From: Methylophilus sp. 13
GTDB taxonomy: Bacteria; Pseudomonadota; Gammaproteobacteria; Burkholderiales; Methylophilaceae
DNA: 64,000 bases
Assembly (NCBI RefSeq): GCF_015354335.1
Contig: NZ_JADKYR010000001.1
Span: 124,001-188,000, forward strand
Direction: 5' to 3'
The position numbers and the translations under genes are program-made. The number at the start of each line of letters is the position of its first letter. Position 1 is the stretch's first letter. Below, piece by piece: positions 1-64,000 of the stretch. Below the pieces are notes generated by a model, which worked only from the letters and a program-made list of their open reading frames with translations, was not told the DNA's origin and ran no database searches.

Positions 1-1169
1 GACAGCTTTTCACCAGGCTTGACCATGATGCGTTTGACCTGAAATCTCTCTCCCACATCAATGCCCTCATACCAGCCCCATGGACGGTACACACGGGGAT
101 GCACCTGATGCTCATTGCGGCCGCTGGCCTTTAAATGATCAACAATATTTTTCACATCTTGTGCGCAATCCCGATGAGCCACCAATACTGCATCGCTGGT
201 TTCCACAATCAGCAAGTCTTCAACCCCCACCGCCGCCACAAATCGGCTTTCTGCGCGCACCAAGGTGTTCTTCACGTTTTTCAAGTACACATCACCACGC
301 GTGGCATTACCTGCCTCGTCGTTAGGCTGCACCTCTTTGAGTGCCGTCCACGAACCGACATCGTTCCAACCCATGCTGGCAGGCACCACGGCGGCCAGTT
401 TGGTTTTTTCCATCACCGCATAATCAATGGAGTCCGATGGAGATTCCGCAAACGAGGCCTCATGCAACCGCACAAAATCCAGATCCTGATAGCTCTGCGC
501 AACCGCACTGCTTACTGCGTTAACCATGGCAGGCGCATATTGCTGCAACTCACTCAAAAATACAGAGGGCTTAAACAAAAACATGCCACTGTTCCAGTAA
601 AAATTGCCAGCATCCAGGTATTGCTTTGCAGTCGCCGCATCCGGCTTTTCCACAAACCGTGCCACTTCAAAACAACCATCAGCTGCCAGTGCCGCCCCCG
701 ATTGAATATAGCCATAGCCAGTCTCGGGATGCGTCGGCTCAATGCCAAAGGTCACCAGCTTGCCTTGCGTGGCTGCCACACAGGCACGGCGAACGGCCGC
801 TTCAAACGCCGCAACATCGGTAATCACATGGTCTGCTGGCAACACCAGCATCAATACGTCCTGATCCTTCAACGCCATCGCCGCCGCCGCAATCGCAGGT
901 GCGGTATTTTTCGCCACTGGCTCCAACACAATTGCCTGTGGCGTCAAATTCACCTGCCGCAACTGCTCGGCTACCAAAAAGCGGTGGTCGTTGCCGCAAA
1001 CTACCACCGGGGAAGCCACCTGGGCCCAGCTAGATAAACGCAGCAAGGTCTCTTGCAACATGGTGTTATCGGTGACCAGAGGCAACAACTGTTTAGGTAA
1101 CACCGCACGCGACAACGGCCACAACCTGGTGCCCGAACCACCGGACAAAATCACTGGAACAATTTTCAT
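1..1169 (-). CDS. manC: Mannose-1-phosphate guanylyltransferase / mannose-6-phosphate isomerase, 3' end cut by window
   Basis: This gene makes GDP-mannose from mannose-1-phosphate and GTP, and bifunctional members also isomerise fructose-6-phosphate. Reading leftward from ATG at 1169 the protein starts MKIVPVILSGGSGTRLWPLS, the nucleotidyltransferase signature with the G-G-S-G-T-R-L-W-P loop at residues 10-18. A VEKP sugar-binding motif follows near residue 170. About 389 codons are present and the frame is still open at base 1, where it reads RPWGWYE and VKPGEKLS, the beginning of the cupin phosphomannose isomerase domain, so this is the long bifunctional AlgA/XanB type. It is the last visible gene of the exopolysaccharide locus, 70 bp after galE. 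The C-terminus lies outside the window. Confidence 0.93.
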   Translation of the reverse strand, partial: MKIVPVILSGGSGTRLWPLSRAVLPKQLLPLVTDNTMLQETLLRLSSWAQVASPVVVCGNDHRFLVAEQLRQVNLTPQAIVLEPVAKNTAPAIAAAAMALKDQDVLMLVLPADHVITDVAAFEAAVRRACVAATQGKLVTFGIEPTHPETGYGYIQSGAALAADGCFEVARFVEKPDAATAKQYLDAGNFYWNSGMFLFKPSVFLSELQQYAPAMVNAVSSAVAQSYQDLDFVRLHEASFAESPSDSIDYAVMEKTKLAAVVPASMGWNDVGSWTALKEVQPNDEAGNATRGDVYLKNVKNTLVRAESRFVAAVGVEDLLIVETSDAVLVAHRDCAQDVKNIVDHLKASGRNEHQVHPRVYRPWGWYEGIDVGERFQVKRIMVKPGEKL

Positions 1170-1239
1170 GAAAGACATCCAAAAATTAAATACATAAAAC
1201 TAAAGGCTCTCGCATCACTTACCATGAACAAGTAATGAA

Positions 1240-2229
1240 TTACTCTTTAGCTACGCGATCCGAACACTTCAACTCCCACTGCCAGGCATGTTGAACAATC
1301 GTTTCAAGGTCGGTAAATACCGGCTTCCAGTTCAAAATACTCCTTGCGCGCTTGGCGTCAGCGACCAGTCTTGCCGGATCTCCCTCTCTACGCGGGCCAT
1401 CAATCACCTTAACCGATCTGCCAGAGACTTTTTGCACTGCATCGAGCACTTCCTGCACAGAGAAGCCAGAACCATTGCCCAAATTAAAGCGGTCACTCTC
1501 GCCACCACTTTCCAAATAATCTAACGCAGCAAGATGTGCAGCGCATAAATCTACAATGTGAATATAGTCCCGGATACATGTGCCATCCGGCGTATCATAG
1601 TCACGGCCAAACACCTGAATGTTTTCACGACGCCCAGAGGCGGCCTGTAAAATCAACGGGATTAAATGTGTCTCAGGGTCGTGGCGCTCACCCAGCTGAC
1701 CCTCTGGGTCTGCGCCCGCAGCATTAAAATAGCGTAAGCAAACAGACCTGAAATCAAAAGCCTTGGCATAATCCGCCAAAACATGCTCAATCATCAGTTT
1801 TGATCGGCCATAAGGGTTTAAGGGGCGATTAGGATGCGCCTCATCAATCGGCACATAGTCTGGCTCACCAAATACCGCTGCCGTGGATGAGAAAATAAAT
1901 TTTTTCACATCAAACTTGAGCATGGTATCCAGCAAATTTAAAGTGTTTGTGACATTGTTGCGGTAGTAGATATCTGGCTTGCGGACGGACTCACCCACCT
2001 GAATAAAGGAAGCAAAGTGCATCACCGCCTCTGGGTGATGCTCAGTAAATACTTTATCCAAACAATTGATATCAGCCAGATCCCCCTCAACAAACACACC
2101 ACCGAGCACAGCATCGCGATGCCCGCTAGACAAGTTATCCAACGTAATCACGTCGTGACCAGAGTCCAGAAGCATTTTAACCATGTGTGAGCCAATATAG
2201 CCGGCACCACCCACCACTAACACACGCAT
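1240..2229 (-). CDS. galE: UDP-glucose 4-epimerase
   Basis: This enzyme interconverts UDP-glucose and UDP-galactose in the cytoplasm with tightly bound NAD. The 329-residue protein is an extended short-chain dehydrogenase: Rossmann motif GGAGYIGSH at residues 7-15, Ser-Ser-Thr at 114-116, and the catalytic Tyr140-x3-Lys144 pair in NPYGRSK. The length is normal for GalE. It lies between ugd and manC, all leftward, so its job here is probably to supply UDP-galactose for the exopolysaccharide. The 117 bp upstream, to ugd, could hold a promoter, but none is clear. Related UDP-GlcNAc or uronate epimerases are possible alternatives because substrate range is not readable from these motifs. Confidence 0.92.
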   Translation of the reverse strand: MRVLVVGGAGYIGSHMVKMLLDSGHDVITLDNLSSGHRDAVLGGVFVEGDLADINCLDKVFTEHHPEAVMHFASFIQVGESVRKPDIYYRNNVTNTLNLLDTMLKFDVKKFIFSSTAAVFGEPDYVPIDEAHPNRPLNPYGRSKLMIEHVLADYAKAFDFRSVCLRYFNAAGADPEGQLGERHDPETHLIPLILQAASGRRENIQVFGRDYDTPDGTCIRDYIHIVDLCAAHLAALDYLESGGESDRFNLGNGSGFSVQEVLDAVQKVSGRSVKVIDGPRREGDPARLVADAKRARSILNWKPVFTDLETIVQHAWQWELKCSDRVAKE

Positions 2230-2346
2230 TGTAAGTATCCTTATATCTTTAATTATTGAGTGAAGAGGTCTGAACTAATATTTACTCTTTAAAGTTTAAG
2301 TTTTTGCGTCACCACTCCAGCAACGCTGACCATGACAGAGGTTGAT

Positions 2347-3513
2347 TTAGTCATTACCAAAAAGGTCACGTGTGTAAACTTTACCTACCACATCTTCCAG
2401 CTCTTTCGCGTGGCGGTTGGCAATAATCACATCCGAAATCTGCTTAAACTGGTTTAAATCATTCACTACTTTCGAGTTAAAAAACTCCGATTCCTCTAGC
2501 ACGGGCTCATAGACAACCACCTCAATCCCCTTACCTTTAATGCGCTTCATGATGCCCTGAATCGAAGACGCTCTAAAGTTGTCAGACCCCGCCTTCATGA
2601 TCAAGCGGTAAATGCCAACCACTTTTGGTTTTTTCTTGATAATGCTATCGGCAATAAAGTCTTTACGCGTCGTGTTCGCTTCCACAATCGCATTAATCAG
2701 GTTTTGAGGTACTTGCGAATAGTTAGCCAGCAGCTGTTTGGTGTCCTTAGGCAAGCAGTAGCCACCATAACCAAACGAAGGGTTATTGTAATGATTGCCA
2801 ATGCGCGGGTCCATACACACGCCATTAATAATTTGGCGTGAATCCAGTCCATGAGACAGCGCATACGTATCCAGCTCATTGAAATAAGCCACTCGCATCG
2901 CCAAAAAGGTATTCGCAAATAGCTTGATCGCCTCAGCTTCAGAGCTATTCGTTAACAACACCGACACATCTGGCTTCAGGCAGTTATCTTTAAGCAAATT
3001 GGCAAAAGTTTGCGCACGCTCAGAAACCTCACCCACTACAATCCGTGAAGGATATAGGTTGTCATACAAGGCTTTACCTTCACGCAAAAATTCAGGTGAG
3101 AAAATCAGGTTTTTACAATTGAGCTCAGCACTTATTTTTTCTGTGTAACCTACTGGAATAGTGGATTTGATCACCATCACCGCATTAGGGTTAATGGCCA
3201 TCACATCTTTAATCACGGCCTCAACAGAGCGTGTATTAAAGTAGTTGGTCTCAGGGTCATAATCGGTTGGCGTGGCAATGATAACAAACTCAGCCCCAGT
3301 GTAAGCCTCTTGCTTGTCTGTAGTCGCTTTAAAATTAAGCTGCTTGTTTGCCAAAAAATCCTCAATCTCGTGGTCTACAATTGGTGACTTTTTTTGGTTT
3401 AGCAGCGCAACTCTCTCAGGAATAATATCCAGGGCAACAACTTGACTTCTTTGAGCAAGTAACATGCTCAAAGAAAGTCCAACATACCCTGTTCCGGCAA
3501 CGGCAATCTTCAT
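2347..3513 (-). CDS. ugd: UDP-glucose 6-dehydrogenase
   Basis: This enzyme oxidises UDP-glucose to UDP-glucuronate in two NAD-dependent steps. The 388-residue protein has the N-terminal Rossmann motif AGTGYVGL (6-13), a STIPVGYT segment near 117-124 and the catalytic cysteine Cys253 in [10 protein letters not shown]. The length equals the short enterobacterial Ugd class. Its start abuts the rfbC stop without a gap, so rfbC, which lies to the left in coordinates, follows... in transcription order ugd comes after rfbC. It points to uronic acid in the exopolysaccharide and hence an acidic polymer. A UDP-ManNAc dehydrogenase is an alternative, less likely given the close resemblance to the short Ugd class. 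Confidence 0.9.
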
Positions 3514-4059
3514 TTAAACAAACTTATCTGCCTCTGCAAAAAACTTCGCCTGAGCATCTTTTGCCGAGAGTGCTGGTTGTTCGCTTAATGGCCATGCAAT
3601 GGCCAACTGGGGATCATTCCAAAGCACCGCGCGCTCATGCTGTGGTGCATAAAAGTCTGTTGTTTTATATAAAAACTCAGCAGATTCAGACATCACCAAA
3701 AAACCATGCGCAAAGCCTTCAGGAATCCACATCATTTTTTTATTATCGGCACTCAAAATTTCACCAACCCATTGCCCAAATGTGGGTGAGTCCTGGCGCA
3801 TATCCACAGCCACGTCATATACCTCACCCTGCGTCACACGCACCAACTTACCCTGTGGTTGCTGAATTTGATAATGCAACCCTCTCAGCACGTTTTTAGC
3901 GGATTTAGAGTGATTATCCTGCACAAAGCGTGGGCGCAAGCCCGTGGCTTCTGCAAATACATTCTCGTTAAAGCTTTCATAAAAAAAGCCACGGGCATCC
4001 CCAAATACTTTGGGTTCAAATACAATTACATCAGCAATGGCTGTTTTAATCGCCTGCAT
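3514..4059 (-). CDS. rfbC: dTDP-4-dehydrorhamnose 3,5-epimerase
   Basis: This is the third enzyme of dTDP-L-rhamnose synthesis, epimerising C3 and C5 of dTDP-4-keto-6-deoxyglucose. The 181-residue cupin shows the family landmarks: GDARGFFYESF at residues 20-30, the catalytic base His62 in RGLHYQ, WIPEGFAHGF at 111-120 and a Tyr at 131. The start overlaps the rfbA stop by 1 nt, so the two are translationally coupled. The order rfbB-rfbD-rfbA-rfbC forms a complete dTDP-rhamnose set. Confidence 0.95.
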   Translation of the reverse strand: MQAIKTAIADVIVFEPKVFGDARGFFYESFNENVFAEATGLRPRFVQDNHSKSAKNVLRGLHYQIQQPQGKLVRVTQGEVYDVAVDMRQDSPTFGQWVGEILSADNKKMMWIPEGFAHGFLVMSESAEFLYKTTDFYAPQHERAVLWNDPQLAIAWPLSEQPALSAKDAQAKFFAEADKFV

Positions 4060-4949
4060 TAAAACACCCTCTCATTCACAATTTGCATCAAATATTGACC
4101 ATAGCCATTTTTCTTATAAAGCTCGGCTTGTTTAAGCAGTGCCTCGGCAGAAATATAGCCCATGCGGTAAGCGATCTCTTCAGGGCAAGCCACCTTGAGC
4201 CCTTGACGGTTTTCAATGGTTTGAATAAACAACGAGGCCTCAAGCAAGGACTCATGCGTGCCCGTATCCAGCCACGCATGGCCACGCCCCATCACCTTCA
4301 CATTGAGTTGATTTTGTGACAAATATTGTTTGTTCACATCGGTAATTTCTAACTCGCCTCTAGGTGAGGGCTTCATGTTGGCGGCGATATCACACACTTG
4401 GTTGTCATAAAAATACAAACCTGTCACTGCATAGCGTGATTTAGGCTTGGTCGGTTTTTCTTCCAAACTGATCGCGCGAGCGTCTTGATCAAACTCCACC
4501 ACACCATAACGCTCAGGGTCATGCACTGGATAAGCAAAAACCGTTGCGCCTTCAGTTTGCGCAGATGCATTTTGCAACGCATTTTGCAGGTCATGCCCAT
4601 AAAAAATATTATCGCCTAACACCAATGCACTCGGGTCACCATTAATAAAGTCTTTGCCAATAATAAACGCCTGTGCCAAGCCATCGGGCGATGGTTGCAC
4701 CGCATATTGAATATTCATCCCCCACTGCGAGCCATCGCCGAGCAACTGCTCAAAGCGTGGTGTATCTTGTGGCGTAGAAATCAACAATACATCCTTAATC
4801 CCAGAAAGCATCAGCGTAGACAATGGGTAATACACCATCGGCTTGTCATATACTGGAATCAATTGTTTAGAAACCGCCTGTGTGGCAGGATATAAGCGAG
4901 TACCTGAGCCGCCCGCCAAAATAATCCCTTTTCTGTTCACTGCCATCAT
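4059..4949 (-). CDS. rfbA: Glucose-1-phosphate thymidylyltransferase
   Basis: This enzyme makes dTDP-glucose from glucose-1-phosphate and dTTP, the first step to dTDP-rhamnose. The 296-residue protein carries the nucleotidyltransferase loop GGSGTRLYP at 13-21, the [10 protein letters not shown] motif near 86-95 and [10 protein letters not shown] near 161-170, all typical of RmlA. Two consecutive ATG codons (4949 and 4946) follow an AGAGG ribosome site; the first is used here. It is followed immediately by rfbC with a 1-nt overlap and preceded by rfbD with an 7-nt gap. Confidence 0.95.
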
Positions 4950-4956
4950 GTATCCT

Positions 4957-5844
4957 CTATAAAATTTGTTTTAACACATGAGAGACGCCCTGCTCCCAGT
5001 GTGGCAACTTGAGCTTAAAAGTGTCTTGAAACAAGCGGGTATCCAAGCGCGAATTCAATGGACGCTTAGCTGGGACAGGATAATCACTGCTAGCTATGGG
5101 TTTGATTGCTTCAGGTTGAATCTTCATCGTTTTGCCCGCCTTAATAGCATGAGCAATCACAAACTTTGCATAGGTATGCCAATTAGTCACGCCTGACGCC
5201 ACCACATGATATAACCCAAATGGAAAGCCTTGTAGACCTTGCTGTTTAATGCGTCCCACCAATTGCGCAGTCACATCGGCCAATAATGCTGCTGAAGTCG
5301 GGGCGCCATATTGATCAGCGACAACACTCAATGCGTCACGCTCTGTCGCCAATCGCAACATGGTTTTTGCAAAATTACCGCCATGCGCCCCCACCACCCA
5401 ACTGGTACGCATCACTAGGCTATTAGCGCAAGCCGCCTGCAACGCCAACTCGCCATCCCGCTTAGTTAAACCATATACGTTTTGCGGCATGGTGGCATCG
5501 GTCTCTTTATAAAACGACTCACCCACCCCCTCAAACACATAGTCTGTAGAATAATGGATAACAAACGCACCCAGCTTAGTCGCCTCTTCACCCATGATAC
5601 GAGGCGCATCAGCATTTACCTTTCGGGCCATAGCCTGATCAGATTCTGCTCTGTCAACACCGGTATAAGCCGCCGGATTAATGATCCCATCTGGCCGCAC
5701 CTGCTGAATCATCGCTCTTAATGCGGCCTCATCAGACACATCACACTCAGCCGAGCCCGCCACCACTACATCAGCCAACGGGGCTAGGCTGCGTTGTAAC
5801 TCAAAGCCAAGCTGACCATTGCCGCCTGTCAATAAGAGTTTCAT
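4957..5844 (-). CDS. rfbD: dTDP-4-dehydrorhamnose reductase
   Basis: This enzyme performs the last, NAD(P)H-dependent step to dTDP-L-rhamnose. The start chosen is ATG at 5844, which overlaps the rfbB stop in an ATGA junction and gives a 295-residue protein beginning [18 protein letters not shown] longer reading that begins inside rfbB adds 26 residues before the Rossmann fold and is unlikely. The GGNGQLG motif lies at 7-13, STDYVFEG and [10 protein letters not shown] (YxxxK) follow in the middle, and the substrate-binding C-terminal half is present. The length is normal for RmlD. Confidence 0.94.
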
Positions 5845-6896
5845 TGATATTGTTTCTCCACCCACTTGAGATATTGACCACTGGTAATATTTTCCACCCA
5901 GGCCTGGTTGTCCAAGTACCACTGCACGGTTTTACGGATACCGGTCTCAAACGTTTCAGCGGGTTTCCAGCCTAACTCTCTTTCAAGCTTGGTCGCATCA
6001 ATCGCATAACGCCTATCATGCCCTGGGCGATCTTTCACGTAAGTGATTTGTGTTGCATAAGACACACCATCCGCACGTGGTTTAAGCTCATCCAAAATTG
6101 CACAAATCGTGTTCACTACCTCGATGTTGGCTTTTTCGTTCCAACCACCAACATTATAGGTCTCACCCAAGCGGCCAGCGGCCAATACACGACGAATCGC
6201 CGTACAGTGGTCTTTGACAAACAACCAATCACGAATTTGCTGTCCATCACCATAAATTGGCAATGGCTTACCTTTTAAAGCATTATGAATCACCAATGGA
6301 ATTAACTTCTCAGGGAAGTGATAGGGCCCATAGTTGTTTGAGCAGTTAGTGGTTAATACCGGCAAACCATAGGTATGGTGATAGGCACGCACAAGATGAT
6401 CAGAAGCCGCTTTAGAGGCCGAATATGGACTATTAGGCTCGTAGCGATTACGCTCATTAAATGGAGGGTCTGTTTTTTCCAAGGTACCATAAACTTCATC
6501 GGTAGACACATGTAAAAACTTAAAGTTAAGCTTCGCATCCTCATCCAGACCATTCCAATAAGCCCGAACAGCCTCAAGCAAATGAAAGGTACCTACTACA
6601 TTCGTTTGAATAAAGTCTTCAGGGCCATGAATTGATCTATCCACATGCGATTCTGCTGCAAAATTTAAGACAGCTCTGGGTTTGTGCTCTACAAGCAGCT
6701 TGCTTACAAGCTCAAAATCGCCAATATCACCTTTAACAAAAATATGGTTCTTATTTTCCGCAAGGCTTTTCAAATTATCTAAATTGCCAGCATAAGTTAA
6801 TTTATCAATATTAATAACAGGCTCTTCTAGCTTCTCAAGCCAATCCAACACAAAATTACTACCAATAAAACCGGCCCCACCAGTTACCAATATCAT
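5841..6896 (-). CDS. rfbB: dTDP-glucose 4,6-dehydratase
   Basis: This enzyme converts dTDP-glucose to dTDP-4-keto-6-deoxyglucose using bound NAD. From ATG at 6896 the protein has 351 residues and starts [16 protein letters not shown], the usual RmlB beginning. A TTG at 6908 would add four residues but has no advantage. Landmarks are [20 protein letters not shown] (catalytic YxxxK) and [17 protein letters not shown], all highly conserved in RmlB. It starts the rfbBDAC group; the 127 bp upstream is AT-rich and separates it from the glycosyltransferase genes, so it may have its own promoter. Confidence 0.95.
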
Positions 6897-7023
6897 AAAA
6901 ACACCCAAAATTAATTTAAATAAAGTGATACCAAAAGAAATTTTTGGTCTTAATAATTAAAAAATCTAAATATCTTATTATCTCAAAATGTAAAACCAGA
7001 TTTACTAATGAGAGCTATCATAT

Positions 7024-8181
7024 TCACTCAACCTTAAGTTCATGAATAAATGTTTTGCCGATAGCTTGCCAAGAAAGAGTGTTTAAAAGCTGCTGCCTTG
7101 ATTCGACAGACTTATTTTTCCACTCAGAAACTGACACATTACAAAAATCCACCATTGCACTTTGTATGCTCGTTTCATCTGGAGGATCGATTAAAGGAAT
7201 ACCGCACATACCAATTTCAAACAACTCAGCTATTCCGCCGATTGCTGTTCCAATTACCGGCCTCATTGAGAGGGCTGCTAATACTGCAACACCAGACTGT
7301 GAGTTAAAGTTCTTATAGGGTAACAATACCGCATCACACTCCGCAAAAAGAGTTTCTAACCGAGCCTCCTCAACAAAACCAATTTCAGTTGCGACACTAC
7401 CACCTAGCTCATTCAAGGCTTTTTCACACTCTGCCCAATATTCAGGCTCAGCGGAATAAGGTGCACCAGCCACAACCAATTTTGCATCTGGTACAGTCTT
7501 TAAAAGACTTTTGAATGCATTTATAGACTCTAAAATAGATTTATTACTTCTAAGCATTCCAAAGATTAAAAATTTCCGATTATTTTTAAGTGGTTCAGCT
7601 TTACCACTATCAAATACGCCATGAGGGACTACAGAAAGTCTATTGTTTTTTACTCCAAATTGCTCCTCAAGGACTGTATTCCCAGATTTTGTCAGCGTAA
7701 CTAATTGGTCTGCTAAATAATAAGTCGAAGCTAAACAAGCCTTTTCAAAACGTCTAAATAACTTAGGGAGACTCCAAGCATGAGGTAAAGGATCATGGAC
7801 AATATAAATAATCTTTGCACCAGTTAGCTTTAAAAGAATAAATTGAAACATCGTTACAGACAGCCAATGTGGGAATGTAACGACAAAAACTGAGGTTTTA
7901 AATCTGATCTTGATTAAACTAAAAGTCGCTTCGGCAATACGCATCAACGTGTGAAATAATTTATGAATACGAGACCATTCACTATTATGACCAGCTCTAA
8001 ACTTATATCGAACTAAGTTCTGAGATTTAGCCTCCCGTTCTTGGGGCTGCATTGGAGAAGCAAGAAAAATTAATGAATAGTGTTTAGACTCTAGTGCATT
8101 TGCTAACCCTTCTGCGAAACCATGTGTATACCAGCCATCACCGCCTCGCCAAGAGGTAGAATAAAAACAAATCGACTTCAT
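7024..8181 (-). CDS. Glycosyltransferase, GT4-like (GT-B fold)
   Basis: This is a predicted cytoplasmic glycosyltransferase adding one sugar to the lipid-linked repeat unit of the exopolysaccharide. The start is set at ATG 8181 (385 residues, beginning MKSICFYSTSWRGGDGWYTH), 4 bp after the stop of the upstream gene; an earlier start at 8202 would overlap that gene. The N-terminal half contains IIYIVHDPLPH, typical of GT-B acceptor domains, and the C-terminal half has VVPHGVF, FGMLRSNKS and a LPYKNFNSQSGV...ALS donor-binding segment like GT4 enzymes. The donor and linkage are not readable from sequence. Confidence 0.82.
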   Translation of the reverse strand: MKSICFYSTSWRGGDGWYTHGFAEGLANALESKHYSLIFLASPMQPQEREAKSQNLVRYKFRAGHNSEWSRIHKLFHTLMRIAEATFSLIKIRFKTSVFVVTFPHWLSVTMFQFILLKLTGAKIIYIVHDPLPHAWSLPKLFRRFEKACLASTYYLADQLVTLTKSGNTVLEEQFGVKNNRLSVVPHGVFDSGKAEPLKNNRKFLIFGMLRSNKSILESINAFKSLLKTVPDAKLVVAGAPYSAEPEYWAECEKALNELGGSVATEIGFVEEARLETLFAECDAVLLPYKNFNSQSGVAVLAALSMRPVIGTAIGGIAELFEIGMCGIPLIDPPDETSIQSAMVDFCNVSVSEWKNKSVESRQQLLNTLSWQAIGKTFIHELKVE

Positions 8182-8185
8182 AACA

Positions 8186-9322
8186 TCAATGCCCTGTCGC
8201 ATTCAAAGAAAAGAGCTTTTCATAATCTGCCACCAAACGATCAAATCCAGAATTGGCAGTTATCAATGCAGATCCTTTCTTCAAGCTCTCAAAGAATACT
8301 GGATCATTTACTACTTGATTCAAAGTTTTTGCAAGAACACCCGAATCGCCAATCGGAACTAATGCCGCACAAAGCTCACCATTTTCCAACCGAACAGCTT
8401 CGACTTGCGTAGGTACATCGCTAACAATCATGGGTAAACCAAGAGCAGCGGCTTCCAGCAACGCCACACTATGCCCCTCAAATAAACTGGGTTGAACGAA
8501 AACGTCACAATTAGCCATAAAATTCAAGGTATCTTTGTGTGACATATGCCCTTTTAAGTGGACAATATCTTGGACGCCTAATCTCACGACTTGCTCCTCT
8601 AGTTTTTTACGCTCCGGGCCATCACCTAAAATCGAGAGATAAGCACCATTAACATGCCTCATAGAGTCAATCAACTGTGGATAATTTTTTTGTTCAGCAA
8701 GACGGCCTGCTGCAACAATGTGTAATTTTTCATGATTAGAGGATGGAACTTTGTTAGCTAAAATCGATTTAATTAGCTCAGCAACATCAGGGGATAATGC
8801 ATTTCGAATAACAATAATTTTTCGCTTGTATACAGATGGATAATTATTGAACGACTGACGAACCCCATCTGAAACACATATGATATTCGTAACTACTGGT
8901 GTACAACCCACACAAAAATCTAATAACTGTTGTAATTTTCCATAAGTTTGGACTGGAGTATGATGGGAGATAACCCTAAGTTTGGCACCAGAAAAAAAAC
9001 CAGCTATAGAGCCTATAATATTCGCCAATGGCTGCGCGGAGAGCGTTATAAAATCCTTATTTGCCTTCAACTGCCGACACATTAGGTATATGGCTTTAAA
9101 AATATCTAGTAAACTAAATTTGCCTTTAATAATGGGGCGCCACTCACTTTTTTCTTCCTTATCCTTTCTATAAATAGCGCACAACGAAATTGCATGTCCC
9201 CGTTTGTTAATCGCTCCTGCTATTTGCTCCCATAAATTTCTTGCCCCACCAGGTTCATCGTGCGATAAAACAAATATAACCTCTCCATAATGAGATGAAT
9301 GCGCTTGATATTTAAAAGTCAT
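8186..9322 (-). CDS. Glycosyltransferase family 4
   Basis: This is a predicted retaining glycosyltransferase of the exopolysaccharide assembly line. The 378-residue protein starts with VIFVLSHDEPGGARNLWEQI, and its C-terminal half shows AAGRLAEQKNYPQLI, LSILGDGPERKKLEE and FEGHSVALLEAAALGLP, the E-x7-E donor-binding motif that defines family GT4. The start overlaps the GT26 gene upstream by 4 nt (ATGA type), so the two are co-translated. The donor sugar is unknown. Confidence 0.88.
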   Translation of the reverse strand: MTFKYQAHSSHYGEVIFVLSHDEPGGARNLWEQIAGAINKRGHAISLCAIYRKDKEEKSEWRPIIKGKFSLLDIFKAIYLMCRQLKANKDFITLSAQPLANIIGSIAGFFSGAKLRVISHHTPVQTYGKLQQLLDFCVGCTPVVTNIICVSDGVRQSFNNYPSVYKRKIIVIRNALSPDVAELIKSILANKVPSSNHEKLHIVAAGRLAEQKNYPQLIDSMRHVNGAYLSILGDGPERKKLEEQVVRLGVQDIVHLKGHMSHKDTLNFMANCDVFVQPSLFEGHSVALLEAAALGLPMIVSDVPTQVEAVRLENGELCAALVPIGDSGVLAKTLNQVVNDPVFFESLKKGSALITANSGFDRLVADYEKLFSLNATGH

Positions 9323-10194
9323 TTATTGTTAACCTTTTTGCCTGACTTAAAAATTAATAAAAAAATGGCTACACTATTCGTCCATAGATAGCGCCAAAAC
9401 AACCTTTTGGGGTCTTGCAATAACCTGTAAAGCCATTCAAGACCCATGCTCTGCATCCAACCAGGAGCGCGCGGTGCATTCCCAGCTAAAAAATCAAAAC
9501 AACCGCCAGCGGTAATCACCCAAGAGACCTGAAGCTGGTTCTTGATTTGCTGAGAAAATAACTGCTCACGAGGTTTTCCAAGACCAATAAACAGAATATC
9601 AGCTTGCGAGGCGTTAATCTGAGAGACAACTTCGGAAACTTGATCTCCTGCAAAATAACCATCACGGAATCCAACCAAGTTAGCTTTCGGATACAAAGAA
9701 CGAAATCTATCAGCTGCACTAGAAATTACTGCGGGCTTCGCACCAAGAAAAAAAATCTTAACTTCACTATCACTTGCGACTCTGCCAACAGAGTGAATCA
9801 AGTCGGTAGTAGCAGTTCTTTCTGTGATTTTTTGATCGCAAAAAAATTGGGAGGCCCAAATTAATGCCTGTCCATCAGCATGAACAATTTCTGCTTGCTG
9901 CAACGCCTCTCGATATGACTGATCAAAGGCTGCAAGAGCGATGCCATGACCATTTGCATCAAACACTAAGCGGCAATGCTTGTCGCCACTTCTATCAAGA
10001 ATAGCCTGATCACATATCAATTTTGTGAGTTCAATCTCTGAACAAACATCAATTTCTATGCCACCAACAGTAACTCTTGGAAAAAAAGATTTAACTACTT
10101 GCTTTTGTTGTTCCACAATAATCAATCCATATCGAGTTTTATTTGATTGTTTAAGATGCTTGTTTTGCTCGCCTATTGTTGAACTCAAGCACAT
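9319..10194 (-). CDS. WecG/TagA/CpsF-family glycosyltransferase (GT26)
   Basis: This family usually adds an N-acetylmannosamine-type or other second sugar to the undecaprenyl-diphosphate-linked primer, so it probably acts directly after EpsB. Landmarks are VFDANGHGIALA, the HADGQALIWASQF segment (family ADG-x-G-x-x-W), ERTATTDLI, FFLGAKPAV, LFIGLGKPREQLF and the conserved GGCFDFLAGNAPRAPGWMQ. With the upstream start the protein has 291 residues and overlaps the glycoside hydrolase gene by 44 bp. A GTG at 10116 would start 27 residues later, with no overlap, and may be the true start, since the skipped residues look nonconserved. Confidence 0.88.
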   Translation of the reverse strand: MCLSSTIGEQNKHLKQSNKTRYGLIIVEQQKQVVKSFFPRVTVGGIEIDVCSEIELTKLICDQAILDRSGDKHCRLVFDANGHGIALAAFDQSYREALQQAEIVHADGQALIWASQFFCDQKITERTATTDLIHSVGRVASDSEVKIFFLGAKPAVISSAADRFRSLYPKANLVGFRDGYFAGDQVSEVVSQINASQADILFIGLGKPREQLFSQQIKNQLQVSWVITAGGCFDFLAGNAPRAPGWMQSMGLEWLYRLLQDPKRLFWRYLWTNSVAIFLLIFKSGKKVNNK

Positions 10195-11290
10195 TTTTAA
10201 GCTGCCATGATCTAGCGTTTGAGAGTGTTACACTCCAGTCCGGTTGCCACTTACCGAAGTCATAAACCCATAATGCTGCACTTTCAATACCTGCAATATC
10301 CAGTGCGTTCAGCATCATGTCAAAGGTTGCATATTCCTCTTTAGGATTACCTTGTGCCCTCACGCCAAACTCACCGACAAATAAATGTTGATCATTACTT
10401 GCTGCAGCAGCTTTAGCCTCAATCAGTAATTTAGAAGCTGTCGCATCCCACTTTGAATATTTTCTAATTTTATCGGGATAAAAATGAATAGATGCTATTG
10501 AGTTTTTAACTGGATTAGCATTGCAGACAGCTTGCCTAAATTGTTCAACTGTATCAGCAGAGCTCTTTCCTTGTTGGAGGTTAAAAGCATCAAACCGAGG
10601 GATATCTGATCCTGAGGATATTAGAGTGCTTGGTTTAATCTCCTGTACCCAAGAAGCAAAGTTGGTCATTAATCGCGCGTAATCATCTGTGGATAAAACA
10701 TCAGTTGGAATACGTCTTTCAGGTGTACCCATTGCAACATTTACTTTAGGCCACGGGAAGTCTCTATTGAAGTAATCAAGATTAAGGTTGAACTCATTAC
10801 CAAACTCCCAATGCAGAACACTATTGTACTTTCCATACCGGCCAATAATATCTTGAACGTATCGCCTTGCAAATTTTGAGGTTTTTGATGCAGAAAACCC
10901 CCAAGAAGTGATTGACTCGCCGAACAAATCTGAAACTGAAGTTGGGCTCCAAAAGAGAGAGGGAACTAGACCTATACCGAATTTTTCAGCGTTTAGAAAA
11001 ACTTCATCTAGCAATCTATAGTAACGCTCTTTAGGATAAAGACTCCATTCTTTTGGCCAAAAAGGAGAGGCAGCAAATCTTACAAAAGGGATTCCAGCAT
11101 CCGACAACTCCCAAAGTCGATCTCTTGCTGACCTCACACCTCTTTCATCAACTAAGGTGCCATAAAATAAATCAAAACAATTGACACCTATTCCAGCTGA
11201 CTTGAATACTTTACTCCCCGCTAACACTGTTTTTGGTATAACCAAAGATGCGACAGCTCCTAAAATAAATTCTCTTCGAGTAACTGCCAT
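10151..11290 (-). CDS. Tat-targeted glycoside hydrolase, clan GH-A-like
   Basis: This is probably a secreted or periplasmic polysaccharide-cleaving enzyme of the exopolysaccharide locus. The ATG at 11290 has a GGAAAG ribosome site and gives 379 residues; it begins MAVTRREFILGAVASLV, a twin-arginine signal (Arg5-Arg6 with Phe8) followed by a hydrophobic stretch. The mature part resembles a TIM-barrel GH-A enzyme: HWEFGNEF puts the acid/base at Asn165-Glu166 and HLFVGEFGVR puts the nucleophile at Glu307. IHFYPD and SAALWVYDFGKW also fit this clan. The exact GH family and substrate cannot be assigned. It could trim or release the polymer, or edit stalled chains. Confidence 0.75.
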   Translation of the reverse strand: MAVTRREFILGAVASLVIPKTVLAGSKVFKSAGIGVNCFDLFYGTLVDERGVRSARDRLWELSDAGIPFVRFAASPFWPKEWSLYPKERYYRLLDEVFLNAEKFGIGLVPSLFWSPTSVSDLFGESITSWGFSASKTSKFARRYVQDIIGRYGKYNSVLHWEFGNEFNLNLDYFNRDFPWPKVNVAMGTPERRIPTDVLSTDDYARLMTNFASWVQEIKPSTLISSGSDIPRFDAFNLQQGKSSADTVEQFRQAVCNANPVKNSIASIHFYPDKIRKYSKWDATASKLLIEAKAAAASNDQHLFVGEFGVRAQGNPKEEYATFDMMLNALDIAGIESAALWVYDFGKWQPDWSVTLSNARSWQLKNVLEFNNRRAKQAS

Positions 11291-11291
11291 A

Positions 11292-12275
11292 TTACTTTCC
11301 AACTTTCCCTAAAAGGCCATGCCATGTCGCTTTTAGAATAGTTCGACAAATACTTAAGTCGCCAAAATTAACTTCTCGCAAAGCTTCTCTTATATTTCTC
11401 GAAACTGCAAAAATGAGTAAAAAAGGATAATTTTTGCGGTAAAAAATAACCAAGTTTCGAGCAAGATAATAGTAAGAAAGTAATGATCGTTTAGATCTTG
11501 AGGATGTGCCAATTGAGGCCCCCTCCTTATGGAATACAATACTTTTGGTGGCCACAACCATTTTCCCAGCCTTTGCAAGCTGCAGTGCCCAATCAATTTC
11601 TTCATAGTACAAGAAATAACGCTCATCCATTATTCCAAATCGCCTGATCGTCGCCATATTAACAAGCATGGATGCACCTGCAATATATGATAACTTATCT
11701 GGCTCTGGTAAACTCGAGCCTTTCGTCCAAGTAAGGCCATGCCCTACTTGGTTTCCAACGGCTTTAAAAATATTAAAACGGACCCCTCCAATACATTGGA
11801 TCGTTTGTCTATCATCAAAATAAACTAGTACTGACCCAACCATTGGCGAGCTAGACAGTTCTGCTTTATTAACTAATTCAGTGAGTGCGTCAGGATCGAC
11901 AACAACATCATTATTTAGTATCCATACATAATCAAAATCGGTATCTGACATAGCAGCCTTGATACCAAGATTATTTCCATATGCAAAACCGCCATTAATT
12001 GGAGCTTTAATTAAGTTAAATTTAGCGTCAACGCATGATGGTTGTGTCTTAGATCCAATCGTGTCCGGATCAATTACTTGAGAAAGAATTGCAGAATCTG
12101 ACTTTGACTGCTTATGAATCGCATTGGTGATCAATTCGAGCGAGTTATCTGTAGACGCATTGTCTACAACAATCACGTTAAAGTTAGTGTATTTCAGATG
12201 CTCTAAGCTCTCTATACAGGCTGCGGTATCAGCCCCACCATGCCAGTTAAGAATGACGATTGCAACTTTTGGCAT
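11292..12275 (-). CDS. Glycosyltransferase family 2
   Basis: This is an inverting GT-A glycosyltransferase for repeat-unit assembly, possibly a rhamnosyltransferase because the family and the neighbouring rfb genes suggest it (inference). The start is ATG 12275 behind AGGTGGG; a TTG lies one codon earlier. The protein (327 residues) opens with VAIVILNWHGGADTAACIES, then VIVVDNASTDNS, and NNDVVVDPDALTEL as the metal-binding motif. YLFLYYEE-like acceptor region reads as RYFLYYEEIDWALQLAKAGK, typical of WcaA/RfbF-like enzymes. It follows the polymerase gene with a 3-nt gap. Confidence 0.88.
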   Translation of the reverse strand: MPKVAIVILNWHGGADTAACIESLEHLKYTNFNVIVVDNASTDNSLELITNAIHKQSKSDSAILSQVIDPDTIGSKTQPSCVDAKFNLIKAPINGGFAYGNNLGIKAAMSDTDFDYVWILNNDVVVDPDALTELVNKAELSSSPMVGSVLVYFDDRQTIQCIGGVRFNIFKAVGNQVGHGLTWTKGSSLPEPDKLSYIAGASMLVNMATIRRFGIMDERYFLYYEEIDWALQLAKAGKMVVATKSIVFHKEGASIGTSSRSKRSLLSYYYLARNLVIFYRKNYPFLLIFAVSRNIREALREVNFGDLSICRTILKATWHGLLGKVGK

Positions 12276-12278
12276 CAA

Positions 12279-13766
12279 TCAACCCACCTTCCTAGTACCC
12301 GCTTGCATCGCAATTAAAGCGCCAACAAGAAAGAATGCAATAGGTATGTTATAAGTAATACCCAATACTGAGCGCATTATAAATAAAGAAATTAGAGCAG
12401 CAGAAGCCGCCGAGAGGAAAGCACTTTCAGCATCGCCTCTGAGTACCTGAAAGGCACTTTTCATAGCGGGGATGATGAAAAAAAGCATGAAAAGAGATAA
12501 GTAAGGAAGCCCAGACTCAACTCCGATCATAATGAAATAATTATCCAATGTAGGGATACCTCGACTAATAACGCCAGCAAGGGCCACTGCTGTACCCACA
12601 CCAAACCCCAGGATTGGCTTTTCCGACATCAAGTCTATACCTTTATTCATCATAATAGAGCGAGAAGCCGTACTCTCTGACTCAGCTTGAGATCGCCCTT
12701 GAGCAATATCTTGGACGACTCCCCAAGATAAGAATGCCAAAAAAAGTATCGACATACCAAGAATCACAAGACGGAATAACGCCCTAGAGGAATCTGTAGG
12801 TACTTTAGGCCTTAAAAACCATAGTGCAACCACCCATGCCGAACCAATAGCAGTACAAATTAATGCACTACGTGAATAGCTCAATACAACACAAATCAAA
12901 GCAGAAGTAATGCCCATAAGCACTAACTTCCGTGATTGAGACTTAGTGGGCCAAAGCAACCGAGCTAATGCAAAAACAAACACAACAGAACCAAACTCAG
13001 CAAGAAGTAATGGATGCTCAAAAGGGCCTTGCGCTCGAAGCACTCCGTCCCTATATCTCGAAAGCATCATTGCATTCAAGCTTTCCCTATCTGATGACAA
13101 TGGAGATAAAAAATCTACATAAAAGTTTTTACCTGTAGATGCCTCAACAATTGCAATCAGAGCACAGAAAATTGCTGAAGCCATTAGTGCGTTTATAAAA
13201 AAGTTACGTGATTCATCCACCCTGATGCACAAGACTGCGAACAAGAAGATACTGAAATATAAACATATCTCCCAAAAAACAAAAGCTATTGCAGAACCGA
13301 AAAATGGCGCGGTGAAAGCAGAGTAGACACGTATAAGTATCATCAATACAGCCATAATTAAAATAACACGCTCTGTAAGGTTATTCGGTACAAGATTCTG
13401 CCTTACACTCCTTCGTGACATTAATAAATAAATAATCAACGCCATCATCACCATACCAAAAAGCCGCCGTAAATTGAGCGTAGGCAATAATGGAATATGT
13501 AAATTAAGGAATGTTGGCCAGAAAACTGTTACGCTCACAAACATCAGTATCAAAATATTGATGTTTTTAACGTTTATAGGGCCAGTATCATTATGGAATA
13601 ACGCGAAAGCCACTATCACAGCCAAAATTGCTGAGGCTGTCAGTGCAACGCTCAGCACGGGTGAGAATGCCGTAATTAGCCCAACAAACGCCAATCCAAT
13701 CACTGCAAAAAGCATAAATGCTAAATGCAAAATAGATAGACTTTTCCCTGTTCCCTTACCTATCAT
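12279..13766 (-). CDS. Wzy-type polysaccharide polymerase / O-antigen ligase-like protein
   Basis: This 495-residue protein is almost entirely hydrophobic, with about 12 membrane segments separated by short loops, and a larger periplasmic loop near residues 330-385 that includes SWGVVQDIAQGRSQAES. The segment RSALICTAIGSAWVVALW and the GFGVGTAVALAGVISRG motif near the last third resemble the Wzy_C/O-antigen ligase family. Its place among glycosyltransferases next to the flippase makes it the probable polymerase of the repeat unit in the inner membrane. Ligase function is the alternative, but no lipid A or protein acceptor pathway is visible here. Confidence 0.8.
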   Translation of the reverse strand: MIGKGTGKSLSILHLAFMLFAVIGLAFVGLITAFSPVLSVALTASAILAVIVAFALFHNDTGPINVKNINILILMFVSVTVFWPTFLNLHIPLLPTLNLRRLFGMVMMALIIYLLMSRRSVRQNLVPNNLTERVILIMAVLMILIRVYSAFTAPFFGSAIAFVFWEICLYFSIFLFAVLCIRVDESRNFFINALMASAIFCALIAIVEASTGKNFYVDFLSPLSSDRESLNAMMLSRYRDGVLRAQGPFEHPLLLAEFGSVVFVFALARLLWPTKSQSRKLVLMGITSALICVVLSYSRSALICTAIGSAWVVALWFLRPKVPTDSSRALFRLVILGMSILFLAFLSWGVVQDIAQGRSQAESESTASRSIMMNKGIDLMSEKPILGFGVGTAVALAGVISRGIPTLDNYFIMIGVESGLPYLSLFMLFFIIPAMKSAFQVLRGDAESAFLSAASAALISLFIMRSVLGITYNIPIAFFLVGALIAMQAGTRKVG

Positions 13767-13778
13767 ACGTTCACTTAA

Positions 13779-14960
13779 TTATTTGCTGGCTAACATTGAA
13801 AAATAATCTACCAAAAAGTTTTCATACCCTTGAAGTTTTAAATCTGCGCTAGCCTTGGCCTTCAATGCATCCGCTTTAAGATTTGTTCGGTTTTTAAAAC
13901 CAGTAAGGATTTTTTCAACTGCCACCTCTGTGCTATCAACCTTACCATCTGCGATCCAAGGATACTCCAAAGTATTAAATAGCCCATTAAACTTTCGACT
14001 GTACGACAATGGGACGACAGGTACACCAGAAGAAATCGCCGCAATACAAGCATGCATGCGCGCGCCAGTAAAGAAATCCATACCCGCGATAAAGCTCTTA
14101 GCTGCAGAGGGACTCTCGAATTTGGGAACTACTTTACACCCTGGAAATTTCTTTTGTACCTCAAGAATGGATACCATGTCGTTTTCATTATCCATATTTG
14201 CAGGTGTTACGTGTGAGACCAACCAAACAGTATTGCGCTGATCAGCAGTCCACTCTTGAAGCAACTTCTCTATTAGCTCTTTATAGTCAACGGTCAGTCC
14301 AAACTGATTCGCACCAGTGTAGCCTCCACTCATGAGTAATCCAGAAATATTTAATCCGATATTTACAGTATCGCCAATAGTTGGCTCTGGTAACTTATAC
14401 GGCAGCCTAAATGCTACATCAATTGCTTCTGCGCGATTCTTTTTAACGCCAGCAGCATCCAAATAGCTCGTAGACAATTCATCACGGGCAAACACCTTCT
14501 CGCACCGCTTCATTACTTGGGCGGCAAGAAAACGAGTGATCACCGAATTAAATGGGCCGATAGTTTGCGGACTTAAAATTAGAGGGCGCTTTCTCATTAA
14601 AACGCCAACTTTACTACCCCATAAGAAAGCAAAACGATAAAGGCCATAAATATCTGTGAAGCTATCCCCTTCACCAATATCCAACACCAGATCACACTGC
14701 TCAATATCATCAAGATATGGGGCATTGCCTAATATTGTGCGACGAATAGAAACGGGATTCCCTTGTTGAATTTCTACATTATTAAGCGTGGGTGCGCGGC
14801 CACCAGACGTACCAATAACTGTAAAGCTAACGTCTACACCAGCTCTTTTAGCAGCGGCTGAGCAAATTGCAATTTGCGACTCAGTTAAGGCCCCTACTCC
14901 TAAATTATCCGAAGTTAACGAGTGCCAAAGCAAACCAATTTTTATTTTAGATTTTTTCAA
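13779..14960 (-). CDS. Polysaccharide pyruvyl transferase family protein
   Basis: This protein is predicted to transfer pyruvate from phosphoenolpyruvate to a sugar of the repeat unit, making a ketal that adds negative charge. The 393-residue sequence begins [19 protein letters not shown] and shows NLGVGALTESQIAI near the start, RKRPLILSPQTIGPF, RCEKVFARDELSTSYL, and near the C-terminus ARMHACIAAISSGVPVVPLSYS, which are hallmarks of the WcaK/CsaB/PS_pyruv_trans family. The start overlaps the upstream FrhB-like gene by 4 nt. The adjacency with that gene is repeated in other polysaccharide loci. The target sugar is unknown. Confidence 0.87.
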   Translation of the reverse strand: MKKSKIKIGLLWHSLTSDNLGVGALTESQIAICSAAAKRAGVDVSFTVIGTSGGRAPTLNNVEIQQGNPVSIRRTILGNAPYLDDIEQCDLVLDIGEGDSFTDIYGLYRFAFLWGSKVGVLMRKRPLILSPQTIGPFNSVITRFLAAQVMKRCEKVFARDELSTSYLDAAGVKKNRAEAIDVAFRLPYKLPEPTIGDTVNIGLNISGLLMSGGYTGANQFGLTVDYKELIEKLLQEWTADQRNTVWLVSHVTPANMDNENDMVSILEVQKKFPGCKVVPKFESPSAAKSFIAGMDFFTGARMHACIAAISSGVPVVPLSYSRKFNGLFNTLEYPWIADGKVDSTEVAVEKILTGFKNRTNLKADALKAKASADLKLQGYENFLVDYFSMLASK

Positions 14961-16171
14961 CTTTTTTCTACCTTTGTTCGTCTGTAAGTGCCAACGGCAT
15001 TTCTCAGCAAGCTAATCGGATTAATCATAAAGCTAGCTCGGACTAAGCCCATTCTTTTAAAATTAACAAATTTCTTATTAGCTAAACCAGCAGCAATTAG
15101 CCTCGCTAAAGCAACTTTTTTTCTTAACGCCTGATAAGGCTGCATTTTTTCAATATCGGTAACTGGCAAGGCGGACATATCAATAACTTTAGCGTCATAA
15201 GCTTTGTTCACCAACTCCTCACCAAGTTTGGTTCGAGTCAAAAGCATGCTACGCCCTTCTCTCTCGGTAAAGTCTGGATATCCATCCTTACCGTACCAGG
15301 CATCCGCACACACAACGTCAGCAAACTCACCTGTGCCATCTGGGCACAACTTACATCTAAACTGCACTCTTCGTCCAAGAATTTCACCCCAGGAAGAGTT
15401 GTAATCCATTTCAAAAATCTGCCCATCATGCTGTATGGCGCGAGCTTTTCCAGGCCACCCATCACCACGATATCTGAAAGATGCCAATTGATTTTTATCA
15501 GCCCCCATTTTTTCCAGGACCTCGTGAGTCCCTTTAATACTAGGAACACCGGCACACATAAATGAAATCAAAAGCTTGACCTGTTTATAATACTCAGGAT
15601 TAGCATCGAGATAATGACGTAACGCTGCGACATCACAAGGCTTGCCGACAAATGCAAAACGCTCTCCAGTTTCTAGCATTTCACGAATATTTTCCAATGG
15701 CGCAGAAGGCGCATATCTAGATCCTGCAGCCCTAAGCACATCTTCACGATTTCTACTTTTCTGCAATATATTTTTTAGAGGGTCAGTAGGACTTACCGCA
15801 GTTTGTGCCACAAAGTCGACAATCCCCATCTCTAATAAATATACACACAATGCCGACACCACCCCGCCGGATGAACCCTGGCGACGAATATCCTGATCCA
15901 ATGAAAACGCTGTTCTTGTTTTTACAAGAGGCCCCCAAATAGGATGAAATTTTTCTGTATTTGCACTTGAATGCTCTAAATGAACTCCAGGACAAGCCTC
16001 AAGAATGGATTGCTGACTTAGTGGTGAAATAGTACTAAATTCGACAGGACGTAAGAACCCGGACGAGCTCATTTGCATTTGAATCTGACCAGGGTCTGCA
16101 ATTGATGTACAAATCCCACAGCCAGTGCAATATCCATTTTGCTGAATAGTATTTAAAGAGTTTTTATTCAT
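14957..16171 (-). CDS. F420 hydrogenase/dehydrogenase beta-subunit (FrhB)-like iron-sulfur protein
   Basis: The ATG at 16171 gives 404 residues and overlaps the acetyltransferase stop by 8 nt; an in-frame start at 16204 would lie further inside that gene. The N-terminus contains YCTGCGIC (Cys15, 18, 21), a ferredoxin-like 4Fe-4S motif, and the middle has [13 protein letters not shown] and [16 protein letters not shown], which match the FrhB N- and C-terminal domains; a further cysteine pair occurs in FRCKLCPDG. Proteins of this family in polysaccharide loci are often beside pyruvyltransferases. Its reaction is not known; a redox step acting on a sugar or on a pyruvyl donor is inference. Coenzyme F420 itself is not expected in this organism group. 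Confidence 0.83.
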
Positions 16172-16766
16172 GCTTTTTCGTTTCAAAATAAGAAATCGGG
16201 TCAAATATTAAATCTGGCTTTAAATTGACAATTTCTTTTATTGCTTGGTAATCCAGCTCCCACCATTTAGTTTGTTCAATTTCCTTAATAATTTCAGGAG
16301 TGAATCTATATTTAATTATTTTGGCCGGATTACCTGCAACTACGGAATATGGTGGAACGTTCTTTGTAACCACAGCCCCAGCAGCAACAATTGCCCCTCG
16401 TCCAATGTTTTTTACACTAGGTGTTATTATTGAGTTGTGTCCAAGCCAAACATCATCTTCGATAATACAAACACTTCTAGCAATTGTCTCTTTCGGCACT
16501 ATCCCTAGTGCTGGGTTATAAGCATATGGATGCAACGTTAGGAATGTTATTCCATGATTACCATTAAATATATATGCAGTTGGTGCTATTGAACAAAACC
16601 TTCCTATTTTTGTACCTCTCGCTATTCTTCGTTCATCAAAACAACCATAAGAATACATACCAACCTCAATCTGGTAGTTCTTGAGAAAATACTTACGAAG
16701 ATTAGAACTTGTAAATTGATCTTTCATCCAGCGATTCAATCGCCATTTTTGAAAAAAATTAATCAT
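16164..16766 (-). CDS. CatB-like hexapeptide-repeat acetyltransferase
   Basis: This is a probable O- or N-acetyltransferase that decorates a sugar nucleotide or lipid-linked sugar with acetyl-CoA. The 200-residue protein has left-handed beta-helix hexapeptide repeats, such as [22 protein letters not shown] and [20 protein letters not shown], followed by [14 protein letters not shown], the C-terminal signature of the chloramphenicol/streptogramin acetyltransferase-like group. A conserved NGNHG with the catalytic His lies near residue 70. The start overlaps the flippase stop by 4 nt. Substrate unknown. Confidence 0.85.
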
Positions 16767-18052
16767 TTTTTAGTTATAAATAAACATGTTGTTATCAGCA
16801 AGATAAAAGCAATCAAAACTACCATGAATGGGCTATACGAGAATTTAATTTTTTTCTTGGCTCCAAAAAATAGATAACTAATCACTAGTGCTGTAATGGA
16901 TAAAGTTTGTGCAATTACCATCCCTGGTAAACCAAAACCTTTAACAATGTATGGTGAAACTAATACAAGCACCAGGAACCCACTGAACTGCGCATAAAGA
17001 CGAATTTTTTGAAAACCCATGCCTGTTAGTATCACCCCTAACGAGCCCGCACAATAGCGAACAAAAACCAACACTCCTAAGAAAGGCCATAACTCATTAA
17101 TTGAACGAAACTTATCGCCATAAATTTTCATTGATAAAGTTTCTGCCGCAAACTCAAAGAAAACCCACCAAACAGCCCCTAGTATTATCATTTGAACGTT
17201 TAATTTCTTGATTAGATTAACCTGCTTTGCCGAGTGTTGGGGAGAGGCAGCAATAGATGGTAAAAAAACGTTAGCTAGCACAGGTGCGAATTGCAGTGAA
17301 CCTTGAACCCATTTTGTTGCAGCTTGATACAGGCCCACACTTCCCACACCTAAATAATGATTGACGATCAACGTATCAACCTGTTGTAAAAAGTTTGAAA
17401 ACCCTGCATCAGCAGCGTAAGGTAGACCCAATTTGAATGTTTGATTAATGTCCCTTAGGTTAAAATTAATCTGCAAGTTTCCAACGTTAGTTTTGTACGA
17501 TAACCAAGATAATGTAAAGAAAATAACTCTAGAACATAAAAACGCGCTAGAAACGACTATTACATTTGGTTTTATTAACATGAAAATTAGTAATATAAAA
17601 AAATGTACTAATGATCCAGCCACTGCGATATTTGTCTCTATTTTGTATAGTCCAACCGCTCTCAAAGCAGTATTAAAAAACTCACAGAATGAAGCAAATA
17701 TGCAAGAGATAAGCAGTAGCCAAAATACAATACTTGCTTGTGAATCAACACCTACAAAATAGATATAAAACTCACAAAGTATTAATGTTAAACAACCAAG
17801 TAATAACTTAGCGACAAATACACGCCCCATAATGTCTTCTACCTTATGAGGATCAGCCCCAATGTCTCTGAGTAATTGTTGAGAAAAACCGTAATCAACA
17901 ATTAATACAAAAAGACTAGCTAGTGTAAAAGAGTATGCAACCAACCCAAAGTCATGCGGGCCAAGTAAGCGTGCCATCACAACGAATACAACAATACCAG
18001 ACAGCATTTTTGCTGCAGTTGTTAATCCCATAAAAATGGTGTTTTTAAACAT
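16763..18052 (-). CDS. Wzx-type polysaccharide flippase (MATE/MOP family)
   Basis: This membrane protein is predicted to flip the undecaprenyl-diphosphate-linked repeat unit from cytoplasm to periplasm. ATG 18052 follows AAGG by 5 nt; a GTG one codon earlier is possible. The 429 residues form about 12 hydrophobic helices; the N-terminal [17 protein letters not shown] and [16 protein letters not shown] are typical of Wzx/RfbX flippases, and [15 protein letters not shown] fits as well. The gene follows epsI with a 25-bp gap and is very AT-rich. It pairs with the polymerase at 12279-13766 to form a Wzx/Wzy pathway. Confidence 0.88.
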
Positions 18053-18077
18053 CACAACCTTAAAACAAATTTACAGC

Positions 18078-18749
18078 TTATAAGCCAGCAATTGCATTCA
18101 AATTATTTTCCGGCAAAACTGATAGCAAGTTATTGATAAAAGAAACTTGTAGTTCAAAGCCGTGTGTAGTGTCAGGCGTTATTGATGAGGTACGAAATAA
18201 AATCCCATCTGGAATCTTGCCTTGTAAGCCATATTTTAATTTCTGTAATCGGGTTTCTTTGCCACGAAAAACTGCTTTATTCCCAATAGTTGTCCAGTAA
18301 ATAATTGGTTCAACGCGTGTAGAGAATGTGGCAATCAGTTTTCTTGCCGGTTTGCTCCCTAATGATGTCTTTAGCAAACTATTTTCTGCCGCGATAATCT
18401 GAAAGCCCTGCGCCGGGTAACAAACCTCGGGATAATGTAATTGGGTTCCATCACTTTGATCCTCGCCATAGGCAATGACGAGCATGACTTGCTCACCCTT
18501 ACTATTTACGTATGTGCGTGATAATGTCTGGCTGTACAGCTTATTAATCAAAGTATTCTGCTCAGGATTAATAATCCGCCCACCTTCTGAACTGTCAATT
18601 AACTTCCAATCGCCAAACTGTTGAGGAATGATATTAGCTAATACGAAACTTTTTCTCTCGTCTGCAATTTTTTGCGTAGGCTCCAAATAAATTGCTGCAA
18701 CTGTAGCCGCAAACATGGATACTAACAAAATCATTTGTTTTAAGGTCAT
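18078..18749 (-). CDS. epsI: Exosortase B-associated protein EpsI
   Basis: EpsI is the constant partner of exosortases in exopolysaccharide loci, though its molecular role is unsettled. The 223-residue protein has an N-terminal hydrophobic segment (about residues 5-20), then IPQQFGDWKLID and the conserved cysteine in LHYPEVCYPAQGF, which fits the EpsI family. Its ORF starts 4 bp after the xrtB stop region, so the two are translated together. The gene continues the core order epsG-xrtB-epsI of the Methylobacillus eps system. It is likely anchored in the inner membrane and faces the periplasm. Confidence 0.9.
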   Translation of the reverse strand: MTLKQMILLVSMFAATVAAIYLEPTQKIADERKSFVLANIIPQQFGDWKLIDSSEGGRIINPEQNTLINKLYSQTLSRTYVNSKGEQVMLVIAYGEDQSDGTQLHYPEVCYPAQGFQIIAAENSLLKTSLGSKPARKLIATFSTRVEPIIYWTTIGNKAVFRGKETRLQKLKYGLQGKIPDGILFRTSSITPDTTHGFELQVSFINNLLSVLPENNLNAIAGL

Positions 18750-18753
18750 TAAT

Positions 18754-19617
18754 TTACTCTTTGGATAACCGCGAAACTACAATTTTTTGTATTAATGAAT
18801 CAAGTGTAATAATTAAAATCAATGCAACGATAAATAGGACGATGCCAGCAAATCCATGTACAAACCCTTGTCCAACCTCATCACCAAAGTAATAGGTAAT
18901 CAAGGTAATGGCTATCACTCTAATAGTATTGGCGGTAAAAGAAATTGGGACAATAAACAATGCAAGCAGGCAGTTTCTGGCAAATGAATCATGCTTAACC
19001 AAATTTAGGTATAGCAATCCCAAAGCTTCAAGCGAAATCAATGTATGCATACCAGCACATGCATCTGCAACTAACAGCTGATATTGACCAATTTGCAAAA
19101 TAACTCCTGTACGCGCTATTGGATAATCGAACCAATACAATACATGCTCAGCCACTTGCGAAACTGCGATCTTCATTGGCATGGTAACAGCATCAACAAA
19201 GAAGGCGGGCAATGGCACCATGAAAACCATAAAGAACAGAGGAAACCATAGTGCAAGCAATACTTTCCATCCTTTAAATAGCAAAATAAGGGCAGCAATC
19301 AGCATAACTTGCCCACCCATATCAAGAATCAATATATCTTGCGAGCGCCCTATAACATAAGATAAGAGCGCACCAACAAACAGTACCCAACCTGATATGA
19401 GCGCCGGTTTATTGGGTTGCATGAATGCGTGACGTTTGTCATAGAACAAATAGAGGACTACTGCAAAGACTAATGGTCCATGAGCCTGATCCGAGCTACT
19501 CCAGACTGCATCAATTAAATATAAGTAAGTAGGTGTGATTAACACCAAAAAACCAAGGATGGTCGGCCAAAAAGCCAACAATAAAGAAGACACTCGCTCA
19601 GGGACTATTGCTTGCAT
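18754..19617 (-). CDS. xrtB: Exosortase B
   Basis: Exosortases are integral membrane cysteine proteases proposed to process PEP-CTERM-tagged proteins; XrtB is the type found in betaproteobacterial eps loci (older name EpsH). The 287-residue protein has about eight membrane helices. The three catalytic-type residues are visible: Cys187 in VADACAGM, Arg233 in TANTIRVIAI and His254 in GFVHGFAG. The N-terminal part shows WSSSDQAHGPLVF as in the family. It overlaps neither neighbour but lies within 8 bp of epsG and 5 bp of epsI. No gene in this window encodes an obvious PEP-CTERM substrate. Confidence 0.95.
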   Translation of the reverse strand: MQAIVPERVSSLLLAFWPTILGFLVLITPTYLYLIDAVWSSSDQAHGPLVFAVVLYLFYDKRHAFMQPNKPALISGWVLFVGALLSYVIGRSQDILILDMGGQVMLIAALILLFKGWKVLLALWFPLFFMVFMVPLPAFFVDAVTMPMKIAVSQVAEHVLYWFDYPIARTGVILQIGQYQLLVADACAGMHTLISLEALGLLYLNLVKHDSFARNCLLALFIVPISFTANTIRVIAITLITYYFGDEVGQGFVHGFAGIVLFIVALILIITLDSLIQKIVVSRLSKE

Positions 19618-19624
19618 GGAGGAC

Positions 19625-20491
19625 CTAATAATTATTAACTACTGCACCAATAATATTCGACCCAGCACCCTCAATTTGATTTTTTAAAAGCTTGAGTTGA
19701 TCAACTGAAGTATGGTTCATTCGAGAGACTAAAACTGACCCACGAGCTACAGAAGCCAGCATCTGTGCATCAGAGCCTTGAGTAATTGCAGGGCTATCTA
19801 TAATGATTACATCAAAAATTGAGCTGGCATATTTAACTAACTGTGGAAAGTTTGGACGCCCTATTAGTTCTTGTGGGTTTGGTGGCACGGTACCCGCACT
19901 TAAAACTGTTAAATTAGTAAAGTCTGGAATGTTGAATAATGCATCTGCGCCAGGAGTGCGGTCAGCTAAAATATCAGATAAACCGTAAGGCTGTTTTAGA
20001 TTGAATATACGTTGCTGATATGGTTTTCTCATATTCGCATCTATCAATAATGTTTTTTTTCCTAACTGTGAAAAAACAACAGCGAGGTTGGCAGCAATAT
20101 AACTGGTCCCCTCCTCAATATCTGATGCAACAACAGTAAAAGCCTTAAAACCTTCATTTAACCAACGAAACATGATTTGACTACGCAATGCCCTGAAGCC
20201 TTCAACCTGAGGTGAAAATGGCTGATAAGCTGCCACCAACTCAGGGCTATACTGCGCGTTAGCTGCTGGCAAATATGCGTAATCAAATTGACGAGATAAT
20301 ACTTGCTGCAAGTCATCTTCTGTAATTAGTCCAAGCTGTTTTGCAGCATCTCCAAACTTTATGCCTGCATCTTTTTGTTTACGCAAAATTCTATCGGTGT
20401 CTTCTGGTGTAATTTTGCCCATATCCAAAAGCAAACGTCCAATATTGGAGACATTATCGTGTGTATTAGAATTTATAACTTGCTGACTCAT
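19625..20491 (-). CDS. epsG: Chain-length determinant tyrosine-kinase-like protein EpsG
   Basis: This is the cytoplasmic ATPase/BY-kinase partner of EpsF that governs polymer length. The ATG at 20491 lies 1 nt after the epsF stop; an earlier in-frame start would overlap epsF. The 288-residue protein has an N-terminal MshEN-like domain (NIGRLLLDMGKITPED, about 17-32) typical of the EpsG family and then a ParA/Wzc-like ATPase domain. The P-loop region reads SDIEEGTSY (123-131) and lacks the usual lysine; LLIDANMRKP (148-157) and DVIIIDSPA are the later Walker motifs. There is no tyrosine cluster at the C-terminus, which ends VVNNY. Confidence 0.88.
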   Translation of the reverse strand: MSQQVINSNTHDNVSNIGRLLLDMGKITPEDTDRILRKQKDAGIKFGDAAKQLGLITEDDLQQVLSRQFDYAYLPAANAQYSPELVAAYQPFSPQVEGFRALRSQIMFRWLNEGFKAFTVVASDIEEGTSYIAANLAVVFSQLGKKTLLIDANMRKPYQQRIFNLKQPYGLSDILADRTPGADALFNIPDFTNLTVLSAGTVPPNPQELIGRPNFPQLVKYASSIFDVIIIDSPAITQGSDAQMLASVARGSVLVSRMNHTSVDQLKLLKNQIEGAGSNIIGAVVNNY

Positions 20492-20492
20492 G

Positions 20493-21887
20493 TTAACGGC
20501 CTTTGTCAAAACGTGGGAGTAATGCACTCGTTTTCATTTTTGAAGTATTTGATTGAATAATTGCTAATACGGGCAAATCGACCAAGTCAGATATATCATG
20601 AACACTTCGCACTTTTCTATTAACCATCTCAGAAAATAGTGCAAAAGCAACTCCCAGCATGCTGCCAAGAATAACTGACAATAATGTATTTAGTAATAGC
20701 TTGGGACTTGAGTGCTTATCTGGTGGTATTGCAGTATTAAGTATTGAAATATCACTCTCATTGGCTTTACCTTCAATACTAGTCTGATTCAATCGTTGCG
20801 TAACATTGTTATATGCAGTTTGCGCCGTCTCAACGTCACGTTGCAATACAATCAACTGATCTCTTGAGCGATTCAAATCAAGAACCTTTTGCTTCTGAGC
20901 AGCCAGCGCAGCTTTGAGCATGGCTTCGTTTTGTTTGTAGATGCGAGCACTACCTCCAACACTACTGCCGATTCTTTTTACCTCGACATCGAGTTGCGAC
21001 TTGAGTTTATTCACCTCTGCTTGTGCTGCTTTATACTGAGGGTGATTTTTACCAAGTCTATTTTCAGCCTCAGCGAGCTTAGACTCAGCTTGTGCGATAG
21101 AAAATTTTAAGTTTTGTATTACAGGACTTGCAGAAATATCAGGAGAGGCGTCACCGGCAGCGTTAGCATTTGTTTGTCGTGATGACGAGTCGAGCGCTTG
21201 CGCCTGCACCAAAATCAGTTGATTGGCCAACTGATTTAATTTGGCATTTTCGACGTCAAGATTTTCAGCAATACTGGTCAACCCGTTTTCTTGCTGATAT
21301 TGCGAAAGCTTTACTTGTGCCTGCTCGAGCTTTTCACGATAACTCTTTGCTTGAGTAAGCAAATATCCTGCCGCCTTTTGGGAAGGTTCAACCTTCAAAC
21401 GCAGACTGGCTTCCTGATACGCCTCAGCAAACGCATTTGCTATCGCTGCAGAAAACTGTGGATCACTACCTGTGTAACTTATATCGAGAATACTACTTTC
21501 ACGAGAAGGTTTTACATCAAGTTTTCTGAGTAACAAATCTGCCAACCAGTCTTCAATCCTGATAGCTCCATTCGTTTCTTCTTCAAACTGTTGCTTAATG
21601 ACTGGACTATTAGTCAACCCTAGATTTTGAACAACCTTTACGGCGACTGCATGGCTAGTGATGATATCCACTTGGGTAGCCATATAGCCTGGCATTAATT
21701 GCGCCTGCATCACCATACCACTCAAAGGATCAACCCCTTTATAATTTACAACTAATGAAGTGGTAGCTGTGTAACTTTTCGGTAAAATTAAACTAATAGC
21801 TATGGTTGTGCCAACAACAATCAAAAAGGTCCAAGAAATGATCTTTTTGCGTGCTTTTAATATCAACAAAAATTGCGAAAAATTCAT
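20493..21887 (-). CDS. epsF: Chain-length determinant protein EpsF (Wzz domain)
   Basis: EpsF is the inner-membrane, periplasm-facing co-polymerase that sets polymer length and connects the polymerase to the EpsE outer-membrane exporter. The 464-residue protein has a transmembrane helix near each end (about 18-38 and 400-430), YTATTSLVVNYKGVDPLSGM in the Wzz domain and a long heptad-rich coiled-coil middle (about 155-340). The C-terminal RSVHDISDLVDLPVLAII precedes a short cytoplasmic tail. A good AAGG ribosome site precedes the start. It follows epsE by 14 bp. Confidence 0.93.
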   Translation of the reverse strand: MNFSQFLLILKARKKIISWTFLIVVGTTIAISLILPKSYTATTSLVVNYKGVDPLSGMVMQAQLMPGYMATQVDIITSHAVAVKVVQNLGLTNSPVIKQQFEEETNGAIRIEDWLADLLLRKLDVKPSRESSILDISYTGSDPQFSAAIANAFAEAYQEASLRLKVEPSQKAAGYLLTQAKSYREKLEQAQVKLSQYQQENGLTSIAENLDVENAKLNQLANQLILVQAQALDSSSRQTNANAAGDASPDISASPVIQNLKFSIAQAESKLAEAENRLGKNHPQYKAAQAEVNKLKSQLDVEVKRIGSSVGGSARIYKQNEAMLKAALAAQKQKVLDLNRSRDQLIVLQRDVETAQTAYNNVTQRLNQTSIEGKANESDISILNTAIPPDKHSSPKLLLNTLLSVILGSMLGVAFALFSEMVNRKVRSVHDISDLVDLPVLAIIQSNTSKMKTSALLPRFDKGR

Positions 21888-21901
21888 AGTATAACCTTTG
21901 C

Positions 21902-22924
21902 TTAAAGCAAGCTTTCCTCAATATACAAAACATCCTCATCTTGCAACACACTGGTCAAGCTAGGGGTTTGTTTGACGATTTCATTATGCTCATCTTTACG
22001 ATGAAGCTTTACTGAGCGTTGTGTCCCACGCATGGTTAACCCTCCCGCTTTGGCAATGGCTTGCATCACGGTCATGTTTTTATCAATTTTATACATACCT
22101 GGCCGCTGCACTTCACCATACACATACACTTGTGGTGCTTTAGGCACATAAAGCACATCGCCTGGATAAACCTGCTTATTTTGAGGAGAGCTTGGTGACT
22201 TAAATAGCTCATCTATATTGATTTGCTCAGTCATAGCATTTCCTGAGATAGAGCTCGTGTAAAAAAGCACTTCTCCAGCCAGCTCTGTGGGGCCACCAGC
22301 AAGAGAGATGAAGTCACTTATTTTGCGCATACCACCCTGAATGCCATATTTAGCAGGACGCAACAACTGGCCCACTACTGCTACGTCACGTGAACCTACA
22401 TAGATCGTCTCACCGCCTACAACGGTTATTTCCTCTTTACTTGCGTGTTGATTAATTACATCATGTAAATCGAGTTCTGTTCGCTTGTCGCCGCGAACTA
22501 CAGTCACAATTTCTGAACCATCTGGCGTGATCCCACCTGCTTCAGCGATCATGTCTTTGACATCGGAAGGTCGTGTGACAGGATACCGACCTGGCTTGAG
22601 CACCCCACCCAGTACAGAAACGGTCTTACTTAGAAACTGAATCACAACAACAGACACTTGTGGGCTTGCAATGAAGCCACCGCGCTGCAGTTGCTCTGCA
22701 ATTTTCTTTTCAGCCTCAACTGTGGATAATCCACCAACCTTGACCTCACCAATCAATGGGAAAGTCAAAATACCATTTTCGGCTATGCGAATTTCGCGGG
22801 TCAGCTCTGCATCCCCATAGACGGTAACTTTTACAAAGTCACCAGTGCCTAGGGTGTAATCAGCAAAAGCCCAAATCGGAAATAGCATGGTGAAAAGAAA
22901 CAAACAGCGCGTTAACAATTTCAT
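21902..22924 (-). CDS. epsE: Polysaccharide export protein EpsE
   Basis: EpsE is a Wza/KpsD-like periplasmic and outer-membrane export protein. The 340 residues begin with a signal peptide (about 1-21, cleavable after AFA) with no lipobox cysteine. Then come the poly-export domain (LGTGDFVKVTVYGDAEL from about 25) and soluble-ligand-binding-beta-grasp repeats around VSVLGGVLKPGRYPV and VYVYGEVQRPGMYKI. The length is normal. Being without a lipid anchor it may need another outer-membrane partner, possibly EpsL. The start lies 69 bp after the epsD stop. Confidence 0.93.
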   Translation of the reverse strand: MKLLTRCLFLFTMLFPIWAFADYTLGTGDFVKVTVYGDAELTREIRIAENGILTFPLIGEVKVGGLSTVEAEKKIAEQLQRGGFIASPQVSVVVIQFLSKTVSVLGGVLKPGRYPVTRPSDVKDMIAEAGGITPDGSEIVTVVRGDKRTELDLHDVINQHASKEEITVVGGETIYVGSRDVAVVGQLLRPAKYGIQGGMRKISDFISLAGGPTELAGEVLFYTSSISGNAMTEQINIDELFKSPSSPQNKQVYPGDVLYVPKAPQVYVYGEVQRPGMYKIDKNMTVMQAIAKAGGLTMRGTQRSVKLHRKDEHNEIVKQTPSLTSVLQDEDVLYIEESLL

Positions 22925-22992
22925 ATGTAGGTCTCAATAAATAGTAGTGTTAGTCAAGCAGACGATACGTTATCGGCAAAGGTCAGATTGAT

Positions 22993-23898
22993 CTATAGCC
23001 CTTTTAAGCCATGGTCCACCGTATTCGGTGCTTTTTGAGTTGTTGAGGCAGGCGAAGCTTTAGCCGTTGATGCCGCTGGTTCAGACTTTAAATTGGGATC
23101 CAGCACCTCAATCTGAGCCAGTTTTTTTAGGCGCTGTAGCTCATCCAAAATAAGCTGCTGGCGTTTACGCTCATTGACAGCCTTGGTGGCCATATCCAAT
23201 GCCTGTTGCTCAGTCAATGGAACCTCAGCGATGTTAGCAATGCTGCGCGCGACCACTTTAATGTCATCATGCATAAACAATAAATCCCCTACCTTTACCT
23301 GATCTGCCAAGCTGACGGCTTCTTTGGGCAAGGCTTCGGTGGGGATGGTTTCTTCAGCAATTTCAAAGTGAATTTGATGCCTGTTTAACCAAGTCTTTAG
23401 CTCTTCGGCATTGCTTACCAGATTTTTCAAAGTATCAGGATTAACTTTAGCAGGGTTGTTGGCAAAAATAATGTCTGCAGTAGTAAAAACTTTGCGCCGA
23501 CTAAATACCTCTGGATGCTCAACCATGAATTGTTGCACTTCTTTTTCGGTCGCCTGCCCTAATGTAGACACCTTGCGAGCCAAGTAGGCTTGAGCGTAAA
23601 TTTGTGCACGGGCAGCATCCACTAATTGAACAACTTCTGGCGTACGGTCTAAATTTAATTTCATAGCCTCTTGAACCAATAGCTGTCGGTCAATTAAGCT
23701 CTCTAGCATTTTTCTTGCTACTACCTGAGGGTTAGCAACAGGCACTTGCAAACGCTGCATTTCACCATTGATTTGATGAACGGTAATTTCATCACCATTC
23801 ACTTTAGCTGCGACTTGTGTTTGCTTGGCTCCAGGATCGCTACCACTACAAGCAGAAAGTAATCCCAGCAAAATTATTGATATAGTTAGTATTTTCAT
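22993..23898 (-). CDS. epsD: EpsD family lipoprotein, parvulin/SurA-like
   Basis: This is a periplasmic lipoprotein of the EpsD family, related to SurA/PrsA peptidyl-prolyl isomerases. The signal LLGLLSACSGSD places the lipobox cysteine at residue 17. The N-terminal part VNGDEITVHQINGEMQRL resembles the SurA N-domain; the later portion is coiled-coil rich (LVSNAEELKTWLNRHQI) with a weak isomerase domain. The C-terminus is alanine- and proline-rich and low in complexity. In the Methylobacillus eps cluster a homologous gene sits between epsL and epsE. Whether isomerase activity remains is unclear. Confidence 0.85.
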   Translation of the reverse strand: MKILTISIILLGLLSACSGSDPGAKQTQVAAKVNGDEITVHQINGEMQRLQVPVANPQVVARKMLESLIDRQLLVQEAMKLNLDRTPEVVQLVDAARAQIYAQAYLARKVSTLGQATEKEVQQFMVEHPEVFSRRKVFTTADIIFANNPAKVNPDTLKNLVSNAEELKTWLNRHQIHFEIAEETIPTEALPKEAVSLADQVKVGDLLFMHDDIKVVARSIANIAEVPLTEQQALDMATKAVNERKRQQLILDELQRLKKLAQIEVLDPNLKSEPAASTAKASPASTTQKAPNTVDHGLKGL

Positions 23899-23944
23899 GG
23901 AGTATCAATCCCTGCTTTTAGTGAGTAAGACCCAATCATGGACT

Positions 23945-25141
23945 CTAAATCTTCAAATCCAATGTCAGACTAGAAGTGACATCATTGTAATCAAAAGAAT
24001 TATATCCACTTGATGCGTCGCGTGAGGATTTTGAGGTATTCAAAATCAGTCCAACATTTTTTATTGGTTGCCATGTCAGAGCAACACCAAAACTTTTTTC
24101 CTCATCGGTTCTTGATGGTAATCCGGAAAATACAGGATTCTTGAAGTCTCGTTGCGCATAGCGACTATTAAGACCCAAAGTTAACTTTTCACTAAAAAAG
24201 TAACTAAGACTTGTCGTCAAAGCATCGCTGGCTGTATAGCTACTGTAAGGCGTATCAAATTGCCCTATTGTTCGGGATAGCTCTGCATTAAACTTAAGCT
24301 TTCCTGTTAATAAAACATCGTATCTAACATAACCCAACCAGGAATCATAATCACGTTGACTGAAATTATCATAATTGCGTGAAAGATAGGCGAGCTTAGT
24401 AGTTAAATTACTTTTCCCTGATGCTTTTAATGTAACATCCACCTCATATTCGTTCTCAGTATAACCGTTATCAAAAAGTGACAGTGCATTCAAGTCTCTA
24501 TTGAACTCTCCTGAGCGACTATGCCCTAAAAAGCTAACACTGGTACCTGATGAAAAGTTGTACCGCGCGCCGTAATCAAAAGCATTGAAGTCAAAATTTG
24601 GAATAGCATTGAATGTTTGGCTGTTTGTAGCGCTAGACTCCGTAATGCCTGCAATCAAGGCCCAAACTTTATGCGGTGAATACTCGGCTCTAAATTGATT
24701 GATTTTATTAGTTCTAATATTTTGAACACGCGATCTGAAGTCAGCAAAACCAGCCAACGATTTGGATGTGGCACTTGAAATTGTGCCCGTCAATGCTGGA
24801 GTCAATGTCCATTGCCAAGCGGCATCGTAATTTAGGGTATTAAAATCCAAAAACTCATTGGTTTGATATTTGTTATCAATGTAGTTCAGATTAACTATAA
24901 AGCGTTGTTGAGAGTAGCTTTTATCTAACTTAACCCCGGCATTGTAGGTAGTAATCTGGTCAGAAATCTCGTTATTACTCAGGCGAAAGAGGTTGTTATC
25001 CCAAGTGCGGTTCACTGCAGCACTAAATTGCAAAGTATCAAATTCATCAGCGTGCGCATTTGCCAAGTAGAGTGATGACAGACAACACATTAAGCGGGTC
25101 ATCAATAAAGATCGTTTTCTCTTTTTAGAATTTAATAACAT
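23945..25141 (-). CDS. epsL: Exopolysaccharide operon protein EpsL, outer-membrane beta-barrel type
   Basis: The EpsL family is found in exosortase-linked eps loci and is a predicted outer-membrane beta-barrel whose function is not established. The 398-residue protein has a signal peptide near its start (MCCLSSLYLANAHA, cut near residue 31) and then alternating beta-strand segments rich in tyrosine, phenylalanine and asparagine, with a final aromatic residue two places from the end (LDLKI). Two starts are possible: ATG 25141 or ATG 25102, the latter giving a more typical signal peptide. It may be the outer-membrane channel for a lipid-anchor-free EpsE. Confidence 0.83.
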   Translation of the reverse strand: MLLNSKKRKRSLLMTRLMCCLSSLYLANAHADEFDTLQFSAAVNRTWDNNLFRLSNNEISDQITTYNAGVKLDKSYSQQRFIVNLNYIDNKYQTNEFLDFNTLNYDAAWQWTLTPALTGTISSATSKSLAGFADFRSRVQNIRTNKINQFRAEYSPHKVWALIAGITESSATNSQTFNAIPNFDFNAFDYGARYNFSSGTSVSFLGHSRSGEFNRDLNALSLFDNGYTENEYEVDVTLKASGKSNLTTKLAYLSRNYDNFSQRDYDSWLGYVRYDVLLTGKLKFNAELSRTIGQFDTPYSSYTASDALTTSLSYFFSEKLTLGLNSRYAQRDFKNPVFSGLPSRTDEEKSFGVALTWQPIKNVGLILNTSKSSRDASSGYNSFDYNDVTSSLTLDLKI

Positions 25142-25441
25142 GCATTAGCCGTGTGAAGTTTTAGAAATTAGAAGTGAGCTACTTGTTTTAATAATTATTC
25201 ACGGAGGCCAAAGACCGTATTACGCCAAGGCCACACTTTTTAAAATCTACACATGCAAACTTCAATTCCCTGAAAGTTAAACATGATGATTCGTTAAGAT
25301 TAAACTTTTTTGACAGATTACCATGTTCATTGAAGAGTTGCACCTATCCATCTGGACGATTGCCCCAAATAAGGCATTGATGCAACTATAACGGATGCGT
25401 TAAACTATGTTTAAGTCTTAATCACAATAATTTTAACTTCC
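25142..25441. promoter_or_regulatory. Divergent epsL-epsB intergenic region
   Basis: This 300-bp AT-rich region separates the leftward eps core from the rightward epsB, so it must hold promoters for both. A short GC-rich island at about 25200-25236 contains GGCC twice and CGGAGG. A perfect 6-bp inverted repeat with a 3-nt spacer, TTAAAC-TAT-GTTTAA, sits at 25400-25414, about 28 nt before epsB, and could be an operator. A TTGACA at 25309-25314 is visible, but no good -10 at 17 nt. No coding gene is supported in this gap. Confidence 0.4.
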
Positions 25442-26845
25442 ATGACTACCAAACCCCCGATCAGAACACTTTCAGGCTTTTCTGCTGGTGCCAACAATCC
25501 ACTCTACATGCTGGAGTCTCTTGTTGAGCCTCTGGTCATGGTATTTGTGCTCTGGGGTTTGTTCATTTATACCGAAAACCGCATTCCGATGTCGATTTTT
25601 ATTACATCTATTGTGCTGTTTTCTATCTCTTTTCCAAGTGGCGCCAAAATTCGCAAAGGCTTTGTAAAAATGTGCCGCGATGTGATTGGCCAGTGGTTGG
25701 TGATTGCAACGTTTGTACTAACGTTTGCTTACATCACGCGTTACATTACGCTTTATAGCGAAAAGCTCATTCTTGCATGGCTCATTGCGACACCTATTGT
25801 CCAAATTCTTGCATTGCAGCTTTTAAAGTTGGCCAGCCCGAAACTGATTGAGTGGCAAGGTCCTCCGCAAAACACGCTGATTATTGGCTTGAATGAACAA
25901 GGCCTGTTGCTGGCGGATAACCTACAACGCGACTACTACCAGCGTATTAATATCTTAGGTTTTTTTGAAGATCGTGCACCGAATCGACTACCGCAAACAG
26001 ACGCCTATCCGGTGTTAGGTAGCTTAAATGAGTTAAGTCGTTACTTAAAGTCGCACACTGTACATAAACTTTATATTGCATTGCCGATGTCTAGCCACCC
26101 TCGGATTTTAAAAATGCTGGATGATTTAAAAGATACGACGGCTTCAATCTATTTTGTGCCAGATATTTTTGTGACCGACCTTATCCAGGGCCGAGTCTCT
26201 GAAGTAAACGGTATTCCAGTCGTATCTGTCTGCGAGACGCCTTTTACTGGTGTAGATGGTGTGATCAAACGGACGGCAGATATTTTATTCTCGTTATTTG
26301 TTTTGATTTTAATCTCACCCATTTTGCTGGTCATTGCGTTAGGGGTAAAGTTAACTTCACCTGGGCCAATTATTTTCAAGCAACGCCGCTACGGTTTGGA
26401 TGGACAAGAGATCCTAGTGTATAAATTTCGCTCGATGACGGTAACCGAAGATGGCAGCAAGGTGACACAGGCTACTAAAAATGACCAGCGCATTACGCCT
26501 CTGGGGGCTTTTTTACGTAAAACGTCACTGGATGAATTGCCTCAGTTTATCAATGTGTTGCAAGGCCGCATGAGTGTGGTTGGCCCGCGCCCGCATGCCG
26601 TTGCGCATAACGAGGAATACCGCAAGCTGATTAAAGGCTATATGGTGCGTCATAAAGTCAAACCTGGGATTACCGGTTGGGCACAAGTGAATGGCTTTAG
26701 AGGTGAAACAGACACCCTTGATAAGATGGAACAGCGCGTGCACTATGATCTGGAATATCTGCGGAACTGGAGCCCTCGCCTGGATATGTTGATTGTGGCA
26801 AAAACAATCTGGCTGACCATTGTCGGCCAAGACGGTGCTTACTGA
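25442..26845 (+). CDS. epsB: Undecaprenyl-phosphate glucose phosphotransferase EpsB
   Basis: EpsB transfers a hexose-1-phosphate, usually glucose, to undecaprenyl phosphate and so starts repeat-unit assembly. The 467-residue protein has four N-terminal membrane helices (about 27-145), a CoA-binding-like Rossmann domain (LIIGLNEQGLLLADN, about 150-260), another membrane helix near 280-305 and a C-terminal PHPT catalytic domain with KFRSMTV, DELPQFINVL, GRMSVVGPRPH and KPGITGWAQV. It is the only rightward gene of the locus. An intrinsic terminator follows. Confidence 0.94.
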   Translation: MTTKPPIRTLSGFSAGANNPLYMLESLVEPLVMVFVLWGLFIYTENRIPMSIFITSIVLFSISFPSGAKIRKGFVKMCRDVIGQWLVIATFVLTFAYITRYITLYSEKLILAWLIATPIVQILALQLLKLASPKLIEWQGPPQNTLIIGLNEQGLLLADNLQRDYYQRINILGFFEDRAPNRLPQTDAYPVLGSLNELSRYLKSHTVHKLYIALPMSSHPRILKMLDDLKDTTASIYFVPDIFVTDLIQGRVSEVNGIPVVSVCETPFTGVDGVIKRTADILFSLFVLILISPILLVIALGVKLTSPGPIIFKQRRYGLDGQEILVYKFRSMTVTEDGSKVTQATKNDQRITPLGAFLRKTSLDELPQFINVLQGRMSVVGPRPHAVAHNEEYRKLIKGYMVRHKVKPGITGWAQVNGFRGETDTLDKMEQRVHYDLEYLRNWSPRLDMLIVAKTIWLTIVGQDGAY

Positions 26846-26870
26846 TAGCATCCGTTTTAAAGTGGATCAT

Positions 26871-26905
26871 AAAAAAAGCCTGACAACGCTGTCAGGCTTT
26901 TTTTA
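26871..26905 (+). terminator. Intrinsic terminator after epsB
   Basis: A perfect 10-bp stem, GCCTGACA with ACGC loop and TGTCAGGC, is flanked by seven A on one side and seven to eight T on the other. It lies 26 bp after the epsB stop. Read rightward it ends epsB transcripts; the A-run on the left means it can also act leftward on miaA transcription. Confidence 0.9.
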
Positions 26906-26928
26906 TGATGGTTAGCTTTGTTTACCAA

Positions 26929-27081
26929 GCTAAGGATACACGGAATAAGTGAGCGAGCGGGATAAAGTGCAAGGCGCACGGAACGCAGAAACCGAGATAG
27001 TACGCGGTGTACAGCGAGGTTTAGAGTACCGCGCAACGCAGCAATTGGCCCGCGTAGCCACTTATTCCGCGTATCCCTAAC
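26929..27081. repeat. 153-bp intergenic inverted-repeat element
   Basis: This segment between the convergent epsB and miaA genes is bounded by 23-bp arms (26929-26951 and 27059-27081) that are inverted copies with three mismatches; the inner 18 bp differ at only one base. The 107 bp between is GC-rich and contains CGCGGTGTAC paired to GTACCGCG (about 27004-27034), AAACC/GGTTT and a direct repeat GCGCA(CGGA)ACGCAG. The whole can fold as one hairpin. A separate 7-bp hairpin, TTAGCTT/AAGCTAA, sits at 26912-26933 just before it. No ORF is convincing in it. It resembles a nonautonomous palindromic element or structured RNA. Confidence 0.7.
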
Positions 27082-27109
27082 TTTACACCTCAATCTCACA
27101 CACATGCGA

Positions 27110-28063
27110 TTAATCGCTGTGCGCGGTCATTCTGGTCAACATCTGCCCGATCCAGCTCGGGCTCAAGCAATCTAGCACTTCCACATCTTCCATACCACGT
27201 AACCAGGTGAGTTGGCGCTTCGCCAATTGCCGCGTCGCGTAGACGCCATGATCAGCCAGGGTGGGCAGGTCAATCTCGCCATTGAGATGCTGCAACACCT
27301 GACGGTAACCGACGCAACGCATGCTTGGTGTCTCAGTGGTGAGTTGCGGATAGGCACTGAGCAAGCCTTGAACTTCCTCAATAAAGCCTAGTTTCAGCAT
27401 GGCTTGAAAACGATCGGCAATGCGCTGATGCAAGACACTGCGGTCGCTAGGCATGAGGGCGATTTTGAGGATATCAAACGGTAGCGTGACTTTTTCGGAC
27501 TGCGCGCGCAGGGCACTCATCGGCTGACCGCTGATGCGATACACTTCCAACGCACGCTCGATGCGTTGCGAGTCAGTGGTATGGATTTTGGCAGCCACGC
27601 TGGGGTCTATGCTGGCTAATTGGGCATGCATGGCAGGCCAGCCAACCGCGCTGGCTTCAGCTTCGATTTGCGCGCGAATGGCAGGATCTGCCGGCGGCAA
27701 GTCGCTCAAGCCATGTTGCAAGGCGTTGAAATAAAGCATGGTGCCGCCCACTAGCACCGGGATGCGTCCGTTGGCGGTGGCAGTCTGCATGAGCGCTAAC
27801 GCATCCTTGGCAAACTGGGCGGCGGAATACTGCTCCAGTGGCGTGATTAAATCAATTAAATGGTGTGGCGCCTGGCGCAAGGTCTCGGCATCGGGTTTAG
27901 CGGTGCCAATGTCCATGCCGCGATAGACGAGCGCAGAATCGACACTGATGATTTCCACCGGAAAGCGCTGGGCTAGCGCAATGGTGGCGGCTGTTTTGCC
28001 ACTAGCCGTCGGCCCCATAAAAAAGATCGCTGGCGGTAGATGGCTTTTGTCTGGGGCTGGCAT
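27110..28063 (-). CDS. miaA: tRNA dimethylallyltransferase
   Basis: MiaA transfers a dimethylallyl group to adenosine 37 of tRNAs that read codons starting with U. The 317-residue protein has the P-loop GPTASGKT (17-24), SVDSALVYRGMDIGTAKP soon after and the family TTDSQRIERALEVY and RCVGYRQV motifs. The start MPAPDKSHLPP precedes the P-loop in the usual way. It sits at the end of the leftward block that begins with the H4MPT genes, only 38 bp from the pterin dehydratase gene, but its function is unrelated. The 153-bp element follows its stop. Confidence 0.95.
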   Translation of the reverse strand: MPAPDKSHLPPAIFFMGPTASGKTAATIALAQRFPVEIISVDSALVYRGMDIGTAKPDAETLRQAPHHLIDLITPLEQYSAAQFAKDALALMQTATANGRIPVLVGGTMLYFNALQHGLSDLPPADPAIRAQIEAEASAVGWPAMHAQLASIDPSVAAKIHTTDSQRIERALEVYRISGQPMSALRAQSEKVTLPFDILKIALMPSDRSVLHQRIADRFQAMLKLGFIEEVQGLLSAYPQLTTETPSMRCVGYRQVLQHLNGEIDLPTLADHGVYATRQLAKRQLTWLRGMEDVEVLDCLSPSWIGQMLTRMTAHSD

Positions 28064-28101
28064 ACAACAACATCAACAATGAAGATTAAACGTAAAAACA
28101 G

Positions 28102-28476
28102 TTATTGGTCGTATTTGACGTAACTAAAGCGGAGGTCATCTTGTGGTGTGCCCTCTAAGGCTGAGCCTGCTTGCTGAGCAGGTTGCCATTGAATCACCTC
28201 TTCAATTTTTCTGGCGAGTTCGATGTCTTTCATCGTGATGCCTTTTGCGCTGTGCGTGCATAACTTGACGATGACAAAGGCATAAGAAACCGTCAGGTCA
28301 GGATGGTGCCAAGCCGCTTCTGCTAGATGACCGATGGTGTTAACCACCATCAGCGTCCCTTTCCAGCTATTGGTTTTATATTTGCGGCGTATCCAGCCCT
28401 CTTCATAGTACCAATGCGGCAAAGAGCTACTCAAAAGTTGTTGAATTTCCTGCTCGGTGAATACTTGCTCGGACAT
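28102..28476 (-). CDS. Pterin-4a-carbinolamine dehydratase-like protein
   Basis: This protein belongs to the PCD/DCoH family, which dehydrates 4a-hydroxytetrahydropterins. The 124-residue sequence has the characteristic histidine pair and proline His57-His58-Pro59 in WHHPDLTVSY and a third histidine near 75 in THSAKGIT, matching the family active-site arrangement. Its position at the end of the methanopterin gene block agrees with reports that a pcd gene accompanies H4MPT genes in methylotrophs. The C-terminal 30 residues extend beyond the usual core. A pterin-regenerating role for H4MPT or folate is inference. Confidence 0.85.
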   Translation of the reverse strand: MSEQVFTEQEIQQLLSSSLPHWYYEEGWIRRKYKTNSWKGTLMVVNTIGHLAEAAWHHPDLTVSYAFVIVKLCTHSAKGITMKDIELARKIEEVIQWQPAQQAGSALEGTPQDDLRFSYVKYDQ

Positions 28477-28538
28477 ACGCGGCTCCAGACTGACTAAAAC
28501 ATGTCAATCCTGCAGTATACCGCAGGTCAGGCATTGAC

Positions 28539-29405
28539 TTACAGGGTGTGGGCGCCAGTTGTTTGCATGTTTGCCAACATGGCTGTGATGACCGTTAAAT
28601 CCGCACTGGTGCCTGGATTTAAGCGCTCCGCTTTCAGTGCCTGATCCCAGGCCAGCAATGCAGGCAGGTAGGTTTTAGGATTATCTAGCGCCAGCAGTGC
28701 CTGATAATGCTGCCCGGCGGTAGTTTGCACCTCATGCGCTGTCAGCAAGCCATATTTGCGCACAATATGACTATCCGGCACGCTGGAAAGCCAGTACAAA
28801 TAAGCCGCCGTCAACGCCCAGGCGGGACGTTCCCAGCGTTGGCATTGTTCAAGATAAAGGGGCAGTGCCTCCTCAAACAGACGGGCATAGCCCTCATTGT
28901 ATTGACGGCCGATTTCATCCTGCGCGCTGGCCAGTTGCATGGCTTGCAACAAGGTAATCTGTGGCGCTTCTGAAACATCATGCTCACTGCGCTGCCCCAT
29001 GCCGGCCGGATTCACCAGACGAATCCCGGCATAGACCGCTGCCGCATCTTCCACTGTGGTCTGCTGCAAGACTTGCTGCAAGCCGGTCTTTAACGGCAAA
29101 GCCGCATAATCCACCGTAGCCTGTACCAGCGGCGCGGCCAACAAGACAATCCCCAGATTAGTATTACAACCGACTTGGGTGTAGGTGGCCTGCAAGGCCT
29201 GCAAAACACGTTGCCCAAGGCTGCGCTTGCCAAATTGTGCATCATCACACAGGGCGGGTGCCGAGACGTGTGCGCTTTCAACGAAATGCTGGACCTGCAT
29301 GCCATGTCCATCAGCAAAAATATGCACATTGCCGGACTTGAGCGCTTCGAGCTCGGCCAGACAAGCCTGTAAATAGGCGGTTTGAATCTGTGTATTCATC
29401 TGCAT
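28539..29405 (-). CDS. CitG/MdcB-like protein of the methanopterin block (orf7 type)
   Basis: The 288-residue protein resembles triphosphoribosyl-dephospho-CoA synthase (CitG/MdcB). The landmark GCNTNLGIVLLAAPLVQA starts at residue 80 and SGNVHIFADGHGM sits near 24-36. In methylotroph H4MPT clusters a gene of this type, called orf7, lies beside mch and the RimK-like gene and is needed for methanopterin production; its reaction is not known to me. The start is 3 bp after the RimK-like stop, so they are co-translated. A role in making an activated phosphoribosyl-type precursor is inference. Confidence 0.85.
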   Translation of the reverse strand: MQMNTQIQTAYLQACLAELEALKSGNVHIFADGHGMQVQHFVESAHVSAPALCDDAQFGKRSLGQRVLQALQATYTQVGCNTNLGIVLLAAPLVQATVDYAALPLKTGLQQVLQQTTVEDAAAVYAGIRLVNPAGMGQRSEHDVSEAPQITLLQAMQLASAQDEIGRQYNEGYARLFEEALPLYLEQCQRWERPAWALTAAYLYWLSSVPDSHIVRKYGLLTAHEVQTTAGQHYQALLALDNPKTYLPALLAWDQALKAERLNPGTSADLTVITAMLANMQTTGAHTL

Positions 29406-29408
29406 CGT

Positions 29409-30305
29409 TTAAGCATCAGCCAGCTGTAACAAATCATTGACCAGCACATCCGCGATGTCAAACGAGGTAATACTTTGCAGCCCACGCCAGGCCGGGATAC
29501 TGTTGACCTCGATCACCCACAATTTGCCATGTTTATCCCGCATCACGTCGACCCCGGCATAGGCGATATTCACAGCCTGTGCAGCGCGCACGCCAATGTC
29601 AGCCACATCCTGTTCGTCACAAGCACTGCAACGTGCGCCACGCGCCACATTATGCAACCAGCTGTCACCTTGTCGCTGCATCACGGCAATCGGCTCCCCG
29701 CGCACCACAAACACACGGTAATCATGCTGGTAAGGCCCGCACTCAATTTTTTCCTGCAAGTAATACACGCCATCAACGAAAGGGTCCTGTGGCAGGGCAA
29801 ACTGCTGACGGCTTTCGATGAGACGCACGCCTTTGCCTTGCGAGCCAAACAACGGCTTGATCACTAGCGTTTTTCCAGTATCCAGTGCCTGCTGCATCAA
29901 CATATGCGCAATGTGCCGATGCTCACAAACCCAGGTAGCTGGCGTCGCCACGCCCTGCTCTGCCAGCAATTGACTGGTGAGCCCTTTATCCACCGTGGTT
30001 TCGATGGCACGTGCCGAGTTATAAATGACCATGCCCTGCCGCTGCAAAGTATGCAGCAGGTTCATGCGCGTAATAATTTGTTGTGTCGTGCCTGCGGCTA
30101 CCCCACGCACAAAGGCCATGGGGGCTGGTTGGGTCAAGCCGGGGATATGAATCAGCACCTGCTGATTGGCGATACTCAGATGACAGCTATCCAGTGACAC
30201 CATCAGCGCTTGCCAGCCACGACGGGCAAACGCCTGAGCCAAGCTCTGGCCATGCCAGCCACCGGCTTGGGCCACTTCGTCAGTAAAAATGGGAACAACT
30301 TGCAT
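29409..30305 (-). CDS. RimK/MptN-like ATP-grasp ligase (orf5 type)
   Basis: This 298-residue ATP-grasp ligase resembles RimK and the archaeal tetrahydromethanopterin glutamate ligase MptN. ATP-binding landmarks are LVIKPLFGSQGKGVRL (about 148-162) and VYYLQEKIE, and the metal-binding end is WVIEVNSIPAWRGLQ. Its place after mch and before the CitG-like gene is the order seen in methylotrophs, where the gene is called orf5. Adding an amino acid or hydroxy acid to the pterin side chain is the likely role. The 76-bp gap from mch holds no clear promoter. Confidence 0.87.
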   Translation of the reverse strand: MQVVPIFTDEVAQAGGWHGQSLAQAFARRGWQALMVSLDSCHLSIANQQVLIHIPGLTQPAPMAFVRGVAAGTTQQIITRMNLLHTLQRQGMVIYNSARAIETTVDKGLTSQLLAEQGVATPATWVCEHRHIAHMLMQQALDTGKTLVIKPLFGSQGKGVRLIESRQQFALPQDPFVDGVYYLQEKIECGPYQHDYRVFVVRGEPIAVMQRQGDSWLHNVARGARCSACDEQDVADIGVRAAQAVNIAYAGVDVMRDKHGKLWVIEVNSIPAWRGLQSITSFDIADVLVNDLLQLADA

Positions 30306-30381
30306 AAGGCTTGTACGATGACGCAGGTGCAGGTTTTGAGACCCGACGCCTGCGTTCAGAACATATTAAATCACTTTAGAT

Positions 30382-31377
30382 TTAGCTACCAAAAGATTGA
30401 TTTAAAAGATCTTCATTGAATTTTCCAGCAAAGAATGTGCGGCCCGTTTTTACATTGCTGACACTGACTTTGGCCGGAGAGAATAACATCGGGTCAATCT
30501 GGTAAAAGTCCATATTCACCGCTTTAAATACCTCAGCAAAAGGACGACCATAGTCTTTGGAGGCGGAAGAAGGTAATTGTGTTACCAGGGCTTCTGCCGC
30601 AGCATCGTCCGTATTCACAAACAACTGCACAAAGCCACCGAACAAAATCGCATCATTGGTGCGGCCCATGCCGACGATAAAGTCTGGCGATGGTGCAGGC
30701 ACCGGCGCAATCCCGTATCCATCCACAATGGCAGACAAATCAAAATGCAAGGCGTGACATTTATGCAAGGCTACTTCGAGCACGCGCGCAGTCACTTGTA
30801 ATGAACCGGCTACACTGCGTGTAGGCGTCAGGATAAAGGTGAGTTTATTCGCCGGAAGCCCGGTGTCTTTGGATACTTTTTCAATCACGGCGGCAGGCGG
30901 CACCTTGTCAGTTTCAAGGACCAATACCGATTGCTCACCCTGGTCGCGGTAATTGATGTCTTTAAACACCTCTTCACGCTGTGCAATCGCCCGTGCAGGA
31001 CCGCTACCCAGCGAAAAGAATTTTTCATGGGACAGCGCCCAGCCGGCATACTGGCTGCCCAGGCAGGCAATCACCGGTTGTTTGGCCGTGACCACCACGC
31101 TTAATGGCCAGTTGGCAAATTGCGGCACATGGCGCAAGGCCACATTACCGAGTCCGCCCATACAGATTTCAGCAATCAGGCGACCGGCTTCCAATCCTCC
31201 CGGCACTTGAATGCCGGCATCGACGATGGTTGCACCTGTCTCGTGCGTGGATACCACACAGCCCAAGGCGGCTGCATTGGCAACCAGCTCAGCAACTAGC
31301 GGTGCGCTGTAGCGTTGAACGCTAATGCTTGACGGTTGCTCATTAGTGGATATTGAATTCGATGTGCTTGCAGACAT
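30382..31377 (-). CDS. mch: Methenyl-H4MPT cyclohydrolase
   Basis: Mch hydrolyses methenyl-tetrahydromethanopterin to formyl-H4MPT, a step of formaldehyde oxidation. The ATG at 31377 has a strong GGGGGA ribosome site and gives 331 residues; it overlaps the ATP-grasp gene upstream by 35 bp. A longer in-frame reading from 31494 has no support. VCTHETGATIVDAGIQVPGGLEAG-like text reads here as STHETGATIVDAG, and EICMGGLGNV, FSLGSGPARA and MGRTNDAILFGG are highly conserved in Mch. The length is normal. Confidence 0.95.
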   Translation of the reverse strand: MSASTSNSISTNEQPSSISVQRYSAPLVAELVANAAALGCVVSTHETGATIVDAGIQVPGGLEAGRLIAEICMGGLGNVALRHVPQFANWPLSVVVTAKQPVIACLGSQYAGWALSHEKFFSLGSGPARAIAQREEVFKDINYRDQGEQSVLVLETDKVPPAAVIEKVSKDTGLPANKLTFILTPTRSVAGSLQVTARVLEVALHKCHALHFDLSAIVDGYGIAPVPAPSPDFIVGMGRTNDAILFGGFVQLFVNTDDAAAEALVTQLPSSASKDYGRPFAEVFKAVNMDFYQIDPMLFSPAKVSVSNVKTGRTFFAGKFNEDLLNQSFGS

Positions 31378-32452
31378 ACGTCCCCCATAATTTTTCAAGT
31401 TGTGTTTTTTGGTCTTGCAAGGCCGCGCGCACTCCGCACGCAGTCTCTGCTTCAGCATAAAGACTACACACCGGTTGTCCGGCTGCAATCTCATGGGTTG
31501 TTGGCCGATCTTCTACCCATTCTGGCCAGTCGAGTGAACCGACCGTGATAGCCTGTTGGGCATAAACCATGCAATGGCTAGCGTAGCCTGTCGGTCGACT
31601 CAGTGCAGGCCCTTGCGCTTGCTGGCAACTGGCCAGATGTGCTTGTATCAGAGGCATCTGGCTATACAATCGCATGCTGGCACTGAGTCGTGGATTGATC
31701 TCGAGCACATGTAAAGTGTCCTCTACCCAGATCGCATCCAGGCTATTCAAGCCTATCAAATTTAAGTTTGGCAGGAGCGCGTTCAACACCTGATGCGCTG
31801 CCGCCCATATTTTTTCATCGTGCAGGCGGCTCGCGCCGGCGTAGGTAAAGCCGCCGGGACGCTGTTTGAGCGCATGTACGCCAATCAGCTTGCATGCGTT
31901 CGACTGTGCGATAAACAACAGACCAACGGCCTGGCCCGCTTGAAAAGCTTGCCAATAGGCTTGGTCAGAAGCTATAGACGGCGCTGTCGTTGCGCAATCG
32001 TCGATCTGCACATGTCCGCCACCGCATGCTCCAATCTGTTTATACAGCCAAGTGCCAGAAATCGGCTTTTTCCTTGTCACCATAGGCGATGCTACGCCGC
32101 TGCGCTCACAAGTCTGCTGCAATACGAACGGGTCCTTCACCTGCGTCACGACCTCAGGAGCATTGGTGTACACCGGATAGCGCTCGCACAATGCTTGATA
32201 CGCTTTTGTATTGGCTTCAAATCCTGAACCGAACACAACAGCCTCTGGCGCAAACGCATCGAGTTGCGCAAGCAGGTCGGCCATCACGTGTGCAGCCCCT
32301 GGGTTGTCAAACCCTGGCCAGATAACACAGGCTTCTGCGGCTTGCCGCGTCTCGGCATCCGCAAACGCGTCCACAGCCAACACGTTAAAGCCCTCACGTC
32401 GTGCCATCTGGCTATAAATGCGTGCACTGTGCGACAAAATGGCCAACCGCAA
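31343..32452 (-). CDS. ATP-grasp protein of the methanopterin block
   Basis: The 369-residue protein is an ATP-grasp enzyme. The N-terminal AILSHSARIYSQMARREGF forms a pre-ATP-grasp fold; GTWLYKQIGACGGGHVQ gives the ATP-binding loop and NLIGLNSLDAIWVEDTLHVLEINPR gives the catalytic loop with Glu and Asn for metal. In methylotroph H4MPT clusters ATP-grasp genes of this type accompany mtdB and mch; the reaction is not assigned. It starts 7 bp after the mtdB stop and overlaps mch by 35 bp, consistent with one transcript. Confidence 0.8.
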   Translation of the reverse strand: MRLAILSHSARIYSQMARREGFNVLAVDAFADAETRQAAEACVIWPGFDNPGAAHVMADLLAQLDAFAPEAVVFGSGFEANTKAYQALCERYPVYTNAPEVVTQVKDPFVLQQTCERSGVASPMVTRKKPISGTWLYKQIGACGGGHVQIDDCATTAPSIASDQAYWQAFQAGQAVGLLFIAQSNACKLIGVHALKQRPGGFTYAGASRLHDEKIWAAAHQVLNALLPNLNLIGLNSLDAIWVEDTLHVLEINPRLSASMRLYSQMPLIQAHLASCQQAQGPALSRPTGYASHCMVYAQQAITVGSLDWPEWVEDRPTTHEIAAGQPVCSLYAEAETACGVRAALQDQKTQLEKLWGTYVCKHIEFNIH

Positions 32453-32459
32453 GCGCAGC

Positions 32460-33353
32460 CTATTCTACGTGCGCACAGGCATATTCATATGCCTCGTGAT
32501 AGTCAATGTGCATCGGGCTCTCGCTCTGCAACATTTGCTCCAGCAATTTATTCTGGGTGACATATTTGAGCTGACCAATCGCCAGCGCACCAAAACCGGC
32601 GACTTGCGTGCCTTCAATCATGCCACCATTCGAGAAGGTGTCGACGCCTTCAATGCCAGACGGCGGAACGGCATTGACATCAGCAACCACCTTCAGTGTT
32701 TTGGAGTTGGCAAAATGACGCACTTCGAGCACGCGCACGCCGGCCGGGGTTGCACACAAGGCCACGCTGGCTTCGTTCAACACCGCCATTTTCGCAGCTT
32801 CATTGCTACCATCCACCACTTGCAATTTGACGTCGTAACTGGTCGACAACTTGTCCACATAAGCCTGCATGCTCGCGATTTCGGCATGTGCCACCATTAG
32901 CACCGTTGCGCCCTGGCGTGCCGCGATCAATGCCGCGGTAGAACCCACCGTACCACTGGCACCAAAAATGGCGACTTTTTCCTTGCCCAGGCCGCTGCCG
33001 GACTTTTGCAAGTAAAAATCAACCTTGGCCAACATGGCTGCAGCGGTTGTAAACGCGCCAGAGGGATCGGAAAAGGTATGACACTCAAAAGGTTTGAACA
33101 TGGCACTACGTGCCTGCTTCTGCATTTCAAGCGCGACTTGAATATCACGGCCGCCAAAAAACAAGGCCTGTTGTTTGAGGCCACTCGGACTGCGGGAGAA
33201 AATGGCATCCTGAGTCAATGGAATGATTTCATTCAGGGTGACGTCGGTATAAGAAATAATTTTTTCATAGCCTGCATCAAATGCCATATTGACATCAAAT
33301 GGACTCGCATTTTTTGCGGCTGTAAACAAATGCATAATGCTGGTTTTCTTCAT
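32460..33353 (-). CDS. mtdB: Methylene-H4MPT dehydrogenase MtdB
   Basis: MtdB oxidises methylene-H4MPT to methenyl-H4MPT with NAD or NADP, the step before Mch. The 297-residue protein has the N-terminal HLFTAAKNASPFDVNMA and the nucleotide-binding GASGTVGSTAALIAARQG at about 131-148, as in MtdB/MtdA. Its start has a strong AGGGGGAACA ribosome site. MtdA is a close relative with the folate route, but the neighbours mch and mptG favour MtdB. The intergenic 120 bp upstream contains a weak promoter candidate. Confidence 0.93.
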   Translation of the reverse strand: MKKTSIMHLFTAAKNASPFDVNMAFDAGYEKIISYTDVTLNEIIPLTQDAIFSRSPSGLKQQALFFGGRDIQVALEMQKQARSAMFKPFECHTFSDPSGAFTTAAAMLAKVDFYLQKSGSGLGKEKVAIFGASGTVGSTAALIAARQGATVLMVAHAEIASMQAYVDKLSTSYDVKLQVVDGSNEAAKMAVLNEASVALCATPAGVRVLEVRHFANSKTLKVVADVNAVPPSGIEGVDTFSNGGMIEGTQVAGFGALAIGQLKYVTQNKLLEQMLQSESPMHIDYHEAYEYACAHVE

Positions 33354-33473
33354 TGTTCCCCCTGAAACCGTTTGTTAAATAGATTCAGGCTCAAATATAC
33401 ACACTAAGAGCCCCGTTCAAAATCAAGAGCAGACCGTGAAAATTGTAACTTTTCAAAATTATCTTAATAAAAG
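33354..33473 (-). promoter_or_regulatory. Leader of the mtdB gene
   Basis: The 120-bp gap between the mptG stop and mtdB start is AT-rich. Read leftward it has TTGAAC followed by TATATT 15 nt later, a sub-optimal promoter, ending in an AGGGGGAACA ribosome site beside the mtdB start. This could give mtdB its own transcript besides read-through from mptG. The promoter call is uncertain. Confidence 0.35.
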
Positions 33474-34448
33474 TTAATCGACAGATGCCTTGACCTCAAT
33501 CAAGGCTGGCGAATTTATGGCTGCCGTGACGATAAACCCCAGTGCAGGCCGATCTTCATACCGGGCAAGCAATTGCATCTGCAAGGCTACCGCTGCTGCA
33601 CGCGTTGGTAATAACACAAATCCGGTCGGCCCCCAGGAGGTTTGCCCCAAGCCACGATGCCCCTGCGCTTTGAGCTGCTCCAGAATCTGGCTGACGCCTT
33701 GGCTGGCGTAGAGGCCACCCTGGGCCGGGGCAAAATACTCGGCATTGTAGGCTTGCAAATCGCCTACAAACTGGCTGAATGCAGCGAAATCCTGCTCGAT
33801 TAAAGCAGGCAGCCCGTGACTGAGCAGTTGCTGCTGTATCGCCTGGGTGGCTGCGGCCGATTGCGGGGCCAATTGTTGGAATGCTGTTTTTTCACCTTGC
33901 CCATGCAGGCCATCGCGGCTATTGTCGGTGATTAGCAAAAAATGCCAGTCTTGCGGAAACGCATGCCTAACCAGAATGGGAGGCACCACGGTATTCGGGC
34001 CACGGCCGCCATCGACAATCAGGCCGCCCTGAACAAAGGTACCAATGCCTATGCCCGAACGACCACCACGCTGATGCAAGGCTGCAATGTGCGCTTCAGT
34101 GAGTGTGTGAGCAAACAGGTGATTGAGGGCGACGCCAATGGCGAGGGCCATCTGCGTGCCTGAGCCCAGCCCGCCATGGCGAGGGATTGCCTGCTGTATA
34201 TTCAGATTGACGGCTTGTTGCACGCCAAGCGCAGCCAGATGACGGTGTACAATGGCAGCGGCCCAGCTGTCCAGTGGCGCAGACTGTGGACCGATACTGG
34301 CAGTCAGCGCGGTTTGAAAGGCATCGATCGCCACCCCCATGCTGCCAAACCGGCGCGTATCGTCCGCACCGAGGTTAAAAAAACCCAGGTGCAAACGCCC
34401 ATAAGTGGCCACACTGACCGAACGATCGACAGGGATCTGAGCATTCAT
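33474..34448 (-). CDS. mptG: Beta-ribofuranosylaminobenzene 5'-phosphate synthase (GHMP fold)
   Basis: This enzyme makes the first committed methanopterin intermediate from PRPP and 4-aminobenzoate (orf4 in methylotrophs). The start at ATG 34448 gives 324 residues beginning MNAQIPVDRSVSVATYGRLH; the longer in-frame start at 34508 adds 20 poorly conserved residues. The GHMP ATP/phosphate loop is IPRHGGLGSGTQMALAIG with glycines at 92-97. GGRSGIGIGTFVQGGLIVDGG and HFLLITDNS are also typical. It heads the leftward H4MPT block and is divergent from ppsA. Confidence 0.9.
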   Translation of the reverse strand: MNAQIPVDRSVSVATYGRLHLGFFNLGADDTRRFGSMGVAIDAFQTALTASIGPQSAPLDSWAAAIVHRHLAALGVQQAVNLNIQQAIPRHGGLGSGTQMALAIGVALNHLFAHTLTEAHIAALHQRGGRSGIGIGTFVQGGLIVDGGRGPNTVVPPILVRHAFPQDWHFLLITDNSRDGLHGQGEKTAFQQLAPQSAAATQAIQQQLLSHGLPALIEQDFAAFSQFVGDLQAYNAEYFAPAQGGLYASQGVSQILEQLKAQGHRGLGQTSWGPTGFVLLPTRAAAVALQMQLLARYEDRPALGFIVTAAINSPALIEVKASVD

Positions 34449-34508
34449 GGCATTAATATTATTTAGTGTGAAAAAAATTATTTCACGTCTTTGACGTTGA
34501 CGTGACAT

Positions 34509-34651
34509 TAAAACATGATTTTGGCATAATGCACGGAATAAAAGTCATTCTATAATCAGACGATGTCTGGCAAACGGCCTCTATTTATCGAATTCAATCC
34601 ATTGCATTTCGCGATAGATTATCACCAGTTTTAAATCATTAAGGGTTTTAT
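34509..34651. promoter_or_regulatory. Divergent mptG-ppsA intergenic region
   Basis: Between the mptG and ppsA starts lie 143 bp (203 bp from the shorter mptG start). A TATAAT at 34551-34556 is the best -10 for ppsA but its -35 (about 34528) is weak. The stretch around 34468-34492 holds GTGAAA/TTTCAC inverted halves and repeated ACGT, which may be an operator. Nothing coding is supported. Confidence 0.4.
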
Positions 34652-37024
<2,373 letters not shown>

Positions 37025-37068
37025 GCAGTCAGTATTAAAACAGCATTTGACTTGAGGCACCTACCTGT

Positions 37069-37872
37069 ATGAATCACCGTTCTGTATTTATTATTTCTGA
37101 TGGTACGGGGATTACGGCGGGTGCCTTGAGCAAGCTGCTAGAGCATTTTCCAAACACACAATTCACCACGACCCGACTGCCTTTCACCGATAACGATGAA
37201 AGAGTACAAGCCGCGTTTGAACATATCCAACGAGTGGCTGAGCAGGACGGGATTCGTCCTATCGTCATTATGTCCATCGGTAACGGTGAGCATCGTAATC
37301 ATTTAAAGCAAGCCAACGCTTACTTTATTGACCTGTTCCATCGCTTTATCTACCCGCTGGGATCCGAGCTTAACCAAGAGCCTCTGACTGGCGCCAGCAT
37401 TGCGTATAGCGTCAAAGGGCAAAGTTATCTTGAGCGCATGGAGGCGATTAACTTCACGCTCAACCACGACGATGGCATGACTAACTCGGGGCTGGATGAA
37501 GCAGATGTGATTCTGATCGGGGTTTCTCGTTGCGGGAAAACACCGACGAGTATTTACCTGGCCATGCAGTTTGGTATCAAGGCGGCCAATTACCCATTGA
37601 TTCCAGAAGACTTTGAACGCGGTGCCCTGCCCGCGGCTTTACAAAAAAACCTGGACAAAATCTTTGGTCTGACCATCAAACCTGAGCGTCTGCACTCCGT
37701 GCGTAGCGAGCGCCGTCCAGACAGCTTTTATGCCTCCATGGATAACTGCCGTAAGGAAATCGAAATTGCCGAAAGCATGATGCGTAAGGCTGGCATTCCA
37801 TGGGCGGACTCGACGAGCCGCTCGATTGAAGAGCTGGCGGCATTGATCCTGCAAAAAATTCGCCAGCGTTAA
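37069..37872 (+). CDS. ppsR: PEP synthase regulatory protein, kinase/pyrophosphorylase
   Basis: PpsR is a bifunctional kinase and phosphotransferase that inactivates and reactivates PpsA by phosphorylating a threonine near its catalytic histidine (established for the DUF299 family). The 267-residue protein begins MNHRSVFIISDGTGITAGAL and has the P-loop GVSRCGKTPTS (151-161), followed by AMQFGIKAANYPLI and RPDSFYA motifs. It follows ppsA by 44 bp and shares its transcript. The gene's stop codon lies inside the following terminator. Confidence 0.94.
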   Translation: MNHRSVFIISDGTGITAGALSKLLEHFPNTQFTTTRLPFTDNDERVQAAFEHIQRVAEQDGIRPIVIMSIGNGEHRNHLKQANAYFIDLFHRFIYPLGSELNQEPLTGASIAYSVKGQSYLERMEAINFTLNHDDGMTNSGLDEADVILIGVSRCGKTPTSIYLAMQFGIKAANYPLIPEDFERGALPAALQKNLDKIFGLTIKPERLHSVRSERRPDSFYASMDNCRKEIEIAESMMRKAGIPWADSTSRSIEELAALILQKIRQR

Positions 37873-37886
37873 GCTGGCGTTTTTTT
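37861..37886 (+). terminator. Intrinsic terminator overlapping the ppsR stop
   Basis: The last codons of ppsR, CGCCAGC, pair with GCTGGCG (7 bp, loop GTTAA) and are followed by T7. The TAA stop at 37870-37872 is within the loop, so the terminator is built out of the coding end. Confidence 0.88.
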
Positions 37887-37938
37887 GTTACTTTTCCCCA
37901 ATATCAGGGATGATGCAGCCAAGTCGCGACTCAGGCAA

Positions 37939-38631
37939 TTATGCCGCCATGGCCATATCACGTGATTGGCTCACAGCAGGCTTGGCTGGTGCAGATTGCG
38001 GTTTCAGCATATCAGCACGCCAGAAATAATAAAACTCGCGCGAAACACTCAAGAAGGTATGCTGGGAACCCAGCGCATTGAACAGAGGCAGATTGCGATC
38101 GACCATTTGGCGATAGCTGTGTGATTGCTTGTATGACACATGACGCAACGAAAGTAGCAGACATTTGGCCATGCGCATGCGCTCTTTGAATACCGATGGC
38201 TCGTAACCACGCATCAGTATCACCTGCTCAAATGCATCAATTGTTTGTTTTTCCTGGCTATTCAATACGGTTTTATCCAACTCATACCAATGCTTGAACA
38301 GCTCATCCTGCGTGACTGTGGTCACCGGTGTTGTGCCACTAAAGACTTTCGCCTGGCTCATGGCGGCAATCGCCTTGATGTCGCGTACCCAAAACGAGAA
38401 AAACTCACGAATCACCGGTAAGACCGTTGGAATCTCTGCCGGATCAATACTGGCAATAAAGCGGTCTACGGCCTGGCGATAATGGCTACCATCTGCAGGA
38501 ATATCTTTCAAAAATGCACTTAACCGAACAATGACAAATTCACGCTGTACCAGAACACGCTGGCTGACGCCCTGACCGGTCAGCAGCCTGACATACGCTT
38601 TTTGCGCTTCTTGTTCGCGGTTCATTTCCAT
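37939..38631 (-). CDS. Unrecognised protein with an internal duplication
   Basis: I do not recognise a family. The 230-residue protein is helix-rich, soluble and without a signal peptide. A segment of about 70 residues occurs twice: residues 49-86 contain SHYRQAVDRF...REFFSFWVRDI, and 170-208 contain SHSYRQMVDRN...SREFYYFWRADM, with matching upstream helices (about 15-45 and 140-168). The conserved SYRQxVDR and REFxxFWxxD suggest two copies of one domain. The C-terminal 20 residues are Pro/Ala/Ser-rich. It stands alone, reading away from ppsR. A regulatory or scaffold role would be speculation. Confidence 0.85.
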   Translation of the reverse strand: MEMNREQEAQKAYVRLLTGQGVSQRVLVQREFVIVRLSAFLKDIPADGSHYRQAVDRFIASIDPAEIPTVLPVIREFFSFWVRDIKAIAAMSQAKVFSGTTPVTTVTQDELFKHWYELDKTVLNSQEKQTIDAFEQVILMRGYEPSVFKERMRMAKCLLLSLRHVSYKQSHSYRQMVDRNLPLFNALGSQHTFLSVSREFYYFWRADMLKPQSAPAKPAVSQSRDMAMAA

Positions 38632-38808
38632 ATTTGACTCCCACTATTTCTTTTTAGGATCACTCACTTAAGGCAAGTGTTTACAGCTTTATCTTAAAAC
38701 AGCTGTGGGTGTATCAAACATGCGATCAAATCGGGAAATGCCCTATATTTCAGCGTATCGCACCTTCCCTGATAAAGTAAGCAGAGAAAAGTGACGATGA
38801 AGCTCACA

Positions 38809-40005
38809 TTAAGCGCGGACCTTTAATCTACGCACGAAAAACAGCAACAACGCGCTCACGCCTGTCATTGCGAGCATGGCGGAGGCAAGCGTCAAGGGCG
38901 AGTGCCATACCAATGGCACCACCAATGCCGAACTCAGCGTCGAACAGAGCATTTGCATAAACGCCTGTGCCGAGGCAGCCGTCCCCCGTAATTTTGGATA
39001 ACAATCCAGCGCGGCAATGGATAGCACCGGCATGGCAGTGGCCATGCCGATATTGAATAAGGCAATAGGCAAAATGGCTAACCACCAGGCCTCATGCAGC
39101 TGATCGCTAGCCGCCACTTGCACGCAGACATTCAATATTGCAATGGCGACCATCCAGGCAAATGCCCAGCGTAACAGCCTGGCCGCAGCGACCTTGCCCG
39201 CTGTATAGCGAGAAATCCAAGAGCCCAGCATCATTCCGGTGACCGTAGGAATAAACAGGTAGCCAAATTGCTGGCTATTTAAATGCAGATGTTTGACCAG
39301 AAACACTGGGCTGGCCAGCACATAAATAAAAAACGCCGAAAAATTCAGACCGAGGCAAGTGATCAAACATAAAAATAGCCGGTTCTTAAGCATTTGCCCA
39401 TAGGTGTGGGCGATGCCAGCGACGGAAAAAGCAATGCGTTTTTCTGGGGTGACGGTCTCGGGAAGATGACGCACCGCCATCCATAGGGCAACCGCCGCAT
39501 ATAATGCCAGAAAGAGAAAAATGGCTTGCCAATGGATGCCCAGCAATACGCCGCCCAGAATGGGAGCCACCGCAGGCGCAATGCCAAAGAGTAATTGTAC
39601 CGTGGCCATCACCCGTTGCGCTTGCGGCCCGTCAAACAGGTCGCGTACCATCGCGCGTGCCACCGTGTTACCTGCCCCGCCACTGACGCCCTGTAGCGCG
39701 CGGAACAGCCATAAGGTCTGCACGTTTGGTGCAAATGCACAACCCAGGCTGGCCAGCATAAAAATCGCCAGGCCCCATTTGATCGTGGTAATGCGTCCAA
39801 TCGCATCTGAAATCGCGCCATGACATAGCGTCATCACAGCATAAGGGAGTAGATATAAGGTCAAACTCTGCTGGATCGCCAGCTCATCTGTGCCGAATTC
39901 AGCGGCCATCACATGAAAGGCTGGCAGATAAGTGTCAATTGCAAACGGGGCTAAAGCAGCGAGCATGGCCAGCACCAGGACCAAAAGAGAAGCACGGGAA
40001 AGCAA
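38809..40005 (-). CDS. Bcr/CflA-family multidrug efflux MFS transporter
   Basis: This inner-membrane protein is a proton-driven efflux pump of the drug:H+ antiporter-1 Bcr/CflA group. TTG 40005 is the chosen start because it has an AAGGG ribosome site 8 nt before and gives a protein starting MLSRASLLVLVLAM; the longer TTG 40038 start lies in the pqqE terminator. The 398 residues form 12 membrane helices, with APFAIDTYLPAFHVMAAEF after the first, and LTLYLLPYAVMTLCHGAISDAIG (motif A region) and RALQGVSGGAGNTVARA as family markers. It follows pqqE but its terminator separates them. Substrates are not readable. Confidence 0.88.
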   Translation of the reverse strand: MLSRASLLVLVLAMLAALAPFAIDTYLPAFHVMAAEFGTDELAIQQSLTLYLLPYAVMTLCHGAISDAIGRITTIKWGLAIFMLASLGCAFAPNVQTLWLFRALQGVSGGAGNTVARAMVRDLFDGPQAQRVMATVQLLFGIAPAVAPILGGVLLGIHWQAIFLFLALYAAVALWMAVRHLPETVTPEKRIAFSVAGIAHTYGQMLKNRLFLCLITCLGLNFSAFFIYVLASPVFLVKHLHLNSQQFGYLFIPTVTGMMLGSWISRYTAGKVAAARLLRWAFAWMVAIAILNVCVQVAASDQLHEAWWLAILPIALFNIGMATAMPVLSIAALDCYPKLRGTAASAQAFMQMLCSTLSSALVVPLVWHSPLTLASAMLAMTGVSALLLFFVRRLKVRA

Positions 40006-40020
40006 AATAAATACCCTTTT

Positions 40021-40050
40021 AAAAAGCAAAGGTGCCAACAGGCACCTTTG
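40021..40050 (-). terminator. Intrinsic terminator after pqqE
   Basis: A 10-bp perfect stem, CAAAGGTGCC with TGTT loop and GGCACCTTTG, is followed leftward by CTTTTT. It sits about 24 bp after the pqqE stop (40074) and ends the pqq operon. Confidence 0.88.
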
Positions 40051-40073
40051 ACATTATGCAGGTGATCAAGGCA

Positions 40074-41255
40074 TCAAGGCAATGCGTGAAACTGCTCAAT
40101 ACGCTCTTTATCGCCTTCAACATATTTCTTGGAATTTTTATCGTTACGGAAAATGATCGGTTGCTCACGTAACAAAGGGTTTTCCGAATCCTTGATTGCT
40201 TCATCAATTAAATGTCGATGCGGTGACTTGGTGCAGACCGGATCAGCAGCCTCAGCATCGCCACTGAGCAAATAAGACTGGCAGCGGCAGCCACCGAGGT
40301 CTTTTTCTTTTTCATCGCAACTGCGGCAAGGTTCCTTGAGCCAATCCATGCCACGATATTTGTTGAAGGCTGGCGATTCATTCCAGGCCCACTCCAGCCC
40401 ATGTTCCCGCACATTCGGGAAGGTCAGTCCGGGCAGCGCACGCGCCGAGTGGCAAGGCAATACGTCGCCATTGGCGGTGACGATCATAAACACCTCGCCC
40501 CAGCCGTTCATGCATTTTTTAGGTCTATCGGCAAAATAATCCGGCACGACAAAAAATACTTTCATCTTGTTGCCTACCCGCTCACGAAAAGCGTTGGTCA
40601 TGCGCTCGGCCTCTGCCAGCTGTTCGCGCGTCGGCATCAGCTGGCTACGGTTGACCAGGCTCCAGCCATAATATTGCGTATTGGCCAGCTCGACATAATC
40701 AGCCCCCAGCGCTTCGGCCATCTCCAGAATCTTGTCGACATGCCCAATGTTATAGCGGTGAATCACCACATTTAACACCATGGGATAGCCATGGTCTTTG
40801 ATCATGGCCGCGACTTTTTTCTTGAGTTCGAAGGTTTTGGTATTGGTGATGAAGTTGTTGATTTCTTCAGTGATATCGTGCATGGATAACTGAATATGAT
40901 CCAGGCCGCCTTCTTTAAAAGCCTGAATACGTTTTTCGGTCAGCCCAACGCCAGAAGTAATCAGGTTGCTGTAGTAGCCCAACTTGTGCGCTTCTGCCAC
41001 AATTTCTTCAATATCATCGCGTAACAAAGGCTCCCCGCCTGAGATGCCCAGCTGTATGGCGCCCATTTTTCTGGCTTCACGCAAGGCTCTGATCCACTCC
41101 TCGGTGCTTAATTCGTTTTTGGTATGCTTGTCATAATCGGTCGGGTTATAACAGAAGGCGCAATGCAATGGACAGCGATAGGTGATTTCCGCCAGCAACC
41201 ATAAAGGCTGTTTGCGCGTCACGCTGGATGCTACACCGTTATTCATTTGTGCCAT
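40074..41255 (-). CDS. pqqE: PqqA peptide cyclase, radical SAM PqqE
   Basis: PqqE joins the Glu and Tyr side chains of the PqqA peptide in pyrroloquinoline quinone synthesis. The 393-residue protein begins with the radical-SAM cluster Cys28-x3-Cys32-x2-Cys35 in RCPLHCAFCYNP, then GISGGEPLLRDDIEEIV and a SPASM C-terminal part with CHSARALPGL and CRSCDEKEKDLGGCRCQ for auxiliary clusters. The length and order are normal. A AAGG ribosome site precedes the start. It is the last gene of pqqBCDE. Confidence 0.96.
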   Translation of the reverse strand: MAQMNNGVASSVTRKQPLWLLAEITYRCPLHCAFCYNPTDYDKHTKNELSTEEWIRALREARKMGAIQLGISGGEPLLRDDIEEIVAEAHKLGYYSNLITSGVGLTEKRIQAFKEGGLDHIQLSMHDITEEINNFITNTKTFELKKKVAAMIKDHGYPMVLNVVIHRYNIGHVDKILEMAEALGADYVELANTQYYGWSLVNRSQLMPTREQLAEAERMTNAFRERVGNKMKVFFVVPDYFADRPKKCMNGWGEVFMIVTANGDVLPCHSARALPGLTFPNVREHGLEWAWNESPAFNKYRGMDWLKEPCRSCDEKEKDLGGCRCQSYLLSGDAEAADPVCTKSPHRHLIDEAIKDSENPLLREQPIIFRNDKNSKKYVEGDKERIEQFHALP

Positions 41256-41269
41256 GTTGTTACCTTTGC

Positions 41270-41554
41270 TTAATTGATTTTGCGTAGCCAGGCTTTACCC
41301 AACGCCAGGTCAAACATGCCGACGATATCGGATTCAATGTCTTCCGCGTCGGGGAACGTGGCCTTCAGATCAGCCACGATCTCACCGACACTGGTCTTGC
41401 CATCCACACGTTTCAGAATTTCGCCTGCGCCACCATGCAATTTGACCATGCCTTCAGGAAACAGAATGACATAACTCTGCTGTGCTTCTTCCCATTGAAA
41501 GCGATGATGCAAGGCAATGGCGTAAATATCTGAATGTTGAATGTTGTTTTCCAT
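41270..41554 (-). CDS. pqqD: PQQ biosynthesis peptide chaperone PqqD
   Basis: PqqD binds the PqqA peptide and presents it to PqqE. The 94-residue protein starts MENNIQHSDIYAIALHHRFQ; a GTG lies one codon before. Typical winged-helix-like features are WEEAQQSYVILFPEGMVKL and GAGEILKRVDGKTSVGEIV, as in peptide-chaperone (RRE) domains. It is separate from pqqC and pqqE, with a 14-nt gap to each. Confidence 0.92.
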   Translation of the reverse strand: MENNIQHSDIYAIALHHRFQWEEAQQSYVILFPEGMVKLHGGAGEILKRVDGKTSVGEIVADLKATFPDAEDIESDIVGMFDLALGKAWLRKIN

Positions 41555-41568
41555 CACAATGCTTTCGC

Positions 41569-42330
41569 TTATCTGAATTTAATCACGGGCTGACGCGTAT
41601 AGTCGCGGTCTTCGACCTTAACCTGCGTAGAGGCCAGCATGATGGCATCTGCAATCACCCACAAAACATCCAGCTTGAATTGCAGAATGTCCAGCGCACG
41701 CAACTGCATGTCACGGCTGACACTGAAATAATCCAGCGTAATATCCAGGCCCTGCTCAACGTCACGACGGGCTTCGGTCAAACGCTTTTTAAAGTAAATA
41801 AAGCCTTCTTCTTTTACCCACGGATACATGGTGGGCCAGGAACTGATGCGTTGCTGGTGGATGTGTGGTGCAAACAATTCGGTGAGGCTGGAGCAGACAC
41901 TTTCTTGCCAAGGGCGCTGACGGGCAAAGTTCACATAAGCATCTACCGCAAAACGGACGCCAGGTGACACCAGTTCGAGTGAGGTCACCTGTTCACGTGT
42001 CAAGCCAACGGCTTCCCCCAGTTTGACCCAAGCCTCTATGCCGCCCTCTGATCCTTCATAGCCATCATGATCCGTAATCCGGTGAATCCAGCCTTTACGC
42101 ACTTCTTTATCAGGGCAGTTAGACATGATAGCCGCATCTTTTTGCGGGATCATGATCTGGTAGTAATAGCGGTTGGCAACCCAGCATTGCAGTTGCTCTC
42201 GGCTCAACTTGCCCTCATACATCAACATATGCAGTGGGTGATAGATATGATAGCCCTGCCCTTTTTCACGGAGTTTGGCTTCAAACTCCTCGCGGGACCA
42301 TGGCAAGTTATCGTGGCTGACTGCGTTCAT
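41569..42330 (-). CDS. pqqC: Pyrroloquinoline-quinone synthase PqqC
   Basis: PqqC performs the last oxidations and ring closure of PQQ. The 253-residue protein has the all-helix heme-oxygenase-like fold typical of PqqC, with [17 protein letters not shown] and [20 protein letters not shown] near the start and the conserved HxxxH and Arg residues in [10 protein letters not shown], all close to the well-studied PqqC. The length matches. It starts 9 bp after the pqqB stop. Confidence 0.97.
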
Positions 42331-42339
42331 AATGCTCTC

Positions 42340-43281
42340 CTATAGAATGATGTCCATGCCGTCATACGCCACCTCGATCTTGTGATCGGACAGAATGGCG
42401 CGTTCGGCGGAATCTTCCCTTAAAATGGGGTTGGTATTGTTGATATGAATCAGTACCTTGCGCACTGCCTTATCCGTACCAAACTTGTCCAACTCTTCTA
42501 TCATGCCGCCTGGGCCAGACTGGGGATTATGACCGATGCTACGTGCAGTCTTGGTCATCAAGCCCATGTCCAGCATTTCAGTATTGGTCCAAAAAGTGCC
42601 ATCGACCATAATGCAATCCGCCTGGTGCATCAGTGGTGGTAAATGCGGCTCAATTTCTGCCAGCCCTGGGGAATACCAGCACTTTTTGCCTGTGGTGATT
42701 TCTTCAATCAATACGCCTATGGTATCGCCCGGATGCGGGTCATTGCGGTGTGGCGAATATGGTGGTGCTGCGCTCTTTAAGGCCACGGCAGTAAACCGCA
42801 GATTGGGCACGTTGGGAATCTCAAAACTGTGCGCATGGCTGATATCACTGGCATCAATCGGGATTTCATGATGATTCACGCCACAATAATGGCCCAGAAT
42901 ATTCAGAATCTGGTTGCCAGAGGTCAAGTCGCCATAGACGGCCTGTGTACAATAAATCTCACGCTTGACCTGGCCTTCACGCAACATGAACAAGCCTGTC
43001 GTGTGGTCAATTTGCGCATCAATCAAAATGATCGCCTGGATGCCTGAGTCACGAATGGCGCGCCCAGGTTGCAACGGTGGAAACTCCTGGATCTGCTGCA
43101 ATACATCTGGGGAGGCATTGAACAACACCCAGTCGATGCCATTACTGGAGACACAGATGGATGATTGCGTACGGCGTTTGGCCTTGATCGTGCCTTTACG
43201 CAGACCATCACAGTTCTGACAATTACAATTCCACTGCGGAAAGCCCCCGCCTGCCCCGGCACCTAAAACATGTATATGCAT
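42340..43281 (-). CDS. pqqB: PQQ biosynthesis protein PqqB
   Basis: PqqB is a metallo-beta-lactamase-fold protein required for PQQ formation, recently linked to iron-dependent hydroxylation of the cross-linked intermediate. The 313-residue protein starts MHIHVLGAGAGGGFPQWNCN with CNCQNCDGLR, a zinc motif, and has IDAQIDHTTGLFMLREG and IHINNTNPILREDS, normal for the family. The ATG (43281) has a GAGCG-like weak ribosome site. It heads the operon; the precursor gene pqqA is not found before it. Confidence 0.97.
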   Translation of the reverse strand: MHIHVLGAGAGGGFPQWNCNCQNCDGLRKGTIKAKRRTQSSICVSSNGIDWVLFNASPDVLQQIQEFPPLQPGRAIRDSGIQAIILIDAQIDHTTGLFMLREGQVKREIYCTQAVYGDLTSGNQILNILGHYCGVNHHEIPIDASDISHAHSFEIPNVPNLRFTAVALKSAAPPYSPHRNDPHPGDTIGVLIEEITTGKKCWYSPGLAEIEPHLPPLMHQADCIMVDGTFWTNTEMLDMGLMTKTARSIGHNPQSGPGGMIEELDKFGTDKAVRKVLIHINNTNPILREDSAERAILSDHKIEVAYDGMDIIL

Positions 43282-43307
43282 AATCGCTCGTTATTCCATT
43301 GGATCTT

Positions 43308-43406
43308 CTAATCGTGTTGTACCGCTGCATCATACAACAATTCTGTGTTTGCACTTGCAGCAACAGCTTGCCACTTGTTCATCAGTAAGACTGGCATCAT
43401 ACGCAT
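43308..43406 (-). CDS. Short ORF in the pqqA position, not a typical pqqA
   Basis: This 32-codon reading frame (or 26 or 24 codons from the inner ATGs) ends 27 bp before pqqB. Its product is MRMMPVLLMNKWQAVAAS then ANTELLYDAAVQHD. The genuine PqqA carries E-x3-Y near its middle, while this one has only E-x2-Y (ELLY). No good ribosome site precedes any of its starts. It is listed because of its position; it could be noncoding. Confidence 0.3.
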   Translation of the reverse strand: MRMMPVLLMNKWQAVAASANTELLYDAAVQHD

Positions 43407-43445
43407 GCGTTGCAGTCAGAGCCTGCTACTCACAATGATTCCCCC

Positions 43446-43462
43446 CTCATGATTATCATGAG
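43446..43462. promoter_or_regulatory. Perfect palindrome in the pqq leader
   Basis: CTCATGAT-T-ATCATGAG is a perfect 8-bp inverted repeat with one central base, 165 nt before pqqB. It is of operator type and lacks a T-run, so it is not a terminator. The regulator is unknown. Confidence 0.4.
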
Positions 43463-43490
43463 CACTCAGGTTTTGCTCGCAAATGGGCGT

Positions 43491-43516
43491 AAAAAAGCCG
43501 TGCTCTCGAGCACGGC
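43491..43516 (-). terminator. Intrinsic terminator after aroG
   Basis: GCCGTGCT-CTCG-AGCACGGC (8-bp stem, 43497-43516) is followed leftward by six T (43491-43496). It lies 17 bp after the aroG stop and ends the gyrA-serC-pheA-hisC-aroG operon. Confidence 0.92.
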
Positions 43517-43532
43517 GGATGTTCAGAGAGGC

Positions 43533-44615
43533 TTATTCCTCAGCAGCGCGCTTAGCGCGCCGGGCTTTCACGGCTGAGGCCAGTGTCTCCAGCACAGAGA
43601 CCGAGTCGTCCCAACCCAGACAGGCATCCGTGATCGATTGACCATAATTCAGGCTGCAGCCAGGCGTATGATCCTGACGGCCTTCATTGAGATGCGACTC
43701 CAGCATAACGCCTATGATCCGGGCATCTCCGCCAGCAATTTGCGTCGCGACATCATCGACCACGACCATCTGGTTTTTATACAGTTTTTGGCTATTGCCA
43801 TGACTGCAATCCACCATCAAAACAGGCGCCAGCCCCGCTTCAGCCAATTGATCACACACCGCCGCAATGCTGTTTGCATCGTAGTTAGGGGTTTTGCCGC
43901 CGCGCAGAATCACGTGGCAGTCTTCATTGCCCTTGGTTGCAAAAATCGCCGACTCGCCTTCTTTTGTGACTGACAGGAAATGATGCGGGCTGGCAGCGGC
44001 CTTGATCGCATCAATCGCGACTTTGGCGCCCCCATCGGTACCATTTTTAAAGCCCACCGGGCAGGACAAGCCAGAGGCTAGCTCACGGTGGATTTGCGAC
44101 TCGGTCGTACGGGCGCCAATGGCGCCCCAGCTGACCAGGTCTGCCGTGTATTGCGGGGAAACCACATCCAGAAACTCGGTGGCGGCTGGCATGCCGATTT
44201 CATTTACATCGAGCAAAAATCGGCGAGCTTTTTCCAAGCCCAAATTAATGTCGTAAGTACCATCGAGATGCGGATCGTTGATAAGCCCCTTCCAGCCAAC
44301 TGTTGTACGCGGCTTTTCAAAATAGACCCGCATCACAATGAGCAACTCGTTACCCAGGCGCTGACGAACGTCAAGCAGACGCCTGGCGTACTCCATGCCC
44401 GCCTCGGTATCATGAATAGAGCATGGCCCAACAATGACCAGCAAGCGGTCATCGCCCTGATGCAGAATCTGGTGAATGGCCGTGCGCGTCTGCAGGATAT
44501 TTTGTGTGCTCACCGTGCTTTCCTGCAGGCGTGACAACAGCTCTGCAGGTTTGATGAGCGGTTTAACTTCCAGCACCCTGACGTCGTCGGTGGCTAATTT
44601 TTCGTATGCAGTCAT
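43533..44615 (-). CDS. aroG: 3-deoxy-7-phosphoheptulonate synthase (class I)
   Basis: This is the first enzyme of the shikimate pathway, joining PEP and erythrose-4-phosphate. The 360-residue protein is a class I DAHP synthase: GPCSIHDTEAGMEYA, RVYFEKPRTTVGWKG, GARTTESQIHRELASGLSCP and DCSHGNSQK are conserved. Whether it is feedback-controlled by Phe, Tyr or Trp cannot be read, so the symbol aroG is by similarity. It overlaps hisC by 4 nt and ends the operon. Confidence 0.92.
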   Translation of the reverse strand: MTAYEKLATDDVRVLEVKPLIKPAELLSRLQESTVSTQNILQTRTAIHQILHQGDDRLLVIVGPCSIHDTEAGMEYARRLLDVRQRLGNELLIVMRVYFEKPRTTVGWKGLINDPHLDGTYDINLGLEKARRFLLDVNEIGMPAATEFLDVVSPQYTADLVSWGAIGARTTESQIHRELASGLSCPVGFKNGTDGGAKVAIDAIKAAASPHHFLSVTKEGESAIFATKGNEDCHVILRGGKTPNYDANSIAAVCDQLAEAGLAPVLMVDCSHGNSQKLYKNQMVVVDDVATQIAGGDARIIGVMLESHLNEGRQDHTPGCSLNYGQSITDACLGWDDSVSVLETLASAVKARRAKRAAEE

Positions 44616-45733
44616 GACTTTAAAATCTTTTCCAGCACGTCCAGAAAACGTGCATTCTCGCTAAACAGGCCGATGCTGACGCGCAGATAATCCGGCATTT
44701 CATAGTTGGCCACCGGCCGCACAATCACGCCATGCTTGAGCAAGGCCTGATTAACGGCACCCGCATTGGTCACCTTAAAGCTGACAAAGTTGCCGAATGA
44801 CGGGATGTAACTCAAGCCTAATTGCGTCAGGCCTTGGGTAATTTGCGCCATCCCGGCCTGATTGGCGGCATAGCTGCGCGCCACAAAGTCGTCATCTTGC
44901 AAAGACACTGTCGCTGCAATTTGTGCCAGATTATTCACATTGAATGGCTGCCGTACCCGATTCATCAAATCAGCCAGGCTGGCATGCATCAGACCAAAGC
45001 CAACGCGTAATCCGGCCAAACCATAGGCTTTGGAAAAAGTACGCGAAATGATCAGGTTTTCAAACTCGCTTAGCCAGCCAATCGCTTCAGATTTGTCCGT
45101 GGCTGACAGATACTCGTCATAGGCTTCATCCAATACCACCAGAATATTTTTAGGCACCTGGCGTAGAAAATCCTTTAATATTGCTTTAGGAATCAATGTA
45201 CCCGTTGGATTATTTGGGTTTGCCACGAAAATCAATTTGGTTTTAGGTGTCATAGCACCTAAAAAACCAGGCAAATCATGACCAAAGTCGATGGCGGGCA
45301 CCACCACACCAGTGGCACCAACGGCCTGTGTCACCAAGGGATACACGGCAAACGCATGTTGCGAATAAATCACCTCATCGCCTGCAGACAAAAATGCGCG
45401 CGCCGCTAATTCCAGAATATCATTCGAACCATTGCCAAACACAATTTGCGAGGGAGCGACGCCATACTTGTGGCTTACGGCATCGCGCAAAGCAAAGCTA
45501 TTACCATCAGGATAACGCGCGATGTCATCAATGGCCTCTTCTACCGCCATTTGCGCCTTGGGGCTCATGCCCAGCGGGTTTTCATTCGATGCCAATTTGA
45601 CAATATCGGCTTCGTTAAGGCCCATCTCGCGAGCGAGTTCACTGATCGGTTTACCGCCTTGGTAAGGCGCAATCGCACGAATATTGGCAGGCGCCAAAGC
45701 AGACAAAATAGTATCGCTGGATAAGTCAGACAT
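44612..45733 (-). CDS. hisC: Histidinol-phosphate aminotransferase family protein
   Basis: This PLP aminotransferase converts imidazole-acetol phosphate to histidinol phosphate, but many homologues also make aromatic amino acids. The 373-residue protein has ASNENPLGMSPKA near its start, PNNPTGT, LDEAYDEYL and the PLP lysine in SRTFSKAYGLAGLRVGF. Its place between pheA and aroG suggests it serves phenylalanine and tyrosine, while no tyrA is present in the operon. Start follows the pheA stop by 14 bp. Confidence 0.9.
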   Translation of the reverse strand: MSDLSSDTILSALAPANIRAIAPYQGGKPISELAREMGLNEADIVKLASNENPLGMSPKAQMAVEEAIDDIARYPDGNSFALRDAVSHKYGVAPSQIVFGNGSNDILELAARAFLSAGDEVIYSQHAFAVYPLVTQAVGATGVVVPAIDFGHDLPGFLGAMTPKTKLIFVANPNNPTGTLIPKAILKDFLRQVPKNILVVLDEAYDEYLSATDKSEAIGWLSEFENLIISRTFSKAYGLAGLRVGFGLMHASLADLMNRVRQPFNVNNLAQIAATVSLQDDDFVARSYAANQAGMAQITQGLTQLGLSYIPSFGNFVSFKVTNAGAVNQALLKHGVIVRPVANYEMPDYLRVSIGLFSENARFLDVLEKILKS

Positions 45734-45747
45734 AATCGAAGACGTAG

Positions 45748-46830
45748 TTAAATAATGGCGGTTGGGTAAGAACCCAACACTTTAAGGAAAGTGGCACGTG
45801 CAGCCAGCTCTTGCAAGGCCGCCTGCACTGCCGGCTGTTGCTGGTGACCTTCAATATCCACAAAGAATACATAGTTCCAGAGATTCTGGCGTGAAGGACG
45901 TGACTCGAGCTTGGTCATGCTCACGCCATGACGCGATAAAGGCTCCAGCAACTGCAGGACAGCACCTGGCTGGTTATGTGCGCTCATCACCAGCGAGGTC
46001 TTATCCTGGCCGGATGGCGCGACAGCATGATTGCCCAACACCAGAAAACGCGTGGTGTTTTTGGGATCATCCTCAATATTCTCGGCGAGGATATTCAAGT
46101 CAAACAGTTCTGCCGCGCGCTTGCTGGCAATTGCCGCTGCAAACGTGCCTTGTGTGGCAACCAATTCATGGATCATTTGCGCAGCGCGTGCATTGCTGGT
46201 CACTGCTTCGCGCTGGGCATTGGGCAGTACCTTGTTCAACCATTCATGACATTGCGACAGCGACTGGGCGTGCGAAAAGACATGCGTGATCTGGTTGAGA
46301 TCCTGCTGCGCCGACAGCAAACAGTGGTGCACAGGTAAAGTGATTTCACCAACCACCTGCAACGCACTGCCTAATAGTAAATCCAGCGTAATGCCCACCG
46401 CGCCCTCGGTTGAGTTTTCGACCGGCACAACGCCATAATCTGCCTGCCCGGCTTCTACTGTGCGAAAGACCTCATCAATACTGCCGCACACCACGGCCTG
46501 TCTACCCTCGCCAAATTGCTTGAGTGCAGCCTCTTCACTATAAGTCCCCAGCGGGCCAAGAAAAGCAATGGCCAGCTCTTTCTCCAGTGCGCGACAATTT
46601 GACATGACGGCGCGGAAAATATGGCTCACGGCTTCAGGCGCTAACGGGCCCTGATTTTCAGCCTGCAGGCGGCGGATAATCTGTGCTTCGCGCTCGGGTC
46701 GGTAGATCACACCATCATCTTTTAAATGACCGATTTCGCGTGCCAACTTGGCACGCTCGTTGACGAGCGCAAGCACCTGCGCATCAATTGCGTCAATCTT
46801 ATCTCTAAATTGTTTTAATAAATCAGACAT
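45748..46830 (-). CDS. pheA: P-protein: chorismate mutase / prephenate dehydratase
   Basis: PheA makes phenylpyruvate from chorismate. The 360-residue protein joins an N-terminal chorismate mutase (IDAIDAQVLALVNERAKLA, about 12-90), a prephenate dehydratase domain (FLGPLGTYSEEAALKQ and PVENSTEGAVG, about 95-270) and a C-terminal ACT regulatory domain (SLVMSAHNQPGAVLQLLEP and the ESRPSR phenylalanine-binding motif). The length is normal. It follows serC by 23 bp in the operon. Confidence 0.97.
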   Translation of the reverse strand: MSDLLKQFRDKIDAIDAQVLALVNERAKLAREIGHLKDDGVIYRPEREAQIIRRLQAENQGPLAPEAVSHIFRAVMSNCRALEKELAIAFLGPLGTYSEEAALKQFGEGRQAVVCGSIDEVFRTVEAGQADYGVVPVENSTEGAVGITLDLLLGSALQVVGEITLPVHHCLLSAQQDLNQITHVFSHAQSLSQCHEWLNKVLPNAQREAVTSNARAAQMIHELVATQGTFAAAIASKRAAELFDLNILAENIEDDPKNTTRFLVLGNHAVAPSGQDKTSLVMSAHNQPGAVLQLLEPLSRHGVSMTKLESRPSRQNLWNYVFFVDIEGHQQQPAVQAALQELAARATFLKVLGSYPTAII

Positions 46831-46853
46831 TTAAAGCTTAATTTTAATGTGTT

Positions 46854-47933
46854 TTACGAATTATTTTTTTCGAATTCCTGCATGAAGGCGACCAGTGCCT
46901 GCACGCCTTCAATCGGCATCGCGTTGTAGATGCTGGCACGCATGCCGCCGACTGAGCGATGACCTTTGAGTTGCAATAAGCCTCGCGCATCCGCTGCTTT
47001 GAGGAAGGCTTCGTTCAAGCCCTCGTCACGCAAACGGAAGGGAATATTCATGCGCGAACGATAGGCGTGCTCAATCGGATTACTGTAAAAATCGGTTTGA
47101 TCCAGATAGTCATACAGCAGGTTGGCTTTGGCGATGTTAATTTTCTCAATCGCTTCCACGCCACCCTGAGCCAGTAACCACTCAAACACCAGACCAGCAA
47201 TATAAATGCTGTAAGTCGGTGGCGTATTGATCATACTTTGGTTGTCTGCCTGCGTTTTCCAATGAAACACTGCCGGCGTGAGCGGAGAAGCCTGCTCCAG
47301 CAAGTCTTCACGCACTATGACCAGGCACAATCCGGCAGGGCCTATATTCTTCTGCGCACCGCCATAAATCACACCGTATTTTGAAACGTCAATCGGGCGT
47401 GACAGGATATGCGAAGACATGTCGGCAACAATCGGCACACCATGCGTCTCAGGCACCTCAAGAAACTCCACCCCATTGATGGTTTCATTGGTGCAGTAAT
47501 GAACGTAGGCCGCCTCTTTATTGAGCTTCCAGTCGGAAAATGCGGGCACATGAGTGAAGCCATCTGCTTCTGCCGTTGCGGCAATGTTGATCTGGCCATA
47601 AGCTTTTGCGTCTTGAACACTACGCTTGCTCCAGGAACCCGTCACCACATAATCAGCAGACTTGCCGTTTAACAGGTTCATGGGAATGATGGCATTCTCT
47701 GCAATCGCCCCGCCCTGTAAAAACAAGACTTTGTAATTGCTGGGAATCGCTAATAACTGGCGTAAGTCGGCTTCGGCTTTCTCAAGAATGCTGGTAAATT
47801 CCTTGCCGCGATGAGACATTTCCATCACGCTCATGCCTGAACCATGCCAATCCAGCATTTCAGCCTGGGCACGTTCCAGCACAGGTTTTGGTAACACTGC
47901 CGGCCCGGCAGAAAAATTAAAAATCTGTTTCAT
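46854..47933 (-). CDS. serC: Phosphoserine aminotransferase
   Basis: SerC makes 3-phosphoserine from phosphohydroxypyruvate and glutamate, and also acts in pyridoxal phosphate synthesis. The 359-residue protein begins [20 protein letters not shown] and has the PLP lysine in [14 protein letters not shown] and SKWGYG-like [15 protein letters not shown] near the C-terminus. In serine-cycle methylotrophs it would feed C1 metabolism; in RuMP bacteria it supplies serine. The gap to gyrA is 24 bp. Confidence 0.97.
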
Positions 47934-47957
47934 GTGCCTAAATATTCTTGAGTAAGG

Positions 47958-50531
47958 TCATTCTTCGATGTCGGTGTCAGTGTCGTCGTCAGTTTCGACA
48001 ATTTTTTCCAAGCCAGACAGTTTTTCACCTTCGCCCAGGTTAATCAGCGTCACGCCTTGTGCGGCACGGCCCATGTCACGGATTTCCTTGACGCGGGTGC
48101 GAATCAGCACGCCACCGGTCGTGATCAACATGATTTCATCCTCAGCCGTCACCAGCTTGGCAGCAATGGCCAGACCGTTACGCTCGCTGATGGCAATGGC
48201 TTTCACACCCTGGGTACCGCGGCCGGAATGACGGAACTCGGACAACACTGTACGTTTACCGTAACCATTTTCAGTGGCAACCAAGACAGACTGCTGATCG
48301 TTCTCGGCAATCAGCAAGGACAGAACCTGTTGTTTCGCAGCCAGCTTCATGCCGCGTACACCGCGCGTCGCGCGTCCCATCGGACGCACATCATCTTCGG
48401 TAAACCAGACCGCTTTACCACCATTGGAGACCAACACAATATCGTTCTGGCCGTTGGTTACTTCAGCACCAATCAGGTAGTCACCATCATCCAGGTTAAT
48501 GGCAATAATGCCGGACTTACGTGGATTTGCAAACTCGGTCAACGCTGTTTTCTTCACGGTCCCCATTGCGGTCGCCATAAAGACGAAGTGATTTTCGTCA
48601 AACTCTTTCACCGGCAGGATCGCATTGATCTTCTCGCCTTCCTCCAGCGGGAACAGGTTCACAATCGGCTTGCCACGGCTGACACGGCTACCTTGCGGTA
48701 CTTCATACACTTTTAACCAGTACACACGACCACGGCTACTGAAGCACAGGATGTAGTCGTGCGTGTTGGCGACAAACATCTTGTCGATAAAGTCATCTTC
48801 TTTGGTGGCGGCCGCCTGCTTGCCACGACCACCGCGTTTTTGGGCACGGTATTCGTCTAGCGGCTGCGATTTGACATAGCCAGTATGTGATAAGGTCACC
48901 ACAACATCCTGCGGTGTAATCAGATCTTCCAGCGATAAATCTTGCGTATTCTGCTCGATCTCTGAACGGCGCTTATCACCAAACTGCTTCTGGATTTCAT
49001 TCAACTCGTCCACAATAATGGCGGTGACACGTTCAGGTTTGGCCAAAATATCCAGCAAGTCAGCAATGATATCCATCACTTCTTTGTATTCGCTGACAAT
49101 CTTGTCTTGTTCCAGACCAGTCAACCGTTGCAAACGCATTTGCAGAATTTCTTGCGCCTGTACATCTGACAGTTTGTAACCTTGCGGTGTCAGGCCAAAA
49201 TCGACCGACAGTCCTTCTGGACGCGAGGCCTCCATGGCGGCGCGCTTGAGCATTTCCTCGACCACGGGTGAATGCCAGCTGCGGGCCATCAACTCTTTTT
49301 TCGCTTCAGGTGGGGTTGGCGCGGCCTTGATGATGGCAATCATCTCGTCCACGTTGGCCAATGCCACCGCCAAGCCTTCCAGCACATGCCCACGGTCACG
49401 CGCTTTACGTAACTCAAACACAGTCCGGCGTGTCACCACTTCACGGCGATGACGCAGGAACGCTTCCAACATCTGTTTGAGGTTAAGCAGCCGTGGCTGG
49501 CCATCCATCAGGGCCACCATGTTCATGCCGAACGTGTCTTGCAGTTGTGTCTGCTTGTAGAGGTTATTTAAAATCACCTCTGGCACTTCGCCACGCTTGA
49601 GCTCAATCACCACGCGCATGCCGGACTTGTCGGACTCGTCGCGCAGGTCAGAAATACCTTCTATTTTCTTCTCGTTGACCAGCTCGGCAATTTTTTCAAT
49701 CAGGGTCTTTTTATTTACCTGATATGGCAACTCATCAATGATGATGGACTGACGACCGCCTTTGTCCAGGTCTTCAAAATGGGTGCGACCACGCATTACC
49801 ACACGGCCACGGCCAGTGCGGTAGCCCTCTTTCACGCCTGCCGTGCCATAAATAATCCCGGCTGTCGGGAAATCAGGGGCTGGGATCAATTCAATCAACT
49901 CATCCACACTGATTTCTGGCTGCTTGAGCAGGGCAAAACACGCATTCAATACTTCGTTGAGGTTGTGAGGCGGGATATTGGTTGCCATGCCCACGGCAAT
50001 GCCTGAGCTACCGTTAATCAGCAGATTAGGAATACGGGTCGGCATAATGAGCGGCTCTTGCTCGCTGCCGTCGTAGTTAGGGCCAAAATCTACGGTTTCT
50101 TTCTCGATATCCGCCAATAGCTCATGTGCGATCTTGGACATACGGATTTCGGTATACCGCATCGCGGCTGCATTGTCGCCATCGACCGAACCGAAGTTAC
50201 CCTGGCCGTCTACCAGCATGTAGCGCAATGAAAAGTCCTGCGCCATACGGACGATGGTGTCGTACACAGCCGTATCACCATGCGGGTGATACTTACCGAT
50301 CACATCGCCGACGATACGCGCAGATTTTTTGTAGGGCTTGTTGTAATCGTTAGACAGCTCGTGCATCGCGTACAATACACGTCTGTGCACAGGCTTGAGA
50401 CCATCACGAACATCCGGGAGCGCCCGTCCTACAATCACGCTCATGGCGTAATCGAGATAGCTGCGGCGCATCTCGTCTTCTAAACTGATAGGCAGGGTTT
50501 CTTTAGCAAATTGATCTGGAGACTGACTCAT
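47958..50531 (-). CDS. gyrA: DNA gyrase subunit A
   Basis: GyrA is the DNA-breaking and rejoining subunit of type II topoisomerase gyrase. The 857-residue protein has the catalytic Tyr126 in AAMRYTEIR, the quinolone-resistance region [13 protein letters not shown] with Thr87 and Asp91, and the C-terminal beta-pinwheel with the GyrA box KRGGRGK. Thr at the first quinolone position is the wild-type residue in many beta- and gammaproteobacteria and is not in itself resistance. The start is ATG 50531. A plausible extended -10 (TGCTAAAAT) is at 50567-50575. Confidence 0.98.
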
Positions 50532-50566
50532 TCTTGACCCAATTTATAGTTAAAAGTTATCACGCG

Positions 50567-50602
50567 ATTTTAGCATAAATAGCGCACTTCCGCTTGCTAA
50601 AT
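50567..50602 (-). promoter_or_regulatory. Putative gyrA promoter
   Basis: Read leftward, TGC-TAAAAT (extended -10, TAAAAT at 50567-50572) lies about 36 nt before gyrA. The -35 region is weak. A start about 7 nt downstream would leave a short leader to ATG 50531. Confidence 0.4.
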
Positions 50603-50664
50603 CACCACCGATAGACCCCGGGCCTTACGTGCCTCAACGTAAGCAGGGACAACCTATGTAAAAT

Positions 50665-50693
50665 GCAAAAGGGAGCCTAAATGCTCCCTTTGC
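50665..50693 (-). terminator. Intrinsic terminator after metZ
   Basis: GGGAGC-CTAAAT-GCTCCC flanked by GCAAAA/TTTGC sits between metZ (ending 50742) and gyrA; read leftward the stem runs into TTTTGC. It separates metZ from gyrA. Confidence 0.8.
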
Positions 50694-50741
50694 AGACCAT
50701 GCTACTCGCAGTCAAATCGACTCACGGACCATGCACACAAA

Positions 50742-51929
50742 TTAATAGGTTGTCAGCAATTGCAAATCGGCTTTCAAGTCCTCAACATGCTCAAGCCCAA
50801 CAGCTATTCTAACCAGGTTATCCTTGAGACCCGCCTGAGCCCGCGCCTCAGCGCTCACCCGGCTATGCGTGGTCGTGGCTGGATGGGTGATGGTGGATTT
50901 GGCATCACCCAGGTTCGCGGTAATCGAAATCAAGCGTGTGGCATCAATCAATGCCCAGGCGGCTTCCTGACCGGTTTGACCGGCGCGTGGTTTCACTTCA
51001 AAGCTGACGATGCCGCCGCCCAGTCGCTGTTGCTGCTGCGCCAGAGCATATTGCGGGTGCGAGCTTAACCCAGGATAAAATACACGTTCAACGCCAGGCT
51101 GTTGCTCCAGCCATTGCGCCAAAGCCGATGCACGCGCCGCATGGGCCTCCATGCGCACTTGCAATGTTTCCAGCCCCTTCACAAACACCCAGGCATTGAA
51201 CGCACTCATGGTCACCCCTGCCGTACGCAAGAAGCCATACACAGGCTCCATCAAGGCTTTACTACCCAACACTGCCCCGCCCAGCACCCTCCCCTGTCCA
51301 TCGATATATTTGGTAGCGGAATGAATCACAATATCCGCGCCCAATTTAAGCGGTTGCTGCAAGGCTGGTGTACAAAAACAATTGTCTACCGCCAGATAAG
51401 CACCTGCGGCATGCGCAATCGCTGCCAGTTTGGCAATATCCCCAATCTCGGTTAGCGGGTTAGATGGCGTTTCAGCAAAAAACAGTTTGGTATTCGGCTG
51501 GATGGCCGCTTGCCAGGCATCAAGATCCGTTAAGGAAACCAGCGTCACCTCCAAACCCCAGCGCTTGAGGATGTTGGTGAACAACTGCACGCTAGTGCCA
51601 AAAATACTGCGTGACGCCACCACATGATCACCTGCACTGCACATCCCCATGATGCAAGCCAGAATGGCAGACATGCCACTGGCAGTCGCCACGCATTGTT
51701 CGGCGCCTTCAAGTGCGGCCAGTTTATCCTGAAACATGGTGACGGTCGGGTTTGTAAAACGGGAATAAATATTACCTGGCTCGGTGCCGCCAAAACGTGC
51801 TGCCGCTTGCGCTGCATTTTTAAAGCGAAAACTCGAGTTTAAAAACAGCGCCTCTGAGTTTTCGCCAAACTCGGTGGTTAAGGTGCCAGCACGCACCGCC
51901 AGCGTTTCCAAATGGTATTGATCGTTCAT
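50742..51929 (-). CDS. metZ: O-succinylhomoserine sulfhydrylase
   Basis: MetZ makes homocysteine from an O-acyl-homoserine and sulfide in methionine synthesis. The 395-residue protein belongs to the Cys/Met PLP family: SRFTNPTVTMFQDKLAALEG, ATASGMSAI and the PLP lysine in HSATKYIDGQGRV. The C-terminal VSAEARAQAGL is also typical. A GAGGAAG ribosome site precedes ATG 51929. It is controlled by its own SAM-II riboswitch, described separately, not by the purF operon alone. Confidence 0.92.
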   Translation of the reverse strand: MNDQYHLETLAVRAGTLTTEFGENSEALFLNSSFRFKNAAQAAARFGGTEPGNIYSRFTNPTVTMFQDKLAALEGAEQCVATASGMSAILACIMGMCSAGDHVVASRSIFGTSVQLFTNILKRWGLEVTLVSLTDLDAWQAAIQPNTKLFFAETPSNPLTEIGDIAKLAAIAHAAGAYLAVDNCFCTPALQQPLKLGADIVIHSATKYIDGQGRVLGGAVLGSKALMEPVYGFLRTAGVTMSAFNAWVFVKGLETLQVRMEAHAARASALAQWLEQQPGVERVFYPGLSSHPQYALAQQQQRLGGGIVSFEVKPRAGQTGQEAAWALIDATRLISITANLGDAKSTITHPATTTHSRVSAEARAQAGLKDNLVRIAVGLEHVEDLKADLQLLTTY

Positions 51930-51961
51930 ACTTCCTCAAACTTCTGTCCGCAAACGGACGG

Positions 51962-51999
51962 CAATAAAAAACCCGTTTCAGCATTGCGCTAAAACGGGT
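51962..51999 (-). terminator. Riboswitch-controlled terminator before metZ
   Basis: A 12-bp stem (ACCCGTTTTAGC at 51999-51988 with GCTGAAACGGGT at 51982-51971, one T-G pair, loop GCAAT) is followed by TTTTTTATT. It lies about 33 nt before metZ and is the regulated expression platform. Confidence 0.92.
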
Positions 52000-52002
52000 C
52001 TT

Positions 52003-52087
52003 TGGGCTCTCGCTTTAGCAGTATTTATAATGCGCCCGCAAGCTGAGTTTGGCTTCGTTTAAAGTTCGCCACTCAAATCAGCGCAAT
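52003..52087 (-). ncRNA. SAM-II riboswitch aptamer of metZ
   Basis: The leader carries the SAM-II (SAM-alpha) consensus: GCGCTGATTT, then CTTGCGGGCGC, then ATTATAAATACTGCTAAAGCG. GCGC at 52084-52081 pairs with GCGC near 52035-52032, and the GATTT/AAT and GCTAAA elements form the pseudoknot as in the known 52-nt SAM-II crystal structure. Here the first loop carries an extra hairpin, GAGT-GGC/GCC-AA-ACTC, at about 52044-52074. The 3' strand GCTAAAGCG (52019-52011) can pair with CGTTTTAGC, the first arm of the terminator, over 9 bp with one G-T. Thus bound SAM would free the terminator and stop metZ transcription. Confidence 0.92.
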
Positions 52088-52090
52088 TTC

Positions 52091-52119
52091 ATTAAACGCC
52101 TTTTAAAGTAGGCTGTCAA
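52091..52119 (-). promoter_or_regulatory. Sigma70 promoter of the metZ riboswitch
   Basis: A consensus -35 TTGACA (52119-52114) and -10 TTTAAT (52096-52091) are separated by 17 nt. The -35 lies 4 nt after the purF stop. Transcription would begin about 52084, at the first base of the aptamer. Confidence 0.85.
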
Positions 52120-52122
52120 GTC

Positions 52123-53658
52123 TTACTCGACACCCACCAAATCCGTTGATAACAAGTTCAGATCCAGCTGGGTGGTAGAGTTTGGCGGCAACTGTTTTTT
52201 ACTCATGTCACTGCGGGCAGACTCAATACGATTCAAATAAGCGGCGTCAATGTCGCCGGTCACGTATTTGCCATCAAAGCAACTGCAATCAAATTCAGTC
52301 ATGTGCGGATTGGATTTGGTAATGCTTTCACGCAAGGCGTCCAGATCCTGGTAAATCAAGGCATCTGCACCGATTTCAGCGCAAATCTCTTCATCGGTAC
52401 GGTTGGTTGCCAGCAATTCATGGCGGCTGGGCATATCAATGCCATACACGTTAGGATAACGCACCGGTGGCGCAGCTGAGGCAAAGTAAACCTTGTTTGC
52501 GCCCGCATCGCGCGCCATTTGCACGATTTGCTGTGAGGTGGTGCCACGTACAATCGAGTCGTCTACCAGCAAGACGTTTTTGCCTTTGAATTCAATCCCG
52601 ATTGGATTCAACTTCTGGCGCACGGATTTCTTGCGCAAGGCCTGACCTGGCATGATGAAGGTACGGCCAATATAGCGGTTTTTAATAAAGCCCTCGCGAT
52701 AATCCAGACCCAAGGCAATACCTAGTTGCAACGCACTTGGACGGCTGGTATCAGGAATCGGAATCACGACATCAATCTGTTTATCGGCCCATTCGCGTTT
52801 AATTTTTTCTGCCAGCAAGGTCCCCATGTCCAGACGGGTCTGGTAGACAGACACGCCATCAATCACAGAGTCCGGGCGAGCCAGGTAGACATATTCAAAA
52901 ATGCAGGAAGTCAGCTTGGCATTTTCGGCACATTGGCGGCTGCACATATTGCCATCCATATCAATAAACACGGCCTCACCAGGCTCAACATCACGCACTA
53001 GCGTAAAGCCCAGCACATCCAGTGCCACGCTCTCGGAAGCCACAATATACTCGGTGCCTTTTTCTGTTTCCTGCTTGCCGATGACCAGCGGACGGATGCC
53101 ATGCGGATCGCGGAACGCCAGCAGCCCGAAATTAGCAATCATGGCGACCACGGCATAGGCACCTTTACAACGCCTGTGTACACCGGCCACCGCATCAAAC
53201 ACCATATCACTATTTAACAGGGCATTTTTAGAGGTGCTTTCAATTTCGTGTGCCAAGACATTCAACAACACTTCAGAGTCTGAATTGGTATTGATATGAC
53301 GCAGGTCTTGACGGAACATTTCTGACTTCAACTGCTCGGAGTTAGTGAGGTTACCGTTGTGACCCAACACGATGCCAAATGGTGAGTTGACATAAAAAGG
53401 CTGGGCTTCTGCCGCACTAGAGGAACCCGCGGTTGGATAACGGACATGCGCGATACCCACATTACCAACCAGGTTACGCATGTGGCGCGTATGAAAGACG
53501 TCTTTCACCAGGCCATTATTTTTATGCATATGGAAGGTATTGCCATCACAGGTCACGATGCCAGCGGCATCTTGACCACGGTGCTGTAAGACCAGCAATC
53601 CGTCATACAACAACTGATTCACCGGGTTCTTGCCTACAATACCGATAATTCCACACAT
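52123..53658 (-). CDS. purF: Amidophosphoribosyltransferase
   Basis: PurF makes phosphoribosylamine from PRPP and glutamine, the first step of purine synthesis. The 511-residue enzyme begins MCGIIGIVGK, with the nucleophilic Cys2 of the Ntn glutaminase domain; the phosphoribosyltransferase domain has the LLVDDSIVRGTTS PRPP loop. No N-terminal propeptide precedes Cys2, as in E. coli. It follows cvpA by 33 bp, a common gene order. The metZ promoter lies immediately past its stop. Confidence 0.97.
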   Translation of the reverse strand: MCGIIGIVGKNPVNQLLYDGLLVLQHRGQDAAGIVTCDGNTFHMHKNNGLVKDVFHTRHMRNLVGNVGIAHVRYPTAGSSSAAEAQPFYVNSPFGIVLGHNGNLTNSEQLKSEMFRQDLRHINTNSDSEVLLNVLAHEIESTSKNALLNSDMVFDAVAGVHRRCKGAYAVVAMIANFGLLAFRDPHGIRPLVIGKQETEKGTEYIVASESVALDVLGFTLVRDVEPGEAVFIDMDGNMCSRQCAENAKLTSCIFEYVYLARPDSVIDGVSVYQTRLDMGTLLAEKIKREWADKQIDVVIPIPDTSRPSALQLGIALGLDYREGFIKNRYIGRTFIMPGQALRKKSVRQKLNPIGIEFKGKNVLLVDDSIVRGTTSQQIVQMARDAGANKVYFASAAPPVRYPNVYGIDMPSRHELLATNRTDEEICAEIGADALIYQDLDALRESITKSNPHMTEFDCSCFDGKYVTGDIDAAYLNRIESARSDMSKKQLPPNSTTQLDLNLLSTDLVGVE

Positions 53659-53691
53659 AGTGACATCCTATCAAACACTTGAGATTACAAA

Positions 53692-54210
53692 TTAAATCAC
53701 TGACTCGTCGAGCTGTTGCTGGTCCAAATGCACATGCTTGGCAATACTAGATGGCATCCAGGGTAGCAATTTCAAGACCAGCACTTCAATTGGCGCGCTG
53801 AACATGGCATTTGACCAGCGCGGATCCTTTGGAAGTTCCGTCATGGCAGCCAACATCACCAGAATACAGACAATCAGCAGCCCCTTCAGCGCCCCAGCCG
53901 CACCGCCCAAAATACGGTTCAGCCCACCCAGACCTACCGCTTTAATCAACGTGGTCAACAACAGCGCCAGCAAGGTACAAACAAACAATACCAGTAAAAA
54001 TACCAGTAAAAATGCGGCCATGGCTTTGATCGCCTCACCAGGAATCTGTTCTGGCATGTAAGCGATCACCTGACTATTGAAGCGGTTGGCTAAATAGAAA
54101 GCCAATACCCATCCGAGCACAGAAAACAGCTCATGAATGGCACCACGCATGAGACCGACCAAAATCGAAAAGCCAAGAATGCCTAATACCAGGTAATCAA
54201 ATACTGTCAT
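53692..54210 (-). CDS. cvpA: CvpA family membrane protein
   Basis: CvpA is a small inner-membrane protein first tied to colicin V production; its exact role is still unsettled. The 172-residue protein has about four hydrophobic segments, starting TVFDYLVLGILGFSILVGLMRGAIHE, typical of the family. It lies 7 bp after the SPOR protein gene and 33 bp before purF, the order found in E. coli dedD-cvpA-purF. Confidence 0.92.
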   Translation of the reverse strand: MTVFDYLVLGILGFSILVGLMRGAIHELFSVLGWVLAFYLANRFNSQVIAYMPEQIPGEAIKAMAAFLLVFLLVLFVCTLLALLLTTLIKAVGLGGLNRILGGAAGALKGLLIVCILVMLAAMTELPKDPRWSNAMFSAPIEVLVLKLLPWMPSSIAKHVHLDQQQLDESVI

Positions 54211-54216
54211 AAGTAC

Positions 54217-55008
54217 TTATGACTTACTGGCGACGATACCGCTAAAACCTGCCGCTTCCAATTTTTTGAGGGTGGCTGCCGCTTCGTTACGTGTCGCATA
54301 AGTCCGTGTTCGCAGACGCAGCTTCTGTCCAGTCGCATCGACTTTCTCAGTGGCCGTTTCAAACCCTGCGTGCTTCAGCTTGACCTGTAGATTTTCAAGA
54401 TTTTTTGGATCAGAAAAAACCCCAAACTGGACAAAAAACTTGCCTGTTTTTTTATCGGATTCCACAGCGACTTCTTTAACCGCAGGTTTCACTGGCGCAA
54501 CTTTGGGTTCAACTTTGGGTTCAACTTTGGGTTCAACTTTGGGTTCAACTTTGGGTTCAACTTTGGGTTCAACTTTGGGTTCAACTTTGGGTTCAACTTT
54601 GGGTTCAACTTTGGGTTCAACTTTGGCAACGACAGGCTCGGCAGTCACAACAGGCGCCGCTTCGACTTTCGCAGGCTTTGGTGTTTCTGCTACAACAGGG
54701 GCAGACGCTGCGGACTCGGTCGCAACGGGTTTTACACCTTGAGTGGGAGTGGGTTCATTGCCTGCAGGCGCGGCTTCATTATCAAGCACAACTTCATCTT
54801 CTGGCAGCTCTAAAATTGGTTCCCGGGTCGCCTGGCGGTTTACCACAGTGATTTCGACATTTTCCTGGCTGGTATCCACGACTCTGTCCTTGAGCACGAA
54901 CGGCAGGATAATCAGCATCAGAATTACCAGGGTGACCGCACCCACTAACCGCCTGCGGGCAGTTTTCTTGAGCAACAGCTCATTTTCAGTCAAAGCATCT
55001 CTCGCCAT
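54217..55008 (-). CDS. dedD: SPOR-domain protein (DedD-like) with ten VEPK repeats
   Basis: This is a single-pass inner-membrane protein with a cytoplasmic N-terminus, one transmembrane helix (about 21-41, LVGAVTLVILMLIILPFVL), a long periplasmic linker and a C-terminal SPOR domain (about 185-263) that binds denuded septal glycan, so it works at division. The linker holds ten tandem V-E-P-K units from perfect 12-bp DNA repeats at 54501-54620. The linker is otherwise Ala/Pro/Val-rich. The length of 263 residues is near the DedD norm. The neighbours folC and cvpA match the usual order. Confidence 0.9.
   Translation of the reverse strand: MARDALTENELLLKKTARRRLVGAVTLVILMLIILPFVLKDRVVDTSQENVEITVVNRQATREPILELPEDEVVLDNEAAPAGNEPTPTQGVKPVATESAASAPVVAETPKPAKVEAAPVVTAEPVVAKVEPKVEPKVEPKVEPKVEPKVEPKVEPKVEPKVEPKVEPKVAPVKPAVKEVAVESDKKTGKFFVQFGVFSDPKNLENLQVKLKHAGFETATEKVDATGQKLRLRTRTYATRNEAAATLKKLEAAGFSGIVASKS
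54501..54620. repeat. Ten perfect 12-bp tandem repeats in dedD
   Basis: The unit TTTGGGTTCAAC (reading upward as VEPK codons GTTGAACCCAAA) is repeated ten times without mismatch, flanked by degenerate copies. It is in frame, so unit gain or loss by slipped pairing would alter linker length by four residues without frameshift. Confidence 0.97.
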
Positions 55009-55055
55009 AATGTGTTGAAGTTCTCACTCAGCAGATTTCAAGTGCAGGACGCTCT

Positions 55056-56351
55056 CTAGCAGCCCCACTGATCAGGCGTTAATTCAAGGATTGCGGCCAC
55101 GGTAAAAAAGGAACCGAATACGATAATTTTATCATTTTTCGCTGCTTTCTTATAGGCGCTTCGCAAGGCATCAGGCAACGCGGCATATGTATGCAGCCGA
55201 TCAGGCGCAACCTGATGGGCCAGATATGTGTTTAACTCTTGAATATCTGCCGCGCGCGGATGCGCAATCGGGGCAATATGCCATTCGTCAAAGACATCAT
55301 GCAGGATATCGACAACACTGGCGATGTCTTTGTCAGACAACATGGAAAACACCGCGATGACGCGTCCACCACCGGTACTAAGCTGCTGGAGATTATCACG
55401 CAAGGCACGCGCAGCATGTGGATTATGGGCGACATCCAGAATAATGTCGGGGGAGCGTTGCCAATACTGAAAACGCCCGGTCACTTCGGTGTCTATTAGC
55501 GCCTGTAACATGACCGAAGAAGTTACTGGCAACTTTGATTGCAATGCACGTACGGCAAAAATTACATTGGCGGCATTATTCCATTGGTAGCGGCCATACA
55601 AACGCAAACTGGCAATATCCAACACGCCGAACGCATCTTCATAATGCGCGACTTGTGACTCGCGGATGTCTATCTGGTAGTCACTACCGTAGCGGTATAG
55701 CTTAACGCCCAATTGCTCTGCATAGGCAAGCAAGGACAGCGGCGGTTCGGCGTCGCCGCAGATAGCAATTTGCTCAGCCCGGTAGATGCCAGCCTTCTCG
55801 CGGCCAATCAATTCACGCGTATCCCCTAGATACTCCATGTGGTCCAGGTCTACATTGGTGACAATGGCACAGGCGGCATCGACGATATTCACGGCATCCA
55901 GGCGTCCGCCCAAGCCGACTTCCAGCACTACGACATCCAGCGCCTGTTGCTCAAACGCCCATAAGGCCGCCAGCGTCCCCATTTCAAAATAGGTGAGTGT
56001 GATATCGCCCCGCGCCTGCTCGACGGCGGAAAAGGCCTGGCATAAGCAATCATCAGCAATGACTTGCCCGTTGAAGCGCACGCGCTCCTGATAGTGCACA
56101 AGGTGTGGGGAAGTATAGCAGCCGACCTGATAACCGGCCGCAGTATAAATGTGCTCCAGCATGGCACAGGTCGAGCCTTTGCCGTTGGTGCCACCCACCG
56201 TAATGACGGTGAATGGAAAAGTGAGCTGTAATCGCTGCGCAACGGCTTGCACCCTGCCCAAGCCCATCTCAATGGACTTGGGATGCAATGACTCAATATA
56301 ACCGAGCCAATCCTCAACCGTTTGCGGATGCTCGGGTATCACAGTGGACAT
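55056..56351 (-). CDS. folC: Bifunctional folylpolyglutamate / dihydrofolate synthase
   Basis: FolC adds glutamate to dihydropteroate and folates. The 431-residue protein shows the Mur-ligase-like P-loop GGTNGKGSTCAMLEHIY (about 55-71), TSPHLVHYQERVRFNG, VVLEVGLGGRLDAVN and LDVAHNPHAARALRD. Start ATG 56351 shares one base with the accD stop (TGATG), meaning translational coupling. In a methylotroph it may also serve related pterin pools, but that is inference. Confidence 0.96.
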   Translation of the reverse strand: MSTVIPEHPQTVEDWLGYIESLHPKSIEMGLGRVQAVAQRLQLTFPFTVITVGGTNGKGSTCAMLEHIYTAAGYQVGCYTSPHLVHYQERVRFNGQVIADDCLCQAFSAVEQARGDITLTYFEMGTLAALWAFEQQALDVVVLEVGLGGRLDAVNIVDAACAIVTNVDLDHMEYLGDTRELIGREKAGIYRAEQIAICGDAEPPLSLLAYAEQLGVKLYRYGSDYQIDIRESQVAHYEDAFGVLDIASLRLYGRYQWNNAANVIFAVRALQSKLPVTSSVMLQALIDTEVTGRFQYWQRSPDIILDVAHNPHAARALRDNLQQLSTGGGRVIAVFSMLSDKDIASVVDILHDVFDEWHIAPIAHPRAADIQELNTYLAHQVAPDRLHTYAALPDALRSAYKKAAKNDKIIVFGSFFTVAAILELTPDQWGC

Positions 56352-57217
56352 CAGGCAGCTTTGGCAATGTTCAACAAGCTGGATAACACCTGGCTTAATT
56401 TGCCACGCATTTCACGACGGTCGACGATCATGTCAATCGCACCATGCGTCAGCAAAAATTCTGCACGCTGAAAGCCCTCTGGCAAGGTTTCACGTACTGT
56501 TTGTTCGATCACACGCGGGCCTGCAAAGCCGATCAAGGCATTCGGTTCGGCGATAATCACATCCCCGAGCATGGCAAAACTGGCAGAAACCCCACCCATG
56601 GTCGGATCAGTCAACACCGACACGTAAGGCAAGCCTGCTTCGGACAACTTGGTCAATGCCGCACTGGTTTTGGCCATTTGCATTAATGAAAGCAAGCCCT
56701 CTTGCATGCGCGCACCGCCACTGGCAGAGATACAGATAAAGGCACATTTCTGCTCGATCGCTGCTTGTACCCCACGCACAAAACGCTCACCAACGACTGA
56801 GCCCATAGAGCCGCCCATGAATTTAAATTCAAACACGGCAGCAACGACAGGCACGCCTTCAATCGTTCCGCGCATCACAATCAGTGCATCTTTTTCTTTG
56901 ACATCACGCTGGGCAGCCTTCATACGCTCGGCGTAGGTTTTACTATCCTTAAACTTGAGTGCGTCCACGGGGGTGACATCGGCACCAATTTCAACGCGTC
57001 CCGCTTCATCCAGCAAGACGTTCAAACGATCACGCGCACCCAGACGATGATGATGCCCACATTGCGGACAAACCTCCAAGTTCGCGTCCAGATCGGTCCG
57101 ATATAACACGGTCTGGCAGGCATCACATTTATGCCACAAGCCCTCGGGCACGTTACGCTTTTGTACCGAGCCTACCGCACGTTTAATCTTTTGTGGAATC
57201 TTGTCTAACCAACTCAT
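56351..57217 (-). CDS. accD: Acetyl-CoA carboxylase carboxyltransferase beta subunit
   Basis: AccD with AccA transfers the carboxyl group to acetyl-CoA to make malonyl-CoA. The 288-residue protein begins with a four-cysteine zinc ribbon ([11 protein letters not shown] and [10 protein letters not shown]) and continues with the crotonase-like carboxylase fold, including [18 protein letters not shown], typical of AccD. It lies between trpA and folC, the usual beta/gammaproteobacterial order. Confidence 0.97.
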
Positions 57218-57267
57218 AACTTCTCCTACGGATAGATGACGATCTCTGAATACCTGTTCATCACAGC

Positions 57268-58068
57268 TTAAACAGAGTCAATCGCAGTACGTAATTCTTT
57301 TACCAAGGCTTGTACATTTGACTGCAAGTTAGCCGCATCGGATTGTTCAATCGCCAACACCATCCGGCTACCGACAACCACCGCATCGGCAATCGCGGCC
57401 ACTTCACGCGCGGTGGCCGCATCTTTCACACCAAAGCCAACGCCTATGGGCAAACTTGTCTGCTGACGGATTTCAGCCACGCGTTTTTTCACTTCCGTGA
57501 TATCCAGGTTGGCCGCCCCTGTCACGCCCTTCAGCGAAACGTAGTAAAGAAATCCAGTCGCCTGTTTCACAATCAGCTCGGTACGTGAAGGCTCTGTCGT
57601 CGGAGACAACAGGAAAATGCTGTCTATCTCTGCAGCTGCGAGCGTTTGATTGAACGTATCACACTCTTCAGGCGGATAATCCACAGTCAACACGCCATCG
57701 ACACCTGAGGCTTGCGCCAATGCAACAAATTCTGCAGCGCCCATGGCTTCAATGGGGTTAGCGTAACCCATCAGGATAATCGGCGTCTGCTGATTGGTTT
57801 CCCTGAAGGTCTTCACCATGCCCAGCACTTTACGCAAGCCCATTTTGTGCACCAACGCGCGCTCACTGGCACGCTGAATGACCGGGCCATCCGCCATCGG
57901 ATCAGAAAAAGGGACACCAAGCTCGATCATGTCTGCGCCAGCAGCAACCATCGCATGCATTAAAGGCACGGTCTGATCAGGATGCGGGTCACCTGCTGTG
58001 ATATAGGGGATCAATGCTTTTTTGTTTTGCGCCTTGAGCGAGGCAAAAACCGATTGAATACGGGACAT
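57268..58068 (-). CDS. trpA: Tryptophan synthase alpha chain
   Basis: TrpA cleaves indole-3-glycerol phosphate to indole, which goes to TrpB. The start chosen is ATG 58068 (266 residues, [22 protein letters not shown]), since a longer reading from 58110 adds a nonconserved stretch. Catalytic Glu in [19 protein letters not shown] and Asp in LTVDYPPEE and the phosphate loop [12 protein letters not shown] are visible. The length is normal. Confidence 0.96.
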
Positions 58069-58147
58069 AAGAATCTGTGTTTTTAAGGGTTCAGAAAATG
58101 AAAGATGCACATGCGCCAGAGAGGTCTTTCTCCCTGGCGGCTGCGAA

Positions 58148-59350
58148 TCACAATGTAATATTGGCCAAGCTTGCGACGGTGTTGATATCTTTGTCGCCGC
58201 GTCCGGACAAGTTCACCAACACAACCTGATCTGGTGACATGGTTTTGGCTAATTTTTCAGCATAGGCCAAGGCATGACTGGACTCCAGCGCGGGGATAAT
58301 GCCTTCGGTACGGCACAAGTTATGGAAGGCAGCCATGGCTTCATCATCCGTAATGGCCACATACTCGGCGCGCTTGATGTCTTTCAACCAGGCATGCTCA
58401 GGACCCACACCGGGATAATCCAGGCCGGCAGAAATCGAATGTGTTTCTATGATGTTGCCGTCTTCATCCTGCATCAGATAGGTACGGTTGCCATGTAAGA
58501 CACCGATTGGGCTGTTAGCGGTCAAAGGTGCGGCATGCTGGCCAGTGGTCAAGCCATGACCACCCGCCTCTACGCCAATCAGGCGTACGCCTTCTACATC
58601 AATATAGGGATAGAAGATCCCCATCGCGTTGGAACCACCACCAACACAGGCCACCACAGCATCGGGCTGGCGACCAAGCATTTCCTGCATCTGCTGTTTG
58701 GCCTCCACGCCGATCACGGCCTGAAAGTCCCTGACCATCATCGGGTAAGGATGTGGGCCGGCAACGGTACCAATGATGTAAAACGTATCCGAGATATTGG
58801 TCACCCAGTCACGCATGGCTTCGTTTAAGGCATCTTTGAGCGTTTTTGAGCCACTTTCAACCGGCACAACGGTCGCTCCCAGCAGCTTCATGCGGAACAC
58901 ATTAGGCGCCTGGCGCTTCACATCTTCCGAGCCCATATAGACCACACACTCCAGACCCAAACGGGCCGCAATCGTAGCTGTAGCCACGCCGTGTTGACCG
59001 GCCCCGGTTTCGGCAATCACGCGTGGCTTACCCATGCGTTTAGCCAACAAGGCTTGACCTATCGTGTTATTGATTTTGTGCGCACCCGTGTGATTCAGGT
59101 CTTCGCGCTTGAGGTAAATTTGAGCGCCACCGACTTTGTCGGACAAACGCTTGGCATGGTAAATCGGGCTGGGGCGACCGACGAAATGCTTGAGATCATA
59201 AGCAAACTCAGCCAGAAATTCAGGGTCGTGACGGTATTTTTCATACATCAGGCGCAGTTCTTCCAACGCCTCGACCAAGGTTTCAGCTACAAAAACCCCA
59301 CCAAAAGGACCAAAATGGCCACGCGCATCTGGCATATCATAGACTTGCAT
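58148..59350 (-). CDS. trpB: Tryptophan synthase beta chain
   Basis: TrpB joins indole to serine using PLP to form tryptophan. The 400-residue protein has the PLP lysine Lys92 in HTGAHKINN, the [13 protein letters not shown] motif before it and the phosphate-binding [11 protein letters not shown] 59350 has a GGAG ribosome site. It lies 22 bp downstream of trpF and 79 bp before trpA. Confidence 0.97.
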
Positions 59351-59372
59351 GTATTACTCCGTATCTATCTCG

Positions 59373-60020
59373 TTACTCAAACCGCCCATTATGTACAGCA
59401 TCTGCCTGCACGACCTGCCGCATGAATGCAGCTATTTTTTGTGGGGACTTTATCCCTTTTTGTACTTCCACCCCGCCGCTAATATCCACGGCATAGGGTT
59501 GAACCTGCTCAACAGCTTGCGCCACATTCTCTACTTGCAATCCGCCAGCGAGAATCAAGGGCTTTTGCATCTGCAACGGGATCAGTGACCAGTCGAAGGC
59601 TTCGCCGGTTCCGCCCACGGCCTTTTCAGAATAGGTATCCAGTAGCAAAGCGGTCGCAGAAGCAAAATCAGACTCGCATTGTATCAAATTTACCCCTGGT
59701 TTGACGCGGATTGCCTTGTAATATGGCAGATTAAATTGTGCGCAATCCTGCGCAGACTCATCGCCATGAAACTGCAAACAATCCAGACCGGTCGTGGCAA
59801 TCACCTGGCGCACCTCGTCGGCTGGCGCATTGACAAACAATCCCACTTTGCTGACAAATGGAGGCAACGCAGCCACAATTGCCCTTGCCTGCTCAGCGCT
59901 CACCGCACGCGGACTGGGCGCGTAAAATACAAACCCCAACGCATCTGCGCCAGCAGCGATCGCCGCCAGCGCATCTTCTAACCGGGTAATCCCGCAAATC
60001 TTAACTCTGGTTCTTCTCAT
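59373..60020 (-). CDS. trpF: Phosphoribosylanthranilate isomerase
   Basis: TrpF opens the ring of phosphoribosylanthranilate in tryptophan synthesis. The 215-residue TIM barrel has the [14 protein letters not shown] start with catalytic Cys, the LQFHGDES motif and the Asp and Gly in [14 protein letters not shown] and VDISGGVE. The gene lies 16 bp after truA, as is common in betaproteobacteria. Confidence 0.96.
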
Positions 60021-60036
60021 GTTGTTCAGTCAGGTT

Positions 60037-60825
60037 TCAATCCGTGTTGAATGCATCCCAATCGGCACTGCATGGCGGCAATTGCCAGGCGGCCTCATAT
60101 TGAACGCCGGTAAAATACAGACCATCGGGCATGAAGGTGGGCGGAGCAAGCCGTCTATCCCGATGTTGCAGCAGCTCGGCAAACGCTGAGACATCCAGCT
60201 TCCCTTGTCCAACATAGACCAAGGCGCCGACCATATTACGGATTTGATGCTGCAAAAAAGCATTGGCCTGAAAGTGAAAAATCAGGTAACGGCCATGCGA
60301 CTTAAGCGCTGCCTGAGAGAGGGTGCGCACAGGGCTACTGGCCTGACACTCACTGGCCCTAAACGCACTGAAATCATGCTCGCCAAGCAGGGTTTGCATG
60401 GCTTGCTGCATGGCGGCAACCGCCAGTGGCCGATGATACCAGCCGACTCTTCCATGCTGACTCGCAGGCGCAACCGGGTGGTTGTATAGCACATACTGAT
60501 AACTGCGTGCCCGTGCACTAAACCTGGCATGAAAATCATTAGCGACTTCGCTTGCCCACAATACACGTACCCAAGGCGGCAAATGTGCATTACTGCCACG
60601 CACCCAGGCATTCAAGGGCCTGGCCACAGCAGTCTCAAAGTGGGCCACTTGCATCAATGCATGCACCCCGCTATCCGTCCGTCCCGCCGCATGCAAACGC
60701 ACCTGTTCGCCTGCAACCAGCGTAATTGCGCGCTCTAATGCATCCTGTACCCCGGCACCATTGGGCTGACTTTGCCAGCCCTGAAAGTGAGCGCCATGAT
60801 ATTCTATGCCAATCGCAATTTTCAT
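60037..60825 (-). CDS. truA: tRNA pseudouridine(38-40) synthase
   Basis: TruA isomerises uridines 38-40 of the tRNA anticodon arm. The 262-residue protein has the catalytic Asp51 in AAGRTDSGVHA and RSYQYVLYN and FRASECQASSPVRTL motifs in order. Start MKIAIGIEYHGAHFQGWQ is normal. It lies 78 bp after the fimV stop, which is separated by a terminator. Confidence 0.97.
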   Translation of the reverse strand: MKIAIGIEYHGAHFQGWQSQPNGAGVQDALERAITLVAGEQVRLHAAGRTDSGVHALMQVAHFETAVARPLNAWVRGSNAHLPPWVRVLWASEVANDFHARFSARARSYQYVLYNHPVAPASQHGRVGWYHRPLAVAAMQQAMQTLLGEHDFSAFRASECQASSPVRTLSQAALKSHGRYLIFHFQANAFLQHQIRNMVGALVYVGQGKLDVSAFAELLQHRDRRLAPPTFMPDGLYFTGVQYEAAWQLPPCSADWDAFNTD

Positions 60826-60871
60826 GGCGCTTAGTATAAGGGCTGAGTGCGATAACGCCTAATCAAGGCAT

Positions 60872-60902
60872 ACAAAAAACAAGGCCGGAAACCCGGCCTT
60901 TG
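60872..60902 (-). terminator. Intrinsic terminator after fimV
   Basis: AAGGCCGG-GTTT-CCGGCCTT is followed leftward by GTTTTTTG. It lies directly past the fimV stop (60904) and should isolate fimV from the truA-trp-metZ run. Confidence 0.88.
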
Positions 60903-60903
60903 A

Positions 60904-63876
60904 TTATGCAATTTTCTCGAGTAACTCGCTGGCGCGTTGCCGCTGACGCTCACCACCTTCTGCCATCACCTCTTCGATCAACTCCCTGGCACCAATGACA
61001 TCTTCCATATCAATATAGGCTTGAATCAAATCCAGCTTGGTGTTGACCTCTTCAGGCTCATCGACCGGATCTTCGGCTGGCGCAGGCGCTGCCTCGCTCA
61101 CATCCAGGGAAATCTCAGGAAACTCAGCTTCAGGAGCAGCAGCCTCTGGCGTAACGGGCTCATTCAATGAGGCCACCGGAGCTTCCATATCCAGATCATC
61201 CAGAGACAAGTCCTCAGGATCATTTCCGGCTGCATCGTTAGGCCCACCCAATTCCAGAGAGAGCTCCGGCAGGGACTCGAATACAGCGTCTTCATTGGAC
61301 AATGCAGGCTCGCCACTGACTGAATTAGCAGGCGCGGCAAATGGCGCCGCAGCCTGTTCAGCATCATCCAGATTGAGTGATGGCAAATCCAGTGATTTTG
61401 GGGTCAACTCAGCCTCGGCACTGGCGACCTGCAGCGCAGGGTCCGTAGCGGCTGCCTCATTTACAGAATCTGCCACATCTTCAATCGCAGTGCTGTTGAG
61501 AGCTGACGCTTCCGGTTCAGCTGCAGCACGCTCGGGCGCGGTGAATGACAACGGCTCATCCTCGAGCGTTAGTGCTGTTGCGCCAGGCTCTGCAAGCGTT
61601 TCTTTGGCAACATCAGTTTCAGTCAACCCAGTTGACTCAAAAACCAATGGCTCGTCCTCTGCTTGTTCGCTCATACCAATGGCAGCCTCAGCCTCATTTT
61701 TCTCAGTTTCGGCGACCTCGTTATTCTGAGACGTCTCAACAGGCTCGCTTGAGGCCGACACCGCTGCATTTGCAGACTCAAACTCTAAAGCGGGAGCCTC
61801 AAAATTGAAATGGTAGCCTTCTTCATTTTGGGCGGGAGCAGAGGGTTCAGTTGTACTGGCAGCATTGGCATTGGTATCCTCCGGTGCGCTAACAGGCTCT
61901 GCACTGACCTGATACAGGCTGTTTTCAGGGTCCAGCTTCTGTCCCATGGCCGTCACTTTTGCCCAGGTACTGTCAGCCGGCCCCAGCTTGGCATAAAGAT
62001 CACTGGCCAGCGACTCAAATGCGCCTTTATTCGCGCTTGCCTGATAAATTTCCAGCAGTTTAAGTTTGAGCTCATGGCGGTCAGGATCTTTTTGAATGGC
62101 ATCTTTGAGGATTTCTTCGGCCTGCGCATCGCGGCCATAGGCCATATACACCTCAGCTTCGGCAATCGGATCAACATCATGAGAGTCAATCATGCCGCCT
62201 ACCCCACTCTGCGAGAAGTCGGTCAGAAATGAAGTGTCGCCCGAAGCAGCCGCTTGCGTATCCCCGAACACTGTATTGTTTTGCATTTCAGTGGCTGGCG
62301 AGGTCACAATCACGTCTTCAAAGTTATCAATCTGCTTTTTACGACGAATACGGATCACAGCCCAAATGCAAAGCAAGATAGGCAATCCAATCAAGGCAAA
62401 TGGCAAGACCGGGTTGATTGACTTCAGACGCTCAAGCAACACGTGCATAAATGAGGGTTGGGTGGCCGTAACTTCAGGCGCAGGCTCAACCGATGGTGCC
62501 GCAGGCTTGTTTTCTGCAGCAGTGCTGGCTGACTCGGTTTTAGCCGGCTCTGTTTTTTCGCCAGTGGCCTTATCTGCATCCGCTTTCGCCGGGGCAGAGG
62601 TTGTAGATTCTGACTTGGCTGGTTCAGGCTTAACAGGATCGGTAGCTGTTTTATTCTGTTCAGCTTTGGATGCAGACGCTGCCTGCGCAGCATTTTTTTC
62701 AGCCTGTGCCATGGCATTGCTTTTCATTTCCACGAGCTTTTTCATGTCGGCCACTTGCTTCTCGAGCGCTGCAGCACGTGCCTGCTCTTCTTTAATCGCA
62801 TTCGCTTTGGCGGTCGCGTCCTCTTGTGCAGCAGTCGCGGAGGCCTTACTGTTGGCCTTGTCAGTCAACGAAGTCGATTTCTCGTCACCTGCCGAAAGCT
62901 TTAACACATCCTTGGCTGGCTTGGACTGTGGCAATGGTTTGTCACCCGCACTGCCAATCTTGCCTGCAGATTGTTGAGTGTTGCCACCGGTCTGGGCAGG
63001 CGCACTTTCCTTAACCACTTTGCCCAGCGTATTTTTATAAGCTAGCCAGTTTGCCGTATGCTCAGCCACCACTTGCTGCGCTTGCTTGCGACTCAGACGC
63101 TCCAGGCTTGCCTGGTCAGGCAGGCGAATGATTTTACCTACCTTGAGACGGTTCATGTTTTTACCGTCAAAAGCGTCCTGATTGGATTGATAAAGCGCAG
63201 CCAGCATTTGATCCATGCTGACATTGTCTGGTTTCATCTGGCGCGCGATGGCATATAGCGTATCACCACGCTCTGTCGTCAACGCTTGCGCCTCAGAGGC
63301 ATTGTCTTGAGCCGGTGATTTAGGCTCGACTTTTTTGACCGCTGGTTTGGCTGCAGTCGGAGCCTTCGCACTCCTGGTTTCTGCAGGACTGCTCTCAGCG
63401 GCCACGGCTGGCGCAGGTTGGGCTTCTGACTGTTTCACCGTGGGCGTCGCCGCAGCTTCGGCAGCATAATTAGAGTTAAAACCGGGCGGATCTAACAGTA
63501 AGGTGTACTCTTTTACCAGGCGACCGGTCGGCCAGTCTACCTGGATCAGCATGTCCAGGAAGGCTTCTGTAATCGGTTGTGTACTGCTCAACTTGAGGAT
63601 AGGCAGGCCTTTTGTATTATTGCCAACCTCAATTTTGATGAATGGATAAGCCGCAGGCTTTTCCAGCATTTGATCCTGATACACCTGCTCACTAGCAAGC
63701 GTAGCTTGAATGCTGCTCAACTCTGCAGGCGTGACGGCCAACAGCTCGATTTCAGCATTGAGTGGTTCCCCCAGTTTTGAGCTGGACGTGATGGTACCCA
63801 ATCCGGCAGCATGCGCTGACATGGCAGCACCCAGACTCAAGGCAAAGGCTATTTTTTTTAATTGAATTTTACGCAC
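60904..63876 (-). CDS. fimV: FimV-family pilus and polarity protein
   Basis: FimV is a large inner-membrane protein that organises the cell pole and type IV pilus secretion machinery in pseudomonads. The start is GTG 63876 behind an AAGGG ribosome site. The 990-residue protein has a signal/anchor at 1-23, FimV N-terminal GLGTITSSSKLGEPLNAEI, a LysM peptidoglycan-binding domain (TTERGDTLYAIAR, about 199-255), an Ala/Lys/Glu-rich coiled-coil linker, a membrane helix at about 490-508 (ALIGLPILLCIWAVI), a TPR-like part near 565-625, an acidic low-complexity stretch and the conserved C-terminal FimV domain (TKLDLIQAYIDMEDVIGA). The long acidic region is usual. Confidence 0.93.
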   Translation of the reverse strand: MRKIQLKKIAFALSLGAAMSAHAAGLGTITSSSKLGEPLNAEIELLAVTPAELSSIQATLASEQVYQDQMLEKPAAYPFIKIEVGNNTKGLPILKLSSTQPITEAFLDMLIQVDWPTGRLVKEYTLLLDPPGFNSNYAAEAAATPTVKQSEAQPAPAVAAESSPAETRSAKAPTAAKPAVKKVEPKSPAQDNASEAQALTTERGDTLYAIARQMKPDNVSMDQMLAALYQSNQDAFDGKNMNRLKVGKIIRLPDQASLERLSRKQAQQVVAEHTANWLAYKNTLGKVVKESAPAQTGGNTQQSAGKIGSAGDKPLPQSKPAKDVLKLSAGDEKSTSLTDKANSKASATAAQEDATAKANAIKEEQARAAALEKQVADMKKLVEMKSNAMAQAEKNAAQAASASKAEQNKTATDPVKPEPAKSESTTSAPAKADADKATGEKTEPAKTESASTAAENKPAAPSVEPAPEVTATQPSFMHVLLERLKSINPVLPFALIGLPILLCIWAVIRIRRKKQIDNFEDVIVTSPATEMQNNTVFGDTQAAASGDTSFLTDFSQSGVGGMIDSHDVDPIAEAEVYMAYGRDAQAEEILKDAIQKDPDRHELKLKLLEIYQASANKGAFESLASDLYAKLGPADSTWAKVTAMGQKLDPENSLYQVSAEPVSAPEDTNANAASTTEPSAPAQNEEGYHFNFEAPALEFESANAAVSASSEPVETSQNNEVAETEKNEAEAAIGMSEQAEDEPLVFESTGLTETDVAKETLAEPGATALTLEDEPLSFTAPERAAAEPEASALNSTAIEDVADSVNEAAATDPALQVASAEAELTPKSLDLPSLNLDDAEQAAAPFAAPANSVSGEPALSNEDAVFESLPELSLELGGPNDAAGNDPEDLSLDDLDMEAPVASLNEPVTPEAAAPEAEFPEISLDVSEAAPAPAEDPVDEPEEVNTKLDLIQAYIDMEDVIGARELIEEVMAEGGERQRQRASELLEKIA

Positions 63877-64000
63877 CGATTCACCCTTTTTTCATTCATG
63901 GCTTTTGTCAAAATAGCATCATTCAGACAGCCACGCAAGCGCGTGCAGACGGCTTGCAGGCAATAAATACACTGTTTTTAGTGTCTCGCATCCATTAAAC
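63877..64000 (-). promoter_or_regulatory. fimV leader with candidate promoter
   Basis: Read leftward, TTGCGT (63938-63933) and TATTTT (63915-63910), with 17 nt between and an extended TGC, form a plausible sigma70 promoter for fimV. The stretch further right, to base 64000, has no recognised gene end; the upstream neighbour is outside the window. Confidence 0.4.

Follow-up and report, generated by a model that had tools for sequence, protein, structure and literature searches.

A probable SAM-II riboswitch with a terminator switch ahead of metZ in Methylophilus sp. 13, and its relation to the metXZ element of beta-proteobacteria

We analysed a 64,000-nt stretch of DNA from the methanol-consuming bacterium Methylophilus sp. 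13 (hereafter the window), in which purF and metZ lie on the minus strand; both genes were assigned through NCBIfam equivalog models and both scored above cut-off. The purF stop ends at position 52123 and the ATG of metZ is at 51929, and the whole element described here is situated between them on the minus strand. Read from purF to metZ, it comprises a promoter, a SAM-II aptamer whose first loop carries an additional hairpin, and a 12-bp terminator, with the following features:

52123–53658, minus strand: purF, the upstream neighbour, given as context (TIGR01134, 544.6 bits, cut-off 350)
52091–52119, minus strand: promoter TTGACA-17-TTTAAT, read from the sequence; it begins 4 nt past the purF stop (TTGACA 52119–52114, TTTAAT 52096–52091)
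52080–52085, minus strand: P1 5′ strand TGCGCT; the P1 pairs covary
52075–52079, minus strand: GATTT, equivalent to G8 A9 U10 U11 U12 of SAM-II (pocket, within loop L1), conserved in all 62 leaders
52045–52074, minus strand: extra L1 hairpin, GAGT-GGC, a 14-nt loop and GCC-AA-ACTC; 7 pairs, kept in 20 Methylophilaceae leaders
52038–52041, minus strand: TTGC, equivalent to U20 U21 G22 C23, which gives the P2 pseudoknot its 5′ strand, conserved in all 62 leaders
52031–52036, minus strand: P1 3′ strand GGCGCA, from P1 covariation
52020–52030, minus strand: loop L3 TTATAAATACT, carrying A-minor adenines A33 and A35–A37, from reading of the window and leader conservation
52011–52019, minus strand: GCTAAAGCG, the P2 3′ strand (G42–A47 and GCG) or, alternatively, the antiterminator 5′ strand, from leader conservation and folding
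51971–51999, minus strand: intrinsic terminator hairpin, 12 bp, 5-nt loop, −18.3 kcal/mol; arms ACCCGTTTTAGC (51999–51988) and GCTGAAACGGGT (51982–51971)
51966–51970, minus strand: terminator T-run, from the sequence
51937–51934, minus strand: metZ Shine-Dalgarno GAGG, outside aptamer and terminator
50742–51929, minus strand: metZ, O-succinylhomoserine sulfhydrylase, the putative regulated gene (NF006003, 689.7 bits, cut-off 522)

A 9-bp pairing is possible between GCTAAAGCG and CGTTTTAGC (51996–51988), which is part of the terminator 5′ arm. The original prediction had put four parts into this junction, namely a promoter starting 4 nt after the purF stop, the core of SAM-II, a hairpin in its loop and a terminator; all were recovered at those places on the minus strand, and the lengths and spacings given with them, including the 12-bp terminator stem and the 9-bp competing pairing, hold in the sequence. 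The leader folds with a z-score of −3.2, much of which comes from the terminator included in the folded stretch. A simple promoter/terminator scan listed neither this promoter nor this terminator: the former was missed because the scan demands A as the second letter of the −10 box, the latter probably because the T-run is consumed by A-T pairs that lengthen the stem. Between the terminator and the Shine-Dalgarno sequence (51946–51959, minus strand) there is also a small hairpin, GTCCG-TTTG-CGGAC, and a resembling one is visible by eye in four other loci (L031, L033, L034, L049).

At gathering cut-offs, no Rfam family matched anywhere in the 64-kb window, nor in 20 metZ loci, and SAM_alpha (RF00521) gave no match at E ≤ 0.001 in the whole genome. 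Under permissive settings, the 281-nt leader reached 21.3 bits with RF00521 (cut-off 36) and 14.8 bits with SAM-II long loops (RF01726, cut-off 44). Being below the curated cut-off, it would get no listing in the RF00521 entry today; this cut-off is a property of the database entry, not a feature of the SAM-II class. RF00521 ranked the leader first among 11 matches in the 3.1-Mb genome (21.3 bits and E 0.02, vs. 16.9 bits and E 0.33 for the next). At the same loose threshold (E up to 10) matches occurred in all 14 control genomes too, and this first rank is by itself weak, a lead and not a proof. Rfam includes a SAM-V family, which was absent from the three families matching the leader at E ≤ 10. 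Among 300 genomes of the same order, 51 had an RF00521 match above the cut-off and 136 had one at E ≤ 0.001, and one genome of the same family reached 27.6 bits (E 1.7e-4). Because of these order-level results and those of the lineage models given below, we judge the silence of Rfam in the window and in the 20 metZ loci to be a limit of sensitivity.

For comparison we used 80 metZ loci with named organisms, the best 80 of 394, whose leaders were read for recurring blocks; the best six of these are Methylophilus species with 90–94% identity. A letter pattern common to SAM-II, P1-GATTT-loop-TTGC-R-P1′-loop-GCTAAA, recurs in these leaders, and the element was found in 63 of the 80. It is whole in 62, which are the basis of all counts of 62; the remaining locus (L053) is cut inside the element and was left out. 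Among the 17 loci with no match, two (L043 and L093) end before the leader. In SAM-II, U10–U12, U20–C23 and G42–A47 are described as fully conserved, a role is also given to G8, and the triples are G8-C23-G42, U11-U21-A45 and U12-U20-A46 (PMC3764141). The pocket nucleotides G8, U10–U12, U20–C23 and G42–A47 are all present in the window leader and in 62 of 62 metZ leaders, a count that overstates independence, as leaders and model rows share ancestry. This identical pocket suggests that SAM is the ligand of the metZ leader.

Two covariance models were built. R1 was made from 28 leaders (alignment A1), none labelled Methylophilaceae and nine of them (L141–L149) found with RF00521; R2 was made from 19 metZ leaders at loci identified through protein homology, likewise without any labelled Methylophilaceae and without any obtained through RF00521. 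From 42 unique beta/gamma instances, A1 took 28, without near-duplicates, forms with a long L3 or the second copy in L149, and a Methylophilaceae alignment, A2, holds 20 of 24 instances (L006, L013, L046 and L047, with a different L1, were left out). The SAM-II-like letter pattern with at least five P1 pairs served to select the rows of A1, A2 and A3, so that R1, R2 and the P1 counts lean towards SAM-II; even so, the conserved blocks are plain in the raw metZ leaders when these are read directly.

P1 forms 5 or 6 of its 6 pairs in all 62 leaders, with a mean of 5.66 vs. 1.7–3.5 for slid pairings, in a set that was itself found with a P1-containing model. In A1, changes on both sides occur at three of the six P1 pairs. 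When the whole A1 structure was compared with 500 shuffles, the observed number of pairs changed on both sides was reached in 1, the percentage paired in 27 and the covariation score in 24; every one of the 500 reached the observed number of further pair types. The metZ set shows C-G/U-A and G-C/A-U exchanges in P1; at pairs 2 and 5 they are carried by 11 leaders each, apparently a single clade (Pandoraea). For P2, UUGC and GC-U-AA are complementary in all 28 A1 rows and all 20 A2 rows with the four core pairs invariant, and P2 gives no covariation support because these pairs never vary. The L3 adenines described as gripping P1 in SAM-II are A33 and A35–A37 (PMC12434664). L3 measures 11 nt in 48 of the 62 leaders, and A33, A35, A36, A37 and U38 are invariant in those 48; it is longer in the other 14, the adenines being scored in the 11-nt form only. 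Extra L3 sequence between P1 and GCTAAA, in place of an L1 hairpin, was seen in L077, L079 and L101 and likewise in the Pandoraea loci L083, L084, L087–L091, L094, L095, L098 and L099. In these the loop spans 18–41 nt instead of 11, and a hairpin is possible by eye.

The L1 hairpin of the window has 97.8% of cells paired in the 20 Methylophilaceae leaders of A2, with 2 pairs changed on both sides. Of 500 shuffles of the whole A2 structure, none reached the count of cells changed on both sides, 129 reached that of pairs with changes on both sides, and 432 that of further pair types, so that this hairpin has moderate support from covariation. Leaders differ in the length of the insert between GATTT and TTGC, from 8 to 34 nt, and the long L1 hairpin thus stands at one extreme of a range. 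It is an extension specific to the lineage and lies outside the pocket. By reading, CUC of this hairpin may pair either inside the hairpin or, extending P2, with GAG of the GCGAG tail, a tail that is invariant in the 20 A2 rows. An alternative hairpin, GCUGAUUUG with CAAACUCAGC, which appears in the minimum-energy fold and would hide L1 without SAM, was considered and is weakened by the wider beta-proteobacterial consensus GCGCC.

In a search of the window, the leader, which is not in either model, scored 48.5 bits (E 3e-12) with R1 and 49.9 bits (E 1e-12) with R2, the E-values of both models being rough by the tool's own statement. A lack of any significant SAM-II covariance score had been named beforehand as evidence against the prediction; such a score is indeed lacking at the Rfam cut-off, and the models from neighbouring lineages reverse this outcome. 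Over the whole genome R1 gave one good match, the leader (E 1.6e-10), followed by a match with E 0.09. A weak match of R1 and R2 inside the metZ frame (51802–51855; 14.8 and 15.8 bits) was taken as a coincidence in coding sequence; matches were also present at a similar place in L033 and L039. Both models were then applied to 32 loci above the RF00521 cut-off in genomes outside this class, probably Alphaproteobacteria. R1 matched 32 of 32 (29 below E 0.001) and R2 31 of 32 (at E up to 0.38, 26 below 0.001), in both cases at the RF00521 places. R1 matched 222 of 300 same-order genomes at E ≤ 0.001, its places agreeing with those of RF00521 in the rows compared (e.g., 2692134 and 2692140 in G439 C1), as well as 135 of 150 same-family genomes. 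Across the phylum (249 genomes) R1 matched 42 and RF00521 49; R1 is a lineage model and not a better general model of SAM-II. These results indicate that this branch is continuous with recognised SAM-II. A letter-pattern scan of 100 family genomes, used as a lead only, detected the element amid many chance matches, and further Methylophilus genomes carry it.

Terminators were called with a fold-based finder in the 63 metZ loci plus the window. A hairpin with a T-run 3′ of the aptamer was present in 64 of 64 leaders (mean −17.7 vs. −9.4 kcal/mol in shuffled sequences), and in 62 of these related leaders the GCUAAA strand can pair over 6–9 bp with the terminator 5′ half, vs. 16% of shuffles. The two exceptions, L081 and L105, have aptamer and terminator and no antiterminator of this type. 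Among 30 order-level loci (the top scorers of R1) a terminator was found in 29 and the antiterminator overlap in 16; among 38 RF00521-derived loci the numbers were 34 and 12, with L135, L138 and L139, which do not show the letter pattern, standing outside the 38. The overlap is less general outside the metZ set and is therefore a feature of the lineage, not of the class. When folding of the growing RNA was modelled, in a scheme that cannot represent the pseudoknot, the antiterminator had a probability of 0.78–1.00 with the 3′ end at 51990–51975, and the terminator one of 1.00 from 51972 onward. The full leader at equilibrium always folds the terminator (−18.3 vs. −8.7 kcal/mol for the antiterminator). 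Since the terminator wins at equilibrium, read-through would need a kinetic trap, and by this modelling the choice must fall during transcription, before the terminator 3′ arm emerges.

Upstream of the aptamer, TTGAC is found within 60 nt in 51 of the 62 metZ leaders, the mean score of the best promoter-like match is 8.6 of 12 vs. 6.6 in shuffles, and in most leaders a −10-like box ends 5–8 nt before P1. This spacing is much like that described for the SAM-II/metA element (Corbino et al., PMC1273637), and transcription is expected to start at about 52084, i.e., at P1. purF is located upstream in 60 of the 63 loci with the element, and 15 loci with purF upstream lack it. Control of metZ had been predicted to be independent of purF. 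The conserved promoter agrees with this part of the claim; support for independence is partial, as purF read-through RNA would cross the same aptamer and terminator. In two loci the element was seen far from metZ, at 678 nt (L107) and 625 nt (L053), and in L107 the stretch just upstream of metZ resembles another gene by eye.

Taken together, we consider it highly probable that the metZ leader acts as a SAM-II riboswitch and turns metZ off by terminating its transcription. The component elements, how they are conserved and which alternative pairings they allow were observed; the OFF logic and a kinetic choice between two hairpins we infer. RNA polymerase would start at or just before P1. At low SAM, the 3′ strand GCUAAAGCG would be free as CGUUUUAGC emerges, the 9-bp antiterminator would form, and transcription would read through into metZ. 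At high SAM, the aptamer would close as an H-type pseudoknot with GCUAA locked in P2; the terminator 5′ arm would then be free to form the 12-bp hairpin, and transcription would end at about 51966. The SAM-II identity, the OFF logic through terminator and antiterminator, and metZ as the target, all put forward in the original prediction, fit the comparative evidence.

Part of this evidence could also be read as a SAM-II aptamer followed by a constitutive terminator, for example one acting on purF read-through, or as control that is mainly translational. At equilibrium the hairpin greatly exceeds the antiterminator in stability, L081 and L105 show no overlap, and with purF upstream in 60 of 63 loci the hairpin would end purF read-through RNA too. 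Against a constitutive terminator stand the overlap of the two pairings in 62 of 64 leaders vs. 16% of shuffles and the promoter ahead of P1, which would make little sense there; the position of the metZ Shine-Dalgarno GAGG (51937–51934) outside aptamer and terminator speaks against translational control. We regard this explanation as very improbable and retain the SAM-II termination switch as the preferred one.

SAM-II with terminators in beta-proteobacteria has already been reported (Barrick and Breaker, 2007). The SAM-II/metA element (RF00521; Corbino et al., 2005, PMC1273637) shares with the window P1, the pocket letters, P2 with a bulged U, the L3 adenines, a promoter a few nt before P1, a downstream terminator and a methionine gene. 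It differs in P1 (GCGCY in the window, CGUGGY in most RF00521 sites of other classes), and the window has in addition the L1 hairpin and a P2 3′ strand built into the terminator switch. SAM-II long loops (RF01726; Weinberg et al., 2010, PMC2864571), listed for Bacteroidetes and marine sequences, likewise combine a SAM-II core with added first-loop structure; here the score is 14.8 bits against 44, and the loop pairing of the model is unlike the GAGT-GGC hairpin. The closest description is that of the metXZ element in Leyn et al. (2014, PMC4239095), where it was called “novel” and was reported for 35 genomes of beta-proteobacteria, among them three Methylophilales that have it before metZ. It lies upstream of metX or metZ and has a pseudoknot of conserved boxes, a terminator and a proposed antiterminator; no effector is given there, and conserved region 3 has no partner. 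We infer that region 3 corresponds to the 5′ strand of P2 around TTGC, the partner of which is hidden by the bulged U44. By the traits of that description, a beta-proteobacterial metX/metZ leader with pseudoknot and terminator, 63 of our 80 metZ loci (the best 80 of 394) belong to it. By gene, taxon and architecture, metXZ and the metZ-leader branch of SAM-II are very probably the same element. The leader had been predicted as SAM-II with an extra hairpin; the element is present, and that reading was made unaware of the 2014 paper, which very probably described it.

A rival explanation follows from the same paper, namely that metXZ is a separate RNA class with SAM-II-like letters and another ligand of the methionine pathway. 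There, the SAM_alpha scan was positive only in Rhizobiales and Rhodobacterales, and metXZ was called novel with a different second conformation; in our data the metZ leader does not reach the Rfam cut-off. However, all 62 leaders keep the pocket boxes and the P1/P2 layout of SAM-II, and the L3 adenines are kept in every one of the 48 whose L3 measures 11 nt. Moreover, scores form a continuum in which 51 of 300 order genomes exceed the SAM_alpha cut-off, and the beta-proteobacterial models recover SAM-II sites of other classes. A separate class is thus very improbable; the element belongs to a known class, in a branch mostly missed by the database model.

A trans-acting plus-strand small RNA, as the Rfam family Bp2_287 (RF02424) would imply, is suggested by matches of 15.2 bits on the window plus strand and 55.1 bits (E 1e-11) on the antisense strand of a Pandoraea metZ leader (L084, 2310–2453, minus strand), and by the listing of Bp2_287 among verified sRNAs (Mohd-Padil et al., 2012, PMC3521395) and as expressed in the Burkholderia cepacia complex (table of a 2024 review, PMC10987360); it was rejected as having next to no chance of being correct, as both matches are below the cut-off of 70, the window promoter, terminator T-run and downstream gene are all on the minus strand, the RF02424 consensus as read from the match is the reverse complement of GATTT-TTGC-GCTAAA, a terminated leader would likewise appear as a short RNA, and Mohd-Padil et al. 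themselves proposed Bp2_Cand287 as a cis-acting methionine element. Bp2_287 shares with the SAM-II leader the intergenic places before metX or metZ (PMC3521395), and differs in that the opposite strand was modelled and typed as an sRNA gene; strand and type of RF02424 probably need review. In a literature search covering titles, beginnings of abstracts and selected passages, no text was found that equates metXZ or Bp2_287 with SAM-II. The present analysis adds both the probable link of metXZ to SAM-II and the match of RF02424 to its opposite strand.

The same RNA precedes metZ, metX, metK and metH elsewhere. NCBIfam models applied to the first 218–230 residues of downstream proteins confirmed one case of each (L143 metX, L165 metK, L170 metH, L145 metZ), and by eye the downstream gene is metK in L178, L185, L147 and L148 and metH in L181; the other downstream genes in these loci, further metX cases among them, were likewise named by eye. 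Three genomes carry tandem SAM-II-like pairs: L186 (679–735 and 820–872, plus strand), L187 (281–337 and 449–501, plus strand) and L188 (139–197 and 37–94, minus strand). With RF00521 the two copies score 41 and 25 bits in L188, and 34–35 and 19.5 bits in L186 and L187. By eye, a terminator follows the first element and none is obvious after the second, which in L188 is close to a start codon; these pairs look like two layers of control.

The interest of these results is in a testable ligand for an orphan element, not in a new mechanism: metXZ gains a likely ligand, and a question open since 2014 becomes directly testable. They also bear on the sensitivity of the Rfam SAM-II model in this order, with 51 of 300 genomes at the cut-off and 136 at E 0.001, vs. 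222 with the lineage model. In a tentative wider reading, somewhat less likely than not, beta-proteobacteria would harbour a large and largely uncatalogued branch of SAM-II, split among sub-threshold SAM_alpha, the orphan metXZ and a wrong-strand sRNA family; besides metX and metZ, this branch would control metK and metH, and its Methylophilaceae members may have acquired a second switching arm through the alternative CUC pairing of the L1 hairpin.
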